From NCBI RefSeq assembly GCF_028869115.1, contig NZ_CP079800.1:1860001-1924000 (forward strand): a stretch of DNA of 64,000 nucleotides, read 5' to 3'. Each line of letters opens with the position of its first letter. The stretch's first letter is position 1. The notes below the pieces were generated by a model. That model searched no databases. It saw only the letters and a list, made by a program, of their open reading frames with translations, and was not told where the DNA came from. Both the position numbers and the translations under genes were made by a program. This DNA comes from Pseudemcibacter aquimaris. GTDB taxonomy: Bacteria; Pseudomonadota; Alphaproteobacteria; Sphingomonadales; Emcibacteraceae. Positions 1 to 64,000 of this stretch are shown one piece after another.

Positions 1-2
1 GA

Positions 3-26
3 GACGCAATTATCGATTACAGATAA
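3..26 (+). CDS. C-terminal tail of an upstream gene, possibly SurA
   Basis: An open frame entering from the left edge reads DAIIDYR and stops at TAA (24-26), 17 bases before pdxA. Alphaproteobacterial SurA-type periplasmic prolyl isomerases often end in a similar RxDAxIDxR tail, and surA commonly precedes pdxA-rsmA. Only eight codons are visible, so the assignment rests on context. Confidence 0.35.
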   Translation, partial: DAIIDYR

Positions 27-43
27 TATAAAAGAAGGGTGCC

Positions 44-1081
44 ATGGAGGGACAAGAAAACAGACTGCCCATTGCCGTTACCATTGGTGAACCTTCTGGC
101 ATTGGCCCTGAAATTATCATAAAAACCTGGTTTAAAAGACGGGAACATAATCTTCCGCCCTTTTTTGTGATCGGAAGCCCCACGTCCATTCAACAGCACG
201 CAAATCAAATCAAGCTGCCAATCCCGATCGAAATCATACAGTCACCAAGCGAATGTTATCAGGTATATAACAAGGCATTACCGGTGATTGATTTGGAACT
301 TGATGGTGAATGCCAATTCGCCGTACCACAAGCAAGTACCGCCCCTATGGTTATTGGTGCCATTGATAAGGCCGTTGATTACATCATCATGGGCCAGGCC
401 CGCGCTATGGTCACAGCCCCAATTCATAAAGCTGCGCTTTACGCGGAAGGGTTTAATTCACCGGGACATACGGAATATCTGGCGGAAAGATGTACATATC
501 ATTTACAGGAAGAATTCCATCCCGTTATGATGCTCGCGAGCGAGGAATTATGCGTCGTTCCGCTTACCATTCATGAACCACTTCATAAGGTACCGGAACT
601 TATTAATCATGCGCTTCTTGTGCGCACGATCGGCATCATTCACGATTCTATGAAGAAATATTTCGGTCTTAAAACCCCACGCATCGCGGTAAGCGGTCTT
701 AACCCGCATGCCGGCGAAAATAATTCAATGGGTACAGAAGACAGCCAAATTATATTACCCGCTATACAGGCGCTACAGAATAAAGGGCTTGATATTGTCG
801 GCCCGCTTCCGGCAGATACCATGTTCCATAAAGCGGCCCGCGATAGGTATGATGTCGCCCTTTGTATGTATCATGATCAGGCGCTGATCCCCATTAAAAC
901 CATCGATTTTGATGCGGGCGTTAACGTGACACTTGGACTGCCGATTGTAAGAACATCACCCGATCATGGAACCGCGCTGAATATTGCTGGACGCAATGTG
1001 GCAAACCCAACCAGCATCATCAATTCCATGAAGCTGGCCGATAGAATGTCCAAATTTTTACCGCAGCAGGAAGAATACTAA
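44..1081 (+). CDS. pdxA: 4-hydroxythreonine-4-phosphate dehydrogenase PdxA
   Basis: PdxA is the NAD-dependent, metal-requiring enzyme that oxidises 4-phosphohydroxy-L-threonine in the DXP-dependent pyridoxal phosphate pathway; it is cytoplasmic. The protein has 345 residues, normal for the family. It opens with the GEPSGIGPEI signature (15-24). The three metal-binding histidines sit at H177, H222 (LNPHAGE) and H277 (YHDQA), with the same 45 and 55 residue spacing as in E. coli PdxA. The ATG follows an AAGAAGG-like ribosome site. The stop lies two bases before rsmA, so the pair is probably one transcript, in the surA-pdxA-rsmA order common in Proteobacteria. Confidence 0.96.
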   Translation: MEGQENRLPIAVTIGEPSGIGPEIIIKTWFKRREHNLPPFFVIGSPTSIQQHANQIKLPIPIEIIQSPSECYQVYNKALPVIDLELDGECQFAVPQASTAPMVIGAIDKAVDYIIMGQARAMVTAPIHKAALYAEGFNSPGHTEYLAERCTYHLQEEFHPVMMLASEELCVVPLTIHEPLHKVPELINHALLVRTIGIIHDSMKKYFGLKTPRIAVSGLNPHAGENNSMGTEDSQIILPAIQALQNKGLDIVGPLPADTMFHKAARDRYDVALCMYHDQALIPIKTIDFDAGVNVTLGLPIVRTSPDHGTALNIAGRNVANPTSIINSMKLADRMSKFLPQQEEY

Positions 1082-1083
1082 CC

Positions 1084-1926
1084 ATGTATGATGATGGTTT
1101 ACCGCCGCTGCGTGATGTGATCAATGAACATGGATTACAAGCCAAAAAATCACTCGGGCAAAATTTTCTAACGGATTTAAATTTAACCGGAAAAATCGCG
1201 CGTTCAGCGGGCGATCTTGAAAATTCTATTATTTACGAGGTTGGCCCGGGACCAGGCGCCCTCACCCGTGGGTTACTCATGAACGGTGCAAGCCGTGTTG
1301 TCGCCGTTGAAATGGATCATCGATGTATTGACGCCCTTGCAAAAGTGTCGGATGCCTATGATGGCCGCCTTACGGTGCATGAGGGCGATGCCATGCAAAT
1401 GGATGAAGCATCCCTGATTGGTGACACAGGCGGTAAAGACGTCCATGTCGTTGCCAATCTGCCTTATAATGTGGGAACCGCGTTATTGGTTAAATGGATG
1501 ACAGGGGAAAACTGGAAACCATGGTTTAAATCATTAACCCTGATGTTCCAGAAAGAGGTGGGCGAACGCATCATCGCAGAGCCACGCACCAAGGCATACG
1601 GACGGTTGTCCGTATTATGCCAGTACCGTGCCGATTGCCGTATTCTTTTTGATATTCCAAGGCAGGCCTTTATCCCACCACCCAAGGTAACATCGGCCAT
1701 CGTTCAAATCATTCCACGTGATGAAGCAGCGGACGCGCCAAAGCAAAAAACACTGGAACGTGTTGTTTCCGCAGCCTTTAACCAGCGCCGAAAAATGTTA
1801 CGCGCCAGCCTTAAAGGGCTTGGTACCGATCCAATCCCGAAATTAGAAGCTGCAGGCATTAAAGAAACAGCCCGCGCAGAAGAACTTTCAATTGACGATT
1901 TCTGCAGACTTGCCAATCAATATTAA
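1084..1926 (+). CDS. rsmA: 16S rRNA dimethyladenosine transferase RsmA (KsgA)
   Basis: RsmA dimethylates two adjacent adenosines in the 3' terminal hairpin of 16S rRNA during late 30S assembly, using S-adenosylmethionine. The 280-residue protein shows the family N-terminus SLGQNFLTD (23-31), the SAM-binding motif EVGPGPGALTR (52-62) and the catalytic NLPY (125-128). The C-terminal half carries the PPPKVTSAIV segment and an FNQRRKMLR helix typical of KsgA. The start is two bases after pdxA, which suggests translational coupling. Nothing is missing or unusual. Confidence 0.97.
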   Translation: MYDDGLPPLRDVINEHGLQAKKSLGQNFLTDLNLTGKIARSAGDLENSIIYEVGPGPGALTRGLLMNGASRVVAVEMDHRCIDALAKVSDAYDGRLTVHEGDAMQMDEASLIGDTGGKDVHVVANLPYNVGTALLVKWMTGENWKPWFKSLTLMFQKEVGERIIAEPRTKAYGRLSVLCQYRADCRILFDIPRQAFIPPPKVTSAIVQIIPRDEAADAPKQKTLERVVSAAFNQRRKMLRASLKGLGTDPIPKLEAAGIKETARAEELSIDDFCRLANQY

Positions 1927-1960
1927 ATAGGTCAAAATCAATAAAAATAAGGAGACCATA

Positions 1961-2842
1961 ATGGAACTTGCCCAACCCGCTATCCTCGCTGAAGAAACAA
2001 GTCTCGCCCGCTATATTACGTTTGCCATTACGGATGCGGAAAACATCCCGTCTGTGCTCCAAAAGTTAGCTGACACAGTTGATATCACCAAACATGCCAT
2101 TGGTATTGGCCAAAATGTTATTCAATCATTGGATACGGAAATTCCGGGCTTAAGGTACATGCCTGCTCTTGCTGCTGGTGAGATCGAGGTCCCGACAACG
2201 GCGGATGATCTATGGATTTGGTTAAGGGGCGATGACCGTGGCAAGCTTTTTCATTTGTCACTTGCCTTGGAAGAAATCTGCCATCCAGCATTTGAGCTAA
2301 CCAGTGCCATTGACAGTTTCCAATATGATAAAAACCGTGACTTAAGCGGATACGAAGACGGCACGGAAAACCCCGAAGGGGATGATGCTGTAAATGCCGC
2401 CATTGTTAAAAACGATATAGACGGCCTTAACGGCAGCAGTTTCGTTGCCGTGCAGCAATGGATCCATGATTTTGAAATTCTTGATGAAATGTCAACGGAA
2501 GAAAAAGACGACGCCATCGGCCGCCACATCAGCAACAACGAAGAATATGACGCCCCAAAATCCGCACATGTAAAGCGTTCCGCACAAGAAGATTTCGAGC
2601 CAGAAGCCTTTATGTTAAGGCGTTCAATGCCATGGGCTGTTGGTATGGATGGCGGTCTTATGTTTGTAGCTTTCGGTCATTCATTTGATGCATTTGAAGC
2701 CATTATGGAACGCATGATGGGCGAAGATGACGGTATTTTAGACGCCATCTTTAAATTCACAGTACCGATCACGGGTGCATATTTCTGGTGTCCACCAGTT
2801 AAGGGTGGAAAGCTTGATTTAACCGCGCTTAATCTTGGGTAA
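1961..2842 (+). CDS. DyP-type heme peroxidase
   Basis: This is a 293-residue dye-decolorising peroxidase of the YfeX/EfeB superfamily, which uses hydrogen peroxide to oxidise dyes, phenols or porphyrins. The diagnostic GxxDG motif is GYEDG (130-134), with Asp133 the predicted distal acid. His203 (AHVKR) is the predicted proximal heme ligand, and Arg220/221 (MLRRSMPW) the distal arginine. No signal peptide is present, so it is cytoplasmic or packed in an encapsulin; no encapsulin gene is nearby. It has its own GGAGA ribosome site and sits between rsmA and gmk, which are neighbours in some alphaproteobacteria, so it is probably a local addition. Its end overlaps convergent gmk by 14 bases. Confidence 0.9.
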   Translation: MELAQPAILAEETSLARYITFAITDAENIPSVLQKLADTVDITKHAIGIGQNVIQSLDTEIPGLRYMPALAAGEIEVPTTADDLWIWLRGDDRGKLFHLSLALEEICHPAFELTSAIDSFQYDKNRDLSGYEDGTENPEGDDAVNAAIVKNDIDGLNGSSFVAVQQWIHDFEILDEMSTEEKDDAIGRHISNNEEYDAPKSAHVKRSAQEDFEPEAFMLRRSMPWAVGMDGGLMFVAFGHSFDAFEAIMERMMGEDDGILDAIFKFTVPITGAYFWCPPVKGGKLDLTALNLG

Positions 2843-3461
2843 GGTCATTGACGAAATCAGTTAAACCCGATTGACGCGCACGTTTCATACGTTCTGCGTT
2901 CAGGATCGTGAATAGTTGCGATTCCGCCTTTTCAAGGTCATCATTGATAATGACATAATCATATTCCGCCCAGTGGCTGATTTCCGCGTTGGCCTCTGCC
3001 ATACGTTTTGCGACCACCTCGTCGCTATCCTGCGCGCGGGTTTTAAGTCGGTTTAACAGTTCCGCCTTGCTTGGTGGTAAAATAAACACCCGTACAAGAT
3101 CAGCACCAACCCTTTGGTTCAGCTGTTGTGTCCCTTGCCAATCAATATCGAAAAGAACGTCTTTGCCGTCTTTAAGCGCTGCTTCAACTGGCGCTGCGGG
3201 TGTGCCATATGAATTTTCAAACACCGTCGCATGCTCTAAAAAACCGTCCTCCGCAACAAGCGCATCAAATTCTGCTTGGGTCGCGAAATTATAATGAACA
3301 CCGTGCACCTCACCCGGGCGTGGTGCACGCGTCGTCATGGAAACGGACATACTAATGTTGTCATCCTTTTCCAGAAGCAACCGTGAAAGCGTTGATTTTC
3401 CAGCACCCGAAGGAGATGATAGTACGAGGAGAAGTCCTCTTTTCTTAATATTACTCGACAT
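2829..3461 (-). CDS. gmk: guanylate kinase
   Basis: Gmk converts GMP and ATP to GDP and ADP. The 210-residue protein carries the P-loop SSPSGAGKST (15-24), then the GMP-binding stretch with TTRAPRPGE, and a lid region with LKTRAQDS. The start overlaps the end of yicC by 11 bases on the same strand, the conserved yicC-gmk arrangement. The 3' end overlaps the convergent peroxidase gene, with no room for a separate terminator. Confidence 0.97.
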   Translation of the reverse strand: MSSNIKKRGLLLVLSSPSGAGKSTLSRLLLEKDDNISMSVSMTTRAPRPGEVHGVHYNFATQAEFDALVAEDGFLEHATVFENSYGTPAAPVEAALKDGKDVLFDIDWQGTQQLNQRVGADLVRVFILPPSKAELLNRLKTRAQDSDEVVAKRMAEANAEISHWAEYDYVIINDDLEKAESQLFTILNAERMKRARQSGLTDFVNDLTQD

Positions 3462-4338
3462 TTTGAACTTGCTCGCGGATTTGATCGATTGCGGTTTTTA
3501 GGGATAGACCGATATTGGTAAGGCTGATATCGGTTGATTTGGAACATAATGTGTTGGCTTCGCGGTTGAATTCCTGGGTTAGGAAATCAAATTTACGGCC
3601 AACGGGTCCCGTTTCATTCAATAAATTCCTTGCAGATGCAATATGGGCACGCAGACGGTCTGTTTCTTCTTTGGTGTCTGCTTTGGTCGCCAGAACAACA
3701 ACTTCTTGCGCAAGGCGTTCCTGATCAAGGCCTTTACTGTTATCAAGCAAGGCATCAACCTTTTCCATATATTTTTTCTTTAACTGTTCCGGTTGCGTGG
3801 CGGCGATTTTTTCGGCTTGGTTTAATAAATCTTCGACCTCACCCACCACATCGGATAACATTTTTTTGGTGGCGACGCCCTCTTCATCACGGGCGGATTT
3901 TAACGCGGCCAGTGCTTCATCAAAGCTTTGTTGTAATGCGGCGTCGCGTCCCTTGATCATTTCTTCGCTGTCTTCTGCCGTCGTGATTTCAACCACATCA
4001 CGAATGGATAACAAGCTATCCAATGACGGCATCGGCAGACCATGATGAACCGATGCATGTTTTGCGGCCGATACAAGCTTATCAAGCGCTGCTTCGTTGA
4101 CCTTAACATCCGTGTCTGAACTGTCCTTGGTTAACTGCAATGAAACATTGATGTTTCCGCGTGTCATCGCTTTTTTGACCGTGTTTTTAATATATTGGTC
4201 AAACGCATCAAGCCCTGGTGGGATACGCATACGCACATCAAGCCCCTTGCCATTCACACTTCTAAGTTCCCAGACCCAGCTGTAATGTTCAAAATGGCCT
4301 GTTGCGCGGCCAAAACCCGTCATGCTTGATAATGTCAT
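3451..4338 (-). CDS. yicC: YicC-family endoribonuclease
   Basis: The 295-residue protein starts with the family hallmark MTLSSMTGFGRA and ends with the conserved GRKFDFLTQEFNREANTL block and a C-terminal QIREQVQNVE helix. YicC proteins are ring-shaped RNases linked to small-RNA decay and stationary-phase survival in enterobacteria; the alphaproteobacterial substrate is not known to me. The gene overlaps gmk, and in many alphaproteobacteria it follows mltG. Here four unrelated genes lie between mltG and yicC, pointing to a local insertion. Confidence 0.93.
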   Translation of the reverse strand: MTLSSMTGFGRATGHFEHYSWVWELRSVNGKGLDVRMRIPPGLDAFDQYIKNTVKKAMTRGNINVSLQLTKDSSDTDVKVNEAALDKLVSAAKHASVHHGLPMPSLDSLLSIRDVVEITTAEDSEEMIKGRDAALQQSFDEALAALKSARDEEGVATKKMLSDVVGEVEDLLNQAEKIAATQPEQLKKKYMEKVDALLDNSKGLDQERLAQEVVVLATKADTKEETDRLRAHIASARNLLNETGPVGRKFDFLTQEFNREANTLCSKSTDISLTNIGLSLKTAIDQIREQVQNVE

Positions 4339-4391
4339 AATAGTCAGTATTGTTGTTGTTGATTTTTATAGGTATAGCAGGAACTTAAGTT

Positions 4392-5126
4392 TTGAAAAAC
4401 CCTAAATCCATTTTGATTACCGGCGCAAGCAGCGGCATCGGCGCTGCCCTCGCAACAGAATATGCCGCGGATGGCGTAACGCTTTATTTAAGCGGCAGAA
4501 ATGAAGAGCGCTTAAATGACATAAAATCCGCCTGCGCTTCTAAGGGCGCGACCGTGAATACGAAAATCATTGATGTAACCGAAAAGCAAGCCATGCAGGA
4601 TTGGATCAGTAGTATCCCGCACCTTGATATTGTGATTGCCAATGCGGGGATTTCAAGCGGTGTCGGTGGTGACATTAGGGAAATATTCAGTACAAACGTG
4701 GACGGTGTGTTTAATACGGTGGAACCGGCATTGGAAACGATGAAACAAAAGGGGCGTGGCCAAATCGCCATTGTTTCATCGATTGCGGGCTTTCGTGGCC
4801 TGCCTTCATCACCCGCCTATTCCGCCAGCAAATCCGCCGTTAAGGCCTATGGCGAAGCATTACGCGGTCAATATCATGACCAAAACATCCAGATTAACGT
4901 GATCTGCCCCGGTTTCGTCAGAAGCCACATCACCGATCAAAATAATTTCAAGATGCCCTTTTTCATGGAAGCGGATAAAGCCGCCAAAATCATACGGGCG
5001 GGACTTAGCAAAGACAAAGGGCTAATCACTTTCCCATGGCAAATGAAACTGATCACCAGCTTTGTGTTTAATCTGATCCCTGAATTTTTACTGGAAAAGA
5101 TTTTAAGGAAATTACCCAGCAAATAA
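4392..5126 (+). CDS. short-chain dehydrogenase/reductase
   Basis: A classical SDR of 244 residues with the NAD(P) motif TGASSGIG near residue 10, NAG in IANAGIS, the catalytic Ser in VSSIAG and YSASK as the Tyr-Lys pair. The C-terminus is hydrophobic and basic (FVFNLIPEFLLEKILRKL), as in SDRs that sit on membranes. The substrate cannot be told. The start codon is TTG at 4392, since no in-frame ATG precedes the nucleotide-binding strand. It diverges from yicC across 53 bases. Its stop directly abuts the stop of the convergent WYL regulator. Confidence 0.85.
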   Translation: MKNPKSILITGASSGIGAALATEYAADGVTLYLSGRNEERLNDIKSACASKGATVNTKIIDVTEKQAMQDWISSIPHLDIVIANAGISSGVGGDIREIFSTNVDGVFNTVEPALETMKQKGRGQIAIVSSIAGFRGLPSSPAYSASKSAVKAYGEALRGQYHDQNIQINVICPGFVRSHITDQNNFKMPFFMEADKAAKIIRAGLSKDKGLITFPWQMKLITSFVFNLIPEFLLEKILRKLPSK

Positions 5127-5822
5127 TTATGGCGCTTGCTCGCATTTTTGCTGTTCCCACCATTCGTTCCTTAACCTCGCAAGTGGGCCGGGGAAAAGAT
5201 CATCCTGCAATTCCCATTCTTTAATTCTATCGGTTCGGAAATGGCGAAAATCTTCGCGTTTCTCGCACCACGCAACAATAAGACGCACCGTTTCAAAATA
5301 GGCAACCGCAATCGGCCAGATCACGCGGCTGCTGGGGTTATCATGTTCATCACGGTAATCCAGTTTCAATTTATGGCGATTACGGATCGCGAAACGCAAC
5401 TGCTTCATATCTATGTTGTCGCTTTTTTTATTGGACCAACCGGGCGCCATGGTTATGGGCTCAAGGATCACGGTTTGCATTTCTTCCGGTATCACAGCAC
5501 CGATTTTTGAAATCAAATCCTTCGCTGCACCCGCAAGCGCCGCATCCCCCTGATTGGCAACCCACTGCGCCCCAAGAAGCGCAGCCTCAATTTCTTCTGA
5601 TGTTAACATCAAGGGCGGCATGTCATATCCGCTTTCCAGCACATACCCCATGCCTGCCTCACCCCGGATGGGCACGCGCTGCGCCATTAGGTCAGCGATA
5701 TCGCGGTAAACGGTACGCACCGATGTTTCCAGTTCCTCCGCCAGTTCATGTGCCGTGATCGGATGTCTGGTCGCCCGTCTTAATATTTGAATAATTTGAA
5801 ATAACCTGTCTGATCGTCGCAT
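5127..5822 (-). CDS. YafY-type HTH/WYL-domain transcription regulator
   Basis: This 231-residue protein has an N-terminal winged helix (1-60: RRSDRLFQIIQILRR, then ELAEELETSVRTVYRDI as helix-turn-helix) and a C-terminal WYL-type ligand domain (about 135-215, with LDYRDEH and HFRTDRI). Such YafY-family proteins are one-component regulators, commonly beside VOC proteins or small oxidoreductases. It lies 81 bases downstream of a VOC gene on the same strand and probably controls it and itself. Two related inverted repeats, one before each gene, are candidate operators. The inducer is unknown. Confidence 0.88.
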   Translation of the reverse strand: MRRSDRLFQIIQILRRATRHPITAHELAEELETSVRTVYRDIADLMAQRVPIRGEAGMGYVLESGYDMPPLMLTSEEIEAALLGAQWVANQGDAALAGAAKDLISKIGAVIPEEMQTVILEPITMAPGWSNKKSDNIDMKQLRFAIRNRHKLKLDYRDEHDNPSSRVIWPIAVAYFETVRLIVAWCEKREDFRHFRTDRIKEWELQDDLFPGPLARLRNEWWEQQKCEQAP

Positions 5823-5850
5823 TTTATTCCTTTGATAATGGGAAAAGCCA

Positions 5851-5876
5851 CTGCCATTTTGTCAGTATAATGGCAG
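5851..5876. promoter_or_regulatory. inverted repeat upstream of the WYL regulator
   Basis: CTGCCATT (5851-5858) and AATGGCAG (5869-5876) form perfect 8-base arms around a loop containing GTCAGTA. The loop half-site CATTTTGTCAGTA closely matches CATTATGTCAGTA in the repeat at 6343-6366. It sits 29-54 bases before the regulator start, consistent with an autoregulatory operator. A weak intergenic hairpin is the alternative. Confidence 0.5.
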
Positions 5877-5903
5877 CAGCAATTCAATAATTAAAGTAAA
5901 AAA

Positions 5904-6284
5904 TTATGCATGCGCCGCCGCAGAATAAAATACATTAAATTTGTTACCGTCCAGATCACGGAAATAGGCAACATAATATCCAAATTCACGCAAGCCCGGC
6001 TCACCTTCACATGTTGCGCCATTTGCCATTGCGGCTTCATAAGCTTTTTTCACGGTTTCTTCGTTTTCCGCAAAAAATGCTGTCATTGTGCCATTGCCCG
6101 GTTTTGCGTCCTTTTGATCGTATGGCAAGCATACGGAAAAACATGAATCTTCCATGGAACGCCCCCATACGATAAATTTATCTTCGTCCATAATTCTGTT
6201 GATGCCAAGCACGCCAAACACTTTATCAAAAAAATCACCCGCTTTTGCCAAGTCTTTTGTCCCGACCATGTTATATCCAATCAT
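5904..6284 (-). CDS. VOC (glyoxalase/bleomycin-resistance fold) protein
   Basis: A 126-residue single-module VOC protein opening with MIGYNMVGTKDLAKAGDFFDKV. The start at 6284 is chosen over an upstream in-frame codon because AGGAGA lies just before it and three paralogues at 34250-35432 begin with the same MIxYxMVG. The C-terminal DLDGNKFNVFY holds the usual last strand. VOC proteins range from metal-dependent isomerases to drug-binding proteins; the reaction here is not predictable. It is the first gene of a probable two-gene unit with the WYL regulator and has a palindrome 59 bases upstream. Confidence 0.85.
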   Translation of the reverse strand: MIGYNMVGTKDLAKAGDFFDKVFGVLGINRIMDEDKFIVWGRSMEDSCFSVCLPYDQKDAKPGNGTMTAFFAENEETVKKAYEAAMANGATCEGEPGLREFGYYVAYFRDLDGNKFNVFYSAAAHA

Positions 6285-6342
6285 CTTATCTCTCCTGTTG
6301 TTTAAGTTTAAAATCTGTTGGAGATATGGATATAGCAACCCC

Positions 6343-6366
6343 CTACTGACAGCATTATGTCAGTAG
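6343..6366. promoter_or_regulatory. candidate operator of the WYL regulator
   Basis: CTACTGAC (6343-6350) and GTCAGTAG (6359-6366) are perfect 8-base arms around AGCATTAT, giving a TGACA-N6-TGTCA core upstream of the VOC gene start at 6284. Dimeric regulators bind sites of this shape, and a related half-site lies before the regulator gene. It also lies about 100 bases before cysK on the other strand, so it could affect both directions. Confidence 0.55.
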
Positions 6367-6466
6367 TGATTATGGAGATATATTTTTCTCTCTAATAGTT
6401 TCACTGAACCCCACCAATTTGCCAATTTCAATTTGACGTTGCATAATACGCGTGAGGAGAACGGTC

Positions 6467-7426
6467 ATGATTTATCAGAATATAAGTGAAACGATAGGAA
6501 ACACCCCGGTCATTAAAATTAATAAAATGGCGCCTGCGGGCATTAATCTTTATATCAAACTTGAAAGTTTTAACCCCGGTGGATCGGTGAAAGACCGCCT
6601 CGCGCTCGCGATTATAGAAGACGCGGAAAAATCAGGCGCCCTTAAACCTGGACAAACTGTGGTTGAGGCAACATCAGGAAACACAGGCATCGCCCTTGCC
6701 ATGGTGTGTGCTGCAAAAGGATACCCGTTTGTTGCGACAATGGTTGAAACTTTTTCCGTTGAACGCCGTAAAATCATGCGTGCGTTAGGGGCTAAAGTGA
6801 TATTAACACCCGCTGCCGATAAAGCATCCGGCATGGTAAAACGCGCAGAAGAACTGGCAGAAGAACACGGCTGGTTTCTGGCACGCCAATTTGAAAACCC
6901 AGCTAACCCGCAAATTCACCGGGACACAACAGCGGTTGAAATATTAAATGATTTTGATGATCAATCACTTGATTATTTCGTGTGCGGTTGGGGAACGGGC
7001 GGCACGGTTACCGGCGTCGGCGAAGTCATAAAAGCTAAAAACCCGGAAACAAACATCATTTGTTATGAACCCGAACAAGCACAAATGATGAATGGACAGG
7101 GCTGGAACCCCCATAAAATTCAAGGGGTTGTACCAAATTTTATTCCTGAAGTTTTAAATGAAAAAGCAGTGGACCAATTAATCACCGTCACGGATGAGGA
7201 CGCAAAAAACACCGCATTAAAACTCGCAACCGAAGAAGGAATTTTTGTCGGCCTTTCCGCGGGTGGTTCAATGGCCGCCGCACTTAAGGTCGCAGAAAAC
7301 GCCCCGGACGGATCAACCATTCTTGCGCTTCTTCCCGATACGGGCGAACGTTATCTTTCGACCTATCTGTTTGAAGAGCTCGCAGAAGGATCAGATGACG
7401 ACTTCCTAACGACAGCTGCGGAATAA
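6467..7426 (+). CDS. cysK: cysteine synthase A (O-acetylserine sulfhydrylase)
   Basis: CysK makes cysteine from O-acetylserine and sulfide with pyridoxal phosphate. The 319-residue protein has the PLP lysine K42 in NPGGSVKDR, the substrate loop EATSGNTGIAL, and the glycine-rich phosphate cup GWGTGGTVTGVG. The start at 6467 follows GAGGAGA; an upstream in-frame GTG at 6452 lies too close to that site to use it. A second cysteine synthase starts at 63113. The gene is convergent with mltG, eight bases apart. Confidence 0.94.
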   Translation: MIYQNISETIGNTPVIKINKMAPAGINLYIKLESFNPGGSVKDRLALAIIEDAEKSGALKPGQTVVEATSGNTGIALAMVCAAKGYPFVATMVETFSVERRKIMRALGAKVILTPAADKASGMVKRAEELAEEHGWFLARQFENPANPQIHRDTTAVEILNDFDDQSLDYFVCGWGTGGTVTGVGEVIKAKNPETNIICYEPEQAQMMNGQGWNPHKIQGVVPNFIPEVLNEKAVDQLITVTDEDAKNTALKLATEEGIFVGLSAGGSMAAALKVAENAPDGSTILALLPDTGERYLSTYLFEELAEGSDDDFLTTAAE

Positions 7427-7434
7427 AGAAATCT

Positions 7435-8415
7435 TTACTTCCGTTCCCGTTCGATGCGGCGCCATTTGGCGACGTTGCGTTCGTGTTCGGCGAGTGTGGT
7501 TGAAAAGGCGTGACCGCCTGTGCCGTCAGCAACAAAATAAAGATCATCTGTGCTCATGGGGTTAAGGACGGCTTCAAGTGCGGCGCGGCCCGGGTGGGCG
7601 ATGGGTGTTGGCGGTAAGCCATCAATTTGATAGGTGTTATAAATATTATCCGCATCATTAAGTTCACTGCGTCTGATGCCGCGACCCAAGAAACCCTTAT
7701 GGGTGATGCCGTAAATGATGGTTGGATCCGATTGTAAACGCATACCGCGGCGCATGCGGTTAACAAACACACCCGCCACATGGGCGCGTTCACCACTGAC
7801 ACCGGTTTCCTTTTCGACGATGGATGCCAGAATAATGGCCTCTTCAACCGTTCCAAACGGCAGATCGGCCGCACGGTTTTCCCATAAGGCATCCAGCAAA
7901 TCCGTCTGGCTTTGTTGCATGCGGGTGATCATATCAATGCGGCTGGTGCCACGGGTAAAATTATATGTTTCCGGCAGCAGGCTTCCTTCCGCCGGTAATG
8001 CCGTCAGTTCATCATTCAGCAAATAATTTTCATTTAAATATTCTGCGATTTGATAACTGGTCCATCCTTCCGGGATCGTCAGGCTGTGTTGAATAACGTC
8101 GCCCTTGACCAAGATTTCCAGAATATCATTCATGGAACTTTTGGGCGGTATTAAAAATTCACCGGCCTTAAGGCTGCGTTCCTGTCCCTTGATCATCACG
8201 CCCGCTTTAAAGATATCCTGATTGTCAATCAATCCCTGTTCTTCAAGCAATCTGGCGGTGCGGATCAACCCCTGCCCCTTTGGCACAAGGTAAACGCTGT
8301 CTTCCGTGATGTCAGAAGGATTGTGAAAGGCCGCATAGCCCAGATACGCAAACAGCGCCATAAAAATGACGCTGCCCGCAAATAACAAAATGATATATTT
8401 TTTTATACCGGTCAT
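7435..8415 (-). CDS. mltG: endolytic murein transglycosylase MltG
   Basis: MltG cuts nascent glycan strands in the periplasm and is thought to end peptidoglycan polymerisation. The 326-residue protein has one N-terminal membrane anchor (about 7-27), a LysM-like region and the YceG catalytic domain with LASIVEKETG; E201 is the predicted catalytic glutamate, equivalent to E218 of E. coli. NRMRRGMRLQSDPT is a conserved family block. Its ATG overlaps the fabF stop by one base (TAATG), so translation is coupled in the usual alphaproteobacterial fabF-mltG order. Confidence 0.95.
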   Translation of the reverse strand: MTGIKKYIILLFAGSVIFMALFAYLGYAAFHNPSDITEDSVYLVPKGQGLIRTARLLEEQGLIDNQDIFKAGVMIKGQERSLKAGEFLIPPKSSMNDILEILVKGDVIQHSLTIPEGWTSYQIAEYLNENYLLNDELTALPAEGSLLPETYNFTRGTSRIDMITRMQQSQTDLLDALWENRAADLPFGTVEEAIILASIVEKETGVSGERAHVAGVFVNRMRRGMRLQSDPTIIYGITHKGFLGRGIRRSELNDADNIYNTYQIDGLPPTPIAHPGRAALEAVLNPMSTDDLYFVADGTGGHAFSTTLAEHERNVAKWRRIERERK

Positions 8416-9680
8416 TAAGCTCGCTTGATAATGATCGATGCGTTTGTACCACCGAAACCAAAGCTGTTTGAAAGAACCGCATTGATGTCTTTCTTTTGCT
8501 GTGCTTCATGTGGGACAAGGTTGATGCCTTCGATCCCGTCTGATGGGTTATCAAGGTTAAGCGTTGGTGGAACGACGCCTTCGTTCATTGCAAGTACACT
8601 GAAGATCGCCTCAACCGCGCCAGCCGCACCAAGCAAGTGACCGATGGCTGATTTTGTTGATGACATGGCAAGGTTGCTTGATGCATCACCGAACATGCGC
8701 TTCACAGCATTAAATTCAATTTCATCACCAAGTGGTGTTGATGTACCGTGGGCATTTACATAACCAATGTCGCTTGGTGTAAGACCAGAACGTTTCATGG
8801 CCGCTTCCATCGCGCGGTAACCACCGTTACCGTCTGGTGCCGGTGCTGTTACGTGATGACCATCACCACTTAAGCCGTAACCAACGATTTCACCGTAAAT
8901 TTTTGCGCCACGTTTTTTCGCGTGTTCATATTCTTCAAGGATCAACATACCCGCGCCTTCGCCGATGACGAAACCATCACGGTCACGGTCATATGGACGT
9001 GACGCACGGTGTGGTTCATCATTGAAATGCGTGCTTAACGCTTTAAGCTGGTTAAATCCGGCAACACCAACACGGCAGATCGCCGCTTCTGCGCCACCCG
9101 CAACCATCACATCGGCATCATCAAGCGCAATAAGACGCGCCGCATCACCAATGGCGTGCGTACCTGATGCACAGGCCGTAACCACAGAATGGTTTGGCCC
9201 TTTAAGGCCGTGACGAATGGAAACATTACCCGCAACAAGGTTGATCAAGCAACGTGGAATAAAATGCGGGCTTACGCGGCGAACGCCACGTGCATCCATA
9301 TTAAGGCTTTCCGCCTGAATACCAGGAAGACCACCAATACCCGCACCAATAAGCGCACCTGAACGCCATTGCTGTGCTTCTGTTTCGGCTTTATAACCGG
9401 AATCTTTAATGGCCATTTCAGCCGCCGCAATACCGTAAAGAATAAAGTCGTCAACACGTTTGCGTTCTTTTGGTGTCATCCAGTCGTCGGCATTAAATGT
9501 GCCATTTGTACCGTCCCCAAGTGGTACTTCACATGCAACCTGTGAAGTTAACCCTTCGGAATCAAAGCGGGTGATTGGCCCTGCGCCACTTTCACCAGCA
9601 ATAAGTCTTTTCCATGATTCCTCAACCCCCGAAGCCAATGGAGATACCAGCCCCAGTCCGGTAATAACTACTCGTCTCAT
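8415..9680 (-). CDS. fabF: 3-oxoacyl-ACP synthase II (FabF)
   Basis: FabF condenses malonyl-ACP with growing acyl-ACP chains in type II fatty acid synthesis. The 421-residue protein has the complete Cys-His-His triad: C170 in VTACASGTH, H311 in NAHGTSTP and H348 in KSAIGHLLGAAG, with K343. It is downstream of acpP on the same strand, separated by 147 bases that hold a large nested hairpin, and it is coupled to mltG. Confidence 0.96.
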   Translation of the reverse strand: MRRVVITGLGLVSPLASGVEESWKRLIAGESGAGPITRFDSEGLTSQVACEVPLGDGTNGTFNADDWMTPKERKRVDDFILYGIAAAEMAIKDSGYKAETEAQQWRSGALIGAGIGGLPGIQAESLNMDARGVRRVSPHFIPRCLINLVAGNVSIRHGLKGPNHSVVTACASGTHAIGDAARLIALDDADVMVAGGAEAAICRVGVAGFNQLKALSTHFNDEPHRASRPYDRDRDGFVIGEGAGMLILEEYEHAKKRGAKIYGEIVGYGLSGDGHHVTAPAPDGNGGYRAMEAAMKRSGLTPSDIGYVNAHGTSTPLGDEIEFNAVKRMFGDASSNLAMSSTKSAIGHLLGAAGAVEAIFSVLAMNEGVVPPTLNLDNPSDGIEGINLVPHEAQQKKDINAVLSNSFGFGGTNASIIIKRA

Positions 9681-9743
9681 TCATTAAACCTTTTTATTAT
9701 TGATTTATGGATTGTGATGCTACCCAAATTCGGCAGATATAAC

Positions 9744-9799
9744 AAGACCGCGAACATCATTTTTATCTAATTTTTATAGATAATCTGACTCGCGGTCTT
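9744..9799 (-). terminator. nested hairpin between acpP and fabF, probable partial terminator
   Basis: Perfect 10-base arms AAGACCGCGA (9744-9753) and TCGCGGTCTT (9790-9799) enclose an inner 7-base hairpin, TTATCTA (9763-9769) with TAGATAA (9777-9783). In the reading direction of acpP the stem is followed by only a short T-rich stretch (CTTGTTAT). That fits an attenuator or RNA-stabilising element that lets acpP be made in excess over fabF. Confidence 0.65.
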
Positions 9800-9827
9800 T
9801 TCAATTCTTCAGAGCGAAGTGCTGTAA

Positions 9828-10061
9828 TTAGCCGTTTGCTTCGATGAATTCGATAGCGTCTTTAACAGTAAGAATTTTTTCAGCAGCGTCATCTGGAATT
9901 TCGCAACCAAATTCTTCTTCAAAAGCCATTACTAGCTCAACAGTATCAAGGCTATCTGCGCCAAGATCGTCGATAAAGCTTGCTGTGTCAGTCACTTTAT
10001 CTTCTTCAACACCAAGGTGTTCTACAACGATATTTTTAACGCGGTCAGCTACATTGCTCAT
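9828..10061 (-). CDS. acpP: acyl carrier protein
   Basis: ACP carries growing acyl chains on a 4'-phosphopantetheine arm. The 77-residue acidic protein has the attachment serine S37 in [11 protein letters not shown]. Length and sequence are standard. A good ribosome site (GAGGAAA) precedes the ATG. It lies in fabD-fabG-acpP-fabF, with 135 bases before it that could hold its own promoter and a structured gap after it. Confidence 0.97.
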
Positions 10062-10196
10062 ATTAATTTCCTCAAATTTAAATGGGTTCTTAACAAAAAA
10101 CCCGGTTCAACAAATTCGTAAAATATATTTAATGATTACGAATCAAAATTCAATATTGAAGGCTTCCTAACATATATATTTTATAAATGCAAAGCC

Positions 10197-10934
10197 CTAA
10201 ATCATCGCCATGCCACCATTAATGTGCAAAGTTTGGCCTGTGATATATTCTGCTTCATTGCTTGCAAGGTATAAAACACCCGCTGCAATTTCATCACCTT
10301 TACCAAGGCGTCCTGCTGGAACATTCACCAGTAATGATGACTTTTGATCGTCCGTAAGCTCGTCTGTCATTGGGCTTTCGATAAAGCCTGGCGCGATACA
10401 GTTCACGGTAATATTGCGGCTCGCCAGTTCATGGGCAAAACTTTTTGACATGCCGATCATGCCTGCTTTTGATGCGGCATAATTCACCTGTCCCGGGTTA
10501 CCGGTTACGCCTACGATCGATGTAATATTAATAATACGGCCTGATTTACTTTTCATCATACCGCGCATCACGCCTTGCGTTAATTTAAAGGCAGCCTTTA
10601 AATTCACCTGCATCACATCATCCCAATCCGCATCTTTTAAGCGCATTGAAATATTATCGCGTGTGATACCCGCGTTATTCACAAGAATATCAATCGTACC
10701 CATCGCTTCTGTTGCCGCTTTTGGTAATGCTGCAACACTATCCATATCACCAAGGTTCGCTGGAACGACATATGCGCCCTCACCCAGTTCATCCGCAAGC
10801 TTTTTTAATGGCTCTTCGCGTGTACCGGAAAGCGCAACTTTTGCCCCTGCACCATGTAATGCACGTGCAATCGCGCTACCCAGTCCGCCTGACGCACCAG
10901 TTACGAGTGCGCATTTACCTGTTAAATCAAACAT
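10197..10934 (-). CDS. fabG: 3-oxoacyl-ACP reductase FabG
   Basis: FabG is the NADPH-dependent reductase of type II fatty acid synthesis. The 245-residue SDR has TGASGGLG (12-19), NNAG (86-89) and the S139-Y152-K156 catalytic set (Tyr and Lys in YAASK). Position between fabD and acpP separates it from other SDRs in the window. It starts 16 bases after the fabD stop. Confidence 0.95.
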   Translation of the reverse strand: MFDLTGKCALVTGASGGLGSAIARALHGAGAKVALSGTREEPLKKLADELGEGAYVVPANLGDMDSVAALPKAATEAMGTIDILVNNAGITRDNISMRLKDADWDDVMQVNLKAAFKLTQGVMRGMMKSKSGRIINITSIVGVTGNPGQVNYAASKAGMIGMSKSFAHELASRNITVNCIAPGFIESPMTDELTDDQKSSLLVNVPAGRLGKGDEIAAGVLYLASNEAEYITGQTLHINGGMAMI

Positions 10935-10950
10935 TAAACCTGTTCTCCAA

Positions 10951-11898
10951 TTATGATTTTAATTCTGTTGCGAAAGCTTCGATGTCAGCCATCGTTTGAA
11001 TGCTTCTGCCTTTGATTTCTTTATTGATGCGACGCACAAGGCCACCAAGCACCTTACCAGTTCCAAGCTCAACCAAATCAGTGACACCCAGTTCACCCAT
11101 TTTAAGAACGCTCTCGCGCCAGCGAACACGGCCCGTGATTTGTTCCACCAGCTGATCACGTAATGCATTCGGATCGCTTACCGCGTCTGCGCTTACGTTT
11201 GTAATAACCGGCACGCATGGTGCGTTAAATGTTGTATCCGCCAATGCCGCGGCCATTTCATCGGCTGCAGGCTGCATAAGCGGGCAATGGAAAGGTGCGC
11301 TTACCGGTAATGGAATGGCGCGTTTGATGCCGCGCTCTTTCGCGATTTCCATCGCGCGTTCTACCGCACCTTTATGGCCACTGATCACAACTTGACCATC
11401 GGCATTGTCATTTGCCGCTGTACAAACTTCGCCGTCGGCTGCTTCGGCGGCGATTTCCTCAATCACGGAAAATTCAGCGCCCATGATCGCTGCCATGGCG
11501 CCAACGCCAACCGGAACGGCACGCTGCATTGCTTCGCCACGTAATTTTAAAAGCTTCGCCGTATCAGAAAGGCTAAGCGTTCCCGCTGCAGCAAGCGCGG
11601 AATATTCACCAAGCGAATGACCGGCAACATAACCCGCATTATCCGCAACATTAACATCAAATTCTTTTTCAAGAACGCGAACAACCGCTATACTGGCCGC
11701 CATAAGGGCCGGCTGCGCATTAAATGTAAGCGTTAAATCCTCAATCGGACCATCAAACATAAGCCCTGATAAATCTTGGCTAAGTGCTTCATTTACTTCG
11801 TTAAATACGTCTCTTGCTACGCTTGAATTATCGCTTAAGTCCTTCCCCATGCCGACGGCTTGACTGCCTTGGCCCGGGAATACAAATGCTCTTGTCAT
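10951..11898 (-). CDS. fabD: malonyl-CoA:ACP transacylase FabD
   Basis: FabD loads malonyl groups onto ACP. The 315-residue protein starts with the typical FVFPGQGSQ, carries the nucleophile S95 in GHSLGEYS and the catalytic H204 in APFHCPLM. It is the first gene of the fab transcript and diverges from rpsF across 254 bases. Confidence 0.96.
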   Translation of the reverse strand: MTRAFVFPGQGSQAVGMGKDLSDNSSVARDVFNEVNEALSQDLSGLMFDGPIEDLTLTFNAQPALMAASIAVVRVLEKEFDVNVADNAGYVAGHSLGEYSALAAAGTLSLSDTAKLLKLRGEAMQRAVPVGVGAMAAIMGAEFSVIEEIAAEAADGEVCTAANDNADGQVVISGHKGAVERAMEIAKERGIKRAIPLPVSAPFHCPLMQPAADEMAAALADTTFNAPCVPVITNVSADAVSDPNALRDQLVEQITGRVRWRESVLKMGELGVTDLVELGTGKVLGGLVRRINKEIKGRSIQTMADIEAFATELKS

Positions 11899-12019
11899 AT
11901 GACCCTGTCCCTTGTCTGTAATTTAAGATTTACCCAACACATAGCAAATGAGTACAGACTGTCAAGAAACTATGGCTGAAAAATATTTCAAAAAAGCGAT
12001 CTTTTTATGTATAAATCCC

Positions 12020-12047
12020 TTGCCTTCCCAAGGGTTTCATGTATATT
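12020..12047 (+). promoter_or_regulatory. probable promoter of rpsF-rpsR-rplI
   Basis: TTGCCT (12020-12025), a 16-base spacer and TATATT (12042-12047) match a sigma-70 type promoter, about 105 bases before the rpsF ATG. The only other notable element in the 254-base fabD-rpsF gap is a palindrome directly downstream of this promoter. Confidence 0.55.
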
Positions 12048-12057
12048 GCGCCCTTCT

Positions 12058-12071
12058 CACGAAAATTCGTG
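12058..12071 (+). promoter_or_regulatory. palindromic hairpin in the rpsF leader
   Basis: CACGAA (12058-12063), AA and TTCGTG (12066-12071) form a short perfect palindrome inside the predicted 5' leader of the S6 operon. S6-S18 leaders in several bacteria contain a structured autoregulatory site. I cannot show that this hairpin has the S6:S18 consensus, so the role is inferred from position only. Confidence 0.35.
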
Positions 12072-12152
12072 GGATGGTCGGTTAATTTTGTAATGCGATT
12101 TTTTGATATTCGTTATCGCCCCGACGTAAAGCTTAATTAAGGAAAATGCTAA

Positions 12153-12539
12153 ATGTCTTTATATGAATACACATATATCGCTAGGCAGGATATCCAACCT
12201 CAACAGGTTGATGCGATTACAGCTGAATTCACCAAAATCCTTGAGGATAATGGTGGTAAAGTTGCCAAGACCGAGTCTTGGGGCCTTCGTAATCTTGCTT
12301 ACCGTATTAAGAAATACAAAAAAGGTCACTATGTACATTTGAACATTGATGCCCCTCATGCAGCAGTTGCTGAGCTTGAGCGTAATGCTCGCCTTCATGA
12401 AGATGTGATCCGTTACATGACTATCCGCGTTGAAGAGCACGAAGAAGGCGACAGTGTCGTTCTTCGTTCTAAAGACCGTGACAGCCGTGGACGTGATGAC
12501 AGAAGACCACGTGAAGACAAAAAAGAAGGAACATCATAA
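12153..12539 (+). CDS. rpsF: 30S ribosomal protein S6
   Basis: S6 binds S18 on the platform of the 30S subunit. The 128-residue protein starts [13 protein letters not shown] and has the S6 core through about residue 95 ([20 protein letters not shown]). It then has a charged tail rich in Arg, Asp and Lys, common in alphaproteobacteria. AAGGA stands nine bases before the ATG. Its stop overlaps the rpsR start by one base, so synthesis of the partner proteins is coupled. Confidence 0.97.
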
Positions 12540-12784
12540 TGGCTATGCAATCAGGTGGCGCACGCCGTCCATTTTTCCGTCGTCGTAAAACATGCCCGTT
12601 TTCTGGCGAACACGCACAAAAGATTGATTACAAAGACGTACGTACTCTTTCCCGCTATGTATCAGAGCGTGGTAAAATCGTACCAAGCCGTATCACTGCC
12701 GTATCTGCAAAGAAACAACGCGAACTAGCAAAAGCAATTAAACGCGCTCGTAACCTTGCACTTATGTCTTATGTTAACCAGTAA
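12539..12784 (+). CDS. rpsR: 30S ribosomal protein S18
   Basis: S18 is the partner of S6 on the 30S platform. The 81-residue basic protein has the RRKTCPFSG start region, [23 protein letters not shown] core and [14 protein letters not shown] end typical of S18. It starts inside the rpsF stop (TAATG) and is followed by rplI after 11 bases. Confidence 0.97.
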
Positions 12785-12795
12785 GGAGAAATACA

Positions 12796-13446
12796 ATGCA
12801 AATTATCCTTTTAGAACGCGTTAACAAGCTAGGCCAGATCGGTGATATCGTTGAAGTAAAGAACGGTTACGCACGTAACTTCCTTCTTCCACAGAAAAAA
12901 GCTCTTCGCGCGACAGCAGCGAACAAAGCAATTTTCGAAGCACAACGTAAAGAAATCGAAGCAAACAACCTTAAAGCAAAAACTGAAGCAGAAGCAGTTG
13001 CAGCGAAAATGGACGACGTTTCAGTTGTTCTTATTCGTCAAGCTGGTGAAAGCGGACAGCTTTTCGGTTCTGTAACAGCACGCGATATCGCCGTTGCAGT
13101 TGAAGAAGCAGGCTTCAAAGTTGGCAAAAACCAAGTTATCCTTGATCGCGCGATCAAAGTTCTTGGCCTTAACGACATTGTTGTTCGTCTTCACGCTGAA
13201 GTTGACGTAACAGTTACTGTTAACGTTGCACGTTCTGCTGAAGAAGCTGAAATTCAAGCAGCTGGCGGTGACGTAAACGCTGAAGAAGAAGAAGCTGAAA
13301 TCTCAGTTGAAGATTACTTCGAAAACGAAGAAGACGCTGAAGCAGCTGCTACAGGCGACGAAGCTGAAGAAGAAGCACCAGCTGAAGAAGCTGCTGCTGA
13401 AGAAGAAGCTCCTGCTGAAGACGCTGAAGAAGAGAAAGCTGAATAA
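12796..13446 (+). CDS. rplI: 50S ribosomal protein L9 with long acidic tail
   Basis: L9 binds 23S rRNA at the base of the L1 stalk and helps keep the reading frame. The N-domain is standard ([17 protein letters not shown], then [11 protein letters not shown]) and the C-domain is present to about residue 150. The protein is 216 residues against roughly 150 in E. coli. The extra 60 residues are almost only Glu, Ala and Asp with a few aromatics (VEDYF). Alphaproteobacterial L9 proteins often have some extension; this one is long. GGAGA precedes the ATG and a strong terminator follows the stop. Confidence 0.96.
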
Positions 13447-13470
13447 GCTTAATTTTCGAAAAGAATTTGA

Positions 13471-13499
13471 AAAGGCGGTCACATTGGCCGCCTTTTTTT
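13471..13499 (+). terminator. intrinsic terminator after rplI
   Basis: AAAGGCGG (13471-13478) pairs with CCGCCTTT (13488-13495) around a nine-base loop and is followed by a run of T. It ends the rpsF-rpsR-rplI transcript and separates it from the secretion cassette that begins 170 bases later. In the remaining gap (13500-13668) I see no convincing promoter match. Confidence 0.85.
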
Positions 13500-13668
13500 A
13501 TAAGTAAAATCAATACATTGTCGTTTTATTTCATTTTTTTCAATCCAATAACATTTCCCCTCCGTAGCAAAATACATGAGCTTATTTGGTCCTGTGTGTA
13601 ACGTTTCCAGAAGCATATAGGCTTTACAGCAGGGGGTAATTTTTAAACCTTTATTGGAGAATAAACTC

Positions 13669-14004
13669 ATGAAAAAACTTATTGTCTTAACCGCTATCGG
13701 AATTGGTTTCACAACTTCAGCAATCGCAGAAGAAATTTCAAAACCAAAACTGCTTGATGATGTTCAACTTGATGCATTAACAGCTGGTACTATGCCAGAC
13801 AATCCAGGATGGACTGGCCAAACACAAGCCTATCTATCACCTGGATTTGCAAAATCAAGCGCAGCAAATGGTCGCGGTATTGTTCAAGCAACTTACCTCT
13901 TTGGCAACAAAGGCAAAGGTAATGGTTCAGATCCAGACCCACTAGGTTTGGCAGCTGATCATGATCCTGGCGTTGTTGGTGGCGCGCCAGATATGTACCG
14001 TTAA
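13669..14004 (+). CDS. small secreted protein with Sec signal and TAG-type leader, predicted C39-peptidase substrate
   Basis: A 111-residue protein. The start at 13669 follows GGAGA; an upstream in-frame TTG is part of that site. Residues 1-20 form a Sec signal (MKKLIVLTAIGIGF, cut after AIA). Next comes LLDDVQLDALTAG (28-40), the LSxxxLDxVTAG-like motif seen in small exported proteins near C39 peptidases. Its AG end resembles a double-glycine cleavage site. A cut after G40 would leave 71 residues, rich in Gly, Ala, Asn and Pro, without cysteine, and ending in an acidic GGAPDMYR region. No amyloid-type repeat is visible. It is first in a cassette with an exported C39 peptidase and an outer membrane barrel. 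Function unknown; a secreted surface or signalling peptide is the main inference. Confidence 0.75.
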   Translation: MKKLIVLTAIGIGFTTSAIAEEISKPKLLDDVQLDALTAGTMPDNPGWTGQTQAYLSPGFAKSSAANGRGIVQATYLFGNKGKGNGSDPDPLGLAADHDPGVVGGAPDMYR

Positions 14005-14017
14005 TCGTTTCTTTAAC

Positions 14018-14043
14018 AGGGCTGCTATGTTTATAGCAGCCCT
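14018..14043 (+). terminator. intercistronic hairpin in the secretion cassette
   Basis: AGGGCTGCTA (14018-14027) and TAGCAGCCCT (14034-14043) are perfect 10-base arms with a six-base loop. The stem starts 13 bases after the stop of the small secreted protein and ends 20 bases before the peptidase ATG. No T-run follows, so complete termination is unlikely. It probably protects the upstream message or reduces downstream expression, giving more substrate than processing enzyme. Confidence 0.75.
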
Positions 14044-14063
14044 ATGTTCTTTCAGGTGCAACC

Positions 14064-14588
14064 ATGAAGCAATTACTTTTAGCAATATCTGTTATCCTGC
14101 TTTCAAATACTTCTCATGCCTTTGGTGCGACAAAATCACTTAAAGAAATTCGTGAAGAAGACATCATCATGCAACAATGGGATACCAGTTGCGCAGCGGC
14201 CGCGATGGCCACCATTCTTACATACACATTCAATGACCCTGTTAGTGAACATCAAGTCGCAACGGGACTCCTGCAAAAAACAGAACCATTAAAAGTCAGA
14301 TATCGTGGCGGTTTTTCAATGTTGGATATGAAGAAGTACGCAACTGAAATTGGTTACGGTGCATCAGGTTTTTATGACCTAAACCTTTCTGACATCAAAT
14401 ACTTTAACACCCCTATAATCCCACTTCGCATCCATGGATATAACCATTATGTGGTTTTTAACGGATTAGACACCAAAGGTAACATAATGATTGCTGATCC
14501 CGCCTATGGGAACCGCACTATGAGTAAGAATGAATTCGAAAATGCATGGATTGCAGGTATCGCCTTTGTCATCAAAAGGAGGCAATAA
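14064..14588 (+). CDS. exported C39-family peptidase, FapD-like
   Basis: A 174-residue stand-alone papain-fold peptidase of the C39 (double-glycine leader) type with a Sec signal (1-19, cut near SHA). The catalytic set is visible: oxyanion Gln37/38 and Cys43 in MQQWDTSCAAAAMATIL, His128 in YNHYVVFNG and Asp145 in IADPAYGNRTMS. Classical C39 domains are fused to ABC exporters on the cytoplasmic side; this one has no transporter part and should act in the periplasm, like FapD of the Pseudomonas Fap system. The residue after the catalytic Cys is Ala rather than the usual Gly. It is coupled to the barrel gene by a TAATG overlap. Confidence 0.87.
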   Translation: MKQLLLAISVILLSNTSHAFGATKSLKEIREEDIIMQQWDTSCAAAAMATILTYTFNDPVSEHQVATGLLQKTEPLKVRYRGGFSMLDMKKYATEIGYGASGFYDLNLSDIKYFNTPIIPLRIHGYNHYVVFNGLDTKGNIMIADPAYGNRTMSKNEFENAWIAGIAFVIKRRQ

Positions 14589-15577
14589 TGAAGCAGTTCA
14601 TTTATATTACGCTTTTTTCATTTGGCCTTTCCCAAATATCCTTTGGCCAAACACCCGAAGAATTGGAAGCCGAACTAAAAGCACAACAAGAAATAAACAG
14701 CCTTTTAAAAGATAGAATAGAAGCACTTGAAGCTGAATTAGAAGGTCGAAAATTACAACCACCGCAAGATAGAACGCTCAGCCCTGCAGTAAGTGTTGCA
14801 TTAGACGACCCGGAAATGGACCGTGCATTAGAACGCGCTTTACAAAGAAACGGAGCAGCAGTATTAGCGCCATATGTTTTTGAAATAACACCAACTCTTT
14901 CATGGTCACATACCGGAAGAGATGCATTACAAAACAAAGAAACAATTTATGGCGCCTCTATCGATACCAGACTAGGTCTTCCTGGTGGTTTTATGATCGG
15001 TGCTACTCTTCCTTATTTTGACAGAAATATTGATGATCGCGGCAGCAACAATGGAATTGGTGATACGTCATTCACATTATGGAAATCATTTATATCCGGA
15101 TCAAACAACCCATCAGTCGTTGGAAGCGTACGTTACAGTATTCCGTCAGGTGATGATTTTCGTGAAGCAGGTATTCCGCTGGGATCTGGGTTTCATAAAA
15201 TATCTGGACGTCTTTCAGCAGTGAAAAGAATTGCACCGCTCGCGTTTTATGGCAATGTTTCATACACACATCACTTTGAAAACACAGTCAATGATATTGC
15301 CGCGAAACGTAGTGGTATTTTTGGCATTGGCGGCGGCGTTAATCTGGCGGCGACACCGGAAATCACCTTAAGCACCGGACTAAGTTTCACTTTTGAAAAT
15401 GAACTTGAAATAGATAGTATTAAAATTGATAACTCAAAATCAACGGTTGGTATCGTTTCATTAGGTACCGGTATTATATTAAATAGAAATGTATTTTTAT
15501 CATTATCGGCAGGTTTTGGCATTACCGATGATGCACCGGACGTGATCGTTAGCGCATCTTTACCGATACGTTTTTAA
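14588..15577 (+). CDS. outer membrane beta-barrel with N-terminal coiled coil, FapF-like transporter
   Basis: A 329-residue protein that starts at 14588 after AAAGGAGG. Residues 1-20 are a signal peptide (cut before QTPEE). Residues 22-54 form a heptad-rich coiled coil, and 55-85 a linker with DPEMDRALERALQRNG. From about 85 to the end, alternating amphipathic strands rich in aromatics and glycine predict a beta-barrel, closing with SASLPIRF, whose terminal Phe is typical of outer membrane proteins. The plan (signal, periplasmic coiled coil, barrel of the MetA-pathway/porin type) is that of FapF, which exports amyloid subunits. Context with the C39 peptidase supports a secretion pore for the small upstream protein. 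Confidence 0.8.
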   Translation: MKQFIYITLFSFGLSQISFGQTPEELEAELKAQQEINSLLKDRIEALEAELEGRKLQPPQDRTLSPAVSVALDDPEMDRALERALQRNGAAVLAPYVFEITPTLSWSHTGRDALQNKETIYGASIDTRLGLPGGFMIGATLPYFDRNIDDRGSNNGIGDTSFTLWKSFISGSNNPSVVGSVRYSIPSGDDFREAGIPLGSGFHKISGRLSAVKRIAPLAFYGNVSYTHHFENTVNDIAAKRSGIFGIGGGVNLAATPEITLSTGLSFTFENELEIDSIKIDNSKSTVGIVSLGTGIILNRNVFLSLSAGFGITDDAPDVIVSASLPIRF

Positions 15578-15688
15578 AAAATCTCATAATGACCTACATT
15601 CCAATCCCTTCCCCAACAATTTATTTAACATTGAATTTGGGTAGCATTCCTTGTACCCCTAATCATAATAAATTATCGGGAGCCATTC

Positions 15689-17080
15689 ATGCGTCATTTA
15701 TTTATCGCATCACTTTGTATATTCACTGCCATCATCCAAACAAATGCCCAAACCATTGAGCAGGCAACACATTTGATGGATACATGGCTTGATGCGCAGA
15801 AAGACTATAATAAATGGCCCAGTATTTCCGTTTCATTTGTGAATGATCAGGAACTTATCTATTCTCGTTCATTCGGGGGTGCGACTCCTGATACGCTTTA
15901 CCGTATTGCGTCCAATTCGAAATTATTTACAGCGCTCGCCATATTGAAATTGCGTGATCAAGGTAAATTAAACCTTGATGATACGATTGAAAAACATATC
16001 GACTGGTACAATATCAAACAAAAATTTGACCAGTCCGATCCCATTACCATTAAATCATTACTAACCCACAATAGCGGCCTGCCCTATGAACCGGATCTTC
16101 CCTATTGGTCATATCGTGACGGATATCCTTTTCCGTCACTTGACGAACTAAAACAGGGTACATCGAAAATCGAAACGCTTTATCCGGTGAATGAAAAATA
16201 TCAATATTCGAACCTTGGGTTTATTTTGCTTGGTCAAATTATCGAAAGCGCATCGGGTGTGAGCTATCATCAATATGTACACGAACAAATCATTGAACCG
16301 ATGGGCCTTGAAAATACATTTACCAATGTGGACGCAAGTAAACACGGTAATGAACTGGCGGTTGGATACGGTAAATTAGACCGCAAACAAACCCGAATGG
16401 AAGTTCCCTTTATCGATACAAAGGCAACAACTTCCGCCGCCGGAATTTCATCATCAGCAAATGATCTTGCCAAATTCCTGATGTGGCAATTGCGTGCTAT
16501 TGATGGCAAGGGTGATGAAGTCCTTAAACAAGGCACATTCCGTGAAATGACCCGCGCCCACGCCGTGGATACGGGATCAAGCATGGATGTGGGTTATGCG
16601 TTTCGCACAAATTACCGCGGCGGCAAATCATATATCGGCCACGGCGGTGTCATGACTGGCCACACATCACAAACGACCATTGAACCGGGTGCAAAACTGG
16701 GGGCGGTTACTTTAATGAACACCCATGATACATCACCACTGCAAATCAATTATGTGATGATGGATGTCTTTGGCCCCGTGTTAAAAGCGGATAATGCCCC
16801 ATCCCAATATGATTTCAGTGAATATCAAGGGTTTTATGATAACCAACCATGGGGCGATGAAAGCTATATTATGCAATGGGGTGACAACCTGATTTCATTT
16901 TATCTTTCAAGCAGCAACCCCATAAACGCCATCACCAAATTCCGCCATTTAGAAGGTGATAAATTCATCCGTCTTAATGATGATGGGACAGAAGCCGATG
17001 TCATGACGTTCCTGCGCAATGAAGTTGGCAAGGTTATGAGTTATAAAGACCAGAGCGATTATATTTACAAGAAAGATTAA
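15689..17080 (+). CDS. periplasmic serine hydrolase of the beta-lactamase/PBP superfamily
   Basis: A 463-residue protein with a signal peptide (cut after TNA, residue 20). It has the SxxK motif S75-N-S-K78 and the YxN motif Y173-S-N175, while HGGVMTGH in the last third takes the place of the third (KTG) motif. The C-terminal 100 residues form an extra small domain. Members include esterases, D-aminopeptidases and peptidoglycan-modifying enzymes; the substrate is not predictable. It has its own leader and RBS (CGGGAG). It follows the secretion cassette on the same strand after 111 bases, but I see no evidence it belongs to it. Its stop overlaps the stop of the convergent kinase. Confidence 0.82.
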   Translation: MRHLFIASLCIFTAIIQTNAQTIEQATHLMDTWLDAQKDYNKWPSISVSFVNDQELIYSRSFGGATPDTLYRIASNSKLFTALAILKLRDQGKLNLDDTIEKHIDWYNIKQKFDQSDPITIKSLLTHNSGLPYEPDLPYWSYRDGYPFPSLDELKQGTSKIETLYPVNEKYQYSNLGFILLGQIIESASGVSYHQYVHEQIIEPMGLENTFTNVDASKHGNELAVGYGKLDRKQTRMEVPFIDTKATTSAAGISSSANDLAKFLMWQLRAIDGKGDEVLKQGTFREMTRAHAVDTGSSMDVGYAFRTNYRGGKSYIGHGGVMTGHTSQTTIEPGAKLGAVTLMNTHDTSPLQINYVMMDVFGPVLKADNAPSQYDFSEYQGFYDNQPWGDESYIMQWGDNLISFYLSSSNPINAITKFRHLEGDKFIRLNDDGTEADVMTFLRNEVGKVMSYKDQSDYIYKKD

Positions 17081-19479
17081 TGTTTCGCGGAAAAGAGCAT
17101 TGATGCCGTGGTTCCCTTACCCAGCTCACTTTCGAGTTTGAATATTCCACCGTGAAGGTCCACCAACTTTTTAACAATCGCGAGGCCAAGGCCCGTACCC
17201 TCTTGATTAAGGTCATATTCGCCGCGGGCCTGTTCAAACGGCATCATCACATATTTTAATCTATCCGGTGCAATGCCGATGCCGGTGTCTGATATCTGAA
17301 TTTGAATGGTATCATCAACTAGTACATGTGTATTGATTTTAATTTCGCCGCCATTATCCGTGAATTTAACAGCATTCGACAGTAAATTTATCACGACCCT
17401 GTCAATGGCATGTGGATCACCATAAAGCGTCAGGTTTTCGTCATTATCTTCATTGTCATAAATAATTTTAATATCTTTTTGTTCGGCTTCGGGGCCAAGC
17501 ATCATGATGGATTTTTCAATGGTGTCTTTTATTGAAAAATCTTCTTCGTTTAATGTCCATTTTCCGGCTTCGATTTTTGATAAATCCAGTATGTCATTGA
17601 TAACAGTGGCTAAATGCTGTCCGCTATAATTAATGTCTTTGATATAATCTTTATAGGTTGCCTCTTTTTTATTCCAGTCAGCATCCATTAACATAACATC
17701 GGAAAAACCGATTATGGCATTAAGCGGCGTTCTGATTTCGTGCGACATATTGGCAAGGAATGTTGATTTTGCCTTATTTGCTTTTTCGGCTGCTTTGCGG
17801 GAACGGATAAGTTTTTCTTCGGTTTCTTTCCTTCGTTTAACTTCGTTTCTTAATTTATAATTCCAAAGCATAATGATCAGAATTACCGCAGCAAAAGATA
17901 AAACGATCCTTACCAGCAATTCATAATTCGGTTGCTCTTCAATGCTTAACGATAACCAATCTCTGGTGATTTCCGCTTTTTCTCTTGGGGAAATTGAATT
18001 GACGGCCTTTTTCATGATACTGGCCAGCAACGGTTTTTCCGTGCTTACACCCATCGAATAATCCAAGATATACGGTGTGTCACCCACGACTTTAATCTGT
18101 GAATAGCCGCCGTTAACAATATGATAAGCTGTAAATGGAATACCGCCTACATAAGCATCTACCTCACCGGTACTGACCAGATGTAATGCTTCAGGGATAT
18201 CTGCGACTTCGACGATTTCGACTTCGGGATAATCTTCGCGGATCATCTTAACCGCAGCAATTCCAGCAACTTGTGCAATCTTTCGCCCACTAAGAGCCTC
18301 CATATTGGCAAATATATCATTGCCATCACGCGCGAATATTAGCCTCGCCGATGAAAATATCGGCTCTGTAAATGATAAAACCTCTCTTCTTTCCGGCGTG
18401 GAAATAATCAGCGGCAAAAGATCAACCTCACCGCGACCTAACATTTCCATTCCCTCTGCCCAGGTTTCATTGCCAACCCATTCAAACGGTATGCCTAATT
18501 CTTCACTGAAAATTTTTAAATAATCCCCAATCATGCCATCTATTTCACCATCTTCATGCACTATTGAAAATGGTTGCGTAGTAGAAAAAGCGACCCTGAC
18601 TTTATCTGTGTTCGAAAGCCATTTAAGTTCTTCCTGTGTAAGGGCAATGCGCCTTTCTACCAAAGAATGTAAATTCCATTTATTGGCAATAAATTGATAT
18701 TCATTTTGGCTAATGGCATCTTTTGCCTTTTCCAGAATTGACCTTAAAATCGGCCAATCATTTCGAATACCAACACGTAATCTACTTTCGTTACCTGTAT
18801 CCGGGAAAAACCGATCACCAATAATTTCAATGTTATCTTCGGGGCTTTCACCAATATAATATTCTGCAACCGGTTTTAAGACGGCCGCAATATCCGTTTC
18901 ACCTGATTTTAATGCGCTTAAGGATTCTAATATATTATTAAACCTGACGATATCCAGTTCCGGATAACGCGAACTATATGTAATATCCGGGACACCGCCC
19001 TTAACAACACCAATCCTTTTGCCACGCAAATCATTTAAACTTTCGATCCTGTCTGATCCCCCTAACCCGATATAAATCATCGGTGAATTGACGTAAGGTT
19101 CGGTGAAAATCAGGAATTTTTCCCGTTCAGTATTACGGATAATTGATGGGGCAACGTCGATTTCTTTTCTTTCAAGCATGCCCAAAAGATCACCCCAAGA
19201 GTATCCATTGGCATATTCAACGTTTATGCCTGCTTTTCTTGCTAATAAATTGAAATAATCGACAGAAAAACCGGCGGCCCCGCCATTTTCATCTGTGAAA
19301 TCAAACGGATAAAAACTTCTTTCATTCGCAGCTCTTATCACAGGATTTTCTGCAATCCATTGCTGCTCTTCCTCTGTTAAGTTTAAATCAACAGAGCCCT
19401 GAGAATATACATTAGAATAACCTAATATTACGCACAAAAACACGAACAGGCTATTTCTAAACGTCACTACTTCCACCAT
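17077..19479 (-). CDS. BvgS-like sensor histidine kinase with two periplasmic solute-binding domains
   Basis: An 800-residue kinase. An N-terminal signal/membrane segment is followed by two consecutive SBP_bac_3 (venus-flytrap) domains, roughly 35-275 and 285-510. One transmembrane helix (about 518-540), a short coiled coil, a HisKA domain with H580 in SHEIRTPLNAIIGFSD and a HATPase with LLSNAVKF, DTGIGI and GTGLGLAI complete it. This is the sensory plan of BvgS/EvgS, but the receiver and Hpt domains found there are absent and no response regulator gene is nearby. The start at 19479 has AAGAGA nine bases upstream; in-frame starts at 19488 and 19548 are possible. The ligand is probably a small molecule such as an amino acid. 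Confidence 0.88.
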   Translation of the reverse strand: MVEVVTFRNSLFVFLCVILGYSNVYSQGSVDLNLTEEEQQWIAENPVIRAANERSFYPFDFTDENGGAAGFSVDYFNLLARKAGINVEYANGYSWGDLLGMLERKEIDVAPSIIRNTEREKFLIFTEPYVNSPMIYIGLGGSDRIESLNDLRGKRIGVVKGGVPDITYSSRYPELDIVRFNNILESLSALKSGETDIAAVLKPVAEYYIGESPEDNIEIIGDRFFPDTGNESRLRVGIRNDWPILRSILEKAKDAISQNEYQFIANKWNLHSLVERRIALTQEELKWLSNTDKVRVAFSTTQPFSIVHEDGEIDGMIGDYLKIFSEELGIPFEWVGNETWAEGMEMLGRGEVDLLPLIISTPERREVLSFTEPIFSSARLIFARDGNDIFANMEALSGRKIAQVAGIAAVKMIREDYPEVEIVEVADIPEALHLVSTGEVDAYVGGIPFTAYHIVNGGYSQIKVVGDTPYILDYSMGVSTEKPLLASIMKKAVNSISPREKAEITRDWLSLSIEEQPNYELLVRIVLSFAAVILIIMLWNYKLRNEVKRRKETEEKLIRSRKAAEKANKAKSTFLANMSHEIRTPLNAIIGFSDVMLMDADWNKKEATYKDYIKDINYSGQHLATVINDILDLSKIEAGKWTLNEEDFSIKDTIEKSIMMLGPEAEQKDIKIIYDNEDNDENLTLYGDPHAIDRVVINLLSNAVKFTDNGGEIKINTHVLVDDTIQIQISDTGIGIAPDRLKYVMMPFEQARGEYDLNQEGTGLGLAIVKKLVDLHGGIFKLESELGKGTTASMLFSAKH

Positions 19480-19643
19480 CAAAGCCATTCTCTTAAATAA
19501 GGTTTGTCCCCATGGTATACTTAAAGGTGTATAAAGCCTTAATCGCAATAGTAATCAAAAGTCATTAACATATCAATAACGCCCCAAGAAGGTTATAAAA
19601 CCCAAGGCAAATATAATTATAAGAAATATTCTAGCCCTCATCT

Positions 19644-19703
19644 GTCATGCTGAACTTGTTTCAGCATCTCGTGCAAGAGACTCTGAAACAAGTTCAGAGT
19701 GAC
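19644..19703. repeat. inverted pair of 27-base hairpin repeats (family B)
   Basis: Unit 1 (19644-19670) begins GTCATGCTGAACTTG and unit 2 (19677-19703) is its inverted relative ending AGTTCAGAGTGAC. Each forms an 8-base stem around a five-base loop. The units differ at two stem pairs, and both members of each pair have changed so pairing is kept. The outer ends are GTCA. Unit 2 runs into the 3' end of the DUF4288 gene and supplies its stop codon. It is probably a dispersed non-coding repeat of the REP type. Confidence 0.85.
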
Positions 19704-20023
19704 GAACCTTGTTTCAAAGCAACTCCCCATCTTAAATGAGAGTATACTTCCATCCCCTCAAAAATCTCTTTTTCATATAATGCTTGGACATCCAGTATTT
19801 TAATAAATTCCCAAGAGACATTATCGCCATCAGGGTTTTTATATTCACAGATATTTTCTCTTATATCTTTTTCAGCTATTATTTTAGCTTGAACTTCACT
19901 ATCAGCTTTATAAATCCTGGTACTTTCTTCATACAAAGTTTCATCATCTGTATTCTTATTGCTAACATTACAAATCAATTCAATTTTCACTGAATACCAT
20001 TCTTTGTCATTATAATTTGTCAT
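19694..20023 (-). CDS. DUF4288 domain protein
   Basis: A 109-residue cytoplasmic protein. The layout matches DUF4288: an opening beta strand (WYSVKIELICNV), YEESTRIYKADSEVQAKIIAEKD in the middle, and GMEVYSHL near the end. No function is known to me for the family. The final residues, GSSL and the TGA stop, are read out of a family B hairpin repeat, so the C-terminus was probably altered when the repeat arrived. The gene is AT-rich and stands alone between the kinase and dnaB. Confidence 0.7.
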   Translation of the reverse strand: MTNYNDKEWYSVKIELICNVSNKNTDDETLYEESTRIYKADSEVQAKIIAEKDIRENICEYKNPDGDNVSWEFIKILDVQALYEKEIFEGMEVYSHLRWGVALKQGSSL

Positions 20024-20133
20024 TAAGGATTCCCAATATTCAATTGTGAAATAAAAAAGCTATTATTTTTTTGTTTAGAATAATAAATAAATCGAATATA
20101 ATTTTTTTCAACAATACTTTTTCGAGTTTTAGA

Positions 20134-21669
20134 ATGTCAGATTTAACGGAAATGCCGATCATTCAGGATAATGATCGTGATGAAATGGACCCGCATGCTG
20201 TTGCGGAAGAGGACATTTCCTATAAGGAAATTCCTCATAACCTGGAAGCGGAACAAGCGCTTTTGGGCGCGATCCTTGTTAACAATGAAGTACTTGAAAA
20301 AGTACAGGATTTCCTGCTTCCTGAACATTTTGCCAACGGTGCTCATAAGAAAATATTCGCTGCCTGTTCAACGATGATTGAAAAAGGGCAATTGGTCACC
20401 CCCGTGACGTTAAAGCCGTTTTTTGAAAAAGATGAACTACTCGACGAAGTGGGCGGCGGTATTTACTTATCGAAACTCGCGGCATCGGCGATCACCATCA
20501 TCAATGCGGTTGATTATGGCCTGCTTATTTATGATCTTTCCATGCGACGCGGTCTTATTGATCTGGGTACCGACATTGTAAATAAGGCATACGAGTTTGA
20601 TGTTGAAGAAACATCAAAAGAACAGATCGAAGAAGCCGAGAAAAAATTATACGGCATGGCCGAAAGCGGCACCACAGAGGGCGGCTTTAAAGATTTTAAA
20701 ACATCCGCCATCACCGCCGTGAATGTGATCGGTAACGCCCTTCGCCGTAAGGGTGAATTGGCCGGTGTTACAACAGGATTTAACAGTGTTGACCGTAAAA
20801 TCGGTGGATTACATAAATCTGACCTTTTAATTGTTGCGGGTCGTCCGGCTATGGGTAAAACGGCGCTTGCCACCAACATTGGTTTTAATGCTGCCAAAGC
20901 ATATAAACATGATAAAGAACTGGGTGTTCCCGACAGCGAAAACAAAGGGGCCGTTGTTGGTTTCTTCTCGCTCGAGATGTCAGCGGATCAGCTCGCCAGC
21001 CGTATTCTTGCGGAACAGGCACAATTATCATCACAGGACATGCGTCAGGGTAAATTGGATCAGGATCAGTTCAACCGCCTTTCCCGCGTTGCTGTGGAAC
21101 TCGAAAGCCTTCCGTTTTTCATTGATGATACACCGGGCCTTTCCATTGGTGCCTTAAGAACCCGCGCTAGAAGGTTGCAAAGACAGCATAATCTGGGTCT
21201 TGTGATTGTTGATTATCTTCAGCTTCTACGTGGGTCCGGCAAGGGCGGCAGTGAAAACCGTGTGCAGGAAATTTCCGAAATCACACGTGGTCTTAAGGGC
21301 CTTGCGAAGGAACTCGCCATTCCGGTGATTGCGCTTTCGCAGCTAAGCCGTACTATCGAAAGCCGTGATAATAAACGCCCGCTTCTTTCTGATCTTCGTG
21401 AATCTGGAACCATTGAGCAGGACGCGGATATGGTGACATTCGTGTACCGTCCCGAATATTATCATAATCAGCAGCAACCTGACCCCGGCACACCGGAACA
21501 TATCACCTGGCTTGAAGAAGGTGAGAAACTATTCGGCATGGCGGAATTTATCATTGGTAAACAGCGTCACGGCCCAACAGGCATCATCGAGCTTAAATTC
21601 GAAGCGGAAATCACCAAGTTTAGTGATTTACCAGTTGATGAAGACCATCTACCGGAAAAATTTGAGTAA
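20134..21669 (+). CDS. dnaB: replicative DNA helicase DnaB
   Basis: DnaB is the ring helicase that unwinds the chromosome at the fork. The protein is 511 residues from the ATG at 20134 (MSDLTEMPI). An in-frame TTG 63 bases upstream lacks a ribosome site and adds an AT-rich stretch, so I rejected it. The N-terminal domain starts with PHNLEAEQALLGAIL. The RecA-like motor has GRPAMGKTALA (Walker A), VVGFFSLEMS, VIVDYLQLL (Walker B) and DLRESGTIEQDAD. The stop overlaps the alr start (TAATG). Confidence 0.96.
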   Translation: MSDLTEMPIIQDNDRDEMDPHAVAEEDISYKEIPHNLEAEQALLGAILVNNEVLEKVQDFLLPEHFANGAHKKIFAACSTMIEKGQLVTPVTLKPFFEKDELLDEVGGGIYLSKLAASAITIINAVDYGLLIYDLSMRRGLIDLGTDIVNKAYEFDVEETSKEQIEEAEKKLYGMAESGTTEGGFKDFKTSAITAVNVIGNALRRKGELAGVTTGFNSVDRKIGGLHKSDLLIVAGRPAMGKTALATNIGFNAAKAYKHDKELGVPDSENKGAVVGFFSLEMSADQLASRILAEQAQLSSQDMRQGKLDQDQFNRLSRVAVELESLPFFIDDTPGLSIGALRTRARRLQRQHNLGLVIVDYLQLLRGSGKGGSENRVQEISEITRGLKGLAKELAIPVIALSQLSRTIESRDNKRPLLSDLRESGTIEQDADMVTFVYRPEYYHNQQQPDPGTPEHITWLEEGEKLFGMAEFIIGKQRHGPTGIIELKFEAEITKFSDLPVDEDHLPEKFE

Positions 21670-22754
21670 TGAGCATCGATCAGGTTCTTGGGAACGCGTC
21701 AGCGGAACTACACGTTGATCTTGCGGCAATCATCAATAATTATGAAACATTAAAAAGCCAGTCGGACAGTGCAACTTGCGCCGCCGTGGTTAAGGCCGAC
21801 GCATATGGCCTTGGCGCGAATAAGGTCGCCCCTGCCCTTTATCATAATACGGATTGCGATACTTTCTTTGTGGCAGGTCTGGTTGAGGGCGTGACATTAC
21901 GCAACATTTTACCGGACGCAAAAATTTATGTGTTTAACGGCCTTTTCGCGGATCAGGTAGATACTTATCTGGATCATAACATCACGCCGATTTTGAATGA
22001 CCCGTCACAGGTGGCATTGTGGTACGGGAAAAAGGCACCATGCGGTGTTCATTTTGATACGGGGATTAACCGCCTTGGATTTACCGAAAGCCAAACCGAA
22101 GAATTCCTGAACACACCCAATGATTTAAATATCGATCTGGTCATGAGCCATTTTATCCAATCGGAAATAGCGCGTCACCCAAGCAATGAAATGCAGCTGG
22201 ATAAATTCGAACGCGTTCGTTATCAACTGCCGAATGCGAAAGGCAGTCTATGTAATTCCGGCGGTGTATTTTTGGGCCGTGATTATCATTTTGATCTACT
22301 GCGTCCCGGTATCATGCTTTATGGCGGCAATCCGGGATTGCCAGTGCGTCCAAACGGTATTAAACAAGCATTTGAATTACGGGCAAAAATCCTGCAAATC
22401 CGTGAAATTGAACCGGGTATGGCGGTTGGTTATAATTCATTATGGACGGCGGCGGAAAAATCACGCATCGCGCTTCTGAATGTGGGATATGCCGACGGTA
22501 CATTAAAAACAAGCGACCGTAAGGCCAAAGTATGGGTCGGCGGTCACATGGCAGATGTAATTGGTAAAGTATCCATGGATATGATCGCCATTGACATAAC
22601 GGACGATAAATTTAACCACGTAACCGTTACAGACTATGCAGAAATACTGGGGCCAAATATAACACTTGAAATGGTGGCCGAAAACTCTACTCTAGGGCAT
22701 TATGAATTAATGACGGGCATCGGTCCGCGTTATAAAAAATATTATAAGGTTTAA
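21669..22754 (+). CDS. alr: alanine racemase
   Basis: Alr interconverts L- and D-alanine for peptidoglycan using pyridoxal phosphate. The 361-residue protein has the PLP lysine K42 in VVKADAYGLGA and the second-domain VGYNSLWTA segment, which holds the catalytic tyrosine region, with GKVSMDMIAID nearby. Length is normal. It is translationally coupled to dnaB and followed after five bases by the ABC permease gene. Confidence 0.93.
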   Translation: MSIDQVLGNASAELHVDLAAIINNYETLKSQSDSATCAAVVKADAYGLGANKVAPALYHNTDCDTFFVAGLVEGVTLRNILPDAKIYVFNGLFADQVDTYLDHNITPILNDPSQVALWYGKKAPCGVHFDTGINRLGFTESQTEEFLNTPNDLNIDLVMSHFIQSEIARHPSNEMQLDKFERVRYQLPNAKGSLCNSGGVFLGRDYHFDLLRPGIMLYGGNPGLPVRPNGIKQAFELRAKILQIREIEPGMAVGYNSLWTAAEKSRIALLNVGYADGTLKTSDRKAKVWVGGHMADVIGKVSMDMIAIDITDDKFNHVTVTDYAEILGPNITLEMVAENSTLGHYELMTGIGPRYKKYYKV

Positions 22755-22759
22755 GCTTA

Positions 22760-23536
22760 ATGAATTTCTTGGCCGTCATCGGACGGGTTGTATTTTCTTT
22801 TTTACGGGCAGCGGGTCGTGTCGGGCTTTTCGCCATTAATGGTATTCGCCATATATTCTTGCCACCTTTTTATCCCCGTGAATTATTCCGCCAAATGATG
22901 AATATTGGCTATTATTCATTGCCAGTTGTCGGGTTAACCACACTGTTCACCGGTGCGGCGCTCGCGGTTAATATTTATGAGGGTAGTTCCCGTTTCAACG
23001 CAGAAAGCACGCTTCCCACAATCGTGGTGATTGGTATTGTCCGTGAACTTGGCCCGACGCTTTGCGGCCTTATTGTCGCGGGACGCGTCAGCGCATCCAT
23101 GGCGGCGGAACTAGGCACCATGCGTGTGACGGAACAAATTGACGCCCTTACCACCCTTTCAACCGATCCTTTTAAATATTTAATCGCACCGCGCATTCTT
23201 GCGACCGTGATTATGATGCCGCTGATGCTTGTTGTTGTTGCGGATACAATTGGTGTGCTTGGTGGGTATCTGCTTGCAACCGCGAAGCTTGGCTTTAACA
23301 GCGGCAATTACATTAAATCCACCGTTGATTTCTTAGAAGCAATTGACGTGATGGCCAGTTTAACCAAAGCGGCCGTGTTTGGTTTCTTTATTTCATTAAT
23401 GGGATGTTATCACGGATTTAATACCCGTGGCGGCGCACAAGGGGTTGGCATTTCAACCACCAATGCGGTTGTTTCCGCCTGTATTATGATCCTGCTATCC
23501 AATTATGTCGTGACGGAGATGTTCTTTTCATCATGA
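22760..23536 (+). CDS. MlaE-family ABC transporter permease
   Basis: A 258-residue inner membrane protein of the MlaE/Ttg2B permease family, which moves phospholipids between inner and outer membranes. Typical blocks are LPVVGLTTLFTGAALA, VRELGPTLCGLIVAGRVS and AAELGTMRVTEQIDAL, with about five membrane segments. It overlaps the ATPase gene by four bases. The substrate-binding MlaD (MCE) subunit is not adjacent, so it must be encoded elsewhere or be absent. Confidence 0.9.
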   Translation: MNFLAVIGRVVFSFLRAAGRVGLFAINGIRHIFLPPFYPRELFRQMMNIGYYSLPVVGLTTLFTGAALAVNIYEGSSRFNAESTLPTIVVIGIVRELGPTLCGLIVAGRVSASMAAELGTMRVTEQIDALTTLSTDPFKYLIAPRILATVIMMPLMLVVVADTIGVLGGYLLATAKLGFNSGNYIKSTVDFLEAIDVMASLTKAAVFGFFISLMGCYHGFNTRGGAQGVGISTTNAVVSACIMILLSNYVVTEMFFSS

Positions 23537-24312
23537 ATAATATCGTTCCGAAAATAAGCCTAAAGGGCCTAAACAAACGCTTTGGTGACAAGGTTGTGTT
23601 AAATAGCATCGACCTTGATGTGATGCCGGGCGAAAATATGGTGATTATTGGTGGTTCCGGTTCCGGTAAATCAGTGACGCTTAAATGTATTTTGGGGCTT
23701 TTGGAACCCAATGGCGGCAGCATCAAAATTGATGGTCAAGAAATGGTCGGCATCAAACCCAATGACCGAAAAAAAGTTTTAAATAAATTCGGCATGCTGT
23801 TTCAGGGTGCGGCCCTGTTCGATAGTTTACCTGTATGGGAAAATGTGGCGTTCGGCTTACTGGCGCAGCGCCTTTATAACCGTAAAGACGCAAAAGAAAT
23901 CGCCATTGAAAAGCTTCGCCGCGTGGGCCTTAGCCCCGATGTGGGTAAATTAAGCCCGGCGGAATTATCCGGCGGAATGCAGAAACGTGTGGGCCTTGCC
24001 CGTGCTATTGCTGCGAACCCGGAAATTATATTCTTTGATGAACCGACAACGGGCCTTGACCCAATTATGTCTGATGTGATTAACGAATTAATCGTTGAAT
24101 GCGTAAAAGATGTGGGTGCAACAGGACTTACCATTACCCATGACATGTCATCTGTGCGAAAAATCGCCGATAATGTTGCCATGCTGTATCATGGAGATAT
24201 GATCTGGACCGGACCAAAAGACAAAATCGACCAAAGCGGCAATGATTATATTGACCAATTCATTAACGGTAAGGCCGAAGGGCCGATCAAAATGGAAATC
24301 CTGAAAGGATAA
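23533..24312 (+). CDS. MlaF-like ABC transporter ATP-binding protein
   Basis: The ATPase partner of the MlaE-type permease, 259 residues. Walker A is GGSGSGKSVT, the ABC signature LSGGMQKRVGLARAIA and Walker B IIFFDEPTTGLDP, followed by ITHDMSS with the switch histidine. The ATGA overlap with the permease gene supports a 1:1 complex. The next gene is radA after nine bases, so the transcript probably continues. Confidence 0.91.
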   Translation: MNNIVPKISLKGLNKRFGDKVVLNSIDLDVMPGENMVIIGGSGSGKSVTLKCILGLLEPNGGSIKIDGQEMVGIKPNDRKKVLNKFGMLFQGAALFDSLPVWENVAFGLLAQRLYNRKDAKEIAIEKLRRVGLSPDVGKLSPAELSGGMQKRVGLARAIAANPEIIFFDEPTTGLDPIMSDVINELIVECVKDVGATGLTITHDMSSVRKIADNVAMLYHGDMIWTGPKDKIDQSGNDYIDQFINGKAEGPIKMEILKG

Positions 24313-24321
24313 TTTTAGGAT

Positions 24322-25695
24322 ATGGCAAGACCAAAACGCATTTATGTTTGTAATTCATGCGGCAGCACATATTCAAAATGGGCGGGCCAATGCGAAGGGT
24401 GCGGCGAATGGAATACCCTTACTGAGGAAGCATCGGAAAACAGCCCTACCGGCCTTGGCAAATCATCAAACGCCAAAGGCAACATCATTGAATTATCCGC
24501 ATTAAAGGGCGAAGACGAAGCCCTGCCCCGAATGAAATCGGGCATTGGTGAATTTGACCGCGTTACTGGCGGCGGCCTTGTGCCCGGTTCAGCGATCCTG
24601 ATCGGTGGTGATCCGGGTATTGGTAAATCAACCATTCTTTTACAATCCATGAGCAAGCTTGCCGATGGCGGCCATAAAACCGTTTATATTTCCGGCGAGG
24701 AATCCGTGGCCCAGGTTAGAATGCGTGCGAAACGTCTGGGACTTGCGGAAAGTAATGTTGAACTGGGATCAGAAACCAATCTTCGCGATATCCTTGCCAC
24801 CCTTTCAAAGGGCGACTGCCCGGATGTTGTGGTGATCGACAGTATCCAGACCATGTATGCGGACACCATCGAATCCGCCCCCGGAACGGTGGCGCAGGTT
24901 CGCACATCCGCGCAGGAATTAATCCGGTTCGCGAAAAAGAAAAATGTATGCGTTCTTCTGGTCGGGCATGTCACCAAAGACGGACAAATTGCTGGCCCAC
25001 GCGTGATGGAACATATGGTTGATACCGTTCTTTATTTCGAAGGGGATCGCGGCCATCAATTCAGAATTTTACGCGCGGTGAAAAACCGTTTCGGTGGCAC
25101 TGATGAAATCGGTGTCTTTGAAATGGGTGAACTGGGGCTGTCCGAAGTATCAAACCCGTCTGCATTATTCCTTGGGGACCGTGACGGTGATGTGGTTGGT
25201 TCCGCCGTATTTGCGGGCATGGAAGGGTCACGCCCAATGCTTGTTGAGGTACAAGCACTTGTGGCGCAAAGTTCCCTTGGCACACCTCGCCGCGCTGTTG
25301 TTGGGTGGGATAGCGCGCGTCTTGCGATGATTATCGCTGTGCTTGATGCCAGATGTGGTCTTGGGCTTGGGGCCTTTGATATTTATTTAAATGTGGCGGG
25401 CGGCCTTAAAATTTCAGAACCAGCAGCCGACCTTGCGGTTGCGGCGGCGCTTATATCATCATTATCCGGTGACCCGATCGCCGAAGAAACGGTTATTTTT
25501 GGTGAAATCGCGCTGTCCGGGGAAATCAGACCAGTCGGACAAGCGGACGCCAGATTAAAAGAAGCGGAAAAGCTTGGCTTTACCCAAGCCTTTATTCCGT
25601 CAAAAATGAAGTTTAAAAATAAGAAAATAAAAACAGCCGAGCTTGACCAACTGATCAAACTTGTGGATATAATCGCACCAAATCTTGGTGAATAA
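24322..25695 (+). CDS. radA: DNA repair protein RadA
   Basis: RadA is a hexameric helicase that extends strand exchange in recombination. The 457-residue protein has the N-terminal C4 zinc finger (C10, C13, C24, C27), Walker A GGDPGIGKST (95-104), the RadA-specific KNRFGGTDEIGVFEM motif and a C-terminal Lon-protease-like domain without the protease dyad. Its 3' end overlaps the predicted start region of cvpA. Confidence 0.95.
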   Translation: MARPKRIYVCNSCGSTYSKWAGQCEGCGEWNTLTEEASENSPTGLGKSSNAKGNIIELSALKGEDEALPRMKSGIGEFDRVTGGGLVPGSAILIGGDPGIGKSTILLQSMSKLADGGHKTVYISGEESVAQVRMRAKRLGLAESNVELGSETNLRDILATLSKGDCPDVVVIDSIQTMYADTIESAPGTVAQVRTSAQELIRFAKKKNVCVLLVGHVTKDGQIAGPRVMEHMVDTVLYFEGDRGHQFRILRAVKNRFGGTDEIGVFEMGELGLSEVSNPSALFLGDRDGDVVGSAVFAGMEGSRPMLVEVQALVAQSSLGTPRRAVVGWDSARLAMIIAVLDARCGLGLGAFDIYLNVAGGLKISEPAADLAVAAALISSLSGDPIAEETVIFGEIALSGEIRPVGQADARLKEAEKLGFTQAFIPSKMKFKNKKIKTAELDQLIKLVDIIAPNLGE

Positions 25696-26341
25696 GAGAA
25701 AGGATAAGACCATTAACGCTATTGATATTGCAGTATTAATTGTTATCGGCGCATCCGTTGTTATCGCAATTACCCGTGGGTTCACCACAGAAGCACTTAG
25801 TCTTGTTGCATGGGTTGCAGCGATTATCGTGACCTTACAAGGCCATCCTTATCTTTATCCCATTATCGTTGATTTCGTTCAGCCGGACTTTATGGCCAGC
25901 ATGATCACCTATGCCGCGCTGGGTATATTCAGTTTGATTATTTTCAAATTCATTGCGGTGATGGTCGGTAAAATGATCAAAGAAAGCCATATTGGCGCAC
26001 TTGACCGTGGCCTTGGCGCATTATTCGGCATGCTGCGCGGTATGTTGATCGTAAGTTTTCTTTACTTACTAACAACACCATTTTATTCACCGGGCAATTA
26101 CCCAGAATGGTTTGAAGAGGCAAAATCAAGACCGCTTATTGAATATGGCGCAAGCGTTATCAATGCATTAAACCCATATAAAGATGACATTGATTTCGAA
26201 GAACGTAGAAAAGATATGGAAGCGCTAGACCGCTTGAAAGATATGGTTCCGTCGTTCCCAACCGAAAGCGGTGACGCCGGATATGAACAGAAAAATCGTG
26301 ATGAACTTGATAAATTAATAAAAGAAAGTTCAAATACATAA
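25685..26341 (+). CDS. cvpA: CvpA family membrane protein
   Basis: A CvpA/colicin V production family protein of about 210-218 residues with four predicted membrane helices (INAIDIAVLIVIGASVV, ALSLVAWVAAIIVTL, MITYAALGIFSLIIF, RGMLIVSFLYLL) and a charged soluble tail. It precedes purF, as in many Proteobacteria. The start is uncertain. TTG (25685) or GTG (25688) inside radA lack a ribosome site. GAGAAAGGA at 25696-25704 is well spaced from an ATT at 25712, where the family N-terminus (M-NALDIxVL) would begin. The listed start is the longest option. Confidence 0.85.
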   Translation: MVNKRKDKTINAIDIAVLIVIGASVVIAITRGFTTEALSLVAWVAAIIVTLQGHPYLYPIIVDFVQPDFMASMITYAALGIFSLIIFKFIAVMVGKMIKESHIGALDRGLGALFGMLRGMLIVSFLYLLTTPFYSPGNYPEWFEEAKSRPLIEYGASVINALNPYKDDIDFEERRKDMEALDRLKDMVPSFPTESGDAGYEQKNRDELDKLIKESSNT

Positions 26342-26349
26342 AAAAAAAG

Positions 26350-26378
26350 TTCACAAATAAGACAATTAGCAATATATA
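26350..26378 (+). promoter_or_regulatory. probable promoter of purF
   Basis: TTCACA (26350-26355), a 17-base spacer and TATATA (26373-26378) lie 34 bases before the purF ATG. A short repeat, GGGG...CCCC, follows at the expected transcription start. No PurR-type or riboswitch sequence was recognised. Confidence 0.45.
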
Positions 26379-26411
26379 GGGGGCATATTGACCCCATAAA
26401 GAGTTGGATTA

Positions 26412-27911
26412 ATGACGGATCATCATACGCCTTCGAATTCTTCGCCCCTTCCTTTAACCACGTCACCATTTGATGACGATAAATTCCACGATGAATGTGG
26501 TGTTTTTGGTGTTTATAATACACCGGAAGCCTCGACCCATGCGGTGCTTGGGCTTCATTCACTGCAACACCGCGGACAGGAAGCCGCCGGCATCGTTAGT
26601 TTCCATGAAGGACAGTTTTATTCCCACAAGTCGCTTGGCCACGTTGCGGATAACTTTAACACCCAGCCGGTGATTTCGTCACTACCCGGAAACAGTGCCA
26701 TTGGCCACGTCCGTTATTCCACATCGGGCGGTGCGGGACTTCGTAATGTTCAGCCATTATTTGCTGATCTTGCAAGCGGCGGATTCGCCGTTGCCCATAA
26801 CGGCAATCTGACCAATGCACTTACGCTACGTAAGCAGCTTGTGCAAAAAGGTGCGATTTTCCAATCAACATCCGATTCAGAAGTTGTCATCCATCTGATC
26901 GCGACAAGCACATATCTGAACTTACAAGATAAATTTATTGATGCAATGCGCCGGATTGAAGGCGCATTTGCATTCGTGGCCCTTGCTGAAGATTGCCTGA
27001 TCGGTGCGCGTGACCCACTTGGTGTGCGTCCGCTTGTTCTTGGTAAGCTACATGACGACAGTTATATTTTTGCCTCGGAAACATGTGCACTTGATATTAT
27101 CGGCGCGGATTATATCCGTGACGTTGAACCGGGCGAAGTTGTCACCATTTCTGAAAAGGGACTGGAAAGCACAAAACCATTTCCATCAGTCAGCCCGCGC
27201 CCGTGTATTTTTGAACATGTGTATTTCTCACGTCCAGACAGCCTGACAAGCGGCACCAGCGTTTATAAGGTTCGTAAAAACATAGGCCGTGAACTGGCGA
27301 AAGAATGTCAGTTAAATGCCGACCTTGTTGTTCCTGTTCCGGATAGTGGCGTTCCCGCCGCCATCGGATACGCTCAAGAAGCAGGCATTCCGTTTGAACT
27401 GGGTATCATCAGAAACCATTATGTGGGCCGTACATTCATTGAACCGTCTGATACCATTCGTCACTTGGGCGTAAAGCTTAAGCATAATGCAAACCGTGGT
27501 GAGCTTGACGGTAAGATTGTTGTGCTAATTGATGATAGTATCGTTCGCGGTACAACATCGGTTAAAATCGTTGATATGGTTCGCCAAGCTGGCGCAAAAG
27601 AAGTGCATATGTATATCGCATCACCGCCAACAACCGATCCATGTTATTACGGTGTTGATACACCGGATAAAGAAAAGCTACTCGCATCCAACATGACCAT
27701 TGATGAAATGGCAGAACATATCGGCGCAGACAGCCTTAAATTCATTTCCATTGATGGGCTTTACCGTGCGGTTGGCGAAGATAACCGTAACAAAGAATGC
27801 CCACAATATTGCGATGCTTGCTTTAGCGGTGAATACCCAACACCACTAACCGATAACAATGCATCCGATGCGGATAAACAATTTTCATTATTAACGGATA
27901 GCCGCGCATGA
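26412..27911 (+). CDS. purF: amidophosphoribosyltransferase PurF
   Basis: PurF makes 5-phosphoribosylamine, the first committed step of purine synthesis. The 499-residue protein has a short propeptide ending before C29 in HDECGVFG, the predicted N-terminal glutaminase nucleophile after processing. The phosphoribosyltransferase half has the PRPP loop VLIDDSIVRGTT and the cysteine-containing tail ECPQYCDACFSGEYPT. It overlaps the downstream SDR by four bases. Confidence 0.96.
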   Translation: MTDHHTPSNSSPLPLTTSPFDDDKFHDECGVFGVYNTPEASTHAVLGLHSLQHRGQEAAGIVSFHEGQFYSHKSLGHVADNFNTQPVISSLPGNSAIGHVRYSTSGGAGLRNVQPLFADLASGGFAVAHNGNLTNALTLRKQLVQKGAIFQSTSDSEVVIHLIATSTYLNLQDKFIDAMRRIEGAFAFVALAEDCLIGARDPLGVRPLVLGKLHDDSYIFASETCALDIIGADYIRDVEPGEVVTISEKGLESTKPFPSVSPRPCIFEHVYFSRPDSLTSGTSVYKVRKNIGRELAKECQLNADLVVPVPDSGVPAAIGYAQEAGIPFELGIIRNHYVGRTFIEPSDTIRHLGVKLKHNANRGELDGKIVVLIDDSIVRGTTSVKIVDMVRQAGAKEVHMYIASPPTTDPCYYGVDTPDKEKLLASNMTIDEMAEHIGADSLKFISIDGLYRAVGEDNRNKECPQYCDACFSGEYPTPLTDNNASDADKQFSLLTDSRA

Positions 27912-28648
27912 CCCTGCAAGGAAAAGTCGCCATTGTAACCGGCGCGTCACGTGGCATTGGCCGCGCTACTGCTGTCGCCCTTGCTGAACAAGGCGCCCAC
28001 ATCATCGCAATCGCCAGAACCGTTGGTTCGCTTGAAGACTTAGATGATAAAATCAAAGCCGTCAGCGGTGAAAACGCGACATTAGTACCGCTTGATCTAA
28101 CCGATTATGACGCCATTGACCGTCTTGGTGGGGTGATTTATGAAAAATGGGGCAAGCTTGATATTTTGGTGGGTAACGCGGGCTTCCTTGGTGACATCAC
28201 ACCGGTTAGCCATCTTAAACCAAAAACATTTGATAAACTGATGAATATCAATGTAACCGCCAATTTCCGCCTGATCAGATCACTTGATCCGCTATTACGC
28301 GCCGCGGACCATGGCCGTGCCGTCTTTATGGGTTCATCCAATGTCGCTAGAAACCCGCGTCATTTCTGGGGCGGTTACGCGACCAGTAAAGCCGCACTGG
28401 AATGTCTGGTAAAAACCTATGCGCAGGAAGTTGAAATGTCAAACCTGCGTGTGAATATTTTAAACCCAGGGCCAATCAGAACGGCAATGCGCGCGAAAGC
28501 GGCCCCAGGCGAAGATCCAAATTCACTGGATACACCAGAAGACTTGATGCCATTAATGCTGCAGTTATGTTCCGAAGAATTCACCGACAATGGTATCGTC
28601 GCGGATTATAAAATGTGGAAAGAAGATAAGAATAACTTCTTCTTTTAA
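27908..28648 (+). CDS. short-chain dehydrogenase/reductase downstream of purF
   Basis: A 246-residue SDR with TGASRGIG, GNAG (where NNAG is usual), a serine in MGSSNVA and Y-x-x-x-K in GGYATSKAA. It overlaps purF by four bases (ATGA). I recall an SDR in this position in many alphaproteobacteria, so the pairing looks conserved, although no purine role is established to my knowledge. The C-terminus is unusually Phe-rich (NNFFF). It meets the thioesterase gene tail to tail with a four-base overlap. Confidence 0.87.
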   Translation: MTLQGKVAIVTGASRGIGRATAVALAEQGAHIIAIARTVGSLEDLDDKIKAVSGENATLVPLDLTDYDAIDRLGGVIYEKWGKLDILVGNAGFLGDITPVSHLKPKTFDKLMNINVTANFRLIRSLDPLLRAADHGRAVFMGSSNVARNPRHFWGGYATSKAALECLVKTYAQEVEMSNLRVNILNPGPIRTAMRAKAAPGEDPNSLDTPEDLMPLMLQLCSEEFTDNGIVADYKMWKEDKNNFFF

Positions 28649-29073
28649 TCAACCAAGAAACCAGACGCGAGCTTTTTAAATTCATCACTCATGGGTTCTG
28701 ATTTCCGTTTATTAAGATCAAAGATGACGGCTTTTTCCTCGCATGATGCGATAAGGCTGTCATCAAGACTGCTGAACATATAGTGCATAGCGGTGAATGA
28801 CGATGTGCCAAGCTTCACAAAGCCGCTTTTTACGTAAAACACGCCACCTTCGCGGATTTCATTGATGAATTTCATATTCATTTCCAGGTCAACAAACCCG
28901 GTTTCACCGTCCAATTCAAGCCCGCATGCTTTCACCAGTTCATAACTGGCCTCATCAAAAACGGTCGCATATTCGCGTACGGTCATATGGCCCATCTGAT
29001 CACACATGGAAAGATCAACGAGGTTCCCGCCCGTTTCAATTAAATTCCCTTTTGGACAATCACTTTGTAGCAT
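28645..29073 (-). CDS. hotdog-fold acyl-CoA thioesterase
   Basis: A 142-residue 4HBT-type thioesterase with DLSMCDQMGHMTVREYATVFDEA, where the Asp and surrounding residues fit the hotdog active-site helix. Small thioesterases of this sort accompany beta-keto acid cleavage enzymes in carnitine catabolism, where they release betaine from betainyl-CoA. Its start lies inside the end of the upstream cleavage-enzyme gene (14-base overlap), so the two are coupled and probably act in sequence. Confidence 0.8.
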   Translation of the reverse strand: MLQSDCPKGNLIETGGNLVDLSMCDQMGHMTVREYATVFDEASYELVKACGLELDGETGFVDLEMNMKFINEIREGGVFYVKSGFVKLGTSSFTAMHYMFSSLDDSLIASCEEKAVIFDLNKRKSEPMSDEFKKLASGFLVD

Positions 29074-30004
29074 TTATTTTGTCCCTTCCTTTAAGTCCCA
29101 ATCGTTCGCGTGCCTCATCCGGCTCAGCTATATTATACCCTAATTCCTTGATAATTGTGCGAATTTTTTGAACTTGCGCTGCGTTGCTGGTGGCAAGCTG
29201 CTTATCAGGCATGATTAAACTGTCCTCTAACCCGACGCGTACATTGCCTCCTAAAATCACCGCCATTGTCGCCAGTGGTATTTGTTGCAAGCCCGCCCCA
29301 AGCACCGAAAATTCAAAATTTTCCGGGCCCAAAACACGGTCAGCATGATTTTTCATGGCCATAAGGTTTTCCGGGCTGGCGCCAATACCGCCCATTACCC
29401 CCATGACAAACTGAATATAAAGCGGTGCTTTTACTTTGCCGGTTTTAAGGTAATAACCCAGCGTATCAATATGGCCCATGTCATAACATTCAAATTCAAA
29501 CTTTGCCCCCTGCCCGTCACCAAGGTCGCTTAAGATATTATCGATGTCTTCGTATGTGTTTTTGAATGTGGTGCTTCTTGTCGCATTCAGTAATTCCGGT
29601 TCCCAATCATGTTTCCAGTCATCATACCTGTCTTTTAAGGTAAAAATACCGAAATTCATCGCCCCCATGTTAAGTGAACACATTTCCGGCGCGATATGGC
29701 GCGCGGGCGCAAGACGTTGATCCAACGTCATTAACGAACTGCCACCCGTTGAAATATTTAACACCGCGTCTGTTGCCTGATGAATTTGCGGGATAAAGCC
29801 CATAAAATCATCTACCTTGGCACTGGGGCGGCCGTTTTCCGGATCACGTGCATGCAAATGAACAATGGATGCACCGGCATCCGCCGCATCGATTGCCGCT
29901 GTTGCGATCTCTGAGCCCGTCACCGGAAGGTGGTCGCTCATGGTCGGAGTATAGATGGAACCTGTCACTGCGCAGGTGATAATAATATTTTTCTTTTTCG
30001 CCAT
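29060..30004 (-). CDS. beta-keto acid cleavage enzyme (BKACE, DUF849)
   Basis: A 314-residue TIM-barrel enzyme of the BKACE family, which splits a beta-keto acid with acetyl-CoA into acetoacetate and a new acyl-CoA. The N-terminus IITCAVTGS and the zinc-binding H49/H51 in IVHLHARDPENG are diagnostic. NISTGGS, LNMGAMNFG and GLEDSLIMPD are conserved pocket segments. Known substrates in the family include 3-keto-5-aminohexanoate and dehydrocarnitine. The actual substrate depends on residues I cannot assign. It is coupled to the thioesterase and divergent from an aminotransferase. Confidence 0.88.
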   Translation of the reverse strand: MAKKKNIIITCAVTGSIYTPTMSDHLPVTGSEIATAAIDAADAGASIVHLHARDPENGRPSAKVDDFMGFIPQIHQATDAVLNISTGGSSLMTLDQRLAPARHIAPEMCSLNMGAMNFGIFTLKDRYDDWKHDWEPELLNATRSTTFKNTYEDIDNILSDLGDGQGAKFEFECYDMGHIDTLGYYLKTGKVKAPLYIQFVMGVMGGIGASPENLMAMKNHADRVLGPENFEFSVLGAGLQQIPLATMAVILGGNVRVGLEDSLIMPDKQLATSNAAQVQKIRTIIKELGYNIAEPDEARERLGLKGRDKINATK

Positions 30005-30074
30005 TTTTTAGGTTTCTTTTCTAACTGTTTCATCCATAATGCAGGGGGGAAGTTATTTAGTCAACCAGTTGAAA

Positions 30075-31400
30075 ATGAAAATGAAATCACACCTTTTTTA
30101 TCAAACACGTGACCGTAAACCGATGCTTGATCGCGCAGAGGGCATTTACATGTGGGACGTGAATGGCAAACGATATATTGATGGCTCAAGCGGGGCCATG
30201 GTTTCAAACATCGGCCACAGTAATGAAAATGTACTGGCGGCGATGAAAGCGCAAATGGAAAAATCCACGTTTGGTTACCGCCTTCATTTTGAAAATGAAC
30301 CCGCGGAAAAGCTCGCATCCCGTGTCGCTGAATTAAGCCCCGATGGCCATGATAAAATATTTTTCGTTTCCGGTGGTTCAGAAGCCGTGGAAAGCGCGGT
30401 AAAGCTGGCAAGACAATGTGCATATGCACGAGGTGATCTTAATAAAACAAAGGTCATTTCCCGTTCCCCGTCATATCATGGCGGCACGATGGGTGCGTTA
30501 TCACTGACCAGTTATGGCCCGTTAAATGATCCGTTTAAAGGGATGACAATGGATGTGCCACATATCCCGTCCCCAAGTTGTTATCTTGATACGGATGACT
30601 TGCCCGATGATATTCTGGGACTTAAGTATGCGGATTATCTTTATGATAAAATTCTGGAAATTGGCGCGGACAATGTTCTTGCCTTTATCATGGAACCGGT
30701 TGGCGGGGCGTCCACAGGCGCACTTGTGGCACCAGATAGTTATTATAAACGCATTCGTGATATTTGTGATGAATTTGGTATTTTTCTTATATATGACGAG
30801 GTTATGACAGGTGTCGGCAGAACCGGAAAATTCCTGGCGTGCGAACATTGGAATATCAACCCCGACATCATCGCCACATCAAAAGGGTTCGGCGCGGGTT
30901 ACGTTCCCCTGGGCGCCATGACCGCGAAACAGGAAATCGTTGATACGGTTCTGGATAGCGGCGGATTTCAGCATGGCTATACGTACGCCGGAAACCCGAT
31001 CGCATGTGCGGCGGGGCTTGCGGTGATTGATGAAATTTATAATCAAAACATGATGGAAAATTGTGCGGGCATGGGCGACCGATTGATTGCGGGACTTAAC
31101 ACATTAATGAATGACCATGACATTATCGGTGACGTGCGTGGTAAAGGGCTACTTACCGCATTTGAACTGGTCAGCGACCGTGAGACTATGGAACCGTTAG
31201 CACCGGAAAAACAAGCCTTCAGCAAACTTGTCAATATTGCCTATGATAAGGGGCTGATCATTTATTCAAGGCGCACGCGCGGCGGCTACAGCGGTGATCA
31301 TTTCCTTGTTTGCCCACCAATGATTGTAACCGAAGAACAAATCGACGATATTCTATCCATCATTAACGACAGCCTTAATGAATTAAATAAGGAATTATAA
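30075..31400 (+). CDS. class III (PLP) aminotransferase
   Basis: A 441-residue omega-type aminotransferase. Family markers are GIYMWDVNGKRYIDGSSG near the N-terminus, FFVSGGSEAVESAVKLAR, the PLP-stacking IYDEVMTGVGRTG and the Schiff-base lysine in ATSKGFGAGY. The start at 30075 (MKMKSHLFYQTR) fits related proteins; an in-frame ATG at 30039 would add 12 atypical residues, and no strong ribosome site decides it. Such enzymes act on beta-amino acids, omega-amino acids or polyamines. It is followed after two bases by the deacetylase and diverges from the BKACE gene. Confidence 0.87.
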   Translation: MKMKSHLFYQTRDRKPMLDRAEGIYMWDVNGKRYIDGSSGAMVSNIGHSNENVLAAMKAQMEKSTFGYRLHFENEPAEKLASRVAELSPDGHDKIFFVSGGSEAVESAVKLARQCAYARGDLNKTKVISRSPSYHGGTMGALSLTSYGPLNDPFKGMTMDVPHIPSPSCYLDTDDLPDDILGLKYADYLYDKILEIGADNVLAFIMEPVGGASTGALVAPDSYYKRIRDICDEFGIFLIYDEVMTGVGRTGKFLACEHWNINPDIIATSKGFGAGYVPLGAMTAKQEIVDTVLDSGGFQHGYTYAGNPIACAAGLAVIDEIYNQNMMENCAGMGDRLIAGLNTLMNDHDIIGDVRGKGLLTAFELVSDRETMEPLAPEKQAFSKLVNIAYDKGLIIYSRRTRGGYSGDHFLVCPPMIVTEEQIDDILSIINDSLNELNKEL

Positions 31401-31402
31401 TC

Positions 31403-32425
31403 ATGAAATGTGTTTTTGCCGAAGAACAGATGGCCCACGCGCCGAAAAGCTTTCTGGTGAACGGCGTCATCACATCAACACCGGAAAAACCGGAACGCGC
31501 AGACATATTAAAAAACGCCCTTGAAAAACACGGCCACAGCATCACACGCCCGGGTGATTATGGCCTTGATGCCATTCGCGCGGTTCATGATGACCGATAT
31601 ATTTCCTATCTTGAACGGGCCCACGAACGCTGGTCCCGCATTCCCGGCGCATCAGAAGAAATCATCCCGAACATTCATCCGTTAAACCGCAACAACGGTT
31701 ACCCGAAATCCGTTGCCGCGCAAGCCGGATACCATTCAACCGACACATCCGCCCCCATTTCAAAAGACACATGGCACAGCATTCTCTGGTCCGCATGGAC
31801 AGCGATAGAGGCCAGTGAAATGATCTTAAATGGTGAAAAACATGCCTATGCATTATGTCGCCCACCCGGGCATCATGCATCAAAGGACACGGTGGGTGGT
31901 TTTTGTTATTTCAATAACACGGCGATTGCGACACAAAATTTACTAAAGAAATATTCAAAAATTGCCATTCTTGATGTGGACCTACATCACGGCAACGGCA
32001 CACAGGAAATATTCTATGACCGCGACGACGTTTTGACGTTATCGGTCCATGCTGATCCGGAACGGTTTTACCCGTTTTTCTGGGGTTATACGGATGAAAT
32101 CGGCACGGGCGCTGGCGAAGGATACAATATCAATTACCCCCTTCCCCTTGGTTCTGGTGATGACCCATTCATGGAATGCGTTGAAGACGCCATGAAAAAA
32201 ATCAAAAACTTTGGCGCGGAAGTGGTTGTCATCGCCCTTGGTCTTGATGCATACGAAGGGGACCCATTCGCGGGCCTTGCGGTCACCACCGAAGGATATA
32301 ACCAAATGGCCAAAATCATCGCATCCTACACCGACACCCCTATCCTGATGGTACAGGAAGGCGGTTACATCTGTGATGAGTTAGGTGATAATCTGGTTAG
32401 CTTTTTAAGAGGTATAGAAGACTGA
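31403..32425 (+). CDS. histone-deacetylase-fold amidohydrolase, acetylpolyamine amidohydrolase-like
   Basis: A 340-residue zinc amidohydrolase of the HDAC/APAH superfamily. It has RPPGHHASKDTVGGFCYFNN (the His-His pair), the zinc site DVDLHHGNGTQE plus the Asp in LGLDAYEGDP, and QEGGY, whose tyrosine would polarise the acetyl carbonyl. APAHs remove acetyl groups from acetylputrescine, acetylcadaverine or acetylspermidine. The two-base gap to the aminotransferase suggests that deacetylation exposes the amine for transamination. Confidence 0.88.
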   Translation: MKCVFAEEQMAHAPKSFLVNGVITSTPEKPERADILKNALEKHGHSITRPGDYGLDAIRAVHDDRYISYLERAHERWSRIPGASEEIIPNIHPLNRNNGYPKSVAAQAGYHSTDTSAPISKDTWHSILWSAWTAIEASEMILNGEKHAYALCRPPGHHASKDTVGGFCYFNNTAIATQNLLKKYSKIAILDVDLHHGNGTQEIFYDRDDVLTLSVHADPERFYPFFWGYTDEIGTGAGEGYNINYPLPLGSGDDPFMECVEDAMKKIKNFGAEVVVIALGLDAYEGDPFAGLAVTTEGYNQMAKIIASYTDTPILMVQEGGYICDELGDNLVSFLRGIED

Positions 32426-32489
32426 TATATTAAAACCAGACAAACCATGTTACACAATAAAGAAAAACCACCATCAAGGGGATTTAAAA

Positions 32490-32921
32490 TTGGTAAAAGC
32501 ATTTAATTTCAAACGACTTACAATAATCGCTATTATGTCATTGGCATTTCAAAGCCAGTTTACTTTAGCGCAAGAACTTGGCTTTAAGGATATTTACACC
32601 ATCAGAAAAGGTGCGGAAGGCACGCTTGAACTACCGATGATGCTCGACGCGGAGACAAGACTTGATGGCATTGGTGAATCCAGCGGTAGGCTGCTGTATA
32701 ATTATACTATGATCAATTATCTTGCTACAGATTTAAGCGAAGGATTATTTGCCAAGGCTATATTTGATCAACAGTATAGCCAGTACTGTGATGGCGGTGT
32801 CATGACACAGTTAAGAACCATGGGGATTGAGGTCGATTTCCGTTATTACGACAAAGAAGGTGCTGCAATCGCAGCCATTTTGTTTACGCCGGAAAAGTGC
32901 ACAGAAAAACCTGCTGAATAA
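32490..32921 (+). CDS. secreted protein of unknown function
   Basis: A 143-residue protein with a signal peptide (cut after TLA, about residue 27). The start is TTG at 32490, preceded by AAGGGGA. The mature part is about 116 residues, with two cysteines (one in QYCDGG, one in PEKCTEK) that could form a disulfide. I do not recognise a family. It is alone on the plus strand and convergent with the YeeE transporter gene. Confidence 0.65.
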   Translation: MVKAFNFKRLTIIAIMSLAFQSQFTLAQELGFKDIYTIRKGAEGTLELPMMLDAETRLDGIGESSGRLLYNYTMINYLATDLSEGLFAKAIFDQQYSQYCDGGVMTQLRTMGIEVDFRYYDKEGAAIAAILFTPEKCTEKPAE

Positions 32922-32940
32922 TTATGCAGAAGCCAATAAT

Positions 32941-34113
32941 TTAAAGCTGCAAGCGACGTTTGATCATTGTTCCGGCGATATTGCCCATAAATGCCGACGC
33001 GAACCAGATCCAGCCACTAAGGCTGGCGCTGCTGACACCGCTATAGAATGCCCCGATGTTACATCCATATGCGATTAATGATCCATAACCCAGCATTATG
33101 CCACCAATAATGGACACGGCGATCAGTTTGAAATCAAGATCGCTCCATTTCACATTAAAAGAACCCATCATTTGCGCCGCGATAAAGGCACCCGCAAGAA
33201 TGCCGAAATTCATCACCGATGTAATATCGAAAAAGACTGACTGCTCAAGGGCTTCGCGTCCTTGCCAATGGGACCATGTTGATAAATCCACGCCCGTAAA
33301 GCTAAGCATTTTTGCCCCCCATAATGAAAAGGCACTCGAAACGCCCCATGGTCTTCCGGCGAGGGATAATGTCAAGAAATTCGCCAGCACCAATCCACCA
33401 ACAACCGCCAATATCGGCCAGTTTCCTTTTAAAACATCCGCGATACTGGAAAATGAATTATCCGTTTCATTTTTCAAAATTCTGCCGTGGCGCTTCTTTT
33501 CAAAATGAAGTGTCGCAAGTACAATCAACGCACAAATAAGTAAAGTAACACCAAGCCCGCCCGCAAGACCGAATTCATTGGTCAGATTGACACGCACGCC
33601 CGGCAATGACCGCCAGAAACCGCTGTCGCTTGATGCCCATACGCCACCAATGATAAAGCCGATAATCGTCATGTTAACGCGGGAACTGCCCGATCCTGTC
33701 CATGATAACGCACCAGAAGCACAACACCCGCCCAGCTGCATTCCCACACCGAATACAAAGCTTCCGATAATGGTGCCCGCTGCAATGGGCGGCACAAAGC
33801 CCCGAACAGGAGAACCAAACAGGCTGCCTGATGATAATATGGGGTAAAAAATAATTGCTGCAAGCGCCAGAATTAACATCTGCGCTCTGATGCCCCGGCC
33901 ATCACGGCGATAAATCCATGCTGACCACCCACCGGTAAAGCCAAAATGGCCAAACACAAGTACCAGCCCGATCATCACGCCAACCATCGATAACAGCGTA
34001 TTTGTTAATCCGGCAACGTTATAAACCGCAAACATGAGCAGCAACGCAAAACCGATGGAAGCCATGCGACCAACATTGTTACCACTTGCACCAATAGCAT
34101 TTGAATTTGACAT
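32941..34113 (-). CDS. YeeE/YedE family sulfur-compound transporter
   Basis: A 390-residue membrane protein with about ten helices. The repeated family motifs are present: VGMQLGGCCASGALSWTG in the first half and IAYGCNIGAFYSG in the second, with the conserved cysteines that pass thiosulfate in TsuA. Thiosulfate uptake is the likely role; selenium or other sulfur compounds cannot be excluded. No TusA-like partner (TsuB/YeeD) is adjacent. Sulfide made from thiosulfate could feed the cysteine synthases in this window, but that link is inferred. Confidence 0.87.
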   Translation of the reverse strand: MSNSNAIGASGNNVGRMASIGFALLLMFAVYNVAGLTNTLLSMVGVMIGLVLVFGHFGFTGGWSAWIYRRDGRGIRAQMLILALAAIIFYPILSSGSLFGSPVRGFVPPIAAGTIIGSFVFGVGMQLGGCCASGALSWTGSGSSRVNMTIIGFIIGGVWASSDSGFWRSLPGVRVNLTNEFGLAGGLGVTLLICALIVLATLHFEKKRHGRILKNETDNSFSSIADVLKGNWPILAVVGGLVLANFLTLSLAGRPWGVSSAFSLWGAKMLSFTGVDLSTWSHWQGREALEQSVFFDITSVMNFGILAGAFIAAQMMGSFNVKWSDLDFKLIAVSIIGGIMLGYGSLIAYGCNIGAFYSGVSSASLSGWIWFASAFMGNIAGTMIKRRLQL

Positions 34114-34249
34114 TAATTTCTACCTGACAGCGTGTATTATATACCCATATTGATTATCGCCAATCATTAATTCATTTTTCTGAACTCTGCAATAAGCAAT
34201 TCTTATAGGTTTAAAATACCACAAGGGTAGAGAAATTTAAATGGTATGT

Positions 34250-34633
34250 TTACCCGCCAAGCTCACCGGTAAAATTAAATGCTGCAAATTTATTACCATC
34301 CGGATCGCGTAAATATCCAATGTAAAAGCCCGGCGTGCGTTCGCCCGGGTTTCCTTCGCATGTTGCGCCGTTATCAAGGGCGATTTGATAAAATTCATCG
34401 ACCTGTTCCGGTGACATGGCATTGAATGCGGTCATTACACCATTGCCGGATGATGATTCCTGCCCGTTAAAAGGTAGACAGACGGAAAAGGATGGTTGGT
34501 CGGGTGTGACGCTCCAGACGATGAAAGTATCCCCTTCCAGGCTTCGTTTCGCGCCCAGAACCCCAAGTACATTATCATAAAATTTGCCCGCAGCTTTAAG
34601 GTCGTGCGTACCGACCATCGTGTAACCGATCAT
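34250..34633 (-). CDS. VOC-family protein, copy 3 of a tandem array
   Basis: A 127-residue VOC protein starting MIGYTMVGTHDLKAAGKFYDNV, with a strong GGAGG ribosome site. It is last in a three-gene same-strand array and related to the copy at 5904. The C-terminal DPDGNKFAAFNF strand is conserved, and the tail (TGELGG) differs from its sisters. Specific activity unknown. Confidence 0.83.
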   Translation of the reverse strand: MIGYTMVGTHDLKAAGKFYDNVLGVLGAKRSLEGDTFIVWSVTPDQPSFSVCLPFNGQESSSGNGVMTAFNAMSPEQVDEFYQIALDNGATCEGNPGERTPGFYIGYLRDPDGNKFAAFNFTGELGG

Positions 34634-34661
34634 TTGTTCCTCCCACTTGTAAATTCACCTT

Positions 34662-35048
34662 TTATAGGTGGTCGTCGTGGGGGTAATGGTACGCCGCAAG
34701 TTTGTTGCCGTCAAGATCACGGAAATAGCCGATATAATAGCCGCCATCACGCATGCCGGGCTTGCCGTCACAAGTAGCACCATTTTCAATGGCAATATCA
34801 TATACTTTATGGACTTCATCCGGGCCAGACACCGGAAAAGCAATCATGGAACCGTTACCAACGGTGGCTTCGTTACCGTCAAACGGAATACATATAGAAA
34901 AGGAAGGATTATCAGCCGCATCGTTCCAAAGGATGAATTTTTCATATTCCATCTTTCTGGTAGCGCCCATTGCGCCCAGAACCTTGTCATAAAATGCGGC
35001 CGACGTTTGCATATCTTTAACGCCGACCATCGTATAGCCGATCATCAT
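34662..35048 (-). CDS. VOC-family protein, copy 2 of a tandem array
   Basis: A 128-residue VOC protein starting MMIGYTMVGVKDMQTSAAFYDKV and ending in a histidine-rich tail (YHYPHDDHL) that the other copies lack. It lies 28 bases before copy 3 and 6 bases after copy 1. The tail may add metal ligands; this is a guess from composition. Confidence 0.83.
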   Translation of the reverse strand: MMIGYTMVGVKDMQTSAAFYDKVLGAMGATRKMEYEKFILWNDAADNPSFSICIPFDGNEATVGNGSMIAFPVSGPDEVHKVYDIAIENGATCDGKPGMRDGGYYIGYFRDLDGNKLAAYHYPHDDHL

Positions 35049-35054
35049 TGGTAA

Positions 35055-35432
35055 TTAACCTGCCATATGGAAAGCAGCAAATTTGTTACCATCTGGGTCA
35101 CGGAAGTAACCAACGTAATATTGCTCGTCTTCGCCGCGTGGACCAGGTGCACCTTCACATGTACCGCCATTTTCCTGTGCAGCTGCATACATTGCATCAA
35201 CTTGGTCTGTTGTTTCACAGCCAAATGAAATCATTGTGCCGTTACCGTGTGTTGCTTCTTGTCCGTCATGTGGAAGACATGCTGCGAAAAATGGTTTACC
35301 TTCGCCAACGCCCCACATAATGGCTGTGTCGCGTTTCATCATGCGCTCGGCGCCAACAACACCAAGAACTTTATCGAAAAACTCACCTGATTTTGGTAAA
35401 TTTCTGGAACCGACCATTGCATAACTAATCAT
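35055..35432 (-). CDS. VOC-family protein, copy 1 of a tandem array
   Basis: A 125-residue VOC protein (MISYAMVGSRNLPKSGEFFDKV) with AGGAGA before the start; first gene of the array. It has a longer middle loop (GAPGPRGEDEQYYVGYF) than its sisters. Codon use is less AT-biased and looks like that of well-expressed genes. No regulator is adjacent, unlike the copy at 5904. Confidence 0.83.
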   Translation of the reverse strand: MISYAMVGSRNLPKSGEFFDKVLGVVGAERMMKRDTAIMWGVGEGKPFFAACLPHDGQEATHGNGTMISFGCETTDQVDAMYAAAQENGGTCEGAPGPRGEDEQYYVGYFRDPDGNKFAAFHMAG

Positions 35433-35466
35433 TTTAATAATTCTCCTAAGTTTGTGTATTTATTGT

Positions 35467-36882
35467 TTAATCTTTTTTGTAAGGGTTGTCACCCTTTCTT
35501 AGCATCAATCTTAACGGTACGCCCGGTAAATCGAAATCCCATCTTAATTCATTTTGCAAATATCTGATGTAACTGTCGGCCACATCGGACGGTCTGTTAC
35601 AAAAAATTGCAAATGTTGGTGGTCTTGTTTTTACCTGCGTCATGTAACGCATTTTTGTTCTACGCCCTTTAACGGATGGCGCAGGATGATACTGAATCGT
35701 TTCAGCAAGCCATTTGTTTAGTTTCGATGTGCTGATGCGTCTGTTCCAAAGCATATAAGCGGAAAAGACCTGTTTCATCAGTTTATCAACACCACGCCCG
35801 GTAAGCGCGGAAACGGGCACAATCGGAATGCCTTTAATTTGCGGCAATGAATGTTCAAGTTTATGGGCGATGTCTTTCATCACTTCCTGACGGTTTTCAA
35901 GAAGATCATATTTATTTAAACCAATCACTAGACCGCGCCCTTCCTGAACGATCAGGCTGGCGATGGTTAAATCCTGTTTTTCAAACGGCTGTGTCGCATC
36001 AATCATCAGAATAACCACTTCCGCGAAGTTAAGTGCGCGAATGGTGTCGGCGACCGATAATTTCTCGAGCTTTTCCTGTACCTTTGATTTGCGGCGCATC
36101 CCTGCGGTATCAAAGATACGCATTTCACGGCCTTCATAGGTATAATTAACACCGATGGAATCACGGGTGATGCCCGCTTCCGGCCCCGTTAACATGCGGT
36201 CTTCATCAAGGATTTTATTAATCAGCGTGGATTTACCCACATTCGGACGACCCACAATAGCAAGCTGCATCGGCAGCCCGTCATCCTGTTCGCTTAATAA
36301 TTCATCTTCTTCTGTGACCTCGCCCTCAATGATGATGGATTTTACCGCGACCTCTTCAACGGGTTCTGCGAATGGGTCAATTCCAAGCTTCCTTAAGGTT
36401 TCATCAAATGCGTCACTTAGGTCCGCTAAGCCCTCACCATGTTCCGCAGAAAGCGGAATTGGCGTACCAAGTCCCAATGTATAACTTTCGTAAAGGCCGC
36501 TTTCCCCTGCCTTGCCTTCTGCTTTATTGGCGATCAGGATGGTTGGCTTTTTCCCGCGGCGCAGGATATCAGCAAAATGTTTATCAAGCGGGGTAATGCC
36601 CGCACGCGCATCAATCATAAACATTGAAAAATCGGCTTCTTCAATGGCGACTTCTGTTTGTTGACGCATTCTTGCGGAAAGGGTGTTTCCTTTACCCTCT
36701 TCCAGGCCAGCCGTATCAATAATGCGGAATTTAAATTCACCCAATGACGCCATGGCGTCACGTCTGTCGCGAGTTACACCGGGTGTATCATCCACCAGCG
36801 CCAGTCTTTTACCGACCAACCTGTTAAACAACGTTGATTTACCAACGTTCGGGCGACCAATGATTGCAACTGTGAATGTCAT
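35467..36882 (-). CDS. der: ribosome-assembly GTPase Der (EngA)
   Basis: Der has two GTPase domains and a KH-like domain and works in 50S assembly. The 471-residue protein shows two P-loops (GRPNVGKSTLFNRLVG near 9 and GRPNVGKSTLINKIL near 210), two DTAG motifs and NKxD boxes (ANKAEGK, with Glu in place of Asp, in the first domain and LNKYDLL in the second). It ends with the KH-type PTFAIFCNRP segment. It follows bamB on the same strand, a widespread arrangement. Confidence 0.96.
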   Translation of the reverse strand: MTFTVAIIGRPNVGKSTLFNRLVGKRLALVDDTPGVTRDRRDAMASLGEFKFRIIDTAGLEEGKGNTLSARMRQQTEVAIEEADFSMFMIDARAGITPLDKHFADILRRGKKPTILIANKAEGKAGESGLYESYTLGLGTPIPLSAEHGEGLADLSDAFDETLRKLGIDPFAEPVEEVAVKSIIIEGEVTEEDELLSEQDDGLPMQLAIVGRPNVGKSTLINKILDEDRMLTGPEAGITRDSIGVNYTYEGREMRIFDTAGMRRKSKVQEKLEKLSVADTIRALNFAEVVILMIDATQPFEKQDLTIASLIVQEGRGLVIGLNKYDLLENRQEVMKDIAHKLEHSLPQIKGIPIVPVSALTGRGVDKLMKQVFSAYMLWNRRISTSKLNKWLAETIQYHPAPSVKGRRTKMRYMTQVKTRPPTFAIFCNRPSDVADSYIRYLQNELRWDFDLPGVPLRLMLRKGDNPYKKD

Positions 36883-36923
36883 GATTACTCAATTCTAAAA
36901 AATAATATTCGCGGGCGTTATGT

Positions 36924-38279
36924 TTAACGCATGGCGATAATTTCACCGTCATCGACCATGAAATATAATGTACCGTTTGAAACAATTGGTGCTTTTGATG
37001 CATCATCCGGCAACCTGATGCCGCCAACAACATCACCGGTATATGGTGATAATGTCAGTGCATATCCATGGGATGACGTAACAATCACACGGTCACCGGC
37101 AACAACAGGACCATTCCAATATACTGGTTCTTTACGAATGTCCGGATCCTGAAAACGTTCTAACTGCGTGATCCATTTGATACGACCTTCCCTGCGGGTG
37201 ACGCAGATAACTTCTGAATTTGTGGTGACGATGTAAATATATTCGCCCACAATCCACGGCATATGTTCAGAACCATAATTTTGCTCCCATACACGAATAC
37301 CGCTACGCAGACTAATGGCTGCCATACGGCCGCTTTGGCTAATGGCATAAACAAGGCCATCATAAATGACCGGGTGGCCATCAATATCACGAAGGCTCGA
37401 CATCGCTGTCATTTGTCCCTGACGGTTTAATGTATCCGTCCAAAGCACACTGCCGTTTTCAACACGCATGGCGTAAACTTCACCGGATGAATAGGCAACA
37501 ATAACCGTATTACCAAACACAGCCGGGCTTGCATTGCCGGCAAGCGCCGCATTTTCAGCAATGCCCACCTCGTCCCAGATGTAATTCCCTGTGTCTGCTT
37601 CGTAAGCGAAAATATGGTTATCATGGGTAATGGCAAATACGCGCCCATCCGCATATGTTGGCGACCCACGCATCGGAACGCCGATGTCTTCGACCCAAAT
37701 TTCACTACCGTCATTCAGATTCAGCGCACCGAAATGGCCATAACCCGTAACAAAAAACAACGCATTATCACCAACAGAAACACCACCACCATAACTTAGC
37801 ATCGGTGTTTCATTTTCCATGGAATACTTTCTATCCCATAAAACATTCCCTGTATTGGCATCAAGCGCTGTAATCTTGGCATCCGCGTCAATGGCATATA
37901 AAACACCATCTTTTACGACAGGTTCAGAAACCAGTGCCTTACGGCCGCTGCTACCCGCGCCAATGTCACGCGCCCAGATGCGCTTTGGCACATCGGCAAT
38001 TTGCAAATGTTGATTTAAATGATGAACATTACCGCCCGCTTGCGCCCAATCTTCGTTGGTGTATGGCTTTGGTAAAGAAACACGTAAGCTTTGAAGTAAT
38101 GGATCAACGGATAATTCCTGCTCAAAGGTCAAAACGGAAATTCTTTCCCCTTCGATCGAGTTTCTAGAATTATCTGCTGATGTTGTACCACAGGCAGTAA
38201 GCACGGCTGACATGGCCGCTAAACCAATAAATGTAAAATAGTCATTCATTTTGTGTGATAATTTCTTTTTATTGGTCAT
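36924..38279 (-). CDS. bamB: outer membrane assembly lipoprotein BamB
   Basis: BamB is a beta-propeller scaffold of the BAM complex that inserts outer membrane proteins. The protein has about 451 residues, with a lipoprotein signal ending in the lipobox LTAC, then repeated PQQ-type blades with the GxxW/xLDxxTGxxxW pattern (for example TALDANTGNVLWDRKY and FAYEADTGNYIWDEV). The start at 38279 has AGGA seven bases upstream; an ATG six bases earlier directly abuts that site. Neighbours are der and a YfgM-like gene, the usual order. Confidence 0.93.
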   Translation of the reverse strand: MTNKKKLSHKMNDYFTFIGLAAMSAVLTACGTTSADNSRNSIEGERISVLTFEQELSVDPLLQSLRVSLPKPYTNEDWAQAGGNVHHLNQHLQIADVPKRIWARDIGAGSSGRKALVSEPVVKDGVLYAIDADAKITALDANTGNVLWDRKYSMENETPMLSYGGGVSVGDNALFFVTGYGHFGALNLNDGSEIWVEDIGVPMRGSPTYADGRVFAITHDNHIFAYEADTGNYIWDEVGIAENAALAGNASPAVFGNTVIVAYSSGEVYAMRVENGSVLWTDTLNRQGQMTAMSSLRDIDGHPVIYDGLVYAISQSGRMAAISLRSGIRVWEQNYGSEHMPWIVGEYIYIVTTNSEVICVTRREGRIKWITQLERFQDPDIRKEPVYWNGPVVAGDRVIVTSSHGYALTLSPYTGDVVGGIRLPDDASKAPIVSNGTLYFMVDDGEIIAMR

Positions 38280-38294
38280 TGTCATTCCTGTGGA

Positions 38295-38927
38295 CTATTC
38301 AATTACACTTAAATATTGTTCTGCGCGCGTTTTGATGGAACCCGGTGCATCAACATCACCGATTAATGTTTCCAGTCTTGTTTTCGCAGCATCAGTCTCA
38401 CCAGCTTTAAGTTCAGCAAGTGCCATAATTTCAGTGGCCATATAACCGTATCTGTTATCACCGTTTAAAATCAGCGAAAGACGTGAACGGATCTGGTCAA
38501 GGGATGCTGTATCAACTTCAAGAAGTGCCACTTGAATATTGACCATATCTTTATAAATTTGCGACATATCAGAATTTTTGGCAAAACCATCCAGAATGCT
38601 GATTGCTTCTTCACGGTTATCCGCTTCGATAGCAAGCTGCGCTTTTTTAAGAGTAGCTAACAATTCAAAACCGGCAACACCACCATTTGCAACCTGGTTA
38701 AGGGATGCACTCATCTGATCCGCATTTTGAAGAAGTGCTTCTTCATAAAGGCTTGCTTGTTCCTGATATTGGCCTTCAACGACCGATGTATAAATGGCAC
38801 GTCCGGCAACAATTGCAACGATACCAAAAGCCATACCGATTACAAATTTACCGTATTTTTTCCATAAATCATTTATTTGTTTTTGGCGAAGATCATCATC
38901 TACTTCGCGAATAAACTCGTCCGACAC
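38295..38927 (-). CDS. YfgM-like tetratricopeptide membrane protein
   Basis: A 210-residue protein with an N-terminal cytoplasmic segment (EVDDDLRQKQINDLWKKYGK), one membrane helix (about 27-47) and a periplasmic helical TPR-like region. This is the layout of YfgM, an ancillary SecYEG-associated chaperone subunit encoded beside bamB. It ends 15 bases before bamB, so they share a transcript. A strong GGAGG-type ribosome site precedes the start. Confidence 0.85.
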   Translation of the reverse strand: MSDEFIREVDDDLRQKQINDLWKKYGKFVIGMAFGIVAIVAGRAIYTSVVEGQYQEQASLYEEALLQNADQMSASLNQVANGGVAGFELLATLKKAQLAIEADNREEAISILDGFAKNSDMSQIYKDMVNIQVALLEVDTASLDQIRSRLSLILNGDNRYGYMATEIMALAELKAGETDAAKTRLETLIGDVDAPGSIKTRAEQYLSVIE

Positions 38928-39050
38928 GGAGGTCTCCTGTTAATTCATAAATACATAAGGCGACAAAATAACCGACCACACACACAAACGCAATCAGACA
39001 ATTGCAATATTCAAATAATTTTTTAGCAAATTCCATTCATTACATGTGAT

Positions 39051-39725
39051 CTACTTCGGAAGAATAGGCAACACGGCAGTCCATCTACCATTTTTATCAA
39101 ATATTAAGTCTTCATCAGGATCACATGAAGCAACTCTATGCTTTAAATCGAATTTAAATAAAATAAGATCACCAATATTCGAGTACTCTTCAACTTTAAT
39201 GACGCTACCATCCTCGCATTCTATCTCGGTTCCACCTTGAAAAAAATGTTTGTTTTTTTCCGAAAGATTTACAATCAAACCGTAATTAACAGGAAACCTT
39301 GGATGATAATGCCAATCAAAAAAACCTCCACCTTTCGGATAATGAATTATCTGAGGCTGTATAAACATATCGCTTTGCATTTTATCATGTGAAGATATAA
39401 ATTGATTTTGAAATTCGGACATCTCCTTAAACAGGGTACTTACCGGCTTTTCTTTAATATCTTCTATGCTGCTTGAATTCCATGTTCTAAATATCCTGGA
39501 GGTTTGTACTTTTTGTGGCAAGACATCAATTGAATAAAACCAATTATCATGTCTTTGTCTCATTGGTAAATGTTTCAATTCATCATGCATAGTCGAGACG
39601 ACATCCATACATAATGCTTTATCAAAAAAATCTTTAATAATAATTACATCTACTTCTTTTTGAAGAAATTCATTCAACGAGTTTTTACTATTTTCATCAT
39701 TAATATTTATTGTTTCCACGCTCAT
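39051..39725 (-). CDS. 2-oxoglutarate/Fe(II) oxygenase-like protein
   Basis: A 224-residue protein with a double-stranded beta-helix fold by motif: GGGFFDWHYH, then QGGTEIE, GDLILFKFDLKHRV and GRWTAVLP. The distal His (LKHRV) and 2OG-binding Arg (GRW) are present, but the usual HxD pair appears as HYH. The metal site may therefore be altered, or the enzyme may be inactive or halogenase-like. The start at 39725 is an ATG directly after an in-frame TTG. It is the last gene of an AT-rich three-gene group with a methyltransferase and a sulfotransferase. Confidence 0.72.
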   Translation of the reverse strand: MSVETININDENSKNSLNEFLQKEVDVIIIKDFFDKALCMDVVSTMHDELKHLPMRQRHDNWFYSIDVLPQKVQTSRIFRTWNSSSIEDIKEKPVSTLFKEMSEFQNQFISSHDKMQSDMFIQPQIIHYPKGGGFFDWHYHPRFPVNYGLIVNLSEKNKHFFQGGTEIECEDGSVIKVEEYSNIGDLILFKFDLKHRVASCDPDEDLIFDKNGRWTAVLPILPK

Positions 39726-39748
39726 CAAAACACCATTATTAATTGCGA

Positions 39749-40672
39749 TTATTCTTTTAAATCCAGTATCGTATTAGTTAATAACTCAGAAATGGAAATG
39801 TTGTTCTTTTTAGCAAGTCTAACGATTTTTTCCTTTGCTTTATCGCTTACACCTTCCAATTGTCCGTAATATCTCGTACGCGCACTACCGCCCCTTAAAC
39901 CTTTATGAATTAAATCAATATTCATATATGGTTCACCTTCGCCGACTTTATAAGAAATTATATAAAAGCAATTCCCTAATACATAACTTAATTCTATATC
40001 GAAAGCATTTATAGGAAGATGTTCTAAGGGTGGATCATAAGACCATAAACTATTATTATTTATAGCGATTTTTCCATAATCTTCTTTTCTTAAATGCTCC
40101 GCTACCCCCTCATCTCCAAATACGACTTGACCATCAACCTTACAAACACGGGTCATTTCCATAATCGCTTTTTTAATATCTCCAAATAGATTAATGCCAC
40201 CAAAATGAAAAACTGCATCAAAGTATTGATCGTTATATGGCAGGTTTAATCCATTTGAAATGCTAAACATAACATTATCACTGGCATTATTTTTTGCCGC
40301 TTCAGTTACCATTTCTTTACTTAAATCCTGGGCATGTATTTCCCCATCAGGACCAACTTGAAGTTTGCAGATTTCTATATCATCACCAAAGCCGCAGCCC
40401 GTAATTAATACTTTTTGGCCTTTTTTTAGATTTAGTTTTTCAATAAGTGATTTTCTAAATTCTAATTCATTCTGGTTAAAAGTCGCAAATAACCAGCTTA
40501 AAAAATTTCTATAATGCTCCTTGGATGCCGGGCTGGAATAAAATTCCAAGTTCCATTTATCGCCATCTTCAAAATCAATACCCTTTATTAAATCAATAAT
40601 GTTATCATTTTGATTATTTGGGAAATCCTTTTTATAGCTATGAATAATTTCTTCTTTAAAAGCCTTCAGCAT
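39749..40672 (-). CDS. class I SAM-dependent methyltransferase with extra C-terminal tail
   Basis: A 307-residue protein. The SAM motif I is KVLITGCGFGDD (87-98), followed by EIHAQDLSKEM (motif II) and FDAVFHFGGIN (motif IV), a class I Rossmann methyltransferase. The last 45 residues (from ARTRYYGQLEGVS to LLTNTILDLKE) form a separate basic strand-helix-helix unit resembling a ribbon-helix-helix domain. The acceptor is unknown. It is 23 bases upstream of the oxygenase gene, and both are AT-rich. A tailoring role on a small molecule is likely but unproven. Confidence 0.78.
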   Translation of the reverse strand: MLKAFKEEIIHSYKKDFPNNQNDNIIDLIKGIDFEDGDKWNLEFYSSPASKEHYRNFLSWLFATFNQNELEFRKSLIEKLNLKKGQKVLITGCGFGDDIEICKLQVGPDGEIHAQDLSKEMVTEAAKNNASDNVMFSISNGLNLPYNDQYFDAVFHFGGINLFGDIKKAIMEMTRVCKVDGQVVFGDEGVAEHLRKEDYGKIAINNNSLWSYDPPLEHLPINAFDIELSYVLGNCFYIISYKVGEGEPYMNIDLIHKGLRGGSARTRYYGQLEGVSDKAKEKIVRLAKKNNISISELLTNTILDLKE

Positions 40673-40827
40673 ATTTTTATTAATTATCCATCCCCTTTAC
40701 ATATAATTAGCCTATCCAGAAACTATATTAGCTTAGAATAATCACATTGACAGTTAAATTTATTCAATAGTACCAGATAATCGTCTTCTAAATTTTATAT
40801 ATTCTGTAACAATTTCATATGAGTAAT

Positions 40828-41502
40828 TTATTTCACGTTGCGCAGAAATTTCAATTCTTGCTCGGTAAAGCCGTTTTCCATATAAAATTCATAGGTGTTT
40901 CTGGATTTCGCATCGCGAAAATTACCTTTGGCATTTAGTCTAAAAAACAAATCCACAAACCCAGATGGCAAGCGGTCCAATTTCATTATCTCTGAATCAA
41001 TATTCTCGTATTGCATAATAATATCAGCCGCATATGGGCCTGTTTCTGGTGCAATTTGGTAATTTTCTTTAATCCGGTGGTGATTGTTTGCCACCCAATA
41101 TTTAAATGGCACTCTGTTGGCATCGGGAAGATTTCTCATATAAAAATAATAATAAGAAATAAGAAAATCCAACGGATTACGGTAAATTGAAATTTTTAGA
41201 TAATCATTGAACATTTCATCGCTGATCTGATGAAATATTTTTTCAGCCGTATCGTGATTTGCAAAATCGCCCCGTATATTGCAATTCGGATGTCCCGTTA
41301 CGCCAACACCAACCCTATCTTTTTCAAGATAATTTTGTGACGGCCGAAAACCCAGTAAAGTCCGCTCTTTTTCATCCACAGGTGATATAGGCGTGATAAT
41401 ACAATCAGGGCCGCAAAATTTGGATAACGCCATTTCAAATGACGTTCCCGCAACCTTTTTGGTTTTTAAAAATATAATTTTATGTTCATGCGAAATAATC
41501 AA
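40828..41502 (-). CDS. sulfotransferase-family protein
   Basis: A 224-residue P-loop protein of the carbohydrate/tyrosyl sulfotransferase type. The 5'-phosphosulfate loop is FLKTKKVAGTSFEMAL (11-26), and the 3'-phosphate motif SIYRNPLDFLISYYYF lies near residue 110. Members transfer sulfate from PAPS to sugars or other acceptors. It is the first of the AT-rich trio, separated from the methyltransferase by 155 bases, and lies just downstream of guaA on the same strand. The acceptor is unknown. Confidence 0.75.
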   Translation of the reverse strand: MIISHEHKIIFLKTKKVAGTSFEMALSKFCGPDCIITPISPVDEKERTLLGFRPSQNYLEKDRVGVGVTGHPNCNIRGDFANHDTAEKIFHQISDEMFNDYLKISIYRNPLDFLISYYYFYMRNLPDANRVPFKYWVANNHHRIKENYQIAPETGPYAADIIMQYENIDSEIMKLDRLPSGFVDLFFRLNAKGNFRDAKSRNTYEFYMENGFTEQELKFLRNVK

Positions 41503-41559
41503 AGCAATACCCAGTTTGTTTTATTTCCCCCAAGTAATTTTTAATTATTCAGTATAAAA

Positions 41560-43107
41560 TTATTCCCACTCAATCGTTCCAGGTGGTTTTGAGGTAATAT
41601 CATAAACGACGCGGTTAATGCCGCGTACTTCGTTGATAATACGTGTTGAAACGCGACCAAGGAAATCATGTTCATATGGATAATAATCCGCAGTCATGCC
41701 GTCGGTTGATGTTACCGCACGCAGCGCACAAACATATTCATATGTACGTGCATCACCCATCACACCCACTGTACGAACTGGTAAAAGTACTGTGAATGCC
41801 TGCCAAATCTCGTTATAAAGGCCGGCTTTTTTAATTTCATCAAGATAGATCACATCCGCTTTACGCAGGATGTCGCATTTTTCCTTTGTCACCTCACCCG
41901 GAACACGGATCGCAAGACCTGGCCCAGGGAACGGATGGCGTTCAATGAATGCTTCCGGAAGTCCTAGTTCACGACCAAGGGCGCGAACCTCGTCTTTAAA
42001 CAGTTCACGTAAAGGTTCAACAAGATCCATATTCATACGTTCCGGCAATCCACCAACGTTATGGTGCGATTTGATAGTGACACTTGGGCCGCCAGTGAAT
42101 GATACACTTTCAATCACATCCGGATAAAGTGTTCCTTGCGCAAGGAAATCGGCACCGCCGATTTTCTTTGCTTCTTCCTCAAATACATCAATGAAAAGAC
42201 CGCCAATGATTTTGCGTTTCTTTTCCGGATCATCAACACCAGCAAGTTTTCCAAGGAACATATCTTCCGCATCAACGTGGATTAAGTTGATATGATAATG
42301 TTCACGGAACAATGTCACTACCTGATCAGCTTCGTTTGCGCGCATAAGGCCGTGATCAACAAACACACATGTTAATTGATCGCCGATGGCTTCGTGTAAA
42401 AGCACCGCAACAACGGAACTATCAACACCGCCGGAAAGACCGCAAATTACGCGCCCTTCACCAACCTGTTCACGGATTTTGGCGATTTCCGTTTCACGGA
42501 AAGATGCCATTGTCCAATCGCCTTTACAGCCAACGATTTTCTTGACGAAATTTTCAAGTAATTTTGCACCGTCAAGCGTGTGAACCACTTCCGGGTGAAA
42601 CTGTACGCCGTAGAATTGCTTTTCTTCGTTGGCGATTGCTGCATATGGCGCATTGCCACTTGTCGCAATCACGTCGAAACCATCCGGAATGCTGTCTACT
42701 TTATCACCGTGGCTCATCCAAACCTGATAATCATTACCCACTTCCCAGAAACCATCAAACAGCGGGCTGTCTTTTTTCACATTGATAAACGCGCGACCGA
42801 ATTCACGTTCATCTGATGGTTCAACTTTACCGCCAAGCTGTTCACACATAGTTTGTTCACCGTAACAAATACCAAGCACAGGAACGCCCATTTCAAACAC
42901 TGCTTCTGGTGCACGTGGTGTTTCAATGTCATAAACGCTGTTTGGGCCACCGGAAAGGATGATACCTTTCGGGTTAAATTCTTCTAATACTTCTGCTGCT
43001 TTGTTAAACGGAACGATTTCCGAATAAACACCGCTTTCACGAACGCGGCGGGCGATTAGTTGTGTTACTTGGGAACCAAAATCAATAATTAAAATACGGT
43101 CGGTCAT
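41560..43107 (-). CDS. guaA: GMP synthase (glutamine-hydrolysing)
   Basis: GuaA aminates XMP to GMP. The 515-residue protein has a class I glutaminase domain (nucleophile Cys in GICYGEQTM, His in FHPEVVHT), an ATP pyrophosphatase domain with the P-loop [10 protein letters not shown], and the C-terminal dimerisation domain ending KPPGTIEWE. It is third in guaB-rsmB-guaA on the minus strand, so IMP dehydrogenase and GMP synthase are likely co-transcribed. Confidence 0.97.
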
Positions 43108-43124
43108 ATGTTTAATTCGCTCTC

Positions 43125-44387
43125 TTATTTAGTTTCGGGTTTTATAGCTGGTTTCTCTAGGATTGCCACAAAAAAACCGTCAGTACCACGACTATACGGG
43201 CTTAATTGTAGCGTGCCATCCAATTGTTCAATACCGTTTTTACGGATTGGAATAATTTTGGCATCTTCATATTCATTCATGAACCATTCAATCTGGTCTT
43301 CATTTTCTGATTTAAGCAAGGAACATGTCATATAAGCGACCCTGCCGCCCGGTTTTACCGCATCCCATGCTTCGATCATTAAATCACGTTGTGTCTTAAT
43401 ATATTCATTAAGCCCGGCTTCCGTTAAACGCCAACGGTTTTCAGGATTTCTGCGCCATGTGCCGCTGCCGCTGCACGGGACATCTAGGATCACACGGTCC
43501 ATTTTACTTTCAAATTCCGCAAGCTTTCGGTCGCGGTTTTTCGGGGTCAATACAAATGACTGGAAAATATGATGATTGGAACGTTTCGCGCGAACCTTTA
43601 AATCTTTAAGGCGGTTCTCAGAAATATCAAAGGCATAAATCTGCCCTTTATTCTGCATATACCCTGCGGCTGTTAACGATTTACCACCTGCACCGGCACA
43701 TAAATCCATGATCTGTTGCCCGGGACGCAGTTCAACATATTTCACCGCAAGTTGCGCGGCTTCATCCTGAATTTCCACCATACCTTTACGGTAAATGGGC
43801 CAATCACGGATTTGAACATGTTCTTCGATGATTATCGCGCTGTTCGCATGGATACCTTTTCTATAGGCGATATCCTTTTCATCCAGATATTCGAATATCT
43901 TTTTCGCGTCCCTGACAATGCGCAACGTCAACGGCGCACGGTCATTAAGGGCGTTCATTTCCTGAACAAACTTATCGCCAAATCGTTCCTTAAGTGGCCC
44001 TTCTAACCACGCAGGGTAATTCAAGCGGTGATGTTCTAATTTTTCCGTTTCAATATTTTGTAAAAATGAAACTTCATCATCGGTGATAAGATCAGGCGCA
44101 TGTTTATCACCGGTAAAATATTTCTTTGGATCATCACCCGCAAATTCAAGTTCCGCCATCACCATTTTACGTGCGTCACCATCAGCAATATCATGTAAGA
44201 AACCCCACCGACGAACGATATCATATAATAGCGTCGTCACCCGACGGCGATCTTTTGATCCCGCATAACGGCGAGTGCTGAAATATTTACGCACCAATAC
44301 ATCCGCAGCTGGGCCATTTTCCTTTAGGGAATGCGCGACCTCAGCCGTTAGTTCAACTACGGCTTCTATTCTTGCGGATGGTAACAT
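43125..44387 (-). CDS. RsmB/NOP-family rRNA m5C methyltransferase
   Basis: A 420-residue protein with an N-terminal NusB-like helical region (1-150) and a C-terminal SAM domain: [17 protein letters not shown], then [14 protein letters not shown] (catalytic-site Pro-Cys) and [13 protein letters not shown] (second Cys). RsmB of E. coli methylates C967 of 16S rRNA; that target is likely here by architecture. It sits between guaB and guaA, 9 and 17 bases away. Confidence 0.9.
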
Positions 44388-44396
44388 GTATAATTC

Positions 44397-45866
<1,470 letters not shown>

Positions 45867-45991
45867 CTATCCAACAAAGAACGCTCAAATAACAAGATTC
45901 GCCCGAAAGGTCAAAGATAAAACAAGATATTGTGTGAAAAAGCTTAAATTTATGTCTGGACTACTAAATTTACACTGAATTTAAATAGTTC

Positions 45992-46378
45992 TTAGCCCGC
46001 CGAAGATTGGTTTTTCATGGTGTTGGTGATGACATATTTCTCAAAATTCACCTCTTCCTCAAGACGAATTGTTAAATAAACACGTTCATCGTCCGCATGT
46101 AATTCCTTTAGCCCGCGACGCGGAAGTGGAATTTTTGAAACCATACAAAATGCAAACAATGATGCCGCGACCTCGGCATGTGAAAATGTAAGCTTGTCAT
46201 CTTCAAATTCAAGCGCCTTATCAACATGCAGCGTCACTTTGACATTATCAGCTTTATCGATAACGGTTTCTTTGACATCTTCTATTTCAAGAAATTGGCG
46301 TTTTAATACCGAAAAATTCACCAAAGCCTTTCTTAGCTCTGATTCAGTAAAATATATGTGTTTTACCTCAAGCGGCAT
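45992..46378 (-). CDS. protein of unknown function, paralogue A
   Basis: A 128-residue soluble protein without signal peptide. It is clearly related to the next gene: both have an N-terminal FTExELxxAL helix, a variable middle, a helix with (A/V)AAxxxxxCM, then K-IPLPRxGxK-L and a final strand (VYLTIRL). This copy has a longer basic C-terminus. I do not recognise the family. The pair lies upstream of guaB on the same strand and has no other partner. Confidence 0.65.
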   Translation of the reverse strand: MPLEVKHIYFTESELRKALVNFSVLKRQFLEIEDVKETVIDKADNVKVTLHVDKALEFEDDKLTFSHAEVAASLFAFCMVSKIPLPRRGLKELHADDERVYLTIRLEEEVNFEKYVITNTMKNQSSAG

Positions 46379-46474
46379 ACCTATTCTTTTACCCTTATTT
46401 CGTTATTTATATATAATATATATATGTTTAGAATGATTTTATAAAGCAAAAACGGTTAATGTACGAAATAATGC

Positions 46475-46795
46475 TTATGAAACCTTAATATTCAGGAACA
46501 GTTCTTTACCATCTGTTTGCAATGATTTTTTACCAGAACGTGGCAGCGGAATTTTTAACTGCATGCAATATCCCATCATCGCCGCCGCAATTTCAGGGTT
46601 GGTGAATTTGATAGTGCCTTCTTTTTGCACAGTCGGGTCAAATACCTTCATCGCAATGGCGAGCGCCTTATGATTAACCAGAAAATCATTTATATTTTCC
46701 ACTTTGAATTTTGCACCCTTACGCGCAGCGAATCCAGTAAGTGCCTGTTTCAATTCATGTTCTGTAAAAAATATATCTCTGTTTTCGTTTGGCAT
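46475..46795 (-). CDS. protein of unknown function, paralogue B
   Basis: A 106-residue sister of the gene at 45992, with IFFTEHELKQALTGF, PEIAAAMMGYCMQLKIPLPR and ELFLNIKV. The conserved KIPLPR-x-G motif between the helix and last strand is the best signature. The 96 bases between the two genes are AT-rich and could carry a separate promoter. Tandem duplication is the simplest origin, but identity is low enough that it is not recent. Confidence 0.65.
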   Translation of the reverse strand: MPNENRDIFFTEHELKQALTGFAARKGAKFKVENINDFLVNHKALAIAMKVFDPTVQKEGTIKFTNPEIAAAMMGYCMQLKIPLPRSGKKSLQTDGKELFLNIKVS

Positions 46796-46981
46796 ACCCG
46801 TACCCTTTCCCCCAATGATAGTCCTGTATATTAGAAAATAATAATTTTCGTTCGTAATGTTATTATATTTCCAAAAATAATATTAACAAAAGCTTAACAA
46901 AACTAAAAAAATCACTTTTTTATTTAAAGTTAAAATATGCATGCTTGCTATTTAAACCATTGATAATTATACATACCGCCT

Positions 46982-47164
46982 ATGAGTTTAGAAATTACTA
47001 TTATTGCAATCGTTTTTATGGTGGGATTAATAATTGTTTCCCGTAAAAACATGAATAAACCACCGGAAATCAACCAGCCATGGCGTGTTCCATGGGGGCC
47101 GTTGATGTATCTTGGTATTATTGTGACTATTATATTGGTTGGTCACCTGATTGCAGTTTTATAA
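46982..47164 (+). CDS. small two-helix membrane protein
   Basis: A 60-residue protein with two predicted membrane helices (residues 4-20 and 42-59) joined by a basic and proline-rich loop (RKNMNKPPEINQPWRVPWG). A perfect terminator hairpin follows directly after the stop. The loop with PWRVPW and the terminator support a real gene. Function unknown; small inner-membrane proteins of this shape are common and uncharacterised. Confidence 0.6.
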   Translation: MSLEITIIAIVFMVGLIIVSRKNMNKPPEINQPWRVPWGPLMYLGIIVTIILVGHLIAVL

Positions 47165-47190
47165 AAAAAAGGCCGGTGATTAAACCGGCC
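47162..47190. terminator. bidirectional terminator between a small membrane gene and maeB
   Basis: GGCCGGT (47171-47177) and ACCGGCC (47184-47190) form a perfect stem with a six-base loop. The A-run at 47162-47170 gives a T-run on the minus strand, so the main use is for maeB. On the plus strand the T content after the stem is weaker. Confidence 0.85.
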
Positions 47191-47217
47191 CTTGTTAATT
47201 TATTTGTCATCTGGCTT

Positions 47218-49509
47218 TTAAATCGGCCATTGATGACTGTTTTCTTTTTCAAGATTTTGCGCATCTTTCACCGCAATCGCTGTCATGTTCAAGATACCAC
47301 GTGCACTTACGCCCGGTGTCACGATATGCGCCGGCATTGCCGTACCAAGCAGGATCGGACCAACAAGCAAGCCACGCTCAACACTTTTCACTAGGCCCAG
47401 CGCACTATTGGCCGCATCAAGTGATGGGAACACAAGCAAGTTCGCCGCACCATTAAGGGCGCAATCCTGAATTAATTGACGACGAAGATCTTCATTAAGT
47501 GCGGCATCCGCGTGCATTTCCCCGTCAACCTCAAGCCCCGGTGCGCGTTCACGCAGAATTTTAACGGCCTTTTGCATTTTAACCGCATTCGGTGCTTTTG
47601 ATGAACCAAAGTTCGAATGGGACAGCAGCGCCACTTTCGGCTTAATACCAAACAGTTCGATTTGCTTTGACGCCGCAATCGTGCTTTCCACGATTTGGTC
47701 CATGGTTGGATCAATATCCATAAAGGCATCCGCGATAAACAGTGTCTGTCCTGGCAAGATCAAGACACTTAACGTCGAGATTTTCTGCTGTGGGTTTTTG
47801 CGTCCGATAATGTCGATAATATAACGGATATGGAAATCGAAACGTCCATATGTGCCGCAAATCATTGCATCATGATATCCAAGCTTCACGGCCATGGCCG
47901 CAATCACCGTGGTGTTTGTACGCACGATTGTTTTGGCGGCTTCCTTGGAAACACCCTTGCGGCCCACAATTTTATGGTACGCCTTATAAAATTCGCGGTA
48001 ACGATCATCTTGCTGCGGGTTGATCACTTCGTAATCTACGCCTTCTGATAATCTTAATCCAAGCGTTTCAACACGTTTCGCAATCACGTCAGGACGACCA
48101 ACAAGTGTCGCATGGATCATGCCTTCGTCAACGGCGGCTTGAACCGCACGCAGCACATTTTCATTTTCACCTTCGGCATATACGACCCGTTTCGGATCTT
48201 TTTTCGCGTCTTCAAGGATCGGCTGCATCAACATGTTTGATTTAAAGATGAAATTACCGATTTTTTCACGGTAAGCATCCATATCTTCGATCGGTCTTGT
48301 GGCAACACCACTGTCCATTGCCGCCTGGGCAACCGCTGGCGCAATTTCAATAATCAGACGCGGATCAAACGGTTTTGGGATAATATATTCCGGACCAAAT
48401 GTTAAATCTTCGCCGCGGTAAGCATCCGCAACCTCATCGGAACTTTCACGGTACGCCAGATCGGCAATCGCCCACACGCATGCTTTCTTCATTTCATCAT
48501 TGATTTCCGTTGCACCAACATCAAGTGCGCCGCGGAAAAGAAACGGGAAACAAAGCACGTTGTTTACCTGATTTGGATAATCGGATCTTCCGGTTGCGAT
48601 GATCGCGTCCGGTCTTACTTCTTTTGCTTCTTCCGGTGTGATTTCCGGTGTGGGGTTTGCAAGTGCTAAAATAAACGGCTTATCGGCCATTTTCTTAACC
48701 ATATCACCCGTCAGCACACCCGGCGCAGAAAGACCAAGGAACACATCCGCCCCACCAATCGCGTCATCAAGTGTGCGAGCATCAGTATCACGCGAATAAC
48801 GTTTCTTATATTCGTTTGCCTCGCGTCCATCATAAACAACACCGCTTAAATCAATCAGTGTGATATTTTCTTTTTTAAGTCCCATTGTCACAAGCAGATC
48901 AAGACACGCAAGCGAGGCGGCACCACCGCCCGTAGCGACAAGTTTTACGTCCGCCAAGTCTTTTTCAACGATCCTTAGGCCGTTTGAAATAGCCGCTGCG
49001 GCCACAATGGCGGTACCATGTTGATCATCATGAAATACTGGAATATTCATGCGTTCTTTAAGAGCTTGTTCCACAACGAAACATTCTGGCGCTTTAATAT
49101 CTTCAAGGTTGATGGCACCAAAGGTCGGCTCAAGCGCCGCAATCGTATCAATCAATTTTTCAGGATCAGGTTGATCAATTTCAATATCAAACACATTGAT
49201 ACCGGCGAATTTTTTAAATAATACGGCCTTCCCTTCCATCACCGGTTTACTGGCAAGCGGGCCAATATTACCAAGGCCAAGCACGGCCGAACCGTTGGTA
49301 ATAACACCAACCAGATTACCACGAATTGTCATATCTGCGGCCGCGGCCGGATCATCAACAATCGCTTCACAGGCAAAGGCAACACCCGGTGAATATGCAC
49401 GCGCAAGGTCGCGTTGGTTGGCAAGCGGGGTTGTTGGAACAATCGCCATTTTTCCCGGCGTTGGTTCCGTATGGTAACGAAGTGAAGTTTCTTTAAATTT
49501 ATCAACCAT
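47218..49509 (-). CDS. maeB: NADP-dependent malic enzyme with phosphotransacetylase-like domain
   Basis: MaeB decarboxylates malate to pyruvate. The 763-residue protein has the malic enzyme domain ([11 protein letters not shown], then [16 protein letters not shown] with the metal-binding Asp pair, and [15 protein letters not shown] for NADP) and a C-terminal phosphotransacetylase-like domain from about residue 430 ([16 protein letters not shown]). In MaeB proteins this domain mediates acetyl-CoA control and is usually not catalytic. It is a single-gene unit between two terminators, downstream of ald on the same strand. Confidence 0.95.
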
Positions 49510-49553
49510 TAGTATATGTCCTATTAATAAGTCGACAAACTTATCGTTATTTC

Positions 49554-49587
49554 AAAAAAAAGGGAAGAACAAACGTCCTTCCCTTTT
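49554..49587 (-). terminator. intrinsic terminator of ald
   Basis: GGGAAG (49562-49567) pairs with CTTCCC (49578-49583), extended by flanking A/T pairs. In the minus direction the stem is followed by an eight-base T-run. It ends the ald transcript 37 bases after the stop and separates it from maeB. Confidence 0.8.
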
Positions 49588-49623
49588 AAACTTTTTATGT
49601 AGACTTTTAAGCCGAATTCGGTC

Positions 49624-50730
49624 TTAAAGCTCAGCCGCTTTGTATGGCAGATCAAGGTCTGTTGCAACAGCTTCAAATGTTACGTTTCCGCCTTGAATAT
49701 TGATACCGTTAGCAAGGTGCGCATCGTCCTGACATGCTTGCTTCCAACCTTTGTTTGCAAGTTGAACAGCGAACGGAAGTGTCGCATTGTTAAGCGCATA
49801 TGTTGATGTGTATGCAACAGCACCAGGCATGTTTGCCACACAGTAATAAACAACATCATCAACAACGAATGTTGGCTCTGCGTGTGTTGTTGGTTTTGAA
49901 TTTTCAAAACAACCGCCTTGGTCGATTGAAATATCAACAAGAACCGCACCCGGTTTCATTTGTTTTGCTGTTTCTGCTGTTACTAGCTTCGGTGCTGCTG
50001 CACCGGCAACAAGAACCGCACCAACCACAAGGTCAGCTTCTTTAACCGCTTCTTCAAGAGCGTGCTGTGTTGAGTAAACTGTTTTCACAGAACCGCGGAA
50101 ACGTTGATCAAGATAACGCATTTGATCAATGTTACGGTCAAATACTGTTACGTCAGCACCAAGACCAACTGCCATTTCAGCCGCATTCATTCCTGAAACA
50201 CCACCGCCGATAACAACAACCTTCGCAGGGGCAACACCAGGTACACCACCAAGAAGAATACCACGACCGCCAGATGCTTTTTGAAGTGCGTGTGCACCAG
50301 CCTGGATTGACATACGTCCTGCAACTTCACTCATTGGCGCAAGAAGCGGCAACGAACCATCATCAGCCGTTACTGTTTCATAGGCAATCGCTGTACAGCC
50401 AGATGCCATTAGCGCTTCTGTTTGTGGCTTATCTGCCGCAAGATGAAGATATGTGAACAATAGGTGATGAGGCTTAAGCATCGCACATTCGTTAAGTTGT
50501 GGTTCTTTAACCTTTACGATCATTTCAGCTTTTTCAAAAACTTCAGCTGCAGAACCGATGATTTCACAGCCAACAGCTTCGTAGTCAGCATCTGAAATAC
50601 CGATACCGGCACCGGCATTTGTTTCCATGATCACTGTGTGACCGTTGCGGATTAGCTCTGATGCGCTTGATGGTGTAAGACCAACGCGGTATTCATGTAC
50701 TTTAATTTCTTTAGGACATCCGATAATCAT
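49624..50730 (-). CDS. ald: alanine dehydrogenase
   Basis: Ald interconverts L-alanine and pyruvate with NAD and ammonium. The 368-residue protein starts [20 protein letters not shown], has the substrate Lys/His region ([16 protein letters not shown]) and the NAD-binding [17 protein letters not shown]. Codon use is that of a highly expressed gene. It diverges from an Lrp/AsnC regulator, the classical pairing where alanine induces its own dehydrogenase. With maeB it feeds the pyruvate node. Confidence 0.95.
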
Positions 50731-50845
50731 AATTACTTTTCCCTTAAAATGATTTGTGAATTTACTCTGTGAGTTAACGTGGACACAATATATCCAAATC
50801 TGCGGTAAATGTCCTTGCGTTTTTCAGCGCGTTTTGCTTGATTTT

Positions 50846-50869
50846 TCGCATATTCTTGCGTATATGTGA
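50846..50869. promoter_or_regulatory. candidate Lrp-type operator between ald and the regulator
   Basis: A 24-base imperfect palindrome with arms TCGCATAT and ATATGTGA (seven of eight pairs match) lies four bases before the regulator start. AsnC/Lrp proteins bind imperfect AT-rich palindromes in such divergent gaps. It overlaps the regulator's ribosome site, so autorepression is the simplest use. Confidence 0.4.
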
Positions 50870-50873
50870 AATT

Positions 50874-51359
50874 ATGAGACATAAATTTCGAAATCTGAAA
50901 CTAGACAAGATCGATCATGCGATTCTGGAAAACCTTCAAAACGATGGCAGGATCAGTAACGCCGACCTCGCCGACCGTGTTGGTCTTTCACAGTCCGCCT
51001 GCCTGCGCCGTGTTAAGGGGCTTGAGGCAGAAGGCGTGATCGAAGGGTACGTGGCCGTGGTTAATCAAACGGCGGCTGACCTGCCCGATAATGTGTTCGT
51101 GCAAATCACCGTCGAAAAACAAACCAAGGAACTACTCGCCGAATTCGAACGCATCGTACGCGAATGCCCGCAGATCATGGAATGTTATCTGATGAGCGGT
51201 GATGCGGATTATATGTTACGGGTAATCGTATCGGACGCATCCGATTATGAAAAGCTGCACATGGACGTTTTAACCGCCCTGCCCGGCGTATCACAGATCA
51301 AATCAAACTTTTCCTTAAGAACAGTGACAAAGAAAAACGACATCCCGTTTCAGGTGTAA
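50874..51359 (+). CDS. Lrp/AsnC-family transcription regulator
   Basis: A 161-residue regulator with an N-terminal HTH (LDKIDHAILENLQNDGRISNADLADRVGLSQSACLRRVKGLE) and a C-terminal RAM ligand domain (VFVQITVEKQ, ECYLMSGDADYMLRVIV). The start at 50874 (MRHKFRN) is preferred over an in-frame start 36 bases upstream, because it matches family length and avoids a hydrophobic prefix. It is probably the alanine-responsive activator of ald. The AEC transporter follows after two bases. Confidence 0.9.
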   Translation: MRHKFRNLKLDKIDHAILENLQNDGRISNADLADRVGLSQSACLRRVKGLEAEGVIEGYVAVVNQTAADLPDNVFVQITVEKQTKELLAEFERIVRECPQIMECYLMSGDADYMLRVIVSDASDYEKLHMDVLTALPGVSQIKSNFSLRTVTKKNDIPFQV

Positions 51360-51361
51360 AA

Positions 51362-52276
51362 ATGCTCGAGCTAACCTTTCTGATCTTCCCGATTTTCTTA
51401 ATCATCCTGCTCGGGTATGTATTAAGGCAGGTATTAATTAAGGACGACAGCGCGTGGGATCATGTGAACAGGCTGGCTTACTGGGTTTTGTTCCCGTGTC
51501 TTTTATTTAACCGGACATCGGTGATTGATCTGGATAGTTTTGAATTTGGCCCGCTTTCCGTGGCAATCCTTGGCGGGTTTATCGCCGCCATTTCCGTATC
51601 ATACTGGATCGGGCGGATGATGAAACTGTCAAAACCAAGCATCACATCCATCATGCAGGGCGGCGGCAGGCATAATGCATTCCTCGCCCTCGCGGTCATA
51701 AGCCGCCTTTACGGCGAAGAAGGAGCAATGATCAGCGCCATCATCATTGCCATTCTTGTGACCGTGACCAACATCGTCGTCAATGTATCCATGACGATCA
51801 TGTTATCACCGGGTGGATCGGGCATAAAAAACATCATGCGCGATTTGCGCCGTAACCCGCTGATTATATCCATCGCCCTCGGCATCGCGTTTAATATGGC
51901 AGGGCTCGGCAACATGCCAATCATCCATGACTTGACCCTATATATCGGCGACGCAACCACATCGGTGGCGCTGCTGTGTGTTGGTGCCGGATTGAATTTA
52001 AAGGCCGGATCATGGCAAATCGCACCAACCCTCGCCCCCTTTGTTGGTAAGCTATTCATTTTCCCGGGACTAACATACGCCCTCGCCACCTATTACGGCC
52101 TGCCGCAAATGGTCATGTTAAGCGCCGTAATCTTCGCCATATCCCCCGTCGGCGCCGCCAGCTACCCGCTTGCCAAACAAATGGGCGGCGATGCCCCGCT
52201 CATGGCAACGATAACATCACTGCAGACGTTGCTGTCGGTGGTGACAATCCCGATGGTGATTGTATTGTTGGGGTAG
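51362..52276 (+). CDS. AEC-family (auxin efflux carrier type) transporter
   Basis: A 304-residue membrane protein with about ten helices in the AEC/BART fold, including GYVLRQVLIKDDSAWDHVNRLAYWVLFPCLLF at the N-terminus and the broken helix SPVGAASYPLAKQMGG. Members move malate, malonate or amino acids. It is two bases after the Lrp regulator, so it is likely to be controlled with alanine metabolism and may carry a related substrate; this is inferred from position. Confidence 0.85.
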   Translation: MLELTFLIFPIFLIILLGYVLRQVLIKDDSAWDHVNRLAYWVLFPCLLFNRTSVIDLDSFEFGPLSVAILGGFIAAISVSYWIGRMMKLSKPSITSIMQGGGRHNAFLALAVISRLYGEEGAMISAIIIAILVTVTNIVVNVSMTIMLSPGGSGIKNIMRDLRRNPLIISIALGIAFNMAGLGNMPIIHDLTLYIGDATTSVALLCVGAGLNLKAGSWQIAPTLAPFVGKLFIFPGLTYALATYYGLPQMVMLSAVIFAISPVGAASYPLAKQMGGDAPLMATITSLQTLLSVVTIPMVIVLLG

Positions 52277-52290
52277 ATGTAAAAAAATTC

Positions 52291-52317
52291 GTCATTCCGG
52301 CGAAGGCCGGAATCCAG
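52291..52317 (+). repeat. 27-base hairpin repeat, family A, left copy
   Basis: The unit begins GTCATTCCGGCG and ends CCGGAATCCAG. ATTCCGGC (52294-52301) pairs with GCCGGAAT (52306-52313). It ends 11 bases before the stop codon of the GIY-YIG gene. An inverted copy matching 26 of 27 bases lies on the other side of that gene. Such ATTCCGGC repeats are common in Proteobacteria. Confidence 0.88.
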
Positions 52318-52327
52318 AACCAGCGAA

Positions 52328-52618
52328 TTAATCCCTGATGTCATAATATAAATCTTTCCAGTCAGGGTTCATTTCTTCGATCAGCCTGATTTTCCACAGT
52401 CGTTTCCAGTCTTTCATTCGTTTCTCGCGGACGATGGCGACTTCCATGTTTTCTGCCTGTTCATAATAAACAAGCATGTCGGTACCATATGTTTTCGAGT
52501 AGCCTTTAAATGTACCCTCTTTGTGTTGAAACACCCGCTTAACCAAATCAGACGTCACACCAACATAAAGTGTCCCGTTTCTTTTCGAAGCCATTATATA
52601 AACAAAAGGGTTTTTCAT
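52328..52618 (-). CDS. GIY-YIG nuclease-domain protein
   Basis: A 96-residue single-domain GIY-YIG protein of the YhbQ/UPF0213 type: VYIMAS and TLYVGVTSDL give the two motif halves, Arg in VKRVFQHK the catalytic arginine, and YYEQAENMEVAIVREKRMKDWKR includes the metal-binding glutamate (E in AIVRE). The protein is complete. It is bracketed by inverted copies of a 27-base hairpin repeat whose GTC ends face outward, making a unit of about 404 bases. Related proteins are often described as DNA-repair or homing-like nucleases; a link with spread of the repeats is my inference. Confidence 0.86.
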   Translation of the reverse strand: MKNPFVYIMASKRNGTLYVGVTSDLVKRVFQHKEGTFKGYSKTYGTDMLVYYEQAENMEVAIVREKRMKDWKRLWKIRLIEEMNPDWKDLYYDIRD

Positions 52619-52667
52619 AAGGTAAATTGCTCCATATTTTTAAGATTGTGCTTGTTTTTTGTTGGTA

Positions 52668-52694
52668 CTGGATTCCGGCCTTCGCCGGAAGGAC
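52668..52694 (-). repeat. 27-base hairpin repeat, family A, right inverted copy
   Basis: It reads CTGGATTCCGG at its left end and CCGGAAGGAC at its right end, the inverted form of the unit at 52291-52317 with one base different. That difference removes the outermost stem pair. It lies 50 bases upstream of the GIY-YIG start, on the promoter side of that gene. Confidence 0.88.
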
Positions 52695-52707
52695 GTTTTT
52701 TGCTGTT

Positions 52708-53274
52708 TTAAAGATCCCCGCCCTCATCCACATCACTGAGCATATCCGTGAATGATATACGATTAATCGGATCGATGTTTTCTACCGTGTCGGATAGGGC
52801 GTGTTTGGTGGACCAGCGTACGTCGAAAAAGGGGCTGATGCGTCTTGTTCGCCTGCGCATGCCGACCATCCAGTAGCCGCCGTCGGTGGCGGGGCCGAAT
52901 GTGATGTCGCTGTCTCGTAATGCGTCGAATGCGTTTTTGATGTGATGCTTCCCAATACTTGGGATATCGCCGCCGATTAGGACGAGTGGGCCGGATGCGT
53001 ATTCATCAAACACACGTTGCATGCGCTGCCCCAGGTCGCCGCCGCCTTGGGGGATGATGGAGTAACGCGCATCAAAAAATCCGCCTTTATAGCCATCCGG
53101 CGATACGCAAAGAACCGTGTTCCAATTTCCGCTTCCCACCCGTTTGATTAAGTCCGAAACCGTGCGGCGATAAAACCGCCATGCGCGAAACTTGCCGATA
53201 TCGCGCGCGAGGCGGGTTTTGACCCGGCCCATCTGCGGCGCTTTAACGAATATAACCAAAGTCCCTTTTTGCAT
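52708..53274 (-). CDS. DUF2064/TIGR04282-type glycosyltransferase-like protein
   Basis: A 188-residue nucleotidyl/glycosyltransferase-A fold protein: LVIFVKAPQMGRVKTRLA at the start (phosphate-binding), LIGGDIPSI as the metal-binding strand and FGPATDGGYWMVGM. This family is annotated as associated with arsenosugar biosynthesis (TIGR04282) and often pairs with TIGR04283, as it does here, two bases downstream. No arsM or radical SAM arsS gene lies in the window, so an arsenosugar role is not supported locally. Confidence 0.83.
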   Translation of the reverse strand: MQKGTLVIFVKAPQMGRVKTRLARDIGKFRAWRFYRRTVSDLIKRVGSGNWNTVLCVSPDGYKGGFFDARYSIIPQGGGDLGQRMQRVFDEYASGPLVLIGGDIPSIGKHHIKNAFDALRDSDITFGPATDGGYWMVGMRRRTRRISPFFDVRWSTKHALSDTVENIDPINRISFTDMLSDVDEGGDL

Positions 53275-53276
53275 AA

Positions 53277-53912
53277 TCAGTAAATCTTCTTTATCGTTGC
53301 GGGATCAACGCCCAATTTATATAGGGCCAAACAAAAACCATTACGGAACATGCGAATGATATAACCGTATTTATTATATTTTTCTGCAGATGTGATGATT
53401 TCATGGTCCGACACACGCAGTCGCGATCTTCCGATGCGCTTAATGATATCCACGTCTTCCATCAACGGCATATCATTATAACCACCAATTTCATCATATA
53501 ATTCCCGTGATATAAATAGGCCTTGATCCCCGTATGGCATTGCAAATGCCCAACACCGGAACCGCACCCAATATTCCAACAAACGCGGAAAAAAGCCATC
53601 ATCATCAAACCGTAAGCGAAAGGCAAATGCCTTATCAGGGTGGTTTTCCATATGATCCGCCATTTCCTGCATCCAGCCGCGTTTTAACTGACTATCCGCA
53701 TGCAGGAAGAATAACCAATCGCCCTTGGCGAACCGCGCGCCCGACGCAAGCTGTAATCCCCGCCCCGGATTGGTATTGATGACATTGCGGTCTTTAAATG
53801 AATATGTCTCATGCCCGCCGTTTACAATAATCACATCATCCGGAAGAACATCAAGCAAGCGTTCCAGATCAGCATCAATCTTAAGTGTGGGTATGATTAT
53901 GGTTATAGACAT
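53277..53912 (-). CDS. TIGR04283-type family 2 glycosyltransferase
   Basis: A 211-residue GT-A glycosyltransferase starting MSITIIIPTLK, with VIIVNGGHETYSF, FLHADSQL (the DxD-like metal site region) and DQGLFISRELYDEIGGY. The start at 53912 is where the family begins, with an AGAAGA site upstream; an in-frame extension to 53984 would run into the divergent rnhB start. It is coupled to the DUF2064 gene. The sugar donor and acceptor are unknown. Confidence 0.86.
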   Translation of the reverse strand: MSITIIIPTLKIDADLERLLDVLPDDVIIVNGGHETYSFKDRNVINTNPGRGLQLASGARFAKGDWLFFLHADSQLKRGWMQEMADHMENHPDKAFAFRLRFDDDGFFPRLLEYWVRFRCWAFAMPYGDQGLFISRELYDEIGGYNDMPLMEDVDIIKRIGRSRLRVSDHEIITSAEKYNKYGYIIRMFRNGFCLALYKLGVDPATIKKIY

Positions 53913-53956
53913 TTTTTCTTCTTTATTATGAATTCGCCCAAGCTTATAGTCGTTCC

Positions 53957-54574
53957 ATGAAAAAGGAAACACCCAAACCATCATATAATCTTGAACTTGA
54001 GCTTGGCGCGCCGGAAAAAATCATCTGCGGCGTGGATGAAGTCGGCCGCGGCCCACTCGCCGGCCCCGTGATCACCGCCGCCGTTATCCTTGACCCGGCA
54101 AATATCCCCCACAGCTTAAACGATTCAAAAAAGTTGAGTGCCAAAAAAAGAGCCATCATCGCAGAAGAGATTCTGGAATGCGCCGAATGTGCATTTGGCG
54201 AAGCATCACTCGAAGAAATTGACGAGTTAAATATACTGCATGCGACCATGCTTGCCATGCAGCGCGCCGTCGCCAATTTACCCCGAAAAGTAGATCATGT
54301 TCTGGTGGACGGCAACCGCCTTCCCACGTTCGAAGCACCCGCGTCGGCGATCATAAAAGGTGATCAAAAATCCGTTTCCATCGCCGCAGCGTCGATAATC
54401 GCGAAAGAAAAACGCGATTTTTTAATGAAAAAATTACACGAAATTCATCCTGAATACGGCTGGAATCAGAATTCTGGATATGGTACCAAGGCCCATATCG
54501 AAGCACTAAATCTAGTGGGTCCGAGTCGTTTTCACAGAAAATCATTTGCGCCAATTCGTGACCTAATTCGTTAA
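53957..54574 (+). CDS. rnhB: ribonuclease HII
   Basis: RNase HII removes ribonucleotides from DNA. The 205-residue protein has the DEDD active site beginning with GVDEVGRGPLAGPV, followed by LNDSKKLSAKKR and the later Asp in DHVLVDGNRLP; the C-terminal helix block YPEYGW-like (HPEYGWNQNSGYGTKAH) is typical. It lies directly before ccrM, a gene order I recall from alphaproteobacteria such as Caulobacter relatives. A 114-base gap rich in GANTC sites separates the two. Confidence 0.95.
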   Translation: MKKETPKPSYNLELELGAPEKIICGVDEVGRGPLAGPVITAAVILDPANIPHSLNDSKKLSAKKRAIIAEEILECAECAFGEASLEEIDELNILHATMLAMQRAVANLPRKVDHVLVDGNRLPTFEAPASAIIKGDQKSVSIAAASIIAKEKRDFLMKKLHEIHPEYGWNQNSGYGTKAHIEALNLVGPSRFHRKSFAPIRDLIR

Positions 54575-54593
54575 GAAATTCACATAAAACGTT

Positions 54594-54644
54594 GATTCCA
54601 ATAAAAAAACTGCTTGACGTGATTCGTCAAATGATTCATGATTC
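54594..54644 (+). promoter_or_regulatory. ccrM control region with four GANTC sites and a palindrome
   Basis: GATTC occurs at 54594-54598, 54621-54625, 54633-54637 and 54640-54644, all in the rnhB-ccrM gap. A -35-like TTGACG (54614-54619) is also one arm of the perfect repeat TTGACG-N5-CGTCAA (54614-54630), and CATGAT (54637-54642) could serve as -10 with a 17-base spacer. Methylation by CcrM of its own promoter is the obvious feedback; it is known for Caulobacter ccrM and inferred here. Confidence 0.7.
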
Positions 54645-54676
54645 CTGTCATAACGATTTTCGAATAAAAACAATAA

Positions 54677-55804
<1,128 letters not shown>

Positions 55805-55927
55805 TTAAGGGAGTATCCATTGGATACAGAGGGCATCTCTAGTAATTGAGTACAGAATAACAATAATAATAAAATTAAATATTATCTTCCCCTGGTAATA
55901 TAAACTGATAGTCACATAATGACTTTT

Positions 55928-55961
55928 AACCCGCCAGAGCCCATCTGGCGGGTTATTTTTT
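55928..55961 (+). terminator. strong intrinsic terminator downstream of ccrM
   Basis: AACCCGCCAGA (55928-55938) and TCTGGCGGGTT (55944-55954) are perfect 11-base arms with a five-base loop, followed by ATTTTTTG. It lies 124 bases after the ccrM stop. The stretch between the stop and this hairpin is AT-rich and shows no open frame of note. Confidence 0.85.
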
Positions 55962-55982
55962 GTTTTTACCCCCTCATTAACC

Positions 55983-56071
55983 GTCATAGCCCGACTTGAT
56001 CGGGCTATCCAGTAGTCCTTATCAAAGTTAAGCCAACACTCCTGGCCCCTCCGATCAAGTCGGAGGGTGAC
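55983..56071. repeat. inverted pair of 30-base hairpin repeats (family C)
   Basis: Unit 1 (55983-56012) begins GTCATAGCCCGACTTGA and ends ATCCAG; unit 2 (56042-56071) is inverted and ends GGAGGGTGAC. Each has an 8-base stem around CTTGA. The units differ at four stem pairs, and in all four both bases have changed so pairing remains. The spacer is 29 bases. With the two terminators it fills the 360-base ccrM to flavoprotein gap. Confidence 0.85.
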
Positions 56072-56104
56072 TATCTATTTTGTGTTAAAGTGTATTTCAA
56101 ACAC

Positions 56105-56142
56105 ACAAAAAAGCCACCCACACTGTCCCGCATGGATGGCTT
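56105..56142 (-). terminator. terminator of the flavoprotein gene
   Basis: AAGCCACCC (56111-56119) pairs with GGATGGCTT (56134-56142), with one G-T type mismatch. In the minus direction the stem is followed by a T-run. It lies 23 bases after the stop of the flavin amine oxidase gene. Confidence 0.75.
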
Positions 56143-56164
56143 ATTGATTATATGTAATTGGCGA

Positions 56165-57760
56165 TTAAGCTTTGCTTAGGCGTTGATCAAGTTGTTCAAC
56201 AACGTGCCATGCGCTTTCGATCGCGCCTGTCATCCAGCCGGCGTTATATGGTGCGATACCGTTACCACCGAATAGAACGCGTTTTTCGCCCTTCATCAAT
56301 TTTGGTAATTTATTGGTACGGTTACGGCGTGACCAACCAACGGTACCGGCAAGCATATATTTATCTTTATGCCAACCGATGGAAATTGCGTTACCGGTGA
56401 AATATTTACGGTATTTACCTGGATGAAGTTTTTCACCAACCTCAAGCGCGGCTTCTACACGTTCCGCCGGTGTCATATTACTCAATTTCACCGCTTCACG
56501 GCCCCAACAATAAGCACCAAGGATAACACCCGGGCCATCGCTATGCAGATCTGATGATGGGTAACTAATCTCACGGAAACCTTCGATGTCCGTGCGAGTA
56601 ACACCACCATAAATCATTTCGTCCTGTTCCCAGAAACGACGGCTCATTTCAAGGCCAAGCTTGAATGCAGGTGCGGAACGCGCGCTTTTCAGTGCGTCCA
56701 TTGTTTCTTCTTCGAAATCATTTGGGATTTGCGGCAATACGGTAAACGGAATTGTTGAAATACAATAATCCGCCTTCGCCGTGCGTTCGCGACCGTTTTT
56801 GGTGTCTTTATATGTGATTTCAACACCGTCTTCTGTTTGTGCGATGTTGGTAATTTCCGAATTAAAGCGGATCATGCGTTTTGGAAGCGCACGTTCAAGT
56901 GCCATTGGAATTTGTACCATGCCGCCTACTGGTTGGAACATTACCGCCGGGTGATCGGCCATTTCAAATAGTGATCCAACCTTATATTGAAGCATATTCG
57001 TTAAGCTTTGTGGGGTTGAAAACTTACCCGGATCATCACCAATACCCGGATATTCATCATATCCGCGTGCCTTATTTGGAATATATTTCAATTCCTTACG
57101 GTCAAGAAGGCCCGTTGAACGACAATAATCAAGAAGCATTTCTTTATCATCAGCGCTTAACATTTCATCAAGGTAACCATCATCAGCAGCTTTCGCCATT
57201 AATTCCTGAACGTTACCGGCACGGTCAACATCAAGTTCGATCTGACGTACAGGCACACCTTTAAGCGGGCCATCTGTATTTTCAGAATAATAAAGCGAAT
57301 GAACGGCTTTATTGATCATTGGTTCAAGCTGAACACCAAGTGTGCGGCAATAATGAAGGGTCGCCTTATGTTCCGCAGGAATTCGCCATGGGCCATAATT
57401 CAGGTAATGACCTTCTGAAAAGTTACAAACCTGACGCTCGCCACCGCTTTCTTCAAGCACAGTACCGCGCTTTGCTGATTGCGCACGACCACCGGAATGA
57501 TCACGTGCCTCAAGAATATCGACATCATATCCCTTTTTGGTTAGCTCAAGCGCAGTAACCATACCCGCAAGACCAGCACCAAGAACGATGATTTTCTTAC
57601 CCTTACCGGAATTTTCCAATACCGGTGGCTCAGTACGTTGCGACGCATGCGCAAGGTCAAACCCTTGAAGCGCCGTATATACCGCAGCCGAGCCGCCAAT
57701 CATACCAATTGACTGTAAAAAATCACGTTTCGAAATACCGTTATTCGGTTGATCCACCAT
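56165..57760 (-). CDS. FAD-dependent amine oxidase-family protein
   Basis: A 531-residue flavoprotein. After a 60-residue N-terminal region comes the FAD motif IIVLGAGLAGMVTALELTKKGYDVDILEARDHSGGRA (positions about 59-94), the core of monoamine-oxidase-type enzymes. The C-terminus has LFGGNGIAPYNAGWMTGAIESAW, closing the FAD site. The N-terminal SKRDFLQSIGMIGGSAAVYTAL looks like a Tat signal with Lys-Arg in place of Arg-Arg, so export is possible but uncertain. The substrate may be an L-amino acid or polyamine. It is a single-gene unit. Confidence 0.85.
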   Translation of the reverse strand: MVDQPNNGISKRDFLQSIGMIGGSAAVYTALQGFDLAHASQRTEPPVLENSGKGKKIIVLGAGLAGMVTALELTKKGYDVDILEARDHSGGRAQSAKRGTVLEESGGERQVCNFSEGHYLNYGPWRIPAEHKATLHYCRTLGVQLEPMINKAVHSLYYSENTDGPLKGVPVRQIELDVDRAGNVQELMAKAADDGYLDEMLSADDKEMLLDYCRSTGLLDRKELKYIPNKARGYDEYPGIGDDPGKFSTPQSLTNMLQYKVGSLFEMADHPAVMFQPVGGMVQIPMALERALPKRMIRFNSEITNIAQTEDGVEITYKDTKNGRERTAKADYCISTIPFTVLPQIPNDFEEETMDALKSARSAPAFKLGLEMSRRFWEQDEMIYGGVTRTDIEGFREISYPSSDLHSDGPGVILGAYCWGREAVKLSNMTPAERVEAALEVGEKLHPGKYRKYFTGNAISIGWHKDKYMLAGTVGWSRRNRTNKLPKLMKGEKRVLFGGNGIAPYNAGWMTGAIESAWHVVEQLDQRLSKA

Positions 57761-57922
57761 ATTTTGTTCCCATAAAAAAAGTGCATTGTTATTGAATGCC
57801 CCCTCTATAGCAAATAAGGTTATAACATAACAGTAAAAAATGAGCTTTTATGCGATTTTTTAATAACAATATTGTTATTAAGACCCATTAAAAAGATAAG
57901 CCATTATGGTAGAAAGATTTTT

Positions 57923-58375
57923 CTAAATCTTGTTCTTTACCAGATAAACGGAATGGTTTTGATATTCTTCGTAATGACTTATTTTATGACCGTCAATTTT
58001 TGAAAAAGCGGTCGAAATATACTCGTTCACCTTAGTACGGTTATAAAGAACATGTGTCGCTGAAACGCGCATTGCTTGACCAACGGCACGGGCAACATGT
58101 GAATCATGTTTGCGTTTGATTGAACGGTATTGTTCACGATTTTCAAACGAAGATTCACCAACGATTACAAAACCTTGGGCTTTATATTTTTCTTTATCGG
58201 CTTCAATATTTTCTGAAAAGATCACTTCCGGCTTATCGCCCTGATTAAGCGCGACAAGATTATCGGACGCTGCTGCATCGACATATGACTGATAATAATT
58301 TTCCTGACGCCCCCCGTAACAGGCAGTAAGCAGAACAAGAAACGATAATGACAAAAATAAACGAACTTTACCCAA
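57923..58375 (-). CDS. lipoprotein of unknown function
   Basis: A 150-residue protein with a lipoprotein signal: hydrophobic MGKVRLFLSLSFLVL followed by LTAC (lipobox, Cys19). The start is TTG at 58375, since no ATG precedes the hydrophobic stretch in frame. The mature part is mixed alpha/beta with ENIEADKEKYKAQGFVIVGESSF and a SATHVLYNRTKVNEY segment, which resembles small envelope-stress lipoproteins. I do not recognise a named family. Confidence 0.72.
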   Translation of the reverse strand: MGKVRLFLSLSFLVLLTACYGGRQENYYQSYVDAAASDNLVALNQGDKPEVIFSENIEADKEKYKAQGFVIVGESSFENREQYRSIKRKHDSHVARAVGQAMRVSATHVLYNRTKVNEYISTAFSKIDGHKISHYEEYQNHSVYLVKNKI

Positions 58376-58553
58376 AACAGTTACCCGCAGTTAAAAAATA
58401 AATAAAATTGAATCGCTAAACGGGAATATGCAACATGATGTTTTATTGGTCAAGAGCGCATTTTTCCTCACATTTTTCGTCAAAACCTGTTGACCTGACT
58501 ATTACTTCATAGTTTAGAAAACTGGTTTTCACACATTAAAAATTTGAGGCACC

Positions 58554-59108
58554 ATGAAAAAAAATCTTTTGTTAATTCCACTTATCGCATTTTTGGTACT
58601 TTTTACATCAACTGCAAATTCACAGGAAACTACACCCATGACCACAGAAGCCATCACCGTCAATCACACTGGATCATTTGAAATAAATATGACACCTGAC
58701 GATGCACTGCCCCTTTTTACCGGTCCGGGTGAGGCATTATGGGTCCCTAATTGGGACCCCGTCATTTTAAATGGGGATGGTTTTGAAAAAGGATCGGTTT
58801 TTCAAACAACACGTGATGGCGGCACAACGACGTGGCTTGTACTGAAATATGACCGTAATAATCATCACGCCCGTTATATGCGCATGATGCCAGATTATGA
58901 TGTCGGAACCGTCGATGTTACATTAAAGTCAAATAACAACGGTGGTTCAGTCGTAACAGTCACCTATCAATTAACCGCCCTTGGTGAAGATAGAAATAAA
59001 TCGCTGGCCGAATGGGATGCGGATGCATATGCAGATGAAATGCTTGCGTGGCGTGATTTGATCGTCGCTGCAGATGATAAAATTAAAGCACATTTTGCAT
59101 CAAGGTGA
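58554..59108 (+). CDS. exported SRPBCC-fold protein
   Basis: A 184-residue protein with a signal peptide (1-23, cut after NSQ region) and a START/SRPBCC-type lipid- or ligand-binding fold: VNHTGSFEINMTPDDALPLFTGPGEALWVPNWDPVIL, then VFQTTRDGGTTTWLVLKYD and a closing helix. The WVPNWDP block is typical. GAGG precedes the ATG. It is 35 bases before a MerR regulator on the same strand, which may control it. Confidence 0.78.
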   Translation: MKKNLLLIPLIAFLVLFTSTANSQETTPMTTEAITVNHTGSFEINMTPDDALPLFTGPGEALWVPNWDPVILNGDGFEKGSVFQTTRDGGTTTWLVLKYDRNNHHARYMRMMPDYDVGTVDVTLKSNNNGGSVVTVTYQLTALGEDRNKSLAEWDADAYADEMLAWRDLIVAADDKIKAHFASR

Positions 59109-59143
59109 TAAGATAAGTCATCAAATAAAGCATTGAGGAATGT

Positions 59144-59659
59144 ATGTACACAATCGGACAATTGGTAAAGGAATTCGGCTTATCAAGAAGCACGCTGCTT
59201 TTTTATGATAAAATCGGCCTTTTAAAACCTAGCGAGCGAACAAATGCCAATTACCGCCTTTATTCACAGGCTGATTTTGACCGCATGGTGAAAATTGCCC
59301 GTTACCGCGATGCTGGGCTCTCGCTTGAGGCCATCGCCGACATTTTAAAATCAAACGAGAATGATTTCACAAACATCCTTGAGCAACGACTGGAAAGTTT
59401 AAACTGTGAAATCAGCACCTTACGTGCACAACAACAAGCAATCATTAAAATGCTGGGTGATAAAGCATTACCCAGCAAATCCAAAAACATGAACGTTGAA
59501 CAATGGGTTAAAATCCTCGAAAGCTGCGGCATGGATGATAACGCACAACGCGAGTGGCACATCAATTTTGAAAACGACCTACCCGAAGCGCACACAGACT
59601 TCCTTCAATCCCTTGGTATTGATGAACAAAGAATAAAAGAAATCAAATCCTGGAAATAA
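59144..59659 (+). CDS. MerR-family transcription regulator
   Basis: A 171-residue regulator with the MerR HTH (MYTIGQLVKEFGLSRSTLLFYDKIGLLKPS) followed by a wing, the RYRDAGLSLEAIADIL segment, a coiled coil (EQRLESLNCEISTLRAQQQAI) and an effector region with one Cys (SCGMDD). No metal-binding Cys pattern is obvious, so it is more likely to sense a small molecule. It is downstream of the SRPBCC gene and tail to tail with the next kinase, 19 bases apart. Confidence 0.88.
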   Translation: MYTIGQLVKEFGLSRSTLLFYDKIGLLKPSERTNANYRLYSQADFDRMVKIARYRDAGLSLEAIADILKSNENDFTNILEQRLESLNCEISTLRAQQQAIIKMLGDKALPSKSKNMNVEQWVKILESCGMDDNAQREWHINFENDLPEAHTDFLQSLGIDEQRIKEIKSWK

Positions 59660-59678
59660 TGGTTTCACAACCACAAAA

Positions 59679-60989
59679 TCAGTTAACCGCAAAATTCACC
59701 GGAAATTCCAATCTGATTTCCGTGCCCTTTCCAACGGCTGATTTCACTTTAATGTTTGCACCAATTCTATGAAGTAATTGACTGACAATAATTAAACCAA
59801 GTCCGGTGCCTTCCGCATTGGAAATAAAATGTGACTGCAGTAAAATTTCGGAATTTTCAATTTGATCAATTAATTCCTGTCTCATCCCTTTACCGGTATC
59901 CTTAACGATAACATCGACATTGTCGCCATTTCTTTTTTCTATGTTGATGGTCACACGGCCTTTTTCCGGTGTGTATTTCTGTGCATTGGAAACAAGGTTA
60001 TAAATGATCTGCTTGAAAATCCTGCGGTCCGTGTGAATTTTGGTTTCCGGCGCACAACTAACGAGATCAAGTTCCTGTTTTTTATTGGACGATATCGGTC
60101 TTAATTCATCCAAATATCCGTCAATTGTTTCACAGACGCCGATTTCTTCAACTTGCACGGTAACTTCACCGGCCTCTAGCTTATTTTGATCAAGAATATC
60201 ATTCACCAGCGTCAAGAGATGGGTGCCGCCATTATTGATATGTGCTGCATATTCCTTAACTTTATCCTGTGAAACCTTCATTTTTTCTGCGTTTTGAATA
60301 AGATCAGAAAAACCAATGATGGCGTTAAGCGGCGTTCTTAATTCGTGGCTCATATGACCGAGGAAAGTTGATTTAATATCAAGTGCTTTATTCAGCGCAT
60401 TCATATTTTCGGTTAGCTTTTTATGGCTATAAAAAACTTCGCGGCGCTGCTTATCCATACTGTAACAAATCAGACAACCAAGTAAGGTCGAAGAAAATAG
60501 TGAAATGACAAAATATGTTGCCGGAAACCCGTAAACTGCGGTCGCGACAAAATAAAAAATCCCGGCATTTACAACCAATAATAAAATAAGATATCCCAAC
60601 CGTGTCGTAATGGCGAAAGATACCATAAGATAAACGATTGAAATGGTTATGATGCCTTCACGGTTTTCAAGGCCGATAAGCCCCATCGCACAAGAAAAGG
60701 CAAACGCAGAAAAAATAGCAATCCAAATTGCCGTTTTCTGGATAATGACATTTTCTTTAACCAACATAACGACGCACCAAATCACAAGGAAAGTGCATCC
60801 AAATGTAAATGACATTTTTAAAGGATTAAGGTATGCGAATCTTTCATAAAGACTGCTATCACCATATGCGAAATTATAAATAAGAAAGCCAAGCAAACTA
60901 ACCGGCAGCGAAAAACGCTTTAAACTTGAAACATTTAATAAATGACCGTGTTCAAGATAATCAGAGTCATATTTAAAAAAACTATTCAT
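59679..60989 (-). CDS. membrane sensor histidine kinase
   Basis: A 436-residue kinase with six predicted N-terminal helices (about 25-200), a HisKA domain with the phosphorylated His in GHMSHELRTPLNAIIGFSD and a HATPase with YNLVSNAQKY, VKDTGKGM and GTGLGLIIVS. No periplasmic sensor or receiver domain is present. The start at 60989 follows GGGAAAT; an upstream in-frame start adds 17 unlikely residues. No response regulator is adjacent. The kinase core resembles that of the BvgS-like protein at 17077. Confidence 0.87.
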   Translation of the reverse strand: MNSFFKYDSDYLEHGHLLNVSSLKRFSLPVSLLGFLIYNFAYGDSSLYERFAYLNPLKMSFTFGCTFLVIWCVVMLVKENVIIQKTAIWIAIFSAFAFSCAMGLIGLENREGIITISIVYLMVSFAITTRLGYLILLLVVNAGIFYFVATAVYGFPATYFVISLFSSTLLGCLICYSMDKQRREVFYSHKKLTENMNALNKALDIKSTFLGHMSHELRTPLNAIIGFSDLIQNAEKMKVSQDKVKEYAAHINNGGTHLLTLVNDILDQNKLEAGEVTVQVEEIGVCETIDGYLDELRPISSNKKQELDLVSCAPETKIHTDRRIFKQIIYNLVSNAQKYTPEKGRVTINIEKRNGDNVDVIVKDTGKGMRQELIDQIENSEILLQSHFISNAEGTGLGLIIVSQLLHRIGANIKVKSAVGKGTEIRLEFPVNFAVN

Positions 60990-61169
60990 ATTTCCCGACA
61001 AACAAACTACTAAACAACAACCCCATACACTAGAAACCATTAAATGATACTCGTGTCAAGATTGAATATAATATACAATCCGATTATTTTAGTATTCTTT
61101 AATATAAAAACTCATCAAACACACAACCATTCGATATATGATATTAACAAAGCTTTCACCTAATATTGG

Positions 61170-61197
61170 TTGCTTTTCACTTAATGATCGCTATAGT
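61170..61197 (+). promoter_or_regulatory. probable promoter of the SulP transporter gene
   Basis: TTGCTT (61170-61175), a 16-base spacer and TATAGT (61192-61197) lie 47 bases before the transporter ATG. A GC-rich patch (GCGCGGCGC) follows the -10. Confidence 0.5.
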
Positions 61198-61244
61198 GCG
61201 CGGCGCTTGTTACAATAATTGTTTATCATTCCAAGGAAATAGCC

Positions 61245-62810
61245 ATGCAAACGGCCCCTGACCTACCTATTGTTGAACCGGAATCAAACGGCAAATTCGC
61301 GCAGTACCGCACTGAAATCCTTGCCGGATTAACCGTTGCCCTCGCCCTTGTGCCAGAGGCCGTCGCCTTCGCCTTTGTCGCGGGCGTTCATCCGCTTGTG
61401 GGTTTATATGCCGCCTTTATCGTTGGCCTGATTACAGCCGTTTTCGGTGGTCGACCGGGTATGATCAGTGGTGCGACGGGTGCCCTTGCGGTTGTGATGG
61501 TTGCCCTTGTCGCGCAGCACGGCGTTCAGTATTTATTCGCGACTGTGGTGTTGATGGGGATCATTCAAATACTGGCTGGCGCATTCCGGCTTGGTAAATT
61601 TATTCGTATGGTGCCGCATCCGGTGATGCTTGGTTTCGTGAACGGTCTTGCGATTGTGATTTTCCTGGCCCAGCTTGGCCAATTTAAAATGGAAGATGCC
61701 ACAGGTAACCTTGTCTGGATGACGGGTACGCCGCTTTATCTGACCATGGGGCTTGTATGTTTGACCATGTTTATCATCTGGTCCGCACCAAAGCTTATCC
61801 GCAGCATCCCTGCACCATTAATGGGAATTTTATCGGTATCACTGATTGTTATTTTCTTTAACATTGATGTGCCGCGTGTGGGTGATCTCGCGTCCATAAG
61901 TGGGTCACTGCCATCATTTGCCATTCCTGATGTGCCACTGAACTGGGAAACATTAATGATCATTTTGCCATACAGTGTGATTTTGGCGGCAATCGGCCTT
62001 ATCGAAAGCTTGCTGACATTAAACCTTGTTGCGGAAATGACAGAAACTCACGGCGGCGCAAGCCGTGAATGTGCCGCACAAGGGGCCGCGAATCTTGTTA
62101 CTGGTTTCTTTGGTGGTATGGGCGGTTGTGCCATGATCGGCCAAAGCATGATCAACGTTAAATCCGGTGGCCGCATGCGTCTTTCAGGCCTTTCGGCGGC
62201 GCTTTTCCTGCTTTGCTTTATTCTATGGGCGTCAGGCCTGATTGAACAGATCCCCGTGGCTGCGCTTGTTGGCGTGATGTTTATGGTGGTGATCGGTACA
62301 TTCGCATGGTCGAGCCTTAAGATCCTGCATAAAGTGCCACGTCATGATGCCTTTGTCATTTTGCTGGTAACAGCCGTTACCGTCTATAGCGATCTTGCGG
62401 TTGCTGTTGTTGTTGGTGTGATTGTTTCCGCGCTTGTATTTGCATGGCGTGCGTCAAAACGTGTCACAGCACGCACGGAACTGCGCGAAGATGGCCGCAA
62501 ATTTTATCATATCCGTGGCCCGCTATTTTTTGGTAGCACAGCCGGTTTTCAGGAAATGTTCAATCCAAAAGATGACCCTGACCAAGTGGTCGTCGATTTC
62601 ATGAAATCCCGCGTGTGGGATCATTCCGGATTGCAAGCGATCGAGGCATTAACCGAACGATACGCCCGCAGAAACAAGAAAATAAAATTGCGCCACTTAA
62701 GCCCGGATTGTAAGGCACTACTGCATAAAACAGGCAGCCTTGTTGAACAATTACCGGATGACCCGGATTATGGTGTCGCCGTTGATTATGACGATTACGA
62801 CGAAGATTAA
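61245..62810 (+). CDS. SulP/SLC26 anion transporter with STAS domain
   Basis: A 521-residue membrane protein with about 12-14 helices. Family blocks are EILAGLTVALALVPEAVAFAFVAGVHPLVGLYAA at the N-terminus, GRPGMISGATGALAVVM, and GAANLVTGFFGGMGGCAMIGQSMINVKSGG in helix 8-9. The C-terminal STAS domain (about 415-515) is short and has FHIRGPLFFGS-like and DFMKSRVWDHSG segments. Substrates in this family include sulfate, bicarbonate and dicarboxylates; this subtype is often annotated as sulfate or bicarbonate uptake. Confidence 0.9.
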   Translation: MQTAPDLPIVEPESNGKFAQYRTEILAGLTVALALVPEAVAFAFVAGVHPLVGLYAAFIVGLITAVFGGRPGMISGATGALAVVMVALVAQHGVQYLFATVVLMGIIQILAGAFRLGKFIRMVPHPVMLGFVNGLAIVIFLAQLGQFKMEDATGNLVWMTGTPLYLTMGLVCLTMFIIWSAPKLIRSIPAPLMGILSVSLIVIFFNIDVPRVGDLASISGSLPSFAIPDVPLNWETLMIILPYSVILAAIGLIESLLTLNLVAEMTETHGGASRECAAQGAANLVTGFFGGMGGCAMIGQSMINVKSGGRMRLSGLSAALFLLCFILWASGLIEQIPVAALVGVMFMVVIGTFAWSSLKILHKVPRHDAFVILLVTAVTVYSDLAVAVVVGVIVSALVFAWRASKRVTARTELREDGRKFYHIRGPLFFGSTAGFQEMFNPKDDPDQVVVDFMKSRVWDHSGLQAIEALTERYARRNKKIKLRHLSPDCKALLHKTGSLVEQLPDDPDYGVAVDYDDYDED

Positions 62811-62831
62811 TCATTAATCACATCCCTATTT

Positions 62832-62863
62832 AAAAGCATCACTTGCAAGAGTGGTGCTTTTTT
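62832..62863 (+). terminator. intrinsic terminator after the SulP gene
   Basis: AAAGCATCACT and AGTGGTGCTTT form an 11-base stem with one G-T pair around TGCAAG, followed by a T-run. It starts 22 bases after the stop. Confidence 0.8.
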
Positions 62864-63112
62864 CGTTTATGACGACAATTTAACCCAAAAATCGCACACA
62901 CATCAAAATAACAACTCTATTTTCCAATATTGCGTATTTGTATAATATTTTAGAAAATATTACTTCTAAAAAATTATAAATTAGCAAATATTACCAAAAA
63001 TTACACATTAAACGATAATAATATTAGTGTAACATTGTAACACAAATTGGACTTGTCCTGCAAAATACGTTATGTTCCATTCGAATCTTTTAACAGACGG
63101 AATTTAACTTAA
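62864..63112 (+). promoter_or_regulatory. AT-rich region upstream of the second cysteine synthase
   Basis: The stretch is very AT-rich with no gene. TTGGAC (63047-63052), an 18-base spacer and TATGTT (63071-63076) could be the promoter. Two overlapping imperfect repeats lie just upstream (TTACAC at 63001 with GTGTAA at 63027, and GTGT/ACAC around 63027-63043), where an activator or repressor might bind. None is strong enough to name. Confidence 0.4.
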
Positions 63113-64000
63113 ATGACATATCAAGCAGACATCCAAAAAGTTGGTCGCGGTAAAATTTACAATGATGTTTCTGAATTCATCGGCAGCACGCCACTGGTTC
63201 GCCTTTCCCGTTTAATGGAGGAAGAAGGGTTAGAAGCAGAAATCCTTGCCAAGATCGAATTTGTCAATCCAGCCGGGTCTGTTAAAGACCGCCCGGCAAT
63301 GGCCATGATCGAAGATGCCATTAACCGTGGCTTGATTACGGATGACACCGAAATTGTTGAGGCAACATCAGGAAACAATGGCGTGGCGGTTTCATGGGCC
63401 TGTGCCATGCGTGGAATTCCGGTGACGATTTGTATGCCGGAACACATGAGCATCGAACGCCGCCGTCTATTAAAACTTTATGGCGCCAATGTCGTGCTAA
63501 CCCCAAAAGAGCTAGGCACAAAAGGCGCGATTGATAAGGCCGCCGAATTACAAGCCGCAAATTCAAACATGATCCAGCTTGGTCAATTTGAAAATCTTGC
63601 AAACCCAATGGCCCACGCAAACGGCACCGCCGAAGAAATCTGGACAGACACAGACGGTGAACTGGATTATTTCGTGGCGGGTATCGGTACCGGCGGAACA
63701 TTCACCGGCGTAAGCCGCACCCTTAAAGAACGCAACCCGAATATCAAGGGCATCGCCGTTGAACCTGCATCATGCCCTGTATTATCAGAAGGGCGTTCTG
63801 GCGTTCATAAATTACAAGGGCTATCATCCGGTCATATTCCAGACGTGCTTGAAGTTAATATTATCGATGAAATTCTAACAGTTGAAAATGAAGACGCCAT
63901 TAAAATGGCTCGCCGCCTCGCCCGCCTTGAAGGGACAGCGGTCGGTATTTCATCCGGCGCGGCGGCGGTTGCCTGCGTGCGCCTTGCAAAGCGTCCGGAA
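63113..64000 (+). CDS. cysteine synthase, second copy, cut by the window end
   Basis: The first 296 codons of a PLP-dependent cysteine synthase, open at the right edge. The PLP lysine is K58 in NPAGSVKDRPA and the phosphate cup is GIGTGGTFTGVS. The substrate loop reads EATSGNNGVAV; the usual residue after Asn is Thr, here Asn. The N-terminus is 16 residues longer than in the copy at 6467. Helix spacing fits CysK/CysM; which of the two, or a cystathionine-synthase-like variant, cannot be settled without the C-terminus. Confidence 0.88.
   Translation, partial: MTYQADIQKVGRGKIYNDVSEFIGSTPLVRLSRLMEEEGLEAEILAKIEFVNPAGSVKDRPAMAMIEDAINRGLITDDTEIVEATSGNNGVAVSWACAMRGIPVTICMPEHMSIERRRLLKLYGANVVLTPKELGTKGAIDKAAELQAANSNMIQLGQFENLANPMAHANGTAEEIWTDTDGELDYFVAGIGTGGTFTGVSRTLKERNPNIKGIAVEPASCPVLSEGRSGVHKLQGLSSGHIPDVLEVNIIDEILTVENEDAIKMARRLARLEGTAVGISSGAAAVACVRLAKRPE

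Follow-up and report, generated by a model that had tools for sequence, protein, structure and literature searches.

The three genes between positions 13669 and 15577 of the window (the whole 64,000-nucleotide stretch of Pseudemcibacter aquimaris DNA that was analysed) are in all likelihood a compact relative of the FapD-FapF pair that sends a small peptide out of the cell by a two-step route; its spread was probably horizontal. Judged by analogy, the trio belongs to a compact group of export cassettes that resemble FapD/FapF, carry small double-glycine peptides as cargo and would work like the Fap and nap systems. The pairing of C39 peptidase and barrel, and the principle behind it, are already known. 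The kind of system is known as well, because a set of C39 peptidase, FapF-like protein and small peptides has been printed for Neisseria (PMC11798529). In the largely open-access literature searched, we found no description of the compact loci as a group, of their leader consensus or of the leader in FapE. The locus contains the following features:

13669..14004, + strand: cargo precursor gene P0001, 111 aa (open reading frame, Sec-type signal by a crude rule, leader score)
13729..13788, + strand: leader segment within P0001, with L(-12), L(-7), L(-4), A(-2) and G(-1)
14018..14043, + strand: 11-bp GC-rich hairpin between the cargo and peptidase genes (-20.1 kcal/mol, z -4.1)
14064..14588, + strand: predicted stand-alone C39 (double-glycine) peptidase P0002, 174 aa, with N-terminal signal (profile, fold, catalytic residues)
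14588..15577, + strand: putative FapF-type outer-membrane barrel P0003, 329 aa, with signal (profile, sequence, model)

An earlier sequence-only reading had proposed this gene order, and the three open reading frames do lie as it placed them, including the one-base overlap of the P0002 stop codon with the P0003 ATG (TAATG). The hairpin sets the cargo gene apart from the P0002/P0003 pair and has only a weak U-run behind it; an RNA family search found no match. It is possibly an attenuator or an mRNA stabiliser.

P0002 scores 65.8 bits against the Pfam C39 profile (cut-off 22). Its best NCBIfam match is FapD with 110.4 bits, well short of the cut-off of 330, and it reaches 94 bits against NCBIfam FilB (cut-off 475). 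All 15 aligned sequences, P0002 among them, share residues Q37, C43, H128 and D145, and the top structural match of the model (mean pLDDT 79.4) is 6mpz, a double-glycine protease with bound leader peptide (E 4.5e-8). By profile, modelled fold and catalytic residues, P0002 is a C39 double-glycine peptidase for which cleavage is predicted.

P0003 matches Pfam PF13557 and scores 37.8 bits against NCBIfam FapF (cut-off 700). Its model (mean pLDDT 69.9) comprises a coiled-coil helix at residues 23-53, a linker, a plug helix at residues 77-87 and 12 strands, and the accessible parts of two papers describe FapF itself as coiled coil, linker, plug and 12-strand barrel (PMC5557850, PMC6173795). FapF is the top Foldseek match of the model (E 7.6e-16), and VIA-align superimposes the two with Z 25.8 and rmsd 2.4 over 241 aligned residues, plug included (model 77-329, FapF 88-406). 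The conserved PTG motif of FapF reads PSG in the window barrel; a PTG triplet occurs somewhere, not at a constant position, in 7 of the 19 barrels of the compact group. From the model, P0003 appears to share the exporter fold of FapF, with its coiled coil, plug helix and barrel of 12 strands, export itself being putative. The proposal that peptidase and barrel match the roles of FapD and FapF is in keeping with the intact catalytic residues of the one and the FapF-like model of the other.

On the question whether P0003 is a generic porin, sequence and model both speak for a FapF-like protein, with the COG4313 channel near in fold. This nearness makes room for a different reading, in which P0003 is an uptake channel of the COG4313 type that takes in a hydrophobic compound, P0002 serves to mature or gate this channel, and the small protein is a periplasmic accessory. 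The PF13557 match and a VIA Z of 24.5 against the uptake channel 4rl8, near the value for FapF, fit with an uptake channel, but at the sequence level P0003 matches solved FapF chains at E 2e-10 and 4rl8 at only 0.82. The coiled coil and plug helix of the model also argue against uptake, as does the leader, which sits on small proteins whose bodies vary among loci. We therefore consider an uptake channel very improbable, and read P0003 as a FapF-type exporter.

The cargo precursor P0001 consists of a Sec-type signal (residues 1 to about 20), the leader EEISKPKLLDDVQLDALTAG at residues 21-40 and a predicted product. The last 13 residues of the leader are LLDDVQLDALTAG, and the predicted cut falls after G40, between LLDDVQLDALTAG and TMP. 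This cut after AG would leave 71 residues, the product size that had been proposed. With L(-12), L(-7), a hydrophobic residue at -4 and G/A-G at -2/-1, the window cargo carries the C39 substrate pattern; the accessible part of the report on LahT, a crystallised double-glycine protease, lists positions -12, -7, -4, -2 and -1 as those recognised (PMC6363468). The cassette thus shares the C39 fold and these leader positions with the ABC exporters LahT, ComA and PCAT1, but there the peptidase is a domain of the ABC transporter, whereas the window peptidase is free, has an export signal and adjoins no transporter. P0001 is an orphan, with no family match in Pfam or NCBIfam and no relative among 386 other genomes of the class. 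Its predicted product is acidic (pI 5.4, 10% N+Q), and a repeat search was negative, in agreement with the earlier description of a cargo that lacks amyloid repeats.

The leader recurs in the loci most closely related by their C39 peptidase, 19 in all. A 13-column score matrix was built from 14 compact-locus leaders, the window excluded, and applied with each related set removed in turn, which is a fairer test than counting motif positions. In 18 of the 19 loci, a small ORF with a signal peptide (SP-positive, as assigned by a crude hydropathy rule) outscored all 192 SP-positive ORFs of a background of 147 kb from the window's genome and congeners, whose maximum ranged from 6.7 to 7.9. In the exception, L141, the stretch begins 533 bases before the C39 ORF, at a contig end. 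The window leader has the lowest score of the 18 (10.5, with a background maximum of 6.7 in its test), the best scores of the other 17 loci being 14.0 to 37.7. Leaders were tabulated for 24 of 26 ORFs, dropping L010 (its leader being that of L008) and L148 (off register). They have L/M(-12), M/L(-7), V/I/L(-4), A/G(-2) and G(-1) in 24/24 and D(-6) in 23/24, counts that are partly due to selection because the ORFs were chosen by motif. The D at -11 of the window leader is found in only 3 of the 24.

Beyond the predicted cut, cargo bodies vary from set to set, and none of ten bodies scored above cut-off in Pfam or NCBIfam. Cargo and peptidase do not always form one operon, since the two genes lie on opposite strands in L005, L006, L142 and L144. 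Several leader-bearing cargo genes can accompany one peptidase-barrel pair, with four in L149 (2632-4416) and three each in L143 (5821-7016) and L144 (3036-4591), and several of these cargos are rich in Ala/Ser/Thr/Gly. Candidates for further leader-bearing cargos elsewhere in the window's genome, from two pattern scans with 16 and 5 matches, were rejected: besides the window's own cargo, no match combined a signal and a leader within a small ORF. Both patterns required D at -6 and A/G-G at -2/-1, and variants could escape them.

At the order level, P0002 has a match at E 1e-10 in 44 of 297 genomes, the window's included. A relative of P0003 lies on either strand in 42 of 45 fetched order-level stretches (absent in L066, L073 and L077), and one was seen in 36 of 40 further stretches from class and phylum (none in L158, L169, L174 and L175). 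This recurrence, like that of the leader-bearing small ORF in 18 of 19 loci, speaks against a chance arrangement. Two layouts can be told apart: compact, and extended, with genes between C39 and barrel or with the barrel on the other strand. In a midpoint-rooted tree of 93 C39 sequences (148 columns; 37 of its 89 forks are open), a branch with SH-aLRT 97 separates the 19 sequences, the window's among them, from the rest. A barrel adjoins 17 of these peptidase genes; L149 has a gap of 269 nt, and L148 is labelled 'far' by way of an over-long barrel ORF. True FapD (L179, 401 bits) and the Fil-like set are placed elsewhere. Because the compact C39 group stands apart from true FapD, the earlier description of a 'reduced' Fap route needs changing, and the idea that the trio is a decayed Fap operon was rejected. 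Among these 19 loci, distances between the peptidases correlate with those between the barrels (Mantel r 0.893, a value reached by 0 of 5000 permutations), a correlation that can stem from shared ancestry alone.

Three of 297 order-level genomes have a compact locus; for the class the figure is at least 9 of 387, and for the phylum at least 2 of 397, counts that include the window's genome each time and rest on 18 of 24 places fetched and treed for the class and 31 of 51 for the phylum. They are also present in assemblies named Thiocapsa, Lamprocystis (two), Thiodictyon, a gammaproteobacterium and a Desulfobulbaceae bacterium. Co-occurrence of the trio in related genomes, which the sequence-only reading had proposed to check, is thus seen for peptidase, barrel and leader-bearing small ORF in related and distant genomes alike, and the cargo types it had asked about are small exported leader ORFs (18 of 19 loci) with bodies that differ between sets.

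Some gene neighbours in these loci were noted by reading. In the two order-level compact loci, the barrel is followed by another exported protein, coiled-coil-like and about 490 aa long (L041 2833-4317, L042 7128-8579), and the cargo has a large gene with a P-loop-like start beside it. In the Chromatiaceae loci L008, L009 and L010, a response regulator and a sensor kinase, possibly regulating the system, are divergent from the C39 gene. Matches in a plasmid collection (Cupriavidus, Acinetobacter, Aeromonas) comprise two records without an annotated trio and two others that carry no annotation. The 6.3-kb mobilizable plasmid pTR11_4 of Acinetobacter sp. TR11 (L197) has a lone C39 peptidase and two hypothetical genes, with no annotated barrel.

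The host genome is a single contig of 3.37 Mb, in which the trio has rpsF, rpsR and rplI as 5' neighbours and a serine-hydrolase-like gene as 3' neighbour (names by sequence reading). All 12 congeners lack the trio, in that none has a P0002 match at E 0.001, one of them being only 53% complete. Among the 11 congeners in which rplI was located, the hydrolase gene follows it directly in 3 and dnaB in 5, and for the remaining 3 the fetched stretch does not tell which gene follows. Inspection of the window by eye shows the rplI terminator hairpin retained and the trio occupying the gap before the hydrolase; the position of the cassette between rplI and hydrolase is clean. Since the congeners lack P0002 and the trio fills the rplI-hydrolase gap, its probable history is arrival as a single unit, or else loss from the congeners. 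No useful flanking or internal repeats were found at the trio as insertion marks, and no second relative of P0002 in its own genome. Phage carriage was rejected because a scan of viral contigs found no relative. The rplI-dnaB interval is variable in the genus (window 13447-20070, L201-L211), the window version consisting of trio, hydrolase and sensor kinase.

Together, the data suggest a model for the cassette. Sec would deliver the cargo precursor to the periplasm, where the signal peptide would be removed. The leader, now N-terminal, would form a helix whose L(-12), L(-7) and L(-4) dock it into the peptidase groove, and P0002, judging by spacing and fold, would cut after Ala-Gly. If the barrel behaves like FapF, the 71-residue peptide would then leave through it after the plug helix moves, and the coiled coil probably gathers the substrate. 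The route from Sec through leader cleavage to the barrel is the one that the sequence-only reading had sketched; the evidence supports it as a reading in which processing and export are inferred.

Pseudomonas Fap has the same kind of periplasmic C39 peptidase and plugged 12-strand barrel with coiled coil, and the same leader grammar in FapE. Unlike Fap, the window has no gene between peptidase and barrel, which overlap instead, scores only 110 bits against FapD (cut-off 330) and 38 against FapF (cut-off 700), belongs to a separate C39 group and has as its cargo a small orphan peptide free of amyloid repeats. Family models and the repeat search found no FapB or FapC match and no amyloid repeats within the cassette. 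The FapE model had no match in the window's own genome, and control genomes gave no match either. The earlier statement that the other Fap counterparts are missing hence stands for the cassette, which has no FapE gene or FapB/FapC repeats, and is weak for FapE across the genome. By the features tested, the trio is not a member of a Fap operon, because it has no adjoining FapE or amyloid repeat and its FapD and FapF scores fall a long way short of the cut-offs.

Of the systems in print, the one closest to the cassette is the Neisseria nap island (NapP, NapF, NapA-C), which likewise combines a C39 peptidase, a FapF homologue and small double-glycine peptides, and for which periplasmic cleavage followed by secretion has been proposed (PMC11798529). 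This comparison was made at the level of the printed description, in whose main text the word 'Sec' was not found. The island differs from the cassette in its additional napR, napI and napH and in having napP and napF at opposite ends (PMC11798529). Bacteriocin-like or self-lytic peptides have been proposed for nap, and the same machinery could serve such a cargo here. The shared parts (PMC11798529) and the diversity of cargos among loci speak for this. However, the three Naps are cationic peptides of 16-36 aa (PMC11798529) and the window product is acidic, with 71 aa and a pI of 5.4; moreover, no immunity or holin gene was recognised in the cassette by reading. We regard a bacteriocin-like cargo as doubtful.

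Alternatively, the machinery may export a subunit of the surface or matrix that corresponds to the Fap fibre proteins but has no repeats, which we rate as a tentative possibility. Fibre subunits are what the nearest machinery exports, according to the accessible part of PMC5557850, and several cargos of the compact group are Ala/Ser/Thr/Gly-rich and present in multiple copies (L149, L143, L144). Against this stand the window cargo itself, in which no repeats were found and N+Q make up 10%, and the lack of a FapB or FapC family match. The acidic, repeat-free product suits neither the bacteriocin-like nor the surface or matrix model well. The preferred reading of a two-step export cassette is common to the two.

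The leader also bears on the substrate of FapD. The accessible part of a 2017 paper places the C39 peptidase FapD in the periplasm, states that FapC secretion depends on the active-site Cys of FapD, and calls the target of the enzyme unclear (PMC5557850). There, the Fap proteins are said to be without canonical C39 sequences, though GG/GA motifs are noted in FapE, and only FapE lacked N-terminal peptides, over the first ~70 residues (PMC5557850). In the accessible part of a 2018 paper, the substrate is yet to be determined, with a hint at FapE, and fapD/fapF homologues colocalise in five further phyla (PMC6173800). We found no later answer in the largely open-access literature searched.

In the extended loci, the gene at the FapE position, directly after C39, encodes an exported protein with leader spacing as in the compact group. 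We examined 72 such loci, of which 16 had no ORF meeting the position rule and were not counted. The final FapE-type motif matched 56 of 58 FapE-position ORFs in 54 of 56 countable loci (misses L066 and L169) and none of the 558 other SP-positive ORFs with a length of 120 aa or more; it was tuned on these same loci, and its previous version matched 42 of 72. A matrix trained only on loci of the order gave scores of at least 13 to 21 of 22 held-out E-position ORFs, versus 3 of 230 others, although only 9 of the 22 exceed the best other (23.0, L174). The three high-scoring others look like further substrates. The same matrix gives the window's own cargo -0.9, so the FapE-type and compact-group leader dialects differ.

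True Fap loci, defined as those over the FapD cut-off, have the leader motif in 23 of 23 FapE-position proteins and in 0 of 97 other SP-positive ORFs, the latter including the protein upstream of FapD in L218. All 23 loci belong to a single genus, to which 21 of its 25 genomes contributed, and they do not count as independent; L231 is the same place as L179, which was in the tuning set. The FapE-position protein of L218 was checked as FapE (341 bits, cut-off 250). The FapE leader lies just behind the signal peptide in the register L(-12), E(-8), L(-7), L(-4), G(-2), K/R(-1) and typically ends in IELKDQELAQLRG(K/R)Y; K or R at -1 departs from the usual double glycine. FapE-type leaders are found in L179 and L218-L240 (true Fap) and in L038-L081 and L150-L179 (extended). 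Because leaders of C39 grammar sit in FapE of 23 of 23 Fap loci, the sequences point to FapE as a candidate substrate of FapD. L174 and L176 have extra exported proteins with an RGG-type leader outside the defined FapE position, e.g. MSRDELDGARGGF and ISTEELAEARGGS, and one peptidase may therefore serve several substrates.

The Fil system of Acinetobacter (NCBIfam FilA, FilB, FilC) has C39 beside a barrel as well, and FilA-like proteins with a leader; the window differs in its separate C39 group and low scores (94 of 475 bits for FilB, 20 of 630 for FilC). A (L/M)xDxxLxxxTGQ-type leader lies at residues 23-39 of the FilA-like proteins in 5 of 6 Fil-like loci (not L166), and this motif, tuned on the Fil-like loci, matched 1 of 1049 elsewhere. 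As a third dialect, (L/M)xDxxLxxxTGQ followed by (A/D)G is seen in L160, L161, L163, L164 and L169. The FilA-like protein of L163 scores 40 of 220 bits for FilA and is over the cut-off for DUF6160.

We think it rather probable that free periplasmic C39 peptidases and FapF-type barrels make up a general Sec-fed route for double-glycine substrates, separate from type 1 secretion. Its dialects would be L(S/T)DxxMDxVTAG in small peptides, L(K/S)DxELxxLRG(K/R/G) followed by (Y/F) in FapE, and the TGQ type in FilA-like proteins. If this is true, the substrate of FapD would be FapE, cut near residue 40, and the window cassette would represent the route in its minimal form. The leader, which came to light in the cassette before it was seen in FapE, offers an exact and cheap test of the FapD substrate. 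The minimal three-gene form would be a convenient model of FapF-type peptide export, free of the complications of amyloid, and the cassette is a possible tool for the secretion of small peptides from Gram-negative cells. Beyond this, the leader motif offers a means of finding exported peptides of unknown function that family models leave unnamed.
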